A stretch of 32,746 nucleotides of DNA from Leptospiraceae bacterium (GTDB lineage Bacteria; Spirochaetota; Leptospiria; Leptospirales; Leptonemataceae), in NCBI GenBank assembly GCA_020441005.1, contig JAGRNA010000144.1:1-32746 (forward strand), given 5' to 3'. The position numbers and the translations under genes were made by a program. The notes under the pieces were generated by a model. It was not told where the DNA came from. It did not search any database and saw only the letters and a program-made list of their open reading frames with translations. This document shows positions 1-32,746 of this stretch, piece after piece. Every line of letters begins with the position of its first letter. The stretch's first letter is position 1.

Positions 1-1819
1 CCGATTTGGCCAGGTTGCGGGGCTGATCGGGTTCGCATCCGCGTTCTACAGCCACATGATAGGCTAGCAGCTGCAGGGGTACAACAGCCAGAATCGGACT
101 CAGCAGATCCGGGCAGGCCGGAATGGGAAAGCTGTAATCTGAGAGTTCCGGCACTTTGGTATCCCCTTCGGTGTAGATGGAAATAATTTTACCTTTTCGG
201 GCGCGCACCTCTTCTATATTGGAGAGCATCTTGTCGTAGATTTCTCCCTGGGTTGCAATGCAGACAACAGGAACTTCTGATGTGATCAGGGCGATCGGTC
301 CATGTTTGAACTCACCGCCCGCATAGCCGGAGGCATGGATATACGAAATTTCCTTCAGTTTCAAAGCGCCTTCCAGGGCGGTCGGGTAATTCCAGGAACG
401 GCCCAGGAAAATGAAATCCTGGGTCTCCGTAAAATCTTTGGCCCACTGCTCGATAATGCCGGAGTTCGCCAGAATGCTTTCCATTTGCTCGGGTAGTTTG
501 CGAATATCTTCAAACAGTTGCTGACGCTCTTCCTTATCAAGCACCCATTTAATTCCGGAAAGAAAAACGGCGTAGAGCAGCAGGTTCAATAACTGAGCCG
601 TGTAAGCCTTCGTCGAAGCCACTCCGATCTCGGGACCGGCCATTAGATTGATATAGGCATTGGATTCGCGCGCAATGGTCGAATTGACGTTATTCACAAA
701 AGACAACACGCGCATGAACTTGGACTTGGCCTCGTAAATACTCGCAATGGTATCCGCAGTTTCACCGCTTTGAGAAATGGCCAGCACCTTGGTATCGCCG
801 CCGGCAATGGGGTTGCGGTAGCGAAATTCTGAAGAGAGGTCGACTTCGGTAGCCAATAAGGCCAGCTTTTCGAAGTAAAACTTGCTGACCAGGGCCGCGT
901 GCCAGGAGGTGCCGGCGCTGGTAATGACCAGCCGGCTCATGTCGGATAAATACTTGTTATCGCCCGCTTTTTCGCGAAAGTGCACCCTTCCATTGTCGCC
1001 CAGTCGCTCCTGGATGATACGGCGTAGAACGCCGGGCTGCTCATGAATTTCCTTGAGCATGAAGTGGTCGTAGCCGCCTTTGTCTAAATCTTCAACGGAA
1101 AGGTCGACAGTTTCCAGACTAAACTCGACCTCGCGTCGATCGCCATTCAAAAGGTGCAACCGACTGCGTTCAATCCAGCCCCATTGACCGTTTTCAATAA
1201 TCAGATGCTGCAGGGCATTCGGTACCATGGCCGGAAGATCGCTGGCTAAAAAAGATTCGTTTTTCCCCTGGCCATACACCAAAGGGGAACCGTCACGGGC
1301 AAAGAAAATTCGCTCCGGTTCCTGGTCGTAGAGCATGGTAAATGCGTAGCGACCCTGCAGTTGCTGAATGGCATTATAGAGGGCGTCATCGATCTTGATT
1401 CCTTTTTTGAGCTCCTCCTCTATCAGGTGGGGGATCACCTCTGTATCGGTTTCCGTATGAAAAACGTGGCCCAGCTTGATCAGCTTTTGCTTCAGATCGT
1501 AGTGGTTTTCTATGATACCATTGTGCACCACCGCTATATTGCGATTCGTATTGGAATGGGGATGGGCGTTCAGACGATTCGGTTCGCCGTGCGTAGCCCA
1601 GCGAGTGTGACCGATGCCCACGCTGCCCTCAACCGGATGAGACTGCAGCAGTTCTTCCAGATCCTTGATCTTGCCGCTCTCCTTGCGGATCTGCAGCTCT
1701 CCATTATACAATGCGGCAATTCCCGCAGAATCATAACCCCGGTATTCCAGGCGCGTCAAACCGACTAAAAGCACGGAATCAACTGATTTGGAGCCAATAT
1801 AGGCTACAATACCACACAT
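1..1819 (-). CDS. glmS: Glutamine-fructose-6-phosphate aminotransferase (isomerizing), C-terminal end cut by window
   Basis: This enzyme converts fructose-6-phosphate and glutamine to glucosamine-6-phosphate, the first step of UDP-GlcNAc synthesis for peptidoglycan and LPS. Reading leftward from ATG at 1817-1819, the protein begins MCGIVAYIG, so Cys2 becomes the N-terminal nucleophile of the class II glutaminase domain. HTRWATHG and HNGIIEN follow. The C-terminal half carries two SIS sugar-isomerase domains, with SAGTSWHAA, SQSGETADT and later LGRSWNYPTALEGALKLKE. About 606 codons are visible and the frame is still open at base 1, where it reads PRNLAKS, so only the last few residues of the usual roughly 610 are missing. 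No good Shine-Dalgarno sequence precedes the start. The N-terminal Cys fixes the start codon. The next gene is divergent. Confidence 0.97.
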   Translation of the reverse strand, partial: MCGIVAYIGSKSVDSVLLVGLTRLEYRGYDSAGIAALYNGELQIRKESGKIKDLEELLQSHPVEGSVGIGHTRWATHGEPNRLNAHPHSNTNRNIAVVHNGIIENHYDLKQKLIKLGHVFHTETDTEVIPHLIEEELKKGIKIDDALYNAIQQLQGRYAFTMLYDQEPERIFFARDGSPLVYGQGKNESFLASDLPAMVPNALQHLIIENGQWGWIERSRLHLLNGDRREVEFSLETVDLSVEDLDKGGYDHFMLKEIHEQPGVLRRIIQERLGDNGRVHFREKAGDNKYLSDMSRLVITSAGTSWHAALVSKFYFEKLALLATEVDLSSEFRYRNPIAGGDTKVLAISQSGETADTIASIYEAKSKFMRVLSFVNNVNSTIARESNAYINLMAGPEIGVASTKAYTAQLLNLLLYAVFLSGIKWVLDKEERQQLFEDIRKLPEQMESILANSGIIEQWAKDFTETQDFIFLGRSWNYPTALEGALKLKEISYIHASGYAGGEFKHGPIALITSEVPVVCIATQGEIYDKMLSNIEEVRARKGKIISIYTEGDTKVPELSDYSFPIPACPDLLSPILAVVPLQLLAYHVAVERGCEPDQPRNLAKS

Positions 1820-2067
1820 ACAGTGCAGCTTTCAGGAGTCCTGTCAAGGGGCAACATGAAAACAGACTTTATCCAGATTGTCATTTTTCTGTATAAAACC
1901 TAACATATCATTAGTGTTGCAAATCTGCAACCGGCCAGGAACGGCGTAACTTTTTTTGCAACCAGGTTAGCCTGGCGGGGTTCATACCTTTACGGTCGCA
2001 CAGCAAATGACAATCGAACGCTACGGCGAGGGATTTGCGTAAAAAATGCGAAACAGGGATATATTAG

Positions 2068-2865
2068 ATGTATTTACTTGGTCGAATGATAGGTCACATT
2101 TTATTTTTACTGATCGTAGTACCGATGCGCGCTATCTATGGCGCCAAACGGCTCGACATCTATGACGATCAGATTCTGGAAGATCTAAAGAACCGCTCCT
2201 TCATCATTGTTTCCAATCATATTCTGCCCAAATCGCGTTTTCTGCGGGCCATCTCCATGCCCTATGATGCATATCTGCTGCGGCGCATGTTCCTCAAGCA
2301 TGACATCAAGGTTACCGCTTTCACCAGCATTGATTCGCTGCAACGACCCAGGAGCAAACTACAGGGCTTCTGGATGCACAGCATGAAGGAACCGCTGATG
2401 AAAGGTCTGGTTGTATCACTCGACTTGATCCCTTTGAATCGAAGAGTGCACGACAACGCGACCCAGCGAGATTTGCGCCAGCGACTAGACAAGGGCGGCA
2501 TCGCAGTCGGTATATTCCCGGAAGGTACCATGTTCACTTCTTTTTCGACTACGCGTAAACTACACGCCGGGATGGGGGTTTATGCCAAACGCTATGACTT
2601 GCCGGTTTTGCCGGTTTACCTGCACGCCTATAATACCAGCCAGCCAATGTTCATTCGGGTGGGTCAGCTGATCGCTGCCGATACCCAAAAGGACGAAATT
2701 GTAAAACTTGTGCGTACACAATGGAATACTTTGGCGGCGATGGGTGCGCAGTCGGATGATAGCGTTGCCGACGGGAGTCTGGGTGATGAGTCCAGGTCAG
2801 ATTCGCAACCCGCGGTCCCGGTCACTGCGTCTAAAAAATCGACACCGAATAGTAAGGTGGCTTGA
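2068..2865 (+). CDS. PlsC-like 1-acylglycerol-3-phosphate acyltransferase family protein with altered HX4D motif
   Basis: The 265-residue protein resembles the lysophosphatidate acyltransferase (PlsC/LPLAT) family, which acylates lysophospholipids at the inner membrane. An N-terminal hydrophobic stretch lies at about residues 5-22. The FPEGT acceptor-binding motif is at residues 150-154, followed by KLHAGMGVYAKRYDLPVLPV, which matches the family's C-terminal block. The catalytic motif is degenerate: at residues 50-56 it reads NHILPKS, so His51 is present but Ser56 stands where the catalytic Asp of HX4D belongs. Activity is therefore uncertain, although a diverged family member remains likely. 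The last 35 or so residues are a Ser/Asp-rich low-complexity tail. The ATG follows CAGGGA by about ten bases. The gene is convergent with the next one. Confidence 0.75.
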   Translation: MYLLGRMIGHILFLLIVVPMRAIYGAKRLDIYDDQILEDLKNRSFIIVSNHILPKSRFLRAISMPYDAYLLRRMFLKHDIKVTAFTSIDSLQRPRSKLQGFWMHSMKEPLMKGLVVSLDLIPLNRRVHDNATQRDLRQRLDKGGIAVGIFPEGTMFTSFSTTRKLHAGMGVYAKRYDLPVLPVYLHAYNTSQPMFIRVGQLIAADTQKDEIVKLVRTQWNTLAAMGAQSDDSVADGSLGDESRSDSQPAVPVTASKKSTPNSKVA

Positions 2866-2867
2866 AA

Positions 2868-2893
2868 CGGCCCGGTCAGGCAAAACCGGGCCG
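2868..2893. terminator. Hairpin between convergent genes
   Basis: A perfect 9-bp inverted repeat (CGGCCCGGT at 2868-2876, ACCGGGCCG at 2885-2893) with an 8-base loop starts three bases after the PlsC-like stop codon. It lies between two convergent genes. There is no long U-tract on either strand, so it is terminator-like rather than a textbook intrinsic terminator. Confidence 0.5.
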
Positions 2894-2916
2894 GCTAATA
2901 AAGGGCAATTGCACCG

Positions 2917-3267
2917 TTATTTTTTTTTCCAGGTCTCCTTGTCACAGACCGAACCAAACATGGCGCACCCCTCAATGGAAAGACCGCTTGCGGAAAAGAT
3001 AACAGTTCCATCAAAGTCCTTTAAAGAAAACATGGGATGCTTCATTTTGGCGCCTTTGTAGGTCGTGGCATTGACTTTTCGCATGCCATTACACATTTCA
3101 AATTTATTGCTTACAATCGTGCAAAACAGTTTGTCGCCCACAAGCCGCACATTCACTGTTTCACCATTTTCGCGCAAATAGGTGCCCATATAGTTGTCTT
3201 CCGCCTGGATGCCAAGCGTGAACAGCATGACAATCAAGCCGGTGATGATAGCTGATCCTTTCTTCAT
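2917..3267 (-). CDS. Small exported DUF2147-like protein
   Basis: The 116-residue protein has a Sec signal peptide (MKKGSAIITGLIVMLFTLG, cleavage near IQA-ED), so it is probably periplasmic. The rest is one compact domain starting GTYLRENGETVNVRL and ending with IEGCAMFGSVCDKETWKKK. The order GTW-like start, CTIV in the middle, and a G-C-x(6)-C-x(3)-TW end resembles DUF2147, a small beta-barrel family of unknown function. The Cys pairs could form disulfides. Translation initiation is strong, with AAGGAG seven bases before the ATG. It appears to be monocistronic and converges with the acyltransferase gene. The family call rests on remembered pattern only. Confidence 0.7.
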   Translation of the reverse strand: MKKGSAIITGLIVMLFTLGIQAEDNYMGTYLRENGETVNVRLVGDKLFCTIVSNKFEMCNGMRKVNATTYKGAKMKHPMFSLKDFDGTVIFSASGLSIEGCAMFGSVCDKETWKKK

Positions 3268-3682
3268 AGAATTTCTCCTTACATCCGCTCTTTATCAAAG
3301 AAGCATGGTCTACTGCGGGCCTTCGGAGTCCCGGGAGCAGTTTGGCGCGACCCCGCCTGGCATGGGCTGCCTGCGTTATACGTACGGCACGCCCCGTTTT
3401 GGCCCTGAACAGCCCGCCAGTGAATGCTTTCATAATATTCAGACACCGTCAAGGCTTTTTTAGAAGGTTTCGATCTCCTGAAATGTGAATAGAGTGACAT
3501 GTCCAACGACCCGGACTGCGTAGTAGCGTTGACCAGGCAGTCCAGAGAAAGACCTCACCGGGCCACCAGCGAACAAGTTATACATGCAGGCCAGCCAAGC
3601 GCCCACTATGGCATGTGGGCCGGACCGGGCCGCCTTCCGATGCGGCAAACCGGTAGGTCGGCTTGATGGTATGCTTTCAGAT
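3268..3682. other. Intergenic, no gene recognised
   Basis: This 415-bp gap holds the ribosome binding site of the DUF2147-like gene at its left end. Several short overlapping open frames occur on both strands, but none has a recognisable domain, signal peptide or convincing ribosome binding site. I see no RNA gene in it. Confidence 0.5.
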
Positions 3683-4888
3683 TCAAGGCAAGGGACAATC
3701 GGTTGGCATAGACGGTAGCGGTCGGGAGGGATCGCTAAAAGCCGGGTCGGCCACAAAGCACGGATCGCTTAAAGAGAGCAAAAAGGCTAGTAGCTGCTGC
3801 TTTTCCTGCCAGCTCAGGGTAAAAGGCCTGATTCGGGGATCCTTGTTGGGATTCAGCCGCCCGTCACCACGCAGTGGTCCTCCTGTAATCCGGCGCCCAC
3901 CAGCCTGCAGTATTTCAATCAGCTCGGGCAGGCTCTGCACGCTACCATCATGCATATAGGGCGCTGTATAAGCCAGGTTGCGCAGACCGGGTGTTCTGTA
4001 TTTGCCGCGATCGGCCGGATTGCCAGTCACCAGAAACAAGCCCTGGCTGGCGCGGCCGGCCGCAGCACCGTGCAAGGCCTGATCAGGATAATCACCACGA
4101 CCAAGCACATTATACAAGCCGACATTGGCAAATTCCTGTAAGCCGCTAGCAGACGAGCGGTTAAAATCCGGTCCGCTGTGGCAGGCCACGCAGTTTAAAC
4201 GCTCGGAGCGAAACAAGGTCTCTCCCTGACGGGCTGCCTCACTCTGACGATTCAAGTCATACGGACTGCGCCAGGATAGCAGGGTTGTTTGAAAAGTGGC
4301 CAAGGCCAGGGCGGCTGTAGTGATTGTGATATCGCGGCCCGGGAAGGAGCGCGCGAACAAGCCAGCCAGGACCGGATCAGTAGTCAGCCGGCCGATGATC
4401 TGGTACTCGCTGCCGGTGATCGCCAGTTCCTCGATGGTGGTCGGCGTATCCTCGGAAAAAAAAGGGATCAGCGCCTGGTTGTCAAATCGCTTTAAAGCTG
4501 GATTGTTCCAGGTCAGGCTGTCAAAAAAAACTGTATTTGCCAGACCGGGAGTATTGCGGGCATGCAGCTGACCAGTAGAACCGCGCGAGCGTGCTTGCTG
4601 GTCGGCAAAGGCGGATTGCTGCTGATGGCAGCTGGAGCACGACTGCTTTTGATTGCCGGACAGTTTGGACGAATAAAACAAATGACGACCCAGGGTTACT
4701 CGCTCAGGGGTGATGCAAACACCTTGCGGTTGATCAGGCTGTCGGTGTCCGGCTGGCAGGGCAAACTCGAAAGCCGCGCAAGGCAGTCCCAGGGTCTCAC
4801 GCAACGGAATGCAGGCTGTTAGAATAGCGGCATAAAAAGCGAACAGCGCCAGGTCGCGCAGCCATGACTTCACAATTCGACCGGTCAT
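3683..4888 (-). CDS. Di-heme cytochrome c peroxidase / MauG-family lipoprotein
   Basis: The 401-residue protein belongs to the bacterial di-heme cytochrome c peroxidase and MauG superfamily, which uses two c-type hemes for peroxide-dependent redox chemistry outside the cytoplasm. Heme sites are CSSCH (residues 84-88) and CVACH (233-237). The family's PYMHDG motif lies at about 310-315, after YRTPGLRNL. An N-terminal hydrophobic segment ends in ILTAC (Cys26), a good lipobox, so it is probably a lipid-anchored periplasmic protein. I chose ATG at 4886-4888; a TTG codon directly upstream is the alternative. It is the last gene of a three-gene operon, 48 bases after the previous stop. The operon partners suggest an oxidised protein substrate or a redox partner, but the sequence does not say which. 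Confidence 0.9.
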   Translation of the reverse strand: MTGRIVKSWLRDLALFAFYAAILTACIPLRETLGLPCAAFEFALPAGHRQPDQPQGVCITPERVTLGRHLFYSSKLSGNQKQSCSSCHQQQSAFADQQARSRGSTGQLHARNTPGLANTVFFDSLTWNNPALKRFDNQALIPFFSEDTPTTIEELAITGSEYQIIGRLTTDPVLAGLFARSFPGRDITITTAALALATFQTTLLSWRSPYDLNRQSEAARQGETLFRSERLNCVACHSGPDFNRSSASGLQEFANVGLYNVLGRGDYPDQALHGAAAGRASQGLFLVTGNPADRGKYRTPGLRNLAYTAPYMHDGSVQSLPELIEILQAGGRRITGGPLRGDGRLNPNKDPRIRPFTLSWQEKQQLLAFLLSLSDPCFVADPAFSDPSRPLPSMPTDCPLP

Positions 4889-4936
4889 CAATAGACTGTG
4901 ATGATCAAGCTGCGACTATGGAACTGAAAACCACTG

Positions 4937-6196
4937 CTAAAACCCAGGCGCTTCCGAGACAGGATGAAAACTGATCGAGTTAAGGGAGTCCAGGGTGGCT
5001 TTCTGAGTATCGTCGTAGCCGTTGTTGCCTCCATTACCGCTAGTACCCAGCTTGTTGAACAAGGCCTGCACTCCGGGATAGCCGCCGTTCACCGATGGGT
5101 CGGGAAAACCGCCTGGAATACCGCTCGAAGCCAGTCCGTCACTAATAAAGCCGCTGCCGTTAAAGGTTGCAAATTTCAGAATATCGGCACCGCACAAAGT
5201 ACTGGATGCGGGCATGTCCCCAACCCTGATCCCGGACAGGGCTGTCGTTTCAAAACTGTTCGCATTCAATTGGCCATAGGCCAGACTATAATAGTAATTA
5301 CCACTACCGCAGCCGAAATTAGTGGAAACGGTCCGTGAAGCGACTCGCACACACAGCGCGCCCGACGATGTGCCGCCGCCCTTCAGACCGATTGTCATTT
5401 CTTCCAGAATTACACGACCGCGGTCGCTGGTATTCGAGGCCTGCGAACCGGTACTATGGAAGGCCTGGCCCCAGGAATAGGTTTGGCGTCTTGATCCAGC
5501 ACCACCGCTAATGTAGCTCTCCACGATCAGATCTTCATTGGTCGCCGAACTGGTGTCCAGGGCTGCCAGCCGATAGCTTAGCAGGACTCCGTCGCCCGTA
5601 GCCGGATTGTTGACATCATCAAAAATCATTTCGAGAACGTCTTTATTGTCGCTGGCCCGCCACATCTTGAAACGGTAGCTAAAGTCTTTGGTGCCGGTAT
5701 AGGCGCTGGAAGAAATGCCAGTACAAGCACCGGCAGTAGAGCAGTTTGTTTCCAACTTGATCTTGTAGCTGACGCCGCTAATCGTACTGGTCGTCTGGAT
5801 TGTACTGGGCGAACTTGTGTTCAAGAGGCCCGAATTCTTTAGCGAAACGATTAAATTATCAGCTATGGTTGAATTGCCATTGGCCCAGGTCGCAGACTGC
5901 CGTACAAAGGACCAACTGCTCTCGGCCGCTTCCGCTTTGCGCGGCCCGCTGACTACTAGCTGCCAGGGATGGGGACTGCTGACAGCCACTGGTGTGCCAC
6001 CCTGGAAGCGGGTCTCCAAAACATCCTTGATGGGCTGGATCTGCGGCAGGCTCATAGTGATGGCCCCGGTACGGGACTCACGACTGATATGGATGGAAAC
6101 GCCAAAAAGCAGTATCCCGATGAAAAGCCCACTCAGGATCAGACGTACTTTGCGTAGCAAGGATGATTTGGTTTTCAGTTGTTGTAAAAATTTCAT
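4937..6196 (-). CDS. Exported or membrane-anchored protein of unknown function
   Basis: I do not recognise this 419-residue protein. It starts MKFLQQLKTKSS, followed by basic residues and one hydrophobic segment (LILSGLFIGILLFGVSIHI), then a long polar, Gly/Ser/Thr/Asn-rich extracytoplasmic region. Several Cys residues (in NCSTAGACTG, GALCV, FGCGSG, TLCGAD) are spaced as possible disulfide partners. The middle segment DVLEMIFDDVNNPATGDGV looks like an ordered domain. An upstream in-frame ATG at 6242-6244 would overlap the preceding gene; the MKF start leaves a 20-base gap and puts the signal anchor at the N-terminus, so I prefer it. Its position between a tiny lipoprotein and a di-heme peroxidase makes it a candidate partner or substrate of that enzyme, which is inference only. 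Confidence 0.75.
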   Translation of the reverse strand: MKFLQQLKTKSSLLRKVRLILSGLFIGILLFGVSIHISRESRTGAITMSLPQIQPIKDVLETRFQGGTPVAVSSPHPWQLVVSGPRKAEAAESSWSFVRQSATWANGNSTIADNLIVSLKNSGLLNTSSPSTIQTTSTISGVSYKIKLETNCSTAGACTGISSSAYTGTKDFSYRFKMWRASDNKDVLEMIFDDVNNPATGDGVLLSYRLAALDTSSATNEDLIVESYISGGAGSRRQTYSWGQAFHSTGSQASNTSDRGRVILEEMTIGLKGGGTSSGALCVRVASRTVSTNFGCGSGNYYYSLAYGQLNANSFETTALSGIRVGDMPASSTLCGADILKFATFNGSGFISDGLASSGIPGGFPDPSVNGGYPGVQALFNKLGTSGNGGNNGYDDTQKATLDSLNSISFHPVSEAPGF

Positions 6197-6216
6197 TTTG
6201 GAATCCAGGGGTATTG

Positions 6217-6444
6217 TTAAAAGCGCAAGCCTGGCGGAATACAAATCACCAGGCCGGATTCATTCTTGCAGGTGTTGCTGGATTGATTCAGGGCAGCGGC
6301 CAACAAGAGCAAAAGACCTGTATTGTCCTCTTCTTTGGCTTCAAACAGGCTGCAACTGGCAAAACCCAACAAAGCCGAAAGGCTTACAATGAGTGCAGCT
6401 CTCCAGAAGTGCGGCCAATCGCTCAGAAATGCTTTTCTTGTCAT
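6217..6444 (-). CDS. Tiny lipoprotein (75 aa)
   Basis: The protein has a basic N-terminus, a hydrophobic core (AALIVSLSALLGFA) and a lipobox FASC with Cys31. The mature part is about 45 residues: a short acidic stretch, then GLLLLLAAALNQSSN, then a small Cys-containing end (NTCKNESGLVIC). A Leu-rich run just after the lipidated Cys is common in leptospiral surface lipoproteins, from memory. ATG at 6442-6444 is preferred; a GTG codon lies directly before it. It is the first gene of the operon with the exported protein and the di-heme peroxidase, and sits right below a good promoter. Function is unknown. Confidence 0.7.
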   Translation of the reverse strand: MTRKAFLSDWPHFWRAALIVSLSALLGFASCSLFEAKEEDNTGLLLLLAAALNQSSNTCKNESGLVICIPPGLRF

Positions 6445-6453
6445 CACATCACC

Positions 6454-6482
6454 AGTATAAATTACAGGGCTGTCCTTTACAA
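6454..6482 (-). promoter_or_regulatory. Sigma-70 type promoter of the di-heme peroxidase operon
   Basis: On the minus strand, TTGTAA (6477-6482) is separated by exactly 17 bases from TATACT (6454-6459). Transcription would begin near 6447, only a few bases before the ATG at 6444. The message would therefore have almost no leader and no room for a normal ribosome binding site. Confidence 0.5.
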
Positions 6483-6700
6483 CAAATCTTTGCCGCCCGG
6501 TACGATCTGCGCCTCAGAGAATCAAGCCGCCATCACTGGTTAAATTGTGCTGACCTGGTTGTCTGTCGTTGCGTTCCGGCACTGAGTCAATGACTGGAGT
6601 ATATCACAAGCACAGCGATGGCTGATCGCTCAGGATAGACGTGGAAAAAAATGAGCGCCAGGGCGCAACATCCAGCAACGCGCGGACCTTTTACAGTTAG

Positions 6701-7267
6701 ATGGTCCGAAGCTCCCTGATAGCATCTGAAACGGAATCACAATTGGTTTCTTCCAGCACTCTCTTGATACCCCGGCATCTGCTGGATTATTTCACTCTAC
6801 GTGTGCATGATTTTCGGAGTGTCAGAGCTTACTTTGAATACCTGATTGTCAACTACGGTCGCCAGCTGGCCCGCTATAAAATTAATCCGGCCAGCCACAA
6901 GTGGAAGAAAAAATACCAGAATCCGGGCCTGGATTTGCAAATTCGAAATTTCAGGCCCGATCCCCGGTTCTGGGAGGAATTTCGGCATATCGCTTTTGGC
7001 TATGGTCTGGCTATGTGCAATCTTTTTGTCATCTTGCTGGAACTGGAGCATAGACTCTGGCTAAAAGCGAAATCCCCCGCTAAATTTCATGAAACCCAGC
7101 CATCGCAGCCTGCGGGGCACCGTAAAAGTGTGAACTCAAGACAAAACTTGCATTTTGGGCAAAAGAAATATATATTAAATTTACTATCCAGTAATGAATT
7201 TGCAATATTAATCAGATCAATGGATTATTCAGACCAGAGATTGCATCGGATGTGTTTGATACACTGA
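6701..7267 (+). CDS. DUF1564 family protein (Leptospirales-specific)
   Basis: The 188-residue protein matches the remembered layout of DUF1564, a family of unknown function found essentially in Leptospira and relatives. The signature region runs from TLLIPRHLLDYFTLRV through a Tyr-rich helix, then KWKKKYQNPGLDLQ, then the block FRPDPRFWEEFRHIAFGYG and CNLFVILLELE. Basic, helical character and the short 'xxFRPxxxxWxEL' type block suggest a ribbon-helix-helix-like or other small DNA-binding fold, which is inference. The C-terminal third (after about residue 125) is less conserved in character. ATG at 6701 has no clear Shine-Dalgarno sequence. The gene stands alone, divergent from the peroxidase operon and convergent with the next gene. 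Members are often found near accessory DNA. Confidence 0.75.
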   Translation: MVRSSLIASETESQLVSSSTLLIPRHLLDYFTLRVHDFRSVRAYFEYLIVNYGRQLARYKINPASHKWKKKYQNPGLDLQIRNFRPDPRFWEEFRHIAFGYGLAMCNLFVILLELEHRLWLKAKSPAKFHETQPSQPAGHRKSVNSRQNLHFGQKKYILNLLSSNEFAILIRSMDYSDQRLHRMCLIH

Positions 7268-7321
7268 TCCAACGGCCATTTGGGGCAAAAATCGCTGGAT
7301 AACTGTACCCAAAGCGTAACG

Positions 7322-8065
7322 CTAAAACCGCCAGTCAATAGCGTCAATATCCGCAGCCGACATGGCCGGCTTTACTTGCGTGCCAAGATGCATGCGAATC
7401 AATTCCCGATCAATCGGACTATATTCCTGCCCCGTTGTCCAGCCTTGATAAAAAATGCTGTCTTTGTAATCATACGTATCGTTTAACAGACCCAGGCCCT
7501 GGGTGAATTCTTCGCGCAGCAAATGCTTACGACCGGCCAGGGTTTGCGTGCGAAATACATCCACATACATGCTTCCCGCATAAATCTCGGACCGGGAGTT
7601 CCAGTTAATCCACACCAGGCCCCAGTTCGCCTGCAAATACGGCTCTGCATCCGGCTCGAAATCAGCGTATTCGGCGGCACTGCTTAAAAAAACAATGAAA
7701 TTCGCATCCGTGCGGTCGGTCACTCGTCGAATCCGGATTGTGCTGCTCAGCTGATTTAATTCAACGATGATTCGGTCGAGTTCGGCGGTCAAATCCGGAT
7801 AATCGGAATCTCGCAGCCAGACGCGCAGGTCTTGCTGCCATTTTTTGATCTGTTTGGCACCGTTGCCGTACTCGGATCCAAGCGCTATTTTCTTATAATA
7901 CTCTACTGCCGTCCTTTGATCGATAATTGTTTCGCTGAGCGGTTCAGAAATCTGCGGGTTCTTTTCAGATTGCAGTCGGCAACTGCCAAAGGTCAGACTG
8001 GTTGACGCAATCAAGGCCAGAAGCACTGTACGCAAGTTAGAACTAGAAATGAAACCCGGGGTCAT
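7322..8065 (-). CDS. DUF2927-type lipoprotein
   Basis: The 247-residue protein has a signal peptide ending in a lipobox-like TFGSC (Cys29), so it is predicted to be lipid-anchored. The C-terminal half resembles DUF2927, an extracytoplasmic family with a zinc-protease-like signature. The block LREEFTQGLGLLND spans residues 183-196, followed by DSIFYQG and YSPIDRELIRMHLGTQVKPAM. In the family as I remember it the block reads H-E-E-x-T-Q; here Arg184 occupies the His position, so metal-dependent catalysis is doubtful. The region before it (NFIVFLSSAAEYADF, then SEIYAGSMYVDVF) also fits. ATG at 8063-8065 lacks a strong ribosome binding site. No operon partner is evident. Confidence 0.75.
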   Translation of the reverse strand: MTPGFISSSNLRTVLLALIASTSLTFGSCRLQSEKNPQISEPLSETIIDQRTAVEYYKKIALGSEYGNGAKQIKKWQQDLRVWLRDSDYPDLTAELDRIIVELNQLSSTIRIRRVTDRTDANFIVFLSSAAEYADFEPDAEPYLQANWGLVWINWNSRSEIYAGSMYVDVFRTQTLAGRKHLLREEFTQGLGLLNDTYDYKDSIFYQGWTTGQEYSPIDRELIRMHLGTQVKPAMSAADIDAIDWRF

Positions 8066-8311
8066 AACAATCAGACGATCCTATAGTCCGCTTGATTGAA
8101 AACATTTTTTTTGGCATCGTTTTGCTGTTGTCCCCGACGCTGCCTGCTAAATGGGACAGTTCAACAATTATGGCCCCGAATTGCCACCGAACCGAATCCC
8201 GGACCGGGCTAGTCGAATAAAATCGCTGCAATCACAAAGAGTTGTAAGTTATGCGTTAATTGCACAATGCATTTGTAACGTTTTTTGCGAGGTATGTTTG
8301 AGATCTGGATT

Positions 8312-8806
8312 TCAGAAACTGCCTTGCAGCCAGGGTTTCTCCAACTGTTTGTTAGGAGCCAAATTTGGACAAATCGAATTCGCTAATTGAAAGGCGCCCC
8401 ACATACCGGGAGTTTGCCAAATTTGTCGCAGTCCTTCGCATGGCAGAATGGCAATCTGATTTTTACACTGATCCACTTGAGCGGTTCTATAATAATGTGC
8501 ATTGCCCACAACATCGGTTAATCGCATCCCGAGTGCTACGTACAAAAAAAAGCTGTTGGACATCTCGTTGGACGAGTGTCTGTCTAAGTCGGGAAGACTT
8601 GCATCACTATTGTCCTGATAGCCAATTAGTGGTATGTTACATGAATGCAGTCGAGCAAGTACAGCTTGCTGCAAATCTCTGACGACCTGCATGTCCTGAA
8701 TAACATCCGGGCCATCTATGCTCAGTAAGCAGGAAATGAAAACCATCGAAACGCAGGAGAGCAATAAGGGAGTGGAAATAGATTTTCTGTTATTTGGTTT
8801 ATTCAA
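8312..8806 (-). CDS. Lipoprotein of unknown function, TTG start
   Basis: The 164-residue protein starts at a TTG codon (8804-8806) with a good AGGAAGG sequence eight bases upstream. It reads MNKPNNRKS, then a hydrophobic core and the lipobox FISC (Cys26). The mature part contains four further Cys residues (in HSCNI, DQCKN, LPCEG, SICPN), which could pair, and no domain I recognise. The neighbouring genes are unrelated. Codon use and the strong ribosome binding site support a real gene despite the unusual start. Confidence 0.65.
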   Translation of the reverse strand: MNKPNNRKSISTPLLLSCVSMVFISCLLSIDGPDVIQDMQVVRDLQQAVLARLHSCNIPLIGYQDNSDASLPDLDRHSSNEMSNSFFLYVALGMRLTDVVGNAHYYRTAQVDQCKNQIAILPCEGLRQIWQTPGMWGAFQLANSICPNLAPNKQLEKPWLQGSF

Positions 8807-8981
8807 TTTTCTGCCTTCCTGCGTTCTTTAAACATGCATGGAGCCACTCACTCATCGAAGGTTCGGATCTGAGTGCTTTGCGGTGTTAGTACTGCCCATT
8901 CATGCATATTATGATGTATCTCTGCATGGCCGCTGGTCGGTGCCTGGCTTGCATGTAAAAGTTCAATTCGACGAGGCAGCT

Positions 8982-9986
8982 TCAATCCAGATACTTGTGC
9001 TTGGCGTTCAGGTGCTCCCGATAGCTCTGTGAAAAATAGTGCGAACCATCCGGTTTAAGCACAAAATACAGGTAATCATTTTCAACCGGTTGAAAAGCGG
9101 CCTCCAGGGCTGCCTTGCCCGGATTGGAGACCGGTCCGGGAGGCAGACCGCCATTGCGATAGGTGTTGTAGGGCGATTGAATTTGCAAGTCGCGCTCATA
9201 CAGTTTTGCGCGCGGTTTATCCAGTAAATACTGCACTGTTGCGCAGGACTCCAGACGCATGTTTTTATCCAGACGGTTCAAAAAAACGCGGGCCATCATG
9301 GGTCGTTCCTTGTCCCGGACCGCCTCTCGTTCCACTATAGAAGCCAAAACTACCCGGTCGCGAATCTCTTTGGCCGACCATTCCCGTCCGCTGCCAGCCA
9401 CGATTGCCTGGAGCACCTTCTGAAAACGCTTTAGCATTAGTTCCTGAATTTTGCGTGCCTCATAGCCCGGCGGTACCATGTACGTTTCAGGGAAAAGATA
9501 ACCTTCCGTGGAGTCGTCCAGAATAGCATATTTTTTTAACAATTCCCGGTCTCTTGCAATGGCCAAAAAGCGGGCCCGGTCAGAAACAAAACCCTTTTCC
9601 GTCAAATAGTCTCCAATTTGGCGGTTTGTCCAGCCCTCAGGGATAGTCAATGCAATCAGCCTGGTCCGACCGGCAATCAACAGATCGGCAATTGCGGTAC
9701 CGGTCATCCCATCGTCCAGCGAATATACGCCCGCTTTGAGCTGGTCAGAACGATTGGTGAGTTTTAAATACCAGATGAAACGGTCTGGACTATCAATCAG
9801 ACTCTCACGGTACAGGTCCCGAGCGACCCGCCAGGCGCCGCTACCGCGCGATACCTCGAACTCTACTTTATGTGAACCATCCCCGACTGCCGTATGCGGC
9901 ACGATTTGGTAAACGGTAGCAAAGCCGCCTGCCAACAGGAGTAGCGCGGCTAGTAATATCCAGGGTGTCCATTGTTTGATTTTCAT
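8982..9986 (-). CDS. mltG: Endolytic murein transglycosylase MltG (YceG-like)
   Basis: MltG is an inner-membrane lytic transglycosylase that cleaves nascent glycan strands and limits their length. The 334-residue protein has one N-terminal transmembrane helix (about residues 9-28). A LysM-like region follows, with LTIPEGWTNRQIGDYL. The catalytic domain includes EGYLFPETY (161-169) and LASIVERE (214-221), whose Glu219 matches the catalytic Glu of the E. coli enzyme. SPYNTYRNGGLPPGPVSNPG and the C-terminal YFVLKPDGSHYFSQSY are standard. Length is normal for the family. ATG at 9984-9986 follows GAAGGG closely. It lies 75 bases downstream of the crotonase gene on the same strand and could be co-transcribed with it. 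Confidence 0.95.
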   Translation of the reverse strand: MKIKQWTPWILLAALLLLAGGFATVYQIVPHTAVGDGSHKVEFEVSRGSGAWRVARDLYRESLIDSPDRFIWYLKLTNRSDQLKAGVYSLDDGMTGTAIADLLIAGRTRLIALTIPEGWTNRQIGDYLTEKGFVSDRARFLAIARDRELLKKYAILDDSTEGYLFPETYMVPPGYEARKIQELMLKRFQKVLQAIVAGSGREWSAKEIRDRVVLASIVEREAVRDKERPMMARVFLNRLDKNMRLESCATVQYLLDKPRAKLYERDLQIQSPYNTYRNGGLPPGPVSNPGKAALEAAFQPVENDYLYFVLKPDGSHYFSQSYREHLNAKHKYLD

Positions 9987-10061
9987 AACCCTTCGATCCT
10001 GTTTGCGATTTATTCTTATAACAGCGCTCGTTCAACAGTCACTGCAATAGCATGGGTCCGC

Positions 10062-10856
10062 CTAACAATCCTCAAAGACCGGGCTCTCTTTTTTCTGGAT
10101 TGCTGCCAGGGCTGCGCGAAAATCGCGGGTGGTGTAGTTTTGGGCCTGGGAGGCGGCCTCGTAAACAATCGCCTGCTCCATGGTGCGATTGGCATACAAT
10201 CCGTGTTTCAACATACGGACGGCCTGGGGAGCCGCGCCGGCGATTTCACTCGCCGTTTCCAAAGCTTGCTGCAATACCTGGTCGCCGGGCAGAGCCGCGT
10301 GACACAAGCCCCTTGCCTGGGCTTCAGCACCATCGATATAACGCCCGGTTAAAAGCAGCTCCTGGGCATGGTGTAGTCCGGCAACTTCTTTTACCAGGAA
10401 GCTGGATCCCATACCGGGATGAATTCCAATCCGCACAAAATTGAAGGCATATTTGGCATCAATGGTAAAATAGCGCAAATCGCAGGCCAGCGCTAGCGCC
10501 AGGGAGGCTCCGATCGCATGACCGTTCACAGCGGCGATCACCGGAAAAGGCATATTGCGCACCTCTAGAAAGAGACGATAAAAGCTTTCCATAAAACTAT
10601 TATTTTCTTCCGGATCCTTGCCAGCGAAACTGGAAAGCAGGCCGAAATCACCGCCGCTGGAAAAGACACCATTCTTGCCGGTAATCACCAGGGCCCGGAT
10701 TTGAGGATCATGACTGGCCAGGTCCGACAGGGCCCGGTTGAACTGCATACCCATCTCCAGGGTCATCGAATTTTTTGTATCGGGATTATTTAGATATAAA
10801 ACAGCAATCTGGCCCCGGTCCGGTAGCTCGCGAATCTCATAGTCTACACAATTCAT
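10062..10856 (-). CDS. Enoyl-CoA hydratase/isomerase (crotonase) family protein
   Basis: The 264-residue protein has the crotonase fold: oxyanion-hole segment FSSGGD (65-70) and the second-turn block NGHAIGASLALALACDLR (111-128). In classical enoyl-CoA hydratases two Glu residues catalyse water addition. Here the region of the first (about 139-142, NFVR) has no Glu, while a Glu equivalent to the second is present (Glu166 in AQELLLTG). This suggests an isomerase or other acyl-CoA reaction rather than plain hydration. The gene starts three bases after the stop of the MetS-like ORF, with GAGGAAAAG inside that ORF as ribosome binding site, so translation is probably coupled. Its substrate is unknown; the shared transcript with an amino-acid symporter may hint at amino-acid-derived acyl-CoA. 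Confidence 0.88.
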   Translation of the reverse strand: MNCVDYEIRELPDRGQIAVLYLNNPDTKNSMTLEMGMQFNRALSDLASHDPQIRALVITGKNGVFSSGGDFGLLSSFAGKDPEENNSFMESFYRLFLEVRNMPFPVIAAVNGHAIGASLALALACDLRYFTIDAKYAFNFVRIGIHPGMGSSFLVKEVAGLHHAQELLLTGRYIDGAEAQARGLCHAALPGDQVLQQALETASEIAGAAPQAVRMLKHGLYANRTMEQAIVYEAASQAQNYTTRDFRAALAAIQKKESPVFEDC

Positions 10857-10859
10857 GAA

Positions 10860-10970
10860 TTACTTTTCCTCATCTTCCTTGTGAGTCAGCACCAGAAACA
10901 GGGTGTAGCCAAAGAACACACTGACAAAGCTGATCGATAGAATCATTGTTATCCAGCCGCTGATTTCCAT
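10860..10970 (-). CDS. MetS-like small subunit of NSS transporter (36 aa)
   Basis: This short reading frame encodes 36 residues: MEISGWITM at the start, one hydrophobic helix (about residues 5-28, including SISFVSVFFGYTLFLVL) and a charged end, HKEDEEK. Size, single membrane helix and position directly after an NSS transporter gene match the MetS family; in Corynebacterium MetS is needed for methionine/alanine uptake by MetP. It starts four bases after the transporter stop, and its ribosome binding site AAGGAGG lies inside the last codons of the transporter, about eight bases before the ATG. It ends three bases before the crotonase start. The double coupling strongly supports a real gene. The membership call is by position and topology. 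Confidence 0.85.
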   Translation of the reverse strand: MEISGWITMILSISFVSVFFGYTLFLVLTHKEDEEK

Positions 10971-10974
10971 ACTT

Positions 10975-12597
10975 TCAGGCCTCCTTGTTTTTCTCGGCGC
11001 TGTCCCAGCGCTGGTTGGCAATCCATACCAGCCAGGTTAAAAAACCCAGCAAGAGCAGGATAAACAAACCGGTGTAGGTTGGTGCCCCTCCATCCATGAA
11101 TTCCTGCACCTTCTTGCCGATTGTGCCATACATCCAGAATGCAAACACTACCACTAAATATACCGGCGATACATATTTCAGCACAAAATGAAAGATCTGC
11201 GGAATCCGGATATGCGAACCATCATGCGCGTGATCCATCCCCGCTTTGACGCCAATTCGCCAGCTAAAAATGATCACCAGAATTGTCGCCAGGATATAGA
11301 TAAACACAGTCCCGATCCAGAAATCCATATAATCGAGCGCTTTGGAGTCCTTGGAAAAGATTACAAAAAACAGACTGCCGGTCAGGGTAATGAAAGCCAG
11401 AATGGCTGTGCTCAATCGGCGCGAGACACCGAGACCCTCTTCAAAAAAAGCGATCGCCGGCTGCAGCATGGATAACGATGAAGTCAAGGCTGCCAGGAAC
11501 AACAAAGCAAACCAGAGAAAGCCAACCAGTTGCCCCAGAGGCATATTGGCGAAGACGTACGGCAAGCTGATAAAGCCCAAACCAAAGGTGCTGCCGAAGT
11601 TGGTGCCCGGTCCCAGGAAAATAAAGGCGGCCGGCACCGTAATCATGCCTCCCAGGGCCACTTCTGCAAACAGATTGCCGGCAGCCGAGGTGGTGCCGGA
11701 GAGCAGCACATCATCCTTGCGACGTAGATAACTGGCGTAGGTAATAATGATGCCGAATCCGACTGACAAAGAGAAGAAGATCTGCCCGGTAGCATCCATC
11801 CACATCTCGGGATTGGCCAGCGCCTGCCAAAAGGATTGCGCCGGTACCAGCACGCCTTCGCTGTTGACATATTCCGAAATGCCTGGATTCCACATATATC
11901 CCAGACCGTTCAGCACATTTTGCTCCGGCAGATCGGGGTTCGGAGTTCCGAGCGTCAACACCCGGATCAATACTCCGATGGCGCAAAGCATCAAAACCGG
12001 AATGGCATACTTGGAAACCAGCTCGATGCCATTCGCCAAACCGCGGTAAATGATGGCAAAGTTCAATACAAAGCAGCCCAGCATGATCAGGACCCCCATA
12101 GACGGGCCATGCTGCAAAAGACTGCCGTCAGCATGGCTGCCGATAAAGCCCAGAAAAAAGGACTCATAGCTGCCGGCATCTGATCCCATCAGTATGGATC
12201 CATTCAGGTATGAAATGGCATAGTACAAGCACCAGGATTCGATATACACATAATACATGTAAATACCGACGGGAATGATCAATCCCAGTACGCCGATATA
12301 AGAGCCCCATTTACGGTGCAATAGCTCCCGGAAAATACCAGGCGTAGAGTGGTAACCCTTTTCACCGCCCATGCGACCGATGGACCATTCGGTCCAGGCG
12401 ATCGGCAATCCCAGCAACAAAAGGGCAATGAAATAGGGCACCATGAAATGCCCACCCCCGTATTTGGCTGCCAGGCCTGGAAAACGCAGGAAGTTGCCAA
12501 GGCCAATGGCGCTGCCCATCACGGCCAGGATCACGCCCAGGCGCGAGCCCCACTGTTCCTGCTTGTGACCTGTTTCCCCTTGCATGAAACGGACCAT
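10975..12597 (-). CDS. NSS (SNF) family sodium-dependent amino-acid symporter
   Basis: The 540-residue polytopic protein belongs to the neurotransmitter:sodium symporter family, which imports amino acids with Na+. The TM1 signature GSAIGLGNFLRFP and AAKYGGGHFMVPYF are clear. WMDATGQIFFSLSVGFGIIITYASY is the TM6 block with the unwound region. About 12 membrane helices can be counted. A Cys/Tyr-rich region between them and the acidic loop HAHDGS are not diagnostic of substrate. ATG at 12595-12597 is used; Met5 is possible, as neither has a strong ribosome binding site. It heads an operon with the MetS-like subunit and a crotonase. A methionine or alanine substrate would follow by analogy with MetPS only. 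Confidence 0.92.
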   Translation of the reverse strand: MVRFMQGETGHKQEQWGSRLGVILAVMGSAIGLGNFLRFPGLAAKYGGGHFMVPYFIALLLLGLPIAWTEWSIGRMGGEKGYHSTPGIFRELLHRKWGSYIGVLGLIIPVGIYMYYVYIESWCLYYAISYLNGSILMGSDAGSYESFFLGFIGSHADGSLLQHGPSMGVLIMLGCFVLNFAIIYRGLANGIELVSKYAIPVLMLCAIGVLIRVLTLGTPNPDLPEQNVLNGLGYMWNPGISEYVNSEGVLVPAQSFWQALANPEMWMDATGQIFFSLSVGFGIIITYASYLRRKDDVLLSGTTSAAGNLFAEVALGGMITVPAAFIFLGPGTNFGSTFGLGFISLPYVFANMPLGQLVGFLWFALLFLAALTSSLSMLQPAIAFFEEGLGVSRRLSTAILAFITLTGSLFFVIFSKDSKALDYMDFWIGTVFIYILATILVIIFSWRIGVKAGMDHAHDGSHIRIPQIFHFVLKYVSPVYLVVVFAFWMYGTIGKKVQEFMDGGAPTYTGLFILLLLGFLTWLVWIANQRWDSAEKNKEA

Positions 12598-12804
12598 ACC
12601 GTTACATAGAACATGCGGTCAAGAAAAAGCACAATGGAGTGTGACCACCGTCCCGTCCTTGTCTGGCTGGTTTTTTTGCCTGAATGAATGTGCTGCAAAG
12701 CCCCGACACAGGCAGACTTGCGCGGAACTGCGCGCCACTTGCGCCGCCTCGAATTAGCGGGCTTGAAAAGTCCCGTTCGTCAGGGCGCTGGCCGGTAATG
12801 AACC

Positions 12805-12832
12805 AAAAAAAAGGTGGCCGCAGCCACCTTTT
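12805..12832 (-). terminator. Intrinsic terminator of the phasin-like gene
   Basis: Read on the minus strand, AAGGTGGC, a four-base loop and GCCACCTT form a perfect 8-bp stem (12811-12830), followed by a run of Ts continuing to about 12805. It lies about 30 bases after the phasin-like stop codon. This is a textbook rho-independent terminator. Confidence 0.92.
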
Positions 12833-12862
12833 GATCAAGAAAACCTTGAAGCTTTCTACGTC

Positions 12863-13351
12863 TTACGCTTGAGTTGAAGAAGCAGAAGAGCCAGCTGATC
12901 CGCCGGTCATGTCTTTGGCTGAATCAACCAAATCGCCCGCTTTTTCTTTTACTGTTTCAGCAAAGTTGCTGGCGATACTATTCATTTCCTCGGACTTCTC
13001 TTTTACAAAAGCAGCCAGGTCTTCAAAGCGATCATTCAGATCCTGGATTCGCTCGTCGCCAATCAATTGCTTGGCTTGCTCGATGATTTGATCATAGCTT
13101 TTTCGGGCTTCTTCCAGTATTTTGTTCATGTTGTCTTCTACCTGAGTGGATACATCCTGAACATTTTTGATTGAATTATCCAGAACTTCGCGCAGTTTTC
13201 CAGCTACTTCGGATGAATCCGAGGCGCCTTTGGTTTTCAGATCTTCGAATGCAGTTTGCACAGCGGAAAGAGCTGATTGCAGGTTTTCTTCACCAGCTTT
13301 GAACAGTCCGATGCTTGCGTTTAGAATATCTTGAATGCTTTTTTCAATCAT
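12863..13351 (-). CDS. Phasin-like coiled-coil protein
   Basis: The 162-residue protein is almost entirely helical and highly charged, with heptad-like spacing and no Cys, Pro or Trp. It starts MIEKSIQDILNASIGLFKAGEENLQ's pattern of short helix plus amphipathic helix and ends in a Ser/Gly/Ala tail (GGSAGSSASSTQA). This matches the phasin-like (PhaF/PhaI type) proteins that coat polyhydroxyalkanoate granules, also found in Leptospira, where the role is unclear. A structural apolipoprotein-like protein is the alternative. AGGAG lies eight bases before the ATG and a strong terminator follows, so it is a well-expressed single-gene unit. The upstream region (13352-13440) is very AT-rich, with possible -10 boxes such as TAAATT, but I cannot fix one promoter. 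Confidence 0.75.
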   Translation of the reverse strand: MIEKSIQDILNASIGLFKAGEENLQSALSAVQTAFEDLKTKGASDSSEVAGKLREVLDNSIKNVQDVSTQVEDNMNKILEEARKSYDQIIEQAKQLIGDERIQDLNDRFEDLAAFVKEKSEEMNSIASNFAETVKEKAGDLVDSAKDMTGGSAGSSASSTQA

Positions 13352-13887
13352 GTTGATCTCCTATTTTTTTGTGCGATGCGCCATAATTTATGCACTGCAC
13401 AAAAAGGCAAGCCAAAATTATTTTTGGTCCCATTTTTTTTCAAAATTTTTATGCGGATCAGCAGCAGGGGCAATCGTTTGCTGGGGGGTTTTGGCGCCCG
13501 GGCATTTTGGCTCGTGGCCTGAACCTGCGCCGCTGTGCCTGCTTTCCCTGACCGTTGATTGGCAACCGTTGCACGGTGCGCTGACCAAAAGAGGTGCCTG
13601 GTCCTTGCCTTGCTCCAGGCTAAACGAGTGGCGACGGACTCCGATCGGGAATGATTTGCAGAGCCGTTCTGTTGGTCCTGTTTTTGTCGCTGATACTGGC
13701 AATCGGGCCCATTGGGTGTTTGCTACCTTTTTTGGGGGCACATCGTGAGGCTCTAGCGGCAATGAGACATCCATATGTGACAGCTTCAACCGCCTCCCGA
13801 CCAGGCTTTGCGCTTAAGCCCCCCGGGCGGTCGGGCAGCCAGACAGCAGGGCCCCGCTACAAGAAGCAAGTAATCCGAGTCAGTCAG
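13352..13887. other. Intergenic, no firm gene
   Basis: The first 90 bases are AT-rich and should hold the phasin promoter. The rest is GC-rich. Short frames on both strands (for example 13651-13965 plus, with a hydrophobic start MICRAVLLVLFLSLILA) overlap the 3' end of the next gene and have no recognisable domain. A 7-bp inverted repeat, CCCGACC (13796-13802) and GGTCGGG (13829-13835), is present. Nothing else stands out. Confidence 0.4.
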
Positions 13888-15147
13888 TTAATACAACAAT
13901 CGCGCAGTATGGTTTTGCCTGTTGAATTGTGCATCATGCCAATTCCATGCACGGTTCTGGTTTGAATCAACATTCTCGGGAGTCCTGATCCAGTTAAGGG
14001 AACCTTGCTCATTGGCAGCATGCCAATTGATCCATAAACCTGCCATGCTGGCTAATAGCAGTGGTGCTACCAACACCCTGTAGCGGCCCCTTTCCAGGGT
14101 CCGAAACAACGGGATTAGCATAACTGTCAGCAGTGGAATTACATCGGTCATTAAACGCGGACCAATAGAATGACCGCCATGCCACCATTTGAAGGAACCC
14201 ACGGCAATCAAGTGCAGCCAAAAGACAATAGCGCATGCTACATACAGCCACAGATTTCTATCTTTGTTTCTAAATGCAATCCACAAACTGATCCAGGCAA
14301 AAAACAATGCTGGCGCCCAAATAAACAAGCCTCTAGATGGACTAAACAGGCTTGCAAAAAAGCCATTCCAGAAATCCGTGTTTGTAAATAACAAGCGCTC
14401 GGAATAGTACGGTGATAAAATACTTGAATATACGGCAAAGTTATACGCAAAAAAGGAGACCGCTATTACCAAACCGGGCAGAAACAATAAAAACGACTTC
14501 TCTTTAAACCTGAAGATCGCATAAGCGCTAAAGACCAGTACGGAAAGCGCATTTGTCGGCCTAACCACATAAGCCAGACCCAAAGTCAGTCCGGCCCCAA
14601 TCAGCCAGCGTGCATCAAAGGCAGACTTGAACAAAAACAAGAGCAGCAAAGAAATCACAAATATGGATCCACTATTTGACCACAAGGCCCTGCTCCCGGT
14701 TGAAACAAGGGGAGTACAGAACACAAATAGTGCTACCAGAAAGAGGGTTCCAGGTATTTCGAGATAATGCTTTGCTATTATAAAAAAGAAATATCCGGAC
14801 AGGGCCATCAACATGGCAGCAAGGAATTCTTCAACATACACCCTGTGCTTCTCAATTTCACGCCTGCCATTAATCTGCATTAGCACAAAAACAGCTGGCG
14901 TAACAATTAAGGATGTCCCAATAGGAAATCTGTCATAAGCCTTGTCTCCTATTCGCACAATTCCATAATCATCGTTGTCCTTCAAAATGGGCTGGTATTC
15001 AGCTAAATTCAAATCGCCTGTTCTGAGAAGCGAGACTGCGTTGAGAACGGACCACCTGGAATCATAGGATGTTATTTGAACAAAATTGACGTGGATCGCT
15101 GTTATCAGGATCAATAGCGCCACTCTAAACAATTTCGAGTCACTCAT
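13888..15147 (-). CDS. GT39-like polytopic membrane glycosyltransferase
   Basis: The 419-residue protein has about ten membrane helices and the layout of GT-C fold transferases (ArnT/PMT-like, GT39), which move a sugar from a polyprenyl-phosphate donor outside the membrane. The first extracytoplasmic loop has an acidic YDSRW (Asp29), typical for the catalytic Asp. Later blocks SPSRGLFIWAPALF and KWWHGGHSIGPRLMTD are the pattern seen in this group of bacterial membrane proteins. Substrate is unknown; a cell-envelope glycolipid or protein is likely. A short AGGG precedes the ATG at 15145-15147. It is divergent from the orphan toxin gene, with 70 bases between, and its AT content is higher than its right-hand housekeeping neighbours. 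A few residues at the C-terminus overlap no real gene. Confidence 0.8.
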   Translation of the reverse strand: MSDSKLFRVALLILITAIHVNFVQITSYDSRWSVLNAVSLLRTGDLNLAEYQPILKDNDDYGIVRIGDKAYDRFPIGTSLIVTPAVFVLMQINGRREIEKHRVYVEEFLAAMLMALSGYFFFIIAKHYLEIPGTLFLVALFVFCTPLVSTGSRALWSNSGSIFVISLLLLFLFKSAFDARWLIGAGLTLGLAYVVRPTNALSVLVFSAYAIFRFKEKSFLLFLPGLVIAVSFFAYNFAVYSSILSPYYSERLLFTNTDFWNGFFASLFSPSRGLFIWAPALFFAWISLWIAFRNKDRNLWLYVACAIVFWLHLIAVGSFKWWHGGHSIGPRLMTDVIPLLTVMLIPLFRTLERGRYRVLVAPLLLASMAGLWINWHAANEQGSLNWIRTPENVDSNQNRAWNWHDAQFNRQNHTARLLY

Positions 15148-15217
15148 TGCCCTATATAAGGATAATGCTCAAAACAGAGAAGCTCTTTTTGTAATCGAAT
15201 GAGTTGCCCCAAGAGTT

Positions 15218-15940
15218 GTGTATAAAGCCCGGATGATGGAAAAGCCCTTGGTTGCTGCTGCCGCCATCGGGGCGATTCCCTACGCCGCTGATGTGCTGCC
15301 GCTCTTTGACGCGGTGCGGCATAAGGCAGAGGGGAATAACAGCCTGGCGCTGCTGTCTGTCGGCGAATCAGCGGCGGGCCTGGTGCTTGGACCAACCCTG
15401 GATGCTGCAAAATATGTAGCCAAGGTCGGCGGTGCCTCGGCACCGGCTATTATGGCAATCATCGGGATTGTCAGGAAGGCCGAGAAGGCGGCTGATGCAG
15501 TTCCGATTGGTGAAGGTGTCATCAAGGCCGTATTCAAGAAAGTCGATGATGGCGCAATTACGACCATTGGGCACCTGCCGGGCAAGAAACTCGGCCAGCA
15601 CATTGACATCAGTAAGATCGCTGATTTAGGCTTTCATGATGCTCTTAAAAATGCCAGAATTCCGGGCAAACCAGCTCTAAATGGCAAAAAAGGAAAAGAT
15701 TTTGTCAAAGAGCTGTTACACAAAGACCCTGCAAATGCAAGGATCGATAAAACTATTAATATGGAAGTTTTTGATGATCCAGGTAAGAGAGTCAGACCTG
15801 ATCGTAGACCAGATTTATACGATGAAACTACGGGTCGTGCCATTGAAGTGAAAAATTATGCTAAGGGAAAACCGGGTCTAAATAAAATAATTAAGGAGCA
15901 ATTAGATCGGGATGTGCTATTGCGAAACGCCGGTGATTAA
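15218..15940 (+). CDS. Orphan polymorphic-toxin C-terminus, PD-(D/E)XK nuclease type, ended by premature stop
   Basis: The frame opens just after a TGA at 15200 with no signal peptide or repeat domains, so it looks like the tip of a larger toxin whose N-terminus is gone. GTG at 15218 or ATG at 15233 could start it. Residues 1-90 are Ala/Gly-rich and hydrophobic, like pretoxin or membrane-translocation regions. Residues 198-212 read PD-x(10)-EVK (Pro198, Asp199, Glu210, Lys212), with Gln228 behind: the pattern of PD-(D/E)XK nuclease toxins. The TAA at 15938 stops the protein about 31 residues short (see the next entry). GC content is high up to about 15610 and falls sharply within the toxin domain, typical of an exchanged tip. 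A candidate immunity gene follows directly. Confidence 0.75.
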   Translation: MYKARMMEKPLVAAAAIGAIPYAADVLPLFDAVRHKAEGNNSLALLSVGESAAGLVLGPTLDAAKYVAKVGGASAPAIMAIIGIVRKAEKAADAVPIGEGVIKAVFKKVDDGAITTIGHLPGKKLGQHIDISKIADLGFHDALKNARIPGKPALNGKKGKDFVKELLHKDPANARIDKTINMEVFDDPGKRVRPDRRPDLYDETTGRAIEVKNYAKGKPGLNKIIKEQLDRDVLLRNAGD

Positions 15941-16036
15941 CATCCGGAATGGCATTTTGTAAATCAACCACCTACAGCAAAGTTGAAAGAATATCTTGAT
16001 TTAAACGGCATTCCATATATAATTTATGGACATTAA
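15941..16036 (+). pseudogene. Untranslated tail of the first toxin domain, after in-frame TAA
   Basis: Directly after the TAA at 15938-15940 the same frame stays open for 31 codons (HPEWHFVNQ ... NGIPYIIYGH) and ends in TAA at 16034-16036. The tail matches the end of the second toxin remnant (KPEWHFVGE ... AGIPYVIYGG). There the codon aligned with the stop is TAC (Tyr), so one C-to-A change explains the break. The lost part would be the last strand and helix of the nuclease fold. Confidence 0.8.
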
Positions 16037-16055
16037 TAATGAGGATTTTTTGCTT

Positions 16056-16442
16056 ATGGCTACACATTCAGTATTTGAGTTTGATGGCGATGTTCATCGC
16101 ATAGAAGATGTATTGAGTTTTATTGAGGATGCAGGCTATGAAGTTCAGCGAACCAGAAGCCTTAGCGGAGGCGCGCCAGCCCATATAGAATTGGGTTATC
16201 AGATTATTGGTACTGATGTTACAATCGCAGATCCAGTTCACTCAGTATATTACAAGCACATTATAATAAAAGTTTTTTGCCCACACAAAGACTACCATGA
16301 AATTAATCCAAAGGGTAAGCTATTTGACGATAAAACGAATAGAAAAATATATAACAAGCTGAAACGCAAATTCAAAATGGAACTCCTGCCGCCACATGTT
16401 CGTGAAATTCGGGCCAGGGAGGCTGCTAAAAATGCGCAGTAA
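16056..16442 (+). CDS. Candidate immunity protein A of the toxin module
   Basis: The 128-residue acidic-to-neutral protein begins MATHSVFEFDGDVHR. An ATG at 16026 in the same frame is possible, but it overlaps the old toxin stop; ATG 16056 has GAGGA ten bases upstream and aligns with the start of protein B. It shares a family pattern with the second immunity candidate: AGYEVQR, then TDVTIADP, YYK, and NRKIYNKLKRKF near the end. No known domain is recognised. Position immediately behind a toxin C-terminus, small size, no signal peptide and strong AT-richness (17 G or C among bases 16021-16080) are what immunity genes of polymorphic toxins look like. Function is inferred from context. Confidence 0.7.
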   Translation: MATHSVFEFDGDVHRIEDVLSFIEDAGYEVQRTRSLSGGAPAHIELGYQIIGTDVTIADPVHSVYYKHIIIKVFCPHKDYHEINPKGKLFDDKTNRKIYNKLKRKFKMELLPPHVREIRAREAAKNAQ

Positions 16443-16488
16443 AAGAATTTTGCAACGATAGATTGATGAGTTTTAACAATGGCAGGAA

Positions 16489-16507
16489 CTCTGTGCTCAC
16501 CGTGTCC
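16489..16507. repeat. First copy of CTCTGTG repeat
   Basis: CTCTGTGCTCACCGTGTCC lies 47 bases after immunity gene A. It resembles the sequence at 17080-17104, behind immunity gene B (CTCTGTGC.CACCG shared). The two copies flank the toxin remnant plus gene B. Confidence 0.45.
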
Positions 16508-16562
16508 ACTATAGTTACATTTTTACACCACCCGCAGGCTAGCGCCAGCTAGGGCGCACCGA

Positions 16563-16676
16563 GATCACGGAGTGTACAAACCGGAATGGCACTTTGTTGG
16601 GGAAAAGCCGACGGATTCTTTGATGAAAGCTCTTGACACGGCCGGAATTCCCTATGTGATTTACGGTGGCAAATAG
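16563..16676 (+). pseudogene. C-terminal remnant of a second, related toxin
   Basis: The frame ending in TAG at 16674-16676 reads VYKPEWHFVGEKP, then AGIPYVIYGGK. It aligns with the tail of the first toxin (HPEWHFVNQPP ... NGIPYIIYGH) in protein sequence, while the DNA differs clearly. Upstream of about 16563 no toxin-like sequence can be read, so only the last 30-40 codons remain. Composition is GC-richer than the first toxin's tail. The second immunity gene starts 17 bases later. Confidence 0.75.
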
Positions 16677-16693
16677 GACGGTTTATAAATATT

Positions 16694-17047
16694 ATGGCAA
16701 ATACATTTTCAACTTTTTCCATTGATGCAGATTTGTATCCTATGGAAGAAATTATTGAGTTATTGAAATCAGCAGGTTACGATGTTGTGAGGTCCAAAAG
16801 AACAACTTATTATGACCCTGAAACTGACACTGTTGAATGTGTCTATCGAGTAAAAGATACAGATGTGACACTTAAAGATCCCCTGTTTCATAGAATGTAT
16901 AAAAAAAACGCTATATTGGTGAATAGCCCTACGGCACTGATGAAGGACGATCCGGTTGTGCATGCCCACGATGCAGCTGTAAATAAGAAGGTTTTTAATA
17001 TGCTCAAGCGAAAATTCGGAAAGCCAAAACTCGTCCCACAACCATGA
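16694..17047 (+). CDS. Candidate immunity protein B, paralogue of A
   Basis: The 117-residue protein shares with candidate A the blocks SAGYDVVRSK, TDVTLKDP, MYKKNAI and, near the end, NKKVFNMLKRKFG, at the same spacing. A start MANTFSTFSIDADLYP parallels A's start, supporting the start choice in A. There is no signal peptide or membrane helix. It follows the second toxin remnant by 17 bases; AGGACGG lies about 12 bases before the ATG. The arrangement toxin tail then immunity occurs twice in this stretch. It is intact although its toxin is a fragment, which fits retention as a protective orphan immunity gene. Function is inferred. Confidence 0.7.
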   Translation: MANTFSTFSIDADLYPMEEIIELLKSAGYDVVRSKRTTYYDPETDTVECVYRVKDTDVTLKDPLFHRMYKKNAILVNSPTALMKDDPVVHAHDAAVNKKVFNMLKRKFGKPKLVPQP

Positions 17048-17079
17048 GTCATGTAAGGTTGAAAATTTGGGCATTGAAC

Positions 17080-17128
17080 CTCTGTGCCCACCGACCCTCC
17101 GTGTGCGAATTTTTTTTTTAACACGGAG
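17080..17128. repeat. CTCTGTG / CTCCGTGT repeat with 8-bp inverted repeat
   Basis: CTCTGTGCCCACCG (17080-17093) is followed by CTCCGTGT (17097-17104), a T-rich loop of 16 bases, and ACACGGAG (17121-17128). The arms are perfect. A related run, CTCTGTGCTCACCGTGTCC, lies at 16489-16507, so the two copies bracket the second toxin-immunity unit. Similar CTCTGTG-rich intergenic repeats occur in many bacterial genomes, from memory. Confidence 0.55.
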
Positions 17129-17194
17129 TTAAGGAGTAGCGGAGTTGGGGTTAAAAAATACTTAAGAAACTTTATATGAATAAATTCCACACAG

Positions 17195-17324
17195 ATTCAA
17201 TTAAAGCGGGTTTAAAGGCGCTGTCCCTCAGATGGAAACATAAACTTTACGATCTTCGCGGGCTTCGCGAGAGAATAGATTTCTCGCAGAGGGCGCAATG
17301 AATCGCAAAGTAAATTCAATTAAA
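17195..17324. repeat. Imperfect palindrome flanked by 11-bp direct repeats (MITE-like)
   Basis: ATTCAATTAAA occurs exactly at 17195-17205 and 17314-17324. Between them lies an imperfect palindrome whose outer arms are TTTAC and GTAAA and whose inner arms are GCGAGAGAA and TTTCTCGC, around 17245-17313. The direct repeats could be a target-site duplication of a small non-coding element. The right copy runs into the ATG of the next gene. Confidence 0.4.
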
Positions 17325-17662
17325 TGTTAACCTATATTAAAAAAGCCTGGGCCAGCTTGCAAGCAAGGCCTGTTTTGATACTGGGTGTGATGATGCTCTA
17401 CAGCCTGGCTTATCTGGCCGGCAACGCCCTGCCGCCCTGGCTGATGCCTAAAACAGCCCATCGATTCTGGTATTTCGCAGTCGGTGCGCTGGTTCTTTTC
17501 TGGGAGGCCTGGTGGAACGGGGCCCTGCAGGCTGAACCGGGCAGTTTTGTTGGTGCAGAGCTGCGGGAGATTTTTGCGGATGAAACGCAGGAAAAACAGT
17601 TGTGTAAACAAGCAGTGGCGATAGATTTTATCCTGGCTGGTCGCCAGGCACCGAATTGTTGA
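17324..17662 (+). CDS. Small membrane protein of unknown function
   Basis: The 112-residue protein has two predicted membrane helices (VLILGVMMLYSLAYLAG and FWYFAVGALVLFWEAWW) followed by a cytoplasmic or periplasmic tail of about 45 residues rich in Glu. I do not recognise a family. The start ATG lies inside the right copy of the 11-bp direct repeat and has no ribosome binding site, so the true start may be internal or the gene may have been affected by the repeat. No operon partner is obvious. Confidence 0.5.
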   Translation: MLTYIKKAWASLQARPVLILGVMMLYSLAYLAGNALPPWLMPKTAHRFWYFAVGALVLFWEAWWNGALQAEPGSFVGAELREIFADETQEKQLCKQAVAIDFILAGRQAPNC

Positions 17663-17687
17663 ATTCATCACGCAATGTGGTGAATTC
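17661..17687. repeat. Inverted repeat over the stop codon of the small membrane protein
   Basis: GAATTCATCAC (17661-17671) and GTGGTGAATTC (17677-17687) form an 11-bp stem with one mismatch and a 5-base loop, overlapping the TGA at 17660-17662. There is no T-run, so termination or an operator are both possible. Confidence 0.4.
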
Positions 17688-17903
17688 ATACAGCACGGAG
17701 GCCGCGCAATCTACCGTCGCATGATGAGTGGCCGGATTGCCCGACCTGGGCCCTTGGTTGGGGTGGGCTCGCTCGCCGGACTATTTGAAACCCGGCCACC
17801 GGGCCTCCCGCCCGCTCTATCGGGGGTCAAGTTCTGGTTCAACGAAGCAGTCGACTTGAATTTGTATTTGACTGCTACGATTTTTCGTATAACAGTGGGC
17901 CTC

Positions 17904-18617
17904 ATGCGTACTTTGGCCTTGCTGCTATTGCCTGGATTTTTGCTGTTCGCCAGCTGCGGGGGATCCGGCGGTGATGCGATTCAACTAAAGACCCAACCAG
18001 AAGCGGCGATTACCAGCCTTTTGGTCGTCAATCCCGTAGTCGATGCCGGTGGGCGCAAGGGGATCAAGAACCTGGCAGAAAGCGAGCCCCTGAATCAAAT
18101 CGAAGAAACTATCCTGGGCGCTTATAAATCGGAGCCGCTGCTGGAGGCTCTGCGTGAAACCGGCAAGACAGTCAACTCGGCCAATAACCAATACACATAC
18201 AGCGACCTGTTTTCTGCCGGGGGACAGCCGCGCGCCGAAAAAATCAGGTCCCTGGTATATGACCAGGACAAGCTGCTGGTGGTGCCGCTGATTCGTATTA
18301 CCGAGAAGCGTGAAAACGTAAACATCCCCGGCAGTCCTTATATGTGCCCCGAGCAAAGTTATGCGATTGCCAAATTATCACTGCAGCTGCTCGATTCAAA
18401 GGGTCGTCTGGTGCTGGACTCCAGCGAGGTGGATCGTGACAATGCCAGTGTGGAGTACTATCTGCACGGAATTTACTGGGCCAATCCAGGCGATACCCAG
18501 GATAAGGATCTGCGGCTCGGTCAAAGCAAATGTGGTATGCTGTACAAGCCGCGTCAGCGCTTTGAAAATATGTTCAGCCAGCTGGAAACGGATTATCTGG
18601 AAAATCTGATTCCATAA
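17904..18617 (+). CDS. Lipoprotein of unknown function
   Basis: The frame is open from 17721, but the natural start is ATG 17904. It gives MRTLALLLLPGFLLFASC, a signal peptide with lipobox FASC (Cys18) and then GGSGG. The 237-residue protein has no domain I recognise. The segment SLLVVNPVVDAGG and the later LLVVPLIRITEKRENV look like beta strands. Two further Cys residues (PYMCPEQ and SKCGML) may pair. It precedes bioA on the same strand by 169 bases, without clear linkage. The upstream 61 codons lack signal-peptide character and are rejected. Confidence 0.7.
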   Translation: MRTLALLLLPGFLLFASCGGSGGDAIQLKTQPEAAITSLLVVNPVVDAGGRKGIKNLAESEPLNQIEETILGAYKSEPLLEALRETGKTVNSANNQYTYSDLFSAGGQPRAEKIRSLVYDQDKLLVVPLIRITEKRENVNIPGSPYMCPEQSYAIAKLSLQLLDSKGRLVLDSSEVDRDNASVEYYLHGIYWANPGDTQDKDLRLGQSKCGMLYKPRQRFENMFSQLETDYLENLIP

Positions 18618-18786
18618 GTCTGCCTTGTCAAATGAGCCCCGGCCAGGTTGGAAACGCTTGCCTGGCGTCCATTAAACCTTGCTGTCAAAGGGGCCGCAAA
18701 CTGCCAGACCGAGCAGTCGAGCCTGAACATTTTCATTGTCGGCGATTCGCACTATACACAGGCCGGTAAACCCGGAATTTGTCAGA

Positions 18787-20127
18787 ATGGATGATTCTGC
18801 ATTACGATCTCTTTTTCATCAGCATGTTTGGCAGCCCTTCACCCAGATGAAGCTGGCCGGCGAGCCTCATTTTATCGAACGTGGCAAGGGAGCCTTGTTG
18901 GTTACCCGCGATGGTCAGGAAATCGTGGATGCGATCGGTTCCTGGTGGGTCAATATTCACGGACATTCACATCCAAAAATCAATGCAGCGATTGCGAATC
19001 AGGCGGAGGCCCTGGAGCATGTGATTTTTGCCGGTCTGAGCCATGCGCCCGGTGTGGAGCTGGCAGCTCGATTAAGCGCCACGACAAATCACCATTTGCC
19101 GCGGGTGTATTACTCGGATAACGGTTCCACTGCGATTGAGATCGCTCTCAAAATGGCTTATCAGTTTTTTCAAAACAAGGGCGCTGTGCACAAGCGTGAG
19201 TTCATTTCCCTGACCGGCGCCTATCATGGGGACACGATTGGAACGATGAGCGTCGGTGCGCGCAGTGTGTTTCACGAAATGTATGCCGATCTCTTGTTCG
19301 ATACTCATTATGTCAGTCCGCCGGCCGTTGCATTCGAAAACTGGCATATCGTGGATGAATCGCATCCCGCCATACAGACAGCGCTGACCGAGCTGGAAGA
19401 ACTGCTCTCTGCCAAAAGCACTCAGATTTGTGCTTTGCTGGTCGAGCCGCTAGTGCAGGGTGCTTCGGCGGCCTTTGCCATGTATCCGCCGGCTTATTTA
19501 CGGGCTGCATTTCAACTTTGTAAAGAATATGATGTTTTTACAATAGCCGACGAAGTCTTTACCGGCAGCGGCCGCACAGGGAGGTACTATGCCTGTGAGC
19601 ATGCCGGTGTCTGGCCCGATATAATGGCCTTAAGCAAGGGGCTTAGCGGCGGTTACCTGCCTTTGGCTGCAACTTTGTGTTCTGAAAAGATTTATCAGGG
19701 TTTTTACAGCGATAATCGGGCCCATACCCTTTTTCATGGACATAGTATGACTGGAAATCCGCTGGGCTGCGCGGCTGCTTTAGCCAGCCTGGATCTGTTT
19801 ACTGCCGAGAATACGCTACAGCGCGTGCAGGAGCTGGAGCAGCACTATCGAAAGCTGGCGGCCGAATTGCTGGCCGGTCCCCTGGCAGCTTTTACAAAAG
19901 AAGTCCGGATATTGGGTTCTATCTTTGCGCTGGAGCTTGCCGCGGATCTGCAGTATACCTCGGACTTTGGCTGGCAGGTAATGCAGCGTTCGATTGCCGG
20001 AGGAGTGCTGCTGCGTCCGCTGGGCAAGGTCATCTACATGACACCCCCATATTGCATCAGTAGCGCTCAGCTCGAAAAGGCTTTCAGCGTGTTACATTCC
20101 GTATTGCTGGAATTATTGGCAGACTGA
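18787..20127 (+). CDS. bioA: Adenosylmethionine-8-amino-7-oxononanoate aminotransferase
   Basis: BioA uses S-adenosylmethionine as amino donor to make 7,8-diaminopelargonate in biotin synthesis; it is a class III PLP aminotransferase. The 446-residue protein starts MDDSALRSLFHQHVWQPFTQ, the usual BioA N-terminus. Family marks are GSWWVNIHGHSHP, YSDNGSTAIEIALKMA, TGAYHGDT, ADEVFTGSGRTG (PLP-binding Asp about 255) and LSKGLSGGYLP (Schiff-base Lys284). HSMTGNPLGCAAALASL also fits. An in-frame TTG at 18736 would add 17 residues, but ATG 18787 matches the family better. No other biotin gene is in the window, so the pathway is split on this chromosome. Confidence 0.95.
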   Translation: MDDSALRSLFHQHVWQPFTQMKLAGEPHFIERGKGALLVTRDGQEIVDAIGSWWVNIHGHSHPKINAAIANQAEALEHVIFAGLSHAPGVELAARLSATTNHHLPRVYYSDNGSTAIEIALKMAYQFFQNKGAVHKREFISLTGAYHGDTIGTMSVGARSVFHEMYADLLFDTHYVSPPAVAFENWHIVDESHPAIQTALTELEELLSAKSTQICALLVEPLVQGASAAFAMYPPAYLRAAFQLCKEYDVFTIADEVFTGSGRTGRYYACEHAGVWPDIMALSKGLSGGYLPLAATLCSEKIYQGFYSDNRAHTLFHGHSMTGNPLGCAAALASLDLFTAENTLQRVQELEQHYRKLAAELLAGPLAAFTKEVRILGSIFALELAADLQYTSDFGWQVMQRSIAGGVLLRPLGKVIYMTPPYCISSAQLEKAFSVLHSVLLELLAD

Positions 20128-20615
20128 TTAAAGCGGCTCGACGGAGCTGGGTCCGGTCCACCTTGATTGCGATGTCAACCGGACGGTGATCAAATATCAT
20201 GTATGCCTGTACCCGTTGGCGCTGCCCGCTAATGGATTTACCCCTTTTGCTCTATCGTCTTTGAGCATAGTAGCCCCATTTTATTTTACCAGAGGGGTGA
20301 GACAAGGTTGCGCATTTCGGGAAAAAAATCCCGGAAATATTTACGCTTGACAAATTACTAATTATATGCTATGTGGCCCGGGAGTGGCAGGTGCTGCCGG
20401 AGCGTAGCCCAGGCAAAGGCACCTTGTCCACGCGTATATCTCCGGTACCCAACCGCCGTACCTCCCGCCCTCGCATAAACCGGGGGAATAGATCTGTCCC
20501 AGCGATTCAGTCGCGGCCTAACCACGCAGGTGAGCTACAGCATCGGATTGTAAGCAGGGCAATCGGACCGTTTTTTAGGTGGACCGGTCTGGTTGGCCTT
20601 GGTTCATATACTGTT
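20128..20615. other. Long intergenic region with hairpin, promoter and possible structured leader
   Basis: After bioA comes a hairpin (ATTTCGGGA at 20314-20322, TCCCGGAAAT at 20329-20338; nine pairs with one bulged base), then a promoter at 20347-20375, then about 230 bases before the lipoprotein ATG. That leader is GC-rich and self-complementary: GGCAG, a three-base loop and CTGCC near 20388, and nested GGTGC/GCC arms pairing with GGC/GCACC. I do not recognise a known RNA family. Confidence 0.4.
20347..20375 (+). promoter_or_regulatory. Sigma-70 type promoter with extended -10
   Basis: TTGACA (20347-20352) is a consensus -35 box. Exactly 17 bases on is TATGTG (20370-20375), preceded by TGC, giving an extended -10. 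Transcription would start near 20382, leaving a leader of about 230 bases before the lipoprotein gene. Confidence 0.5.
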
Positions 20616-21062
20616 ATGAGTCGGCTGCGCTATCTGATAAATCCGATGATCCTGTTTGGTCTGACGGGTACAATTGCAGCCTGCCAGCCGCTGCAGCCGG
20701 TTGCAGATCCACTTCAGGGTCTGACAACCAAAAGTCTCTTCTTTGACATGCAGGATTGCAGTATCCGCGAAGATGGTTATATGGTTAAAAAGCAGTCGAT
20801 TCATCTGACCGGAAAGACTACGCCGATGGGTGATACAAAGCTGTGCACAGTTTATGTTTCAAAAGCCGCATTTGAACAGAGCTTTTTAACCTGTAGTTTG
20901 AGCGGCTATGGTCTGGAACCTGGAGCGGGAAGCAGTGATGCAGAGCAAATCTACACTCGGCCCCGTTTTTGCGGGTTTCGTCATTTGGATACCCGCAGCC
21001 AGTATGTCTTTGAAGCCCGCGGACCAGGTGCTTGCAGCTTTGCCTGTTTGACCCGACCCTGA
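20616..21062 (+). CDS. Lipoprotein of unknown function
   Basis: The frame is open from 20373, but the first 81 codons are basic and Pro/Arg-rich with no protein character. ATG 20616 gives MSRLRYLINPMILFGLTG and a lipobox TIAAC (Cys23). The 148-residue protein has several further Cys residues (QDCSI, KLCTV, LTCSL, RFCGF, GACSFAC), which suggests a disulfide-stabilised periplasmic or surface domain. No family is recognised. It is convergent with the next gene. Confidence 0.65.
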   Translation: MSRLRYLINPMILFGLTGTIAACQPLQPVADPLQGLTTKSLFFDMQDCSIREDGYMVKKQSIHLTGKTTPMGDTKLCTVYVSKAAFEQSFLTCSLSGYGLEPGAGSSDAEQIYTRPRFCGFRHLDTRSQYVFEARGPGACSFACLTRP

Positions 21063-21126
21063 TGATTAAACCATAACTTTAATTGTGTACACTATGTGCA
21101 TAGTTGTCGCACTGGAATGCAATTCA

Positions 21127-21390
21127 TCAGCGGCCATTGTGATAGAAAGTTCCCGGTTGTGGATTCGCGGTCGATAAGTTTGTTGTCGAGCTGAAAGTCG
21201 ACTGATCGTTATTGCTTTGCGCTCTGGCACCATGATTGCCTGGCCTGGTGCAGTCGGCTGCAAAAGCAGCCAGAACAGTCAAGGCAGCCAGCAGCGGGAT
21301 TTTGAATAACAATGCTGTCCAGATTTTCCCGGAGACGATGGCCGGAGTTGCTGGCAGCTTGAAATCGGCGGTTCGATGAGTTCCTTGCAT
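21127..21390 (-). CDS. Small exported protein, possible lipoprotein
   Basis: The 87-residue protein has a hydrophobic segment (ALLFKIPLLAALTVLAAFAA) ending in DC, then a short polar Asn/Ser/Thr-rich part. Asp before the Cys is unusual for a lipobox, so lipidation is uncertain. AGGAG and GAGGA lie close before the ATG at 21388-21390, a strong initiation signal that supports the gene. Mature product would be about 45 residues, with no recognised domain. The next gene on the same strand ends about 100 bases upstream. Confidence 0.5.
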   Translation of the reverse strand: MQGTHRTADFKLPATPAIVSGKIWTALLFKIPLLAALTVLAAFAADCTRPGNHGARAQSNNDQSTFSSTTNLSTANPQPGTFYHNGR

Positions 21391-21494
21391 TTGTCCTCAC
21401 TCCTTACTGCAGTTCGAATGCTGTGAATCTGGCAGTAGTGCTGATTACCGCAACCGGCAGACAAGGTGGACACATAGAATGGAAAAAATGGAAA

Positions 21495-22136
21495 TTATTC
21501 CGCCGGGCCGGGGCTGGAATCAAGAATTTGGAAACGATAGCTGGTAAGTATAAAGCGTTGACGGGCCTGTTCACGATCAACGTCCGCTGCAACTGGAATG
21601 CCACTGCTTTGTTCGGCCTGCGGATCTTGTTCGCTGATGATGGGCAAGAGCGAATCAGTTTGCAGGACTCCTTGCACCGTGAGCCGGACAGCCCGGGAGC
21701 TGTTATCGGCGATCTCGGTCGGCCATTCGTGCATGGCGGCCATATATACCGGTGTGCCGTCGACCAGCAGCATAGCCCCGCTTTTGCTATTAACGGCCAG
21801 TCCTTGCAAAGTAACTCGCTGACCGATTTTAGTCTGCCAGCCGGATTCTGTCGACCGGACTACCAGCGCGCCGGTTTGGTTTGCAGGTTTTGAACTATTT
21901 TCTTTCGTTTCAGAATCGGGCGGCAGTATACTGGTTGAAGAAGCATTGTAAGCCGGCACAAAGAGGATCGCTATAACAATGACAAGGGCGGCAGCGACTG
22001 CTTCCATACTTCTATTTATAAAGTGCGGCAGTGGTCTGACCAGCACTTTTTTAAGCCGTGCGTTTGTACTGCCAGGCGCTTGGTGCCGTTTGGGTCGGGT
22101 CGCTTGCAGCGTTGCAGAAAGACGCTTGTACCGCAT
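21495..22136 (-). CDS. Membrane-anchored protein with OB-fold-like domain
   Basis: ATG at 22134-22136, with GGAGAAGGA just upstream, gives a 213-residue protein; an upstream start would overlap the divergent gene. Residues 1-40 are basic, followed by one helix (about 45-62, AVAAALVIVIAILFV). The extracytoplasmic part has VTLQGLAVNSKSGAMLLVDG, PVYMAAMHEWP and AVRLTVQGVL, a strand order like small OB-fold domains of the bacterial DUF type, and ends with FILTSYRFQIL. Function unknown. It is divergent from the next membrane protein gene, starts 57 bases apart. Confidence 0.6.
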   Translation of the reverse strand: MRYKRLSATLQATRPKRHQAPGSTNARLKKVLVRPLPHFINRSMEAVAAALVIVIAILFVPAYNASSTSILPPDSETKENSSKPANQTGALVVRSTESGWQTKIGQRVTLQGLAVNSKSGAMLLVDGTPVYMAAMHEWPTEIADNSSRAVRLTVQGVLQTDSLLPIISEQDPQAEQSSGIPVAADVDREQARQRFILTSYRFQILDSSPGPAE

Positions 22137-22193
22137 GCGTCCTTCTCCATACTGGCTGTTCTGGGAGCGGCACAGAGCCGCCAGGAGTGCGCT

Positions 22194-22604
22194 ATGATTC
22201 ATGATTTCGCCATCAAATTTCGGGTCACCGGGAAGGAATTGATCATCTATATCGTCGTGTACCTGACAGCGGGTTTTATCAATAACGAGATCGGCAAGTT
22301 TTTTGCAATCGCCGAGTTCCGCTATTGGTGGCAGGTGCTGAGCTGCTATGGTTTGTATTTAATCCCGGTATCATTGTATCTGCGTGACCGCAGCTTGCCG
22401 GAGCAATATGTCTATGGCGTCTTTTTTCTGGGTATCTGTGAGTTGAGCGGGTATACAATTGGTTCTTCCATTGCTCATCCGGGCAACATTTTTGAGCAGT
22501 TGTTCGGACCACTGAATGTCAGCCTGGCGATGAGTCTGGTTTTTGCTGTGATTCCACCGATTGGCAATACCATTGTGCGGACCATACGGCGCATTTTATC
22601 CTGA
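22194..22604 (+). CDS. Four-helix membrane protein of unknown function
   Basis: AGGAG eight bases upstream fixes ATG 22194. The 136-residue protein begins MIHDFAIKFRVTGKEL. It has about four hydrophobic helices (IIYIVVYLTAGFI, WWQVLSCYGLYLIPVSLYL, YVYGVFFLGICELSGYTIG, SLAMSLVFAVIPPIGNTIV) and a short basic end. No family is recognised. The upstream 57 codons of the open frame are antisense to the divergent gene and are rejected. Confidence 0.7.
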   Translation: MIHDFAIKFRVTGKELIIYIVVYLTAGFINNEIGKFFAIAEFRYWWQVLSCYGLYLIPVSLYLRDRSLPEQYVYGVFFLGICELSGYTIGSSIAHPGNIFEQLFGPLNVSLAMSLVFAVIPPIGNTIVRTIRRILS

Positions 22605-22934
22605 AATCAGCAATTTCTACCGGTCCCTGTGTCGGGCTTACAGGATGCCGGTCCCTGTCCCTATGCCGGGCATCGGTCAGCGCAATCATCAGATAGCTTT
22701 TGCTGTGAGCAGGGTTGACGCGGGGCGTTCGTACCATTTGTAACGGAACTAATCCGCAGGCGGTCCTGGTGCGTTAGATCATCGGATCGGGTATTCTGCC
22801 CGGCCGGAATAGCTAGCCAGGAAGGGGGCTGATACCATCGAGGTCAGCTATCCAGGTCTCCGCATTGATTGCATTTTAAAAAGAATTTATTCGATTATTT
22901 CAATAATCTCCTTTAATTATAAAGACGGTGTTTT
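22605..22934. other. Intergenic region with AT-rich promoter zone
   Basis: This gap is GC-rich with two close copies of CCGGTCCCTGT (near 22620 and 22648). Its last 60 bases are very AT-rich; TATAAA just before the LamG gene is a likely -10 box, but no convincing -35 can be chosen. No gene or RNA is recognised. Confidence 0.4.
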
Positions 22935-24155
22935 ATGTTGGCGCCTGAGCGTTTGGTTATGAGACGAGGACTGGCTGGTATACTTTTGGCGCTCATTTGT
23001 GGCCTGAGCTGGAATGCTTGCTGGACCAATCCCGCCTGGGATGAGAATCTGACACCCGATCCAGAATCCGGTGACAGTAGCTCCATGTTAATGGCTGCGC
23101 TGGGGCTTGATCGTTCAACGACCAGTTCAACCGAGCCATCCAGTACCAGTAGCCCGACTCCGCAGGCAACCTACTCTGTGGGTGTCACTGTGGGACAAAT
23201 GCTGGGAACAGGCCTGGTATTGCAATTAAACGGGTCAAGCAATCAGACAATCAATACCGATGGCTCCTACAGTTTTAGCGGAGTACCGGACGGTTCGGCC
23301 TATACGGTCTCTATTCTGACACAGCCTTCCGCTCCGGCTCAAAACTGTTCCGTGTACAGCAATAGCGGCACAATTTCCGGTGGCGATGTCCACAATGTAA
23401 CTGTCAGCTGTGTGGATCCGCAGAATGATATTGCCGGTCTGGGCCTGTGGCTGAAAGCAGATGCAATCACCGGGTTGAGCAATAATCAGTCGCTGACCAC
23501 CTGGGTCGACAAGAGTTCCAATAATTATCCCGCCATCGAAGAAACCGCCGCGCCGCCGGTATATAAGACCGATACCCTGAACGGCTTGCCGGCGGTCAAT
23601 TTTAGCGGCAATCATTTAACCCTTGGAACCAACTGTCTGGCGTCCGCCGGAAGTGGAATTACCATCATTGCTGTGGTCAATAGCTATGATACCGGCACCG
23701 CCTTAAAATTTCTGTTCGATGTCGGGGCCAATAACGGATCCGGTTATGGCATTTATATGACCAGCGATAACGGCACTGTGCGCCTGCCGGGTGCGGGTAA
23801 TAATGTCAGTTTTACGATCAGCGGCGGCCTGGGCGCCTGGCACATCATCACCGCGCGCTACGAACATAATGTTGAGTCCCGCGCTTATGTGGATGGATCC
23901 AGTGCCGGTTTTGTGGGCGGGATTGGAGTCGTGACCAGCAATTGCACTCCGCCCTGGAATGCGGGTGGGCCAGGTCCGTTTACGATTGGCGGACAGGCCA
24001 AAACCCTGAATGCCGGCTCCCGCCGTTTGAACGGGTACCTGGCCGAATTACTCTGGTATGGGGAGGCCCTGAGTACTGCGGATCGCGAGAAAGTAGAGTG
24101 CATGCTCAAGACCAAGTATAACCTGACGGGTGTCAGTAACGGCACCTGCCCGTAA
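22935..24155 (+). CDS. LamG/concanavalin-A-like domain lipoprotein
   Basis: The 406-residue protein has a signal peptide; Cys29 in SWNAC is a possible loose lipobox. A Ser/Thr/Pro-rich linker (about residues 45-77) follows. Residues 80-155 match a repeat-type domain seen in many bacterial surface proteins (VGVTVGQMLGTGLVLQLNG, DGSYSFSGVPDGSAYTV, NCSVYSNSGTI, NVTVSC). From about residue 165 there is a LamG-like lectin/glucanase fold (GLGLWLKADAITG, TTWVDKSSNN, PAVNFSGNHL, GYLAELLWYGEALS ... REKVECMLKTKY). It is probably surface-exposed and may bind carbohydrate or matrix; this is inferred from domain type. Met9 is an alternative start. Confidence 0.8.
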   Translation: MLAPERLVMRRGLAGILLALICGLSWNACWTNPAWDENLTPDPESGDSSSMLMAALGLDRSTTSSTEPSSTSSPTPQATYSVGVTVGQMLGTGLVLQLNGSSNQTINTDGSYSFSGVPDGSAYTVSILTQPSAPAQNCSVYSNSGTISGGDVHNVTVSCVDPQNDIAGLGLWLKADAITGLSNNQSLTTWVDKSSNNYPAIEETAAPPVYKTDTLNGLPAVNFSGNHLTLGTNCLASAGSGITIIAVVNSYDTGTALKFLFDVGANNGSGYGIYMTSDNGTVRLPGAGNNVSFTISGGLGAWHIITARYEHNVESRAYVDGSSAGFVGGIGVVTSNCTPPWNAGGPGPFTIGGQAKTLNAGSRRLNGYLAELLWYGEALSTADREKVECMLKTKYNLTGVSNGTCP

Positions 24156-24200
24156 CCATATCGCAGCCGCCCTGTGCGGTACTCCGCGCCAGCGACTGAT

Positions 24201-24300
24201 CCTTCGACGAAGCTCAGGAACCGCGTGTCTAGGAGCGAACTGCCTGTGGCAGGCAGGAGTGAGTTAGCCGGAAGGCGCGGTGCCGCCAGGCAGGCGCCCG
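24201..24300. repeat. GC-rich palindromic intergenic repeat sequence
   Basis: CCTTCGACGAAGCTCAGGAA (from 24201) is close to a CTTCGACAAGCTCAGG-type repeat seen in many genomes, from memory. CTGCCT (24240-24245) and AGGCAG (24251-24256) form a 6-bp hairpin, and GCCAGGCAGGC follows near 24285. It lies between the LamG gene and purS and probably separates their transcripts. Confidence 0.4.
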
Positions 24301-24354
24301 ATCAGTCCATAAAAATCACTTTGCCGGCAGGTAGCGCCTCCCTAACTGGTAGTT

Positions 24355-24609
24355 ATGCTCTATCTGGCCAAGGTTTATATCCAGCTAAAGGAATCCATCC
24401 TGGATCCCCAGGGACAGGCTGTCCTGCATGCCCTGCATAATCTGAACCATGATGAGGTCAAGGATGTCCGTATTGGCAAATACATCGAGCTGCAGCTGGA
24501 CGCCGGCAGCGAGGCTGAGGCCCGGCGTCTTGTTGAAGAGCATTGTCAGAACCTGCTGGCCAATCCGGTAATCGAAAGCCATCGTTTTGATATTGAGGCC
24601 CAGGCATGA
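24355..24609 (+). CDS. purS: Phosphoribosylformylglycinamidine synthase subunit PurS
   Basis: PurS is the small bridging subunit of the three-part FGAM synthase PurLQS in purine synthesis. The 84-residue protein has the usual start (AKVYIQLKESILDPQGQAV), the block VKDVRIGKYIELQLD and the C-terminal NPVIESHRFDIE. Length is normal. It overlaps purQ by four bases (ATGA), so translation is coupled. The large PurL subunit is not in the window. Confidence 0.96.
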   Translation: MLYLAKVYIQLKESILDPQGQAVLHALHNLNHDEVKDVRIGKYIELQLDAGSEAEARRLVEEHCQNLLANPVIESHRFDIEAQA

Positions 24610-25274
24610 GTCTGCGGGCCGGCGTAATTACCTTTCCAGGATCCAACTGCGACCAGGACATGGTCTATGTGCTGCGCAATTTTTTTGAGGCTCAGGTGGA
24701 TGTGCTGTGGTACCGTGACAGTATTGCCGGAGCTTATGATCTGTTAGTCTTGCCTGGCGGTTTTTCGTATGGCGATTATTTGCGATCAGGCGCCATAGCC
24801 GGTTTTGCTCCGGCGATGCGCGGCTTCAAGGAGCACGTTCAGAAGGGCGGCGCCGGCCTGGGAATTTGTAATGGATTTCAAATATTATGCGAGTCGCATG
24901 TTTTGCCGGGGGCTTTGATTCGTAATACCAGTCTCAAGCATATTTGTAAAACAGCAGTCATAGAGCCGGTTCATCGTCAGGGTCTCAATCAGGGGCTGGA
25001 GCAGTCCGTCTACCGCATTCCGGTTTCGCACAGCGACGGCAATTACCGGATCGACCCGCAGGGGCTGCAGGAACTCGAGGACCAGGGCCGCATCCTGTGG
25101 CGTTACGCCGAACCGATTAATGGCTCGGTTGCTGATATTGCCGGTATCTGTTCGGCCAATGGGCGCGTGCTGGGTATGATGCCGCATCCCGAGCGGGCTG
25201 TCGATCCGCTGACTGGCGGTACAGACGGTCAGGCCATATTACAGAATGTGGTTGCAATGGCCCTGGCAGGCTGA
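24606..25274 (+). CDS. purQ: Phosphoribosylformylglycinamidine synthase, glutaminase subunit PurQ
   Basis: PurQ releases ammonia from glutamine for the FGAM synthase complex. The 222-residue class I amidotransferase starts with AGVITFPGSNCDQD and has LPGGFSYGDYLRSGAIA. The nucleophile Cys88 is in GICNGFQ, and His194-x-Glu196 in MPHPER completes the catalytic triad. Length matches stand-alone PurQ of the PurS-dependent type. Start and order with purS are fixed by the four-base overlap. nadE follows 47 bases later on the same strand. Confidence 0.97.
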   Translation: MSLRAGVITFPGSNCDQDMVYVLRNFFEAQVDVLWYRDSIAGAYDLLVLPGGFSYGDYLRSGAIAGFAPAMRGFKEHVQKGGAGLGICNGFQILCESHVLPGALIRNTSLKHICKTAVIEPVHRQGLNQGLEQSVYRIPVSHSDGNYRIDPQGLQELEDQGRILWRYAEPINGSVADIAGICSANGRVLGMMPHPERAVDPLTGGTDGQAILQNVVAMALAG

Positions 25275-25321
25275 TTTAAACTCTTGCTATCCCGTTCAGG
25301 CAGCGAATCCTGTGCACTCGG

Positions 25322-27529
25322 ATGCAAAGCAAGGGCCCTCATCATATCCGGCTGGCAACGGTCAGTGTAAACCAGACTCCGCTGGACTGGTCGGGGAATC
25401 GTCAGCGTATCCAAAATGCCCTGGCTGACCTGGCTCGCCGCCAGGGTGCGAATCAGATCGATATTGTGCTCTTTCCGGAACTGGCCATTAGCGGCTATGG
25501 CTGTGAAGACGCTTTTTTTTACCCCCAAACACTGGATCGGGCCATGGCGGCGGCCAGGCAATCCGCCCGCGAAGCGGACCGCCTGCTGCCAGGTGCGCTG
25601 GTATTTGTCGGACTACCGGTCCGGGTGCATAACGAAATCTATAATTGCATGGCTGCCCTGCATGCGGGGCGGATCATCGGTTTCAATCCCAAGATGCATT
25701 TGGCCAATGATGGGCTGCACTACGAAGCCCGGCAGTTTCGAGCCTGGCATGGGATCAACACAGTCAATCTGGATATAGACGGCCGCGCGGTTCCCATCGG
25801 TCCACTGCTGTACGACCTGGACGGCCGCCGGATTGCCCTGGAAATCTGCCGCGATGCCTGGTATCCGGACCGACCAGCCTTGCTGCACGCCCCGGCCGGC
25901 CTCGACCTGGTTTTAAATCCATCAGCTTCTCATTTTGCCATGGGCAAGTTGCGGCAGCGCCGCCAACTGGCTCTGGAATCCGGCCGGACACTGGGTTGTC
26001 ATTTTGTGCAGGTCAATCTGCTCGGCAATGAAGCCGGCCGGGTGATCTTTGACGGATCGAGTCTGTTTAGCAGCGGCGGGCAGATGCTTGCTGAGGATAC
26101 GGGACTAGGTTATGGCGATTATCGTGTTTGTGTGGAAAGCCTTGATCTGGCGGCGAACCGTGCCGCTCAGCGACGGGGAGCTCCGCAGCGCTTTTACCCT
26201 TTACTGGTAGCTGGCCCTGGTGTAGAAACTAATGCCGGTAACAATGTGGCAAGCAGTCTGGAAATTCGTCTGACGAGCGGGCAGTCCGGCGGTATTGCCA
26301 GTGTCATTAGCACTGATCCTCAAGTGGCCCCCGGTAGCCAGGTTGACCAGGCCCGTCTGGCTGCTACTGCGCGCGATCCATGGCAAATCAACCAATCACC
26401 GGGCGTCTCAGCTGATGAGCGACAGGATTATCTGGATTTTCTACGGGCTGCCAGTCTGGGCCTCTTTGATTATTTACGCAAATCTCACACTCGCGGCTTT
26501 GCTCTGTCCCTGTCGGGCGGAGCGGACTCTGCTTGTTGTGCCCTCCTGGTCCAGCGAATGACCGCCATTGGTATCCATGATGCCGGCTTACAGGCTTTTT
26601 GCCACCGCATTGGCCGGGCCGAAATCCTGGAAACGATTGATGCCGATTTGACCCGCATGATGCAATTAGCGCCAGCTGCAGCACTGCAGCACAATGCCGA
26701 TCCGGCACATACAGCCTATCGCCAGGCATTGCTGCAAGCGAGTCGTCTGGTAACCGGTCAACTGTTATGTACTGTCTACCAGTCAACGAGGCAGTCCAGT
26801 TTGACAACCCGCGAAGCTGCCCGGTCTGTGGCCGACGCCCTCGGAGCACGTCATAGTGAGCTAGAAATCGACCATCTGGTGGATACCTATCAATCTTTAG
26901 CCAGTAGTGCCCTGGGTCGCTCGCTTGGCTGGGAGCAGGATAACCTGACCCTGCAGAATATCCAGGCCCGCAGCCGTTCACCGCTGGTCTGGATGTTGGC
27001 CAACGCGAATAATTATTTGCTAATCGCTACCGGCAATCGCAGCGAGGTCTCGACTGGCTATTGCACCATGGACGGTGATACGTCCGGCAGCCTGGCGCCA
27101 ATTGGTGGCGTTTCCAAGCGTTTTGTGCTGGACTTTTTACGTTTTATGGAGACGGAAGGGGATCCGCTGTTGGGTCCGGTACCGGAACTACGGTACATTA
27201 CAGCCCAGGCTCCCACCGCCGAGCTGCGTCCCCAGTCAGACGGTCAAACTGATGAAGCCGAGTTGATGCCGTATCCCATTCTGGAAATTATCGAAAGAAT
27301 GGCTGTACGTGATCAGCAGGATGATGCCGCGATATTGGCAGTTTTACAGACGCAGCCGGCTGCTGCAGCCTGCAACCCGGCAGATTTGCAGGCCATGATC
27401 GAGCGCTTCCGCCGCTTGTGGCAGCGCAGCCAATGGAAACGGGAACGTCTGGCGCCGGCGTTTCACCTGGATGACTACAGCCTGGATCCGCGCGGTTGGT
27501 GTCGCTATCCAATTCTGGCCGGTGGTTGA
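25322..27529 (+). CDS. nadE: Glutamine-dependent NAD+ synthetase
   Basis: This enzyme amidates nicotinate adenine dinucleotide to NAD+ using ammonia from its own N-terminal nitrilase-type glutaminase domain. In that domain the triad is Glu53 (FPELAISGYG), Lys124 (NPKMHLAN) and Cys176 (EICRDAW). The synthetase domain has the ATP pyrophosphatase P-loop LSLSGGADSA (Ser398-Ser403) and GNRSEVSTGYCTMDGDTSG. At 735 residues it is somewhat longer than the usual 540-690, with extra length in the linker (about residues 300-365). The tail ends with YSLDPRGWCRYPIL. The ribosome binding site is weak. mntP follows after 7 bases, so the two are probably co-transcribed. Confidence 0.95.
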   Translation: MQSKGPHHIRLATVSVNQTPLDWSGNRQRIQNALADLARRQGANQIDIVLFPELAISGYGCEDAFFYPQTLDRAMAAARQSAREADRLLPGALVFVGLPVRVHNEIYNCMAALHAGRIIGFNPKMHLANDGLHYEARQFRAWHGINTVNLDIDGRAVPIGPLLYDLDGRRIALEICRDAWYPDRPALLHAPAGLDLVLNPSASHFAMGKLRQRRQLALESGRTLGCHFVQVNLLGNEAGRVIFDGSSLFSSGGQMLAEDTGLGYGDYRVCVESLDLAANRAAQRRGAPQRFYPLLVAGPGVETNAGNNVASSLEIRLTSGQSGGIASVISTDPQVAPGSQVDQARLAATARDPWQINQSPGVSADERQDYLDFLRAASLGLFDYLRKSHTRGFALSLSGGADSACCALLVQRMTAIGIHDAGLQAFCHRIGRAEILETIDADLTRMMQLAPAAALQHNADPAHTAYRQALLQASRLVTGQLLCTVYQSTRQSSLTTREAARSVADALGARHSELEIDHLVDTYQSLASSALGRSLGWEQDNLTLQNIQARSRSPLVWMLANANNYLLIATGNRSEVSTGYCTMDGDTSGSLAPIGGVSKRFVLDFLRFMETEGDPLLGPVPELRYITAQAPTAELRPQSDGQTDEAELMPYPILEIIERMAVRDQQDDAAILAVLQTQPAAAACNPADLQAMIERFRRLWQRSQWKRERLAPAFHLDDYSLDPRGWCRYPILAGG

Positions 27530-27536
27530 GCCGCTC

Positions 27537-28091
27537 ATGCTTGCAGTAGTGCTGCTGGGCCTGGCCCTTTCTATGGATGCCTTTGCTGTCGCTATTGGCC
27601 TTGGAATCAGGTCCGCACATTTTTCGATCGGGATGGCATTCAAGACGGCGTTCTTGTTCGGCTTGAGTCAAGCTTTGATGCCTCTAGTTGGTTATGGGGC
27701 CAGCGTTAGTGTCGGACCCTGGCTGGAGGCAGTGGACCACTGGATTGCATTCGGACTATTGGCCGGAATTGGCGGTAAAATGTTTTTCGATCAGCCGCCC
27801 GCGTCGGCGGCCAATAAAGCGGCGTCGATTCGCAGCCGTGAATTGCTGCTGTTGGCACTCGCTACAAGCATTGATGCCCTGGCGGCTGGTTTTACCCTGC
27901 ATCTTTTGACACTGCATACTTTGCTGACTATCTTGTGGATCGGTGTAGTAACCTTTGCTTTGAGCCTGGCAGGTTATATAATCGGCATTGGCGGCGGGAT
28001 CTGGTTGCATCGTTATGCCGGCCCGATTGGCGGTCTGATGCTGATCGCAATCGGCTGCCATATTCTAATAGAACACACCTGGGCCCCATAG
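27537..28091 (+). CDS. mntP: Manganese efflux pump MntP
   Basis: MntP (YebN family) exports Mn2+ across the inner membrane. The 184-residue protein is an internal duplication of three-helix units: LALSMDAFAVAIGLGIR in the first half and LATSIDALAAGFTL in the second, each with the Asp typical of the transport site. About six helices fit the family. ATG 27537 lies 7 bases after the nadE stop. An upstream in-frame ATG inside nadE adds 22 non-membrane residues and is unlikely. No manganese riboswitch is visible upstream, and regulation would be through the nadE transcript. Confidence 0.92.
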   Translation: MLAVVLLGLALSMDAFAVAIGLGIRSAHFSIGMAFKTAFLFGLSQALMPLVGYGASVSVGPWLEAVDHWIAFGLLAGIGGKMFFDQPPASAANKAASIRSRELLLLALATSIDALAAGFTLHLLTLHTLLTILWIGVVTFALSLAGYIIGIGGGIWLHRYAGPIGGLMLIAIGCHILIEHTWAP

Positions 28092-28113
28092 ACGATTGCT
28101 GGCCCAAAGAAAC

Positions 28114-28641
28114 ATGCATATCCAGAACAGACAACGCGCGCTTGCATTACTGCTAAAATCTGTTTTTTGGCAACCATGGGCATTCATTGATTTTAGCTGG
28201 GGGATCTCGGCCGCTCTGCCGGGTTTACTTTTTGGAATGATCAACCTGCTGGCCGGAGCCCGCTTGCAGGTGCAGCACCGGGGGGCCGTCGAGATTCATG
28301 GCGCGCCTCTGATGCCGGCCGGTTATGGTGTATCGCTGGGGCCAGTACTGCTCGGCGGCCGGGGATTCGGGCATTTTGCCCATGAATACGGTCATACCCT
28401 GCAAAACAGACTGCTGGGACCTTTCTTTTATCCCCTGGTGGCGCTGCCTAGTGTTCTATCGGTCTATTTCCAGCCCCGGCAGCATTCTCGCTTGTACTGC
28501 GAGCGCTGGGCCGACGCCTGGTCTCGTAACTACGCATCCAGCAAATCTGGCTATGAAACCAGAGACAGGGCCATTTGCAGCATGCCGCCCATGGCAGTTA
28601 ACCAGGCAACCGAGCGCAGTACCGGAACTCCGAAGCCGTAG
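28114..28641 (+). CDS. Membrane protein with HEYGH metal-binding motif, C-terminus read through into MAPEG gene
   Basis: ATG 28114 gives a 175-residue protein. It has membrane helices near the N-terminus and a zinc-protease-like HEYGH at residues 90-94, followed by TLQNRLLGPFFYPLVALPSV and RLYCERWADAW (about 127-136). This layout matches small membrane proteins of unknown function with a conserved HEYGHTLQ block, also found in Leptospira and Bacteroidetes. The expected end is near SRNYASS; the last 30 or so residues are the antisense of the MAPEG gene and look like accidental extension. It follows mntP by 22 bases. Whether it cleaves proteins is unknown. Confidence 0.7.
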   Translation: MHIQNRQRALALLLKSVFWQPWAFIDFSWGISAALPGLLFGMINLLAGARLQVQHRGAVEIHGAPLMPAGYGVSLGPVLLGGRGFGHFAHEYGHTLQNRLLGPFFYPLVALPSVLSVYFQPRQHSRLYCERWADAWSRNYASSKSGYETRDRAICSMPPMAVNQATERSTGTPKP

Positions 28642-28934
28642 AGCGGCACATACAATATACGGGCGATCAAAAACACAGTCGCACCGCTGACTGCCGGACC
28701 CGTGCGGCCTTGCAACACCAGTGCGCTCAGAGCGAGACCCAGAAAAATCGGCAGCGCTTCAAGCATATTATTCCTGGCCCGGTCCAGGCGTGCGGCTGTT
28801 GGATTCAATTCTGGCGGATTGTCACGGGATCCCAGTATCTGCCCGAGATTCAAGCCGTAGTGCGAGACTTCCTGTAAAAAGAGCTGGATCACATACAGTG
28901 CCAGGGTGTATAAAATGATATCAATCAAGTCCAT
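28551..28934 (-). CDS. MAPEG family membrane protein
   Basis: The 127-residue protein has four membrane helices and the MAPEG pattern (membrane-associated eicosanoid and glutathione metabolism): Asn-containing RARNNMLEALPIFLGLALSA and the C-terminal FLIARILYVPLYGFG. Bacterial members are mostly of unknown substrate. ATG at 28932-28934 has only a weak GGA upstream. Its last 91 bases overlap the convergent gene's end. Confidence 0.88.
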   Translation of the reverse strand: MDLIDIILYTLALYVIQLFLQEVSHYGLNLGQILGSRDNPPELNPTAARLDRARNNMLEALPIFLGLALSALVLQGRTGPAVSGATVFLIARILYVPLYGFGVPVLRSVAWLTAMGGMLQMALSLVS

Positions 28935-29273
28935 TATTCCGGTACGCTCCAGTTTAAAACTAGCATCATGCCAGGCGTAGTCAAGGCGCTTTCGGCAATC
29001 ATCTCCAGTTTTCTGCCCAACAAATAAAATGACCGTGATGCCGCCCGGATTACTCTGCGGCTACAGGGCTACTGTATGCTCTGGATCCGAAGCGCGATTC
29101 CGACCGAGGAATGCACCACATAGGCCGGCTGGTCAGAATTTTACGGTGCATCCCTGGGAGTTAGACGATTGCATAAGACTAGATTTAGATTTGAAGGCGT
29201 TGCCTGGTGGCAGCCTGCTCCTCTAAAAGGACTTGCCGACAAAACTTGGGTGCCTTCTTTACCAATATAGCTT
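28935..29273. other. Intergenic region upstream of thrS
   Basis: This 339-bp gap between divergent genes should hold promoters for the MAPEG gene and for thrS. I do not find a T-box signature or any known leader element. A small hairpin TGCC-TGGT-GGCA lies near 29204. The 20 bases before the thrS ATG contain no Shine-Dalgarno sequence. Confidence 0.4.
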
Positions 29274-31187
29274 ATGCAAATCTCACTCGAAAACTCCGCA
29301 AAACTGGAATTGGACGCGTCCGCTCCGGTGACCGGTCGCGAGCTGGCCAAAGTGCTGAAAAAGGATCTGGAAGGCAGTCCGCTGGCTGTACGTGTTAACG
29401 GTGTCCTCAAAGATCTGAATACCGAACTCAAGGATGGTGACACCGCTGCAATTGTCACATTTGCCAGCGCTGAAGGCCGTCATCTTTTCTGGCATTCATC
29501 GGCTCATATCCTGGCCCAGGCCGTCAAGCGGCTGTTTCCGGACGCCAAACCGACCATTGGTCCGGCCATTGAAGAGGGATTCTTTTACGACTTTGCCGAT
29601 TTGCAGGTCACCGACGAGGATCTCAAGCGTATTGAAGCCGAGGTGCAAAAGATCGTCAAGGAACGCCTGGAACCGCAGCGCATCGTTTTTAAAGATGAGG
29701 CCGCGGCCCGCAAGGAATTTGCGGATAACAAGTTCAAACTGGAAATCATGCAAAACCGTGAAGAGGAACTCAGCGCTTATCGCCAGGGTGACTTCATTGA
29801 TTTGTGCACGGGACCGCATATCCCGTCCACTCAGCTAGTGCAGGGCTTTAAAGTGCTCAAGACTTCCGGTGCCTACTGGCGCGGCGATGCTAAAAATGAA
29901 CAACTGACTCGTATATATGGAATTTCCTTCCCGGATAAAAAGGAGCTCAAAGATTGGGTTCACCGCATGGAAGAAGCCCGCAAACGCGATCACCGGGTGA
30001 TTGGCCGCAAGCTGGATCTGTATTCCTTTCATGAAGAAGCTCCGGGGATGCCTTTCTTTCATCCGGCCGGTATGGCGCTGTGGGAAGAAATGCTCAAGCT
30101 GGAGCGCGAGTTGCATTACCAGGGCAATTATACCGAAATCAAAACGCCCATTATGCTGACGCGGGAACTTTGGCAGACTTCGGGACACTGGGATTACTAC
30201 CGCGAAAATATGTATACCTCCCAGGTGGAAGAGCGTGATTTTGCGATCAAACCAATGAACTGTCCCGGCGGTATGCTCTATTATAAAAACGCTCAATATA
30301 GCTATCGCCAGCTACCGCTGCGGGTGGCCGAATTTGGCAATGTGCACCGTCACGAGATGAGCGGTGCTCTTTCAGGTCTGTTTCGGGTGCGCAGTTTTCA
30401 TCAGGATGACGCGCATATTTTCATGAAGCCGAGCGACATGATCGCGGAGATTCAGGGTGTACTAAAACTGGCCGAGACGATCTACAGCCAGTTTGGACTG
30501 CAGTACCATCTGGAATTATCAACCCGGCCGGAAAAGTCCATTGGCAATGATGCCCAGTGGGAGCAGGCCACGGCCGGGTTGCAGGGGGCACTGGATGCCG
30601 GCCAGTATGAGTATAAAATCAATCCCGGTGATGGCGCCTTTTATGGTCCCAAAATTGATATTCATATCAAGGACGCGATCGGGCGTACCTGGCAATGCGG
30701 GACTATCCAGCTGGATATGTCTTTACCAGAGCGTTTTGATCTCTTGTACATCACCGAGTCGGGTGACAAGGAGCGACCGATCATGATCCATCGCGCGATT
30801 TACGGCTCGCTGGAACGCTTTTTGGGTATTGTGGTCGAACATTACGCCGGTAAATTTCCGCTATGGTTTTCACCGCGTCAGGCGCGCATCCTGACTGTGG
30901 CCGACCGTCACCATGAGTATGCCAGCCAGGTGGAGCAGCAATTCAAGGACGCGGGACTGCGGGTCAGCGTTGATGACAGCGCTGAATCGGTACCCAAAAA
31001 GGTCCGCAATGCCCAGCTTGATCAGGTCAATTATATCCTGGTGGTGGGTGATGCGGAACTGAGCGCGAAGACGGTCAATGTGCGCACCCGGGCTAACGAA
31101 GTCTTGGGCGAGCGGGCCGTGGACGCTGTGATTGCCGGCCTGTTGGATGAATATCAAAAACGCAGTTCGGAACCGCTGCTGACCTAA
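29274..31187 (+). CDS. thrS: Threonine-tRNA ligase
   Basis: ThrS attaches threonine to tRNA-Thr. The 637-residue protein has all domains: TGS at residues 1-62, an editing domain with HSSAH (74-78) and the Cys178 to His182 site in LCTGPH, a class II catalytic core, and an anticodon-binding domain from about 535. Zinc ligands are visible as Cys330 (MNCPGG) and His381 (HQDDAHIF), with the third His in MIHRAIYGS. Class II motif 2 appears around FGNVHRHEMSG. Length is normal. The start ATG has no ribosome binding site but fits the family N-terminus. Confidence 0.98.
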   Translation: MQISLENSAKLELDASAPVTGRELAKVLKKDLEGSPLAVRVNGVLKDLNTELKDGDTAAIVTFASAEGRHLFWHSSAHILAQAVKRLFPDAKPTIGPAIEEGFFYDFADLQVTDEDLKRIEAEVQKIVKERLEPQRIVFKDEAAARKEFADNKFKLEIMQNREEELSAYRQGDFIDLCTGPHIPSTQLVQGFKVLKTSGAYWRGDAKNEQLTRIYGISFPDKKELKDWVHRMEEARKRDHRVIGRKLDLYSFHEEAPGMPFFHPAGMALWEEMLKLERELHYQGNYTEIKTPIMLTRELWQTSGHWDYYRENMYTSQVEERDFAIKPMNCPGGMLYYKNAQYSYRQLPLRVAEFGNVHRHEMSGALSGLFRVRSFHQDDAHIFMKPSDMIAEIQGVLKLAETIYSQFGLQYHLELSTRPEKSIGNDAQWEQATAGLQGALDAGQYEYKINPGDGAFYGPKIDIHIKDAIGRTWQCGTIQLDMSLPERFDLLYITESGDKERPIMIHRAIYGSLERFLGIVVEHYAGKFPLWFSPRQARILTVADRHHEYASQVEQQFKDAGLRVSVDDSAESVPKKVRNAQLDQVNYILVVGDAELSAKTVNVRTRANEVLGERAVDAVIAGLLDEYQKRSSEPLLT

Positions 31188-31299
31188 GTTCCGGGGTCGC
31201 GACTTTGCCAGAAATTAAAAGCACAAGAAACATTGAGTCTTTTTATCTGCCAAAATCCAGTCTGACGAAATTTCGCAATAGCAAAACCGGCAAAGCGTT

Positions 31300-32730
31300 A
31301 TGCAGTATTACAATAGAAAAGTTGAGCAAATCACAGAAACCGAAGCCTGGCGTGAACTGAGCGGTTTGGCGGGCAAGCGCTTCAATCCCATACCGGCGGA
31401 CTGGATGAATCGGCTGGTTTTTGCTGCCTGCCCGGATCGTGCCTGGCCAATCCTGCGTGATGCCCAAAAGGCCATCTTGCGACGCATGCAAAATGCGCGT
31501 CTGGACGGGTTGCAACTGGACCGGTCCCCGCGCAATAAAAATGGTACCGGAGTCTATACTCTGAAAAATGCCGATGGTCAACGGCGACCATACCGTATCC
31601 AGATCCGCAATCTGAATCCATTGATTGCCAGCTGCAATTGCAGCGATTACTGTCTGAATAGCTTTGGTATTTGCAAGCATATCCTGACTGTCGTCTCGGC
31701 AATCCTCAAACAGGAAAAAAAGATTTCAGCGACTATGCTGAACGCGCCAGCCTGGCCGCAGCTGCCCTTTTTGTACTGGGATCCGGTCCGACCCTGGCGG
31801 GGTGCGGGTGATTGGCTAGACCGTCTGCGACTGGTAGAGCCGCCCGGTAAACTGGACCAGATGAGCAAAGCTCATCTGGATTTGTTGCTACTTTGCAAAC
31901 AAGACCGCAGCGAGGATGACCGCAAATGGTGGCTGCTGAAACACAGCCATGCCGATCAGCCTAAAAAGCGGTTGCATATATTACAAGTTATCGCCGAATT
32001 CCTGCAAAGCGATTCCAGGACGGCATCCGACGTCGCTATAGAGCGTCTTTTGCGATGGGACCTGGACAAGACCGAACGCATCCTGCAAAGTCGAACCCTG
32101 CGAGCAAATCTACCCCGCCACCTGAAAGGGCTAAAAGGGAAGCTCTATGCCTATCAAAGAGAGGGTGTAACCAGATTCTTCGATTCCGGCCGGCTGTTAC
32201 TGGGCGATCAGATGGGTCTTGGCAAGACAGTGCAGGCCATTGCCATCGCGCATACCCTGATGGCTAGCGACAGCATCCAGCGCGGCCTGTTTATTGTGCC
32301 GGCCAGTTTGAAAAACCAGTGGCAAAATGAGTGCCTGCTTTTCAGTGAACTGCCGGTCCAGATCATTGACGGAAATCCGCAACAGCGAGCTCGTATTTAC
32401 CGCCAATGCAAGCGGGGAATACTGATCACCAACTACGAGCAGGTTATTCGCGATTTTCATTTGATTGAGAAATGGAAGCCGGAATTTGCACTGCTCGATG
32501 AGGCGCAACGGATCAAAAACTGGGCCACCAAGACAGCCCTGTATGTCAAGGCCATCCAGCCCCGGTTTCGTCTGATTTTGACTGGCACGCCGATGAGTCA
32601 GGGGTATCAGGACTTGTTTGCCCAAATGCGCTTTCTTAGCCCCAAAATCCTCGGTTACAACAGCTTCTACAGCTTCGCGGCCAACCACTTGGAATACAGT
32701 GAGAAGTATCCGGGGCTGATTATAGCCTGA
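31300..32730 (+). CDS. SWIM zinc-finger SNF2-family helicase, first half only
   Basis: The 476-residue frame has a SWIM zinc finger, C-x-C-x(10)-C-x-H (Cys112, Cys114, Cys125, His127). A SNF2-type N-terminal ATPase lobe follows: LYAYQREGV, Walker A DQMGLGKT (303-310), IVPASLKNQW, ITNYE, Walker B as DEAQ (400-403) and LTGTP (427-431). The second helicase lobe, needed for activity, is absent: a TGA at 32728-32730 closes the frame 16 bases before the window ends, soon after FLSP and YPGL. Either the gene is frameshifted here or the second lobe is encoded separately beyond the window. Such proteins act on chromatin-like or nucleoprotein DNA complexes. ATG 31300 follows thrS by 112 bases. Confidence 0.85.
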   Translation: MQYYNRKVEQITETEAWRELSGLAGKRFNPIPADWMNRLVFAACPDRAWPILRDAQKAILRRMQNARLDGLQLDRSPRNKNGTGVYTLKNADGQRRPYRIQIRNLNPLIASCNCSDYCLNSFGICKHILTVVSAILKQEKKISATMLNAPAWPQLPFLYWDPVRPWRGAGDWLDRLRLVEPPGKLDQMSKAHLDLLLLCKQDRSEDDRKWWLLKHSHADQPKKRLHILQVIAEFLQSDSRTASDVAIERLLRWDLDKTERILQSRTLRANLPRHLKGLKGKLYAYQREGVTRFFDSGRLLLGDQMGLGKTVQAIAIAHTLMASDSIQRGLFIVPASLKNQWQNECLLFSELPVQIIDGNPQQRARIYRQCKRGILITNYEQVIRDFHLIEKWKPEFALLDEAQRIKNWATKTALYVKAIQPRFRLILTGTPMSQGYQDLFAQMRFLSPKILGYNSFYSFAANHLEYSEKYPGLIIA

Positions 32731-32746
32731 TCGGAGGAAATGACGC

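Follow-up and report, generated by a model that had tools for sequence, protein, structure and literature searches.

A LIC_12337-family exported protein encoded beside an MbnH-derived di-heme enzyme in an envelope gene cluster of Leptospirales

A three-gene cluster for envelope proteins

The DNA analysed here, referred to as the window, is a stretch of 32,746 nt from a Leptospiraceae bacterium (GCA_020441005.1, contig JAGRNA010000144.1, positions 1-32,746). Three neighbouring open reading frames are located on its minus strand with intergenic gaps of 20 and 48 nt, an arrangement that had been predicted and is confirmed. The first (6217..6444) specifies a tiny lipoprotein of 75 amino acids with its lipobox cysteine at residue 31, the second (4937..6196) an exported protein of 419 amino acids with an N-terminal hydrophobic helix followed by a predicted beta-rich domain, and the third (3683..4888) a di-heme lipoprotein of 401 amino acids. 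For the latter, the predicted lipidation is in agreement with a lipobox cysteine, C26, that is invariant in all seven enzymes of this kind encoded beside such an exported protein; these are called linked enzymes in the following. From the spacing of the genes, one common transcript may be expected.

According to the original prediction, a promoter is located almost on the first start codon. The sequence in question, TTGTAA-17-TATACT, is present (6454..6482, minus strand), and two sigma-70-like matches were counted in the region versus 2.0 (sd 1.6) in shuffled sequence. In five of the 11 homologous lipoprotein genes displayed (L070, L075, L076, L077, L078), a GGAGG ribosome site is found just 5' of the start. 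Since the match count is at chance level and these five homologous starts are preceded by GGAGG sites, a near-leaderless promoter is unsupported.

The lipoprotein yielded 13.5 bits (E=0.05) with NF047803, the model for LIC12338 lipoproteins, below the cut-off of 90 bits, and it is called LIC12338-like only from its position and its conserved C-terminal tail SGLVICIPPG (6229..6258, minus strand). Lipoprotein and exported protein occur as a pair in 17 of the 20 loci extracted. These two are the older unit, which the di-heme enzyme joined later. A separate lipoprotein gene was not found at locus L087 of genome G029, where the lipoprotein model, seeds aside, matches best at the N-terminus of the exported protein. 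A fusion of both proteins at this locus was considered and set aside as weak (13.7 bits, E 0.0066, the next open reading frame reaching 11.8 bits).

Family and predicted fold of the exported protein

The exported protein had been thought to lack a known family. It belongs to NCBIfam family NF047527 (LIC_12337), scoring 276.2 bits at a cut-off of 270, while its isolated domain is slightly below this value with 268.3 bits. LIC_12337 is the sole family match, none being obtained in Pfam, and a solved structure related by sequence was not found (best E 0.12). The isolated domain was modelled as a large beta-sheet domain (pLDDT 85.9, pTM 0.86); the model of the full-length protein is weaker (pLDDT 73; best VIA-align Z 7.9, best Foldseek E 0.45). 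A known fold could not be assigned to the domain, as the best Foldseek match had an E of 0.27 and OspA-like sheets and porin barrels were tied at the best VIA-align Z of 7.1. We take these resemblances to reflect a common beta arrangement only.

Phylogenetic position of the di-heme enzyme

The enzyme had been described as MauG-like. Its membership in the CCP_MauG superfamily is clear (PF03150, 124 bits, cut-off 25.6), and it carries two heme-binding motifs, CSSCH at residues 84-88 (4625..4639, minus strand) and CVACH at residues 233-237 (4178..4192, minus strand), whose Cys and His are invariant in 7/7 linked enzymes. Within the superfamily, however, it is nearer to MbnH (TIGR04039) than to MauG (TIGR03791): the MbnH model gave 331 bits, under its cut-off of 362.85, and the MauG model 109.9 bits, far under its cut-off of 443.85. 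Only two linked enzymes, those of G004 and G006, pass the MbnH cut-off. The closest solved structure is 6e1c. An extra cysteine pair, C377/C398, is present in linked enzymes, unlike MbnH. In 392 genomes of the phylum, with at most four candidates scored for each genome listed, linked enzymes reached 644 to 724 bits versus 352 for the next best.

In phylogenetic analysis, the seven linked enzymes form one clade (support 100/100) nested in the MbnH clade (100/100), which otherwise consists of enzymes linked to MbnP. The MbnH clade comprises 29 rows and is without resolution at its deepest forks. The clade of linked enzymes persists if the column of the heme ligand discussed below is omitted (SH-aLRT 99). 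The MbnP-linked enzymes used for comparison number 23: 18 are from genomes of the window's class, and five are taken from 12 plasmid matches, the same five being included in the tree. Among the 18, MbnP was recognized in 12 cases when the order was searched with TIGR04052 and in six cases, from another family of the class, only with a locally built MbnP model; L119, one of these six, falls outside the MbnH clade.

The second heme and the peroxide pocket

In MauG, the six-coordinate heme has Tyr294 as axial ligand. It aligns without gaps to position 327 of the window enzyme, which is Leu (3908..3910, minus strand). The other six linked enzymes have Phe there, while Tyr is present in 23/23 MbnP-linked enzymes compared; for those of the latter that carry an insert, the ligand column was taken from reading by eye and from the full alignment. 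Eleven other di-heme proteins have either Tyr (7) or Met (4), the latter also found in cytochrome c peroxidase 3o5c. The mark of bacterial cytochrome c peroxidases, an axial Met at the second heme, is thus missing in linked enzymes as well. Nine of the 12 plasmid matches have an annotated MbnP neighbour and Tyr in all nine, three of which are identical or almost identical in sequence to another member of this group. Tyr is also found in H4, whose record is unannotated, and in H10, for which no MbnP is annotated; H12, a divergent peroxidase, is without it.

Around the other heme, residues appear to be retained. Trp127, Gln138, Pro142, and Glu154 are invariant in 7/7 linked enzymes; judged from spacing, we take them to be the equivalents of Trp93, Gln103, Pro107, and Glu113 of the MauG peroxide pocket. 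The linked clade also has an insert segment of its own, DYPDQALHGAAAGRASQGL (4037..4093, minus strand), with His273, which is His in all seven and a gap in 22 of the 23 MbnP-linked enzymes.

The second-heme ligand has long been regarded as what distinguishes ordinary peroxidases from enzymes that oxidise proteins in the manner of MauG, and the bis-Fe(IV) signal is described as dependent on the axial Tyr in MauG and BthA (PMC6405878). Since this Tyr is replaced by Phe or Leu, bis-Fe(IV) chemistry of the MauG type is unlikely in linked enzymes, and long-range oxidation as in MauG is counter-indicated. Judged from the loss of the residue holding the second heme, their chemistry has probably changed relative to their kin.

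Association of enzyme and exported protein

Members of the LIC_12337 family were found in 18 genomes. In seven of them, an MbnH-type enzyme adjoins the exported protein, and each of the seven enzymes of the linked clade that were found is encoded immediately 3' of a LIC_12337-family gene. The seven exported proteins also form a single clade (98/98). These seven genomes, three of one genus, all belong to one family. Linked loci from different genera have the trio in common and no flanking gene. In the other 11 genomes, no TIGR04039-type enzyme is located beside the family member, and the stretches of ten of them (G013 left out) contain no open reading frame of at least 180 amino acids with two CxxCH motifs. 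The nearest relative of the linked exported proteins (L079 of G001) is among those without adjoining enzyme. Therefore, the exported protein works elsewhere without the enzyme, and an association with a peroxidase in most homologues does not hold for the family. Co-occurrence of the enzyme with the older pair is thus limited to 7/18 genomes. In 48 genomes of the window's class, the LIC_12337 family was not found outside the order; a wider scan of contigs revealed ten loci, apparently all in genomes already counted. None of the loci found is titled as genus Leptospira.

MbnH and MauG relatives use peroxide, or are presumed to use it, to remodel a neighbouring partner protein, and the exported protein had been proposed as a substrate on these grounds. 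The exclusive pairing of one clade with the other, kin with established or presumed modification of a partner, and a di-heme enzyme beside a paralogue (see below) speak for this proposal, while the 11 genomes without enzyme, tryptophans kept equally in either situation, and the lost axial Tyr speak against it. The exported protein is probably the partner of the di-heme enzyme; that it is a Trp substrate of MauG-like chemistry appears less likely than originally thought.

A paralogue of the exported protein beside another di-heme enzyme

In the genome of the window (G000), the gene immediately downstream of a paralogue of the exported protein specifies a di-heme protein of the DHOR type (PF06537, 254 bits). 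In 8/9 other DHOR loci read, an imelysin gene is located upstream of DHOR. No imelysin was found in the window genome, which is about 90% complete. As in DHOR/imelysin pairs, a di-heme protein thus adjoins an exported partner; DHOR belongs to PF06537, whereas the window enzyme belongs to PF03150. The arrangement was seen in one genome. In G037, the DHOR match is in two pieces, and this genome was kept outside the neighbour counts.

Two near-identical paralogues are recorded in G000, L080 on contig C212 and L081 on C37. Their contig ends overlap gap-free over 952 bases (97.06%), and they are probably copies of one gene. The eight family members without MbnH-type enzyme used below are consequently seven in effect, one of which is linked to DHOR.

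Candidate residues in the exported protein

Conserved Trp or Tyr residues had been suggested as possible sites of modification. An alignment of 13 core members shows Trp95, Trp104, Trp179, and Trp242 to be invariant whether or not the enzyme is present; if five distant members are included, only Trp95 and Trp242 remain so. No Trp is specific to enzyme-linked partners, and Trp was dropped as link-specific changed residue, though a Trp could still be the one modified. Two tyrosines are confined to linked members. Tyr144 (5765..5767, minus strand) is Tyr in 6/6 full-length linked members and Phe or His in 8/8 core members without MbnH-type enzyme; Tyr373 (5078..5080, minus strand) lies in a segment of 6/6 full-length linked members, where seven of the other eight show a gap and one has Ser. 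These counts rest on six proteins, with L072 of G009, holding only the last 127 residues, left out. Among the residue types scanned, eight positions are confined to linked members; the two tyrosines are part of this set and may simply reflect common ancestry. Close to the position of Cys158, four members without enzyme possess their own Cys pair.

Possible function of the gene cluster

The reading we prefer, with a probability of about 0.46, is an envelope module in which an old pair of lipoprotein and exported protein was extended by an MbnH-type enzyme within a single lineage of the family to which the window belongs, apparently once, and in which this enzyme oxidises its exported partner with peroxide without a Tyr-stabilised bis-Fe(IV) state. 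H2O2 would react at the first, five-coordinate heme, and the oxidising equivalent would be handed to the exported protein made together with the enzyme, which presumes contact between both and this direction of electron flow. The oxidation would alter either a side chain or a pair of cysteines of this protein. The Tyr-stabilised state of MauG would not be usable with Phe or Leu in place of the axial Tyr, and the second heme would be open or held by another residue, for which His273 of the insert is the obvious candidate.

A scavenger of H2O2 in the envelope, reducing it to water with the exported protein and the lipoprotein as scaffold or electron donor, is possible but clearly less probable. 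The intact peroxide pocket fits this role, and replacement of the axial Tyr in BthA is reported to abolish the bis-Fe(IV) signal with unchanged peroxidase turnover (PMC6405878), a state in which the linked clade occurs naturally. However, the axial position is occupied by non-ligating Phe or Leu, unlike the Met of ordinary cytochrome c peroxidases, and a scavenger would have no need to be strictly paired with a single partner clade. It is unlikely that the enzyme works as an oxygenase or peroxygenase whose substrate, a lipid or small molecule, is bound by the beta-rich exported protein. The wider family is described as including RoxA and di-heme fatty-acid enzymes of Pseudomonas, and a large beta-sheet domain was modelled for the exported protein, but apart from LIC_12337 this protein has no family match, no solved sequence relative, and no clear fold match.

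Even less probable is a copper system as for MbnH, in which the exported protein functionally replaces MbnP, a copper protein whose maturation involves formation of kynurenine. The enzyme is placed inside the MbnH clade, a sister of the exported protein occupies the place of imelysin beside DHOR, and the linked pair is present without a TIGR04052 (MbnP) match in four genomes, that of the window (G000), G004, G005, and G009. Against this, G006, G008, and G015 hold both the linked pair and an MbnH/MbnP pair, the axial Tyr is lost, and profile comparison detected no similarity between the exported protein and MbnP (hhalign probability 0.1% with profiles of 17 and 9 sequences), a result still compatible with a common fold. 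MbnP is also absent among the fold matches listed for the exported protein, which excludes nothing. That the enzyme was merely inherited beside the pair and acts elsewhere is very improbable: with both clades of single origin, the seven genomes share a single inherited pairing event and did not acquire the pairing seven times independently, but the trio stayed together while the flanks vary between genera, and a second di-heme enzyme family came to adjoin the paralogue.

The preferred reading of a peroxide-oxidised partner can be extended, though we consider the extension doubtful. LIC_12337-family proteins would be a class of di-heme enzyme partners with at least two recruitments, one substituting for MbnP beside an MbnH-type enzyme and one for imelysin beside DHOR. 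Peroxide-driven protein maturation by the MbnH type would then proceed without the Tyr-ligated heme that is regarded as essential for it, perhaps with His273 as ligand and with the product formed at a Tyr or Cys rather than at a Trp.

Relation to known systems and significance

The closest known system is MbnH/MbnP (TIGR04039/TIGR04052), with which the cluster shares the enzyme clade (100/100), two CxxCH hemes, and an exported partner directly upstream. It differs in a partner without MbnP profile similarity, Phe or Leu for the axial Tyr, the C377/C398 pair, the insert with His273, and a score of the window enzyme under the MbnH cut-off. With MauG, acting on pre-methylamine dehydrogenase, the superfamily and the residues of the peroxide pocket are shared, but the MauG model yields 110 bits at a cut-off of 443.85 and an equivalent of Tyr294 is missing. 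In the MopE/SACCP and CorA/CorB systems of methanotrophs, a di-heme enzyme and an exported partner are also described as encoded in pairs (PMC3621798); their partners bind copper, and the likeness is one of description. BthA of Burkholderia is likewise an offshoot of the superfamily departing from both MauG and bacterial cytochrome c peroxidases, but its Tyr ligand (Tyr463) is kept (PMC6405878).

In Leptospira, LIC_12337 and LIC12338 correspond to the older pair: the exported protein scores above the cut-off of the family model, and the position of the lipoprotein corresponds. From their locus numbers, LIC12337 and LIC12338 are presumably neighbours. LIC12337 is listed as putative outer membrane protein (PMC2387172) and marked 'up' in one table column (PMC5348505), and LIC12338 appears at -4.75 among down-regulated genes (PMC3953431). 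In the papers found, no role is apparent for either protein, and the association with a di-heme enzyme provides a first functional lead for them. A paralogue of the exported protein adjoins a second enzyme family, DHOR, which suggests that partners of di-heme enzymes are exchangeable. Inside the MbnH group, a clade is now apparent that has lost the Tyr in 7/7 enzymes, kept the peroxide pocket, and is associated with a new partner family. This clade represents a natural test of whether the axial Tyr is needed for partner oxidation.

The three genes and their families

The three genes lie on the minus strand and encode, in the order of transcription, a tiny lipoprotein of 75 residues (6217-6444), an exported protein of 419 residues (4937-6196) and a di-heme lipoprotein of 401 residues (3683-4888). 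The contig, C34, belongs to an assembly (G000) of 304 contigs that is 89.87% complete. The exported protein had been described as lacking a known family; it has no match in a Pfam search, but scores 276.2 bits with NCBIfam model NF047527 (LIC_12337 family), above the cut-off of 270. The tiny lipoprotein occupies the place corresponding to the LIC12338 lipoprotein and shows a faint likeness to its model (E=0.05); the tail SGLVICIPPG is common to its homologues. The di-heme protein is a member of PF03150 and nearest to MbnH (331 bits, under the cut-off of 362.85). Its best solved relative is 6e1c, whose structure record reads di-heme enzyme and which we take to be MbnH.

The near-leaderless promoter of the original prediction found no support. 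One sigma-70-like match is located upstream of the tiny lipoprotein gene, the whole region contains 2 such matches versus 2.0 expected, and a GGAGG ribosome site is present in 5 of the 11 lipoprotein homologues printed. Genes for a DUF1564 protein (6701-7267) and a DUF2927 protein, apparently a lipoprotein (7322-8065), were also noted in the window; a relative of the former (L080:6714-7298) is encoded on contig C212 of G000, near a paralogue of the exported protein.

Occurrence and origin of the pairing

Of the 30 genomes examined in the order, 18 contain LIC_12337-family genes, and the same 18 were obtained among 48 genomes of the class. An MbnH-type enzyme directly adjoins the gene in seven of them (G000, G004, G005, G006, G008, G009, and G015); the three-gene module is real and conserved. 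By search coordinates, no such enzyme adjoins in the remaining 11 genomes, and in the ten of these from which loci were taken out, the stretch contains no ORF of at least 180 aa with two CxxCH motifs. Homologues without a peroxidase neighbour, which the original prediction named as evidence against itself, thus prevail in the family as a whole, but not in the linked clade, where the enzyme is found in 7/7. Since the tiny lipoprotein adjoins the exported-protein gene in 17 of 20 loci taken out (the window, which has it too, stands outside this count), with or without the enzyme, these two genes are the older unit and the di-heme enzyme is an addition. Two of the three exceptions, L072 and L081, are cut by contig ends; the third is L087. 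The exported protein of L087 (4609-5745) seemingly has a lipoprotein-like N-terminus of its own, which matches the model of the tiny lipoprotein faintly. Beyond the trio, no flanking gene (ORFs of at least 80 aa, more than 60 bits) is common to linked loci of different genera. G006, G008, and G015 carry an MbnP-MbnH pair as well as the LIC_12337-enzyme pair; in G000 no match to MbnP was obtained.

A tree built from 41 di-heme proteins unites the seven linked enzymes in one clade (100/100), nested in a clade of 29 rows (100/100) of which the other 22 are all MbnP-linked. The grouping holds with the ligand column left out (SH-aLRT 99), and the closest relatives of the seven appear, with moderate support (82/83), to be the MbnP-linked enzymes from the same order. 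The exported proteins of the seven linked loci, including a partial one, also form one clade (98/98), and its sister is a protein of genome G001 without an adjoining enzyme. A profile of the seven enzymes, searched against 392 genomes of the phylum, gave matches above threshold in 27, the linked enzymes scoring 644-724 bits and the next match 352. Judged from these sequence comparisons, the pairing of enzyme and partner is one event.

A paralogue and a second di-heme family

A paralogue of the exported protein is encoded on contig C37 of G000 (locus L081), directly followed on the same strand by an overlapping ORF of 535 codons with two CxxCH motifs, a DHOR protein (PF06537, 254 bits versus a cut-off of 22); the two together occupy L081:5137-7654. 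Ten of the 48 class genomes contain a match to this DHOR protein, and in eight of nine other loci read (L141-L148, not L150) an imelysin gene (PF09375) is located directly upstream. G000 has no PF09375 match and no DHOR beyond this one and a scrap. Two LIC_12337-family relatives in G000 thus occupy places where two di-heme families usually have other partners, a single observation in one genome about 90% complete. The ends of C212 and C37 share an overlap of 952 bases (97% identity) inside the paralogue, so that the two contigs probably represent a single locus which the assembly split or doubled.

Axial heme ligand and peroxide pocket

The C-terminal parts of five linked enzymes were combined in a profile and aligned to MauG. 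The block ending at the ligand position aligns without gaps, and profile position 39 corresponds to MauG residue 294, Tyr. The window has Leu327 here, and the other six linked enzymes have Phe. Tyr is found in all 23 MbnP-linked enzymes compared; a further 11 di-heme proteins carry Tyr (7) or Met (4). Outside this set, four more enzymes from plasmid records, each next to an annotated MbnP, likewise have Tyr, three being copies or near copies of others. Trp127, Gln138, Pro142, and Glu154, which by their spacing presumably correspond to MauG Trp93, Gln103, Pro107, and Glu113, are invariant in the seven linked enzymes. Common to the linked clade are also a His273 insert (His in 7/7, a gap in 22 of 23 MbnP-linked enzymes) and a pair of cysteines, C377 and C398, near the C-terminus. 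In PMC6405878, this heme is described as Tyr-His ligated in MauG and Met-His ligated in bCCPs, and the variants BthA Y463H, Y463M and MauG Y294H as devoid of the near-infrared bis-Fe(IV) feature. PMC7567364 uses the same residue to distinguish between MauG and CCP of Leptospira. By this alignment, the enzyme no longer has the residue that MauG-type bis-Fe(IV) requires.

MbnH-like di-heme proteins with two CxxCH motifs on plasmid records (L129-L132, L135, L136, L138, L139) are annotated 'methanobactin export MATE transporter MbnM', apparently a naming error in public annotation. The enzyme of L136, on a Diaphorobacter sp. HDW4B plasmid, has the axial Tyr; because MbnP is not annotated and its neighbours are hypothetical proteins, it possibly has another partner.

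The exported protein and the proposed role of the enzyme

The original prediction had proposed a search for conserved Trp or Tyr residues in the exported protein. Trp95, Trp104, Trp179, and Trp242 are common to all 13 core members aligned, and the linked clade is therefore not set apart by any Trp. A count over six linked and eight other proteins, for the residue types scanned, gave Tyr144, Lys145, Cys158, Lys177, Phe246, Asp366, Tyr373, and Phe419 as linked-only. A good model of the exported domain (pLDDT 85.9) has a long helix and then many antiparallel strands; a convincing solved relative and profile similarity to MbnP were not found. Among the papers found on LIC12337/LIC12338, MbnH/MbnP, MauG and Tyr294, MopE, and MauG in Leptospira, mostly outside subscription journals and including PMC3953431, PMC2387172, PMC5348505, PMC3621798, PMC6405878, and PMC7567364, none was seen to connect a MauG-type enzyme with the LIC_12337 family.

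The original prediction rightly suspected a partner relation; MauG-type bis-Fe(IV) chemistry is unlikely. The main rival is a plain envelope peroxidase, which appears rather unlikely; the BthA Y463H and Y463M variants retain peroxidase turnover (PMC6405878), and on the other side stands the strict pairing with one partner clade. Oxidation of the exported partner, for which the enzyme would use peroxide without bis-Fe(IV), is the preferred reading, at a probability of somewhat under one half (about 0.46). The loss of the axial residue is more interesting than the module itself.
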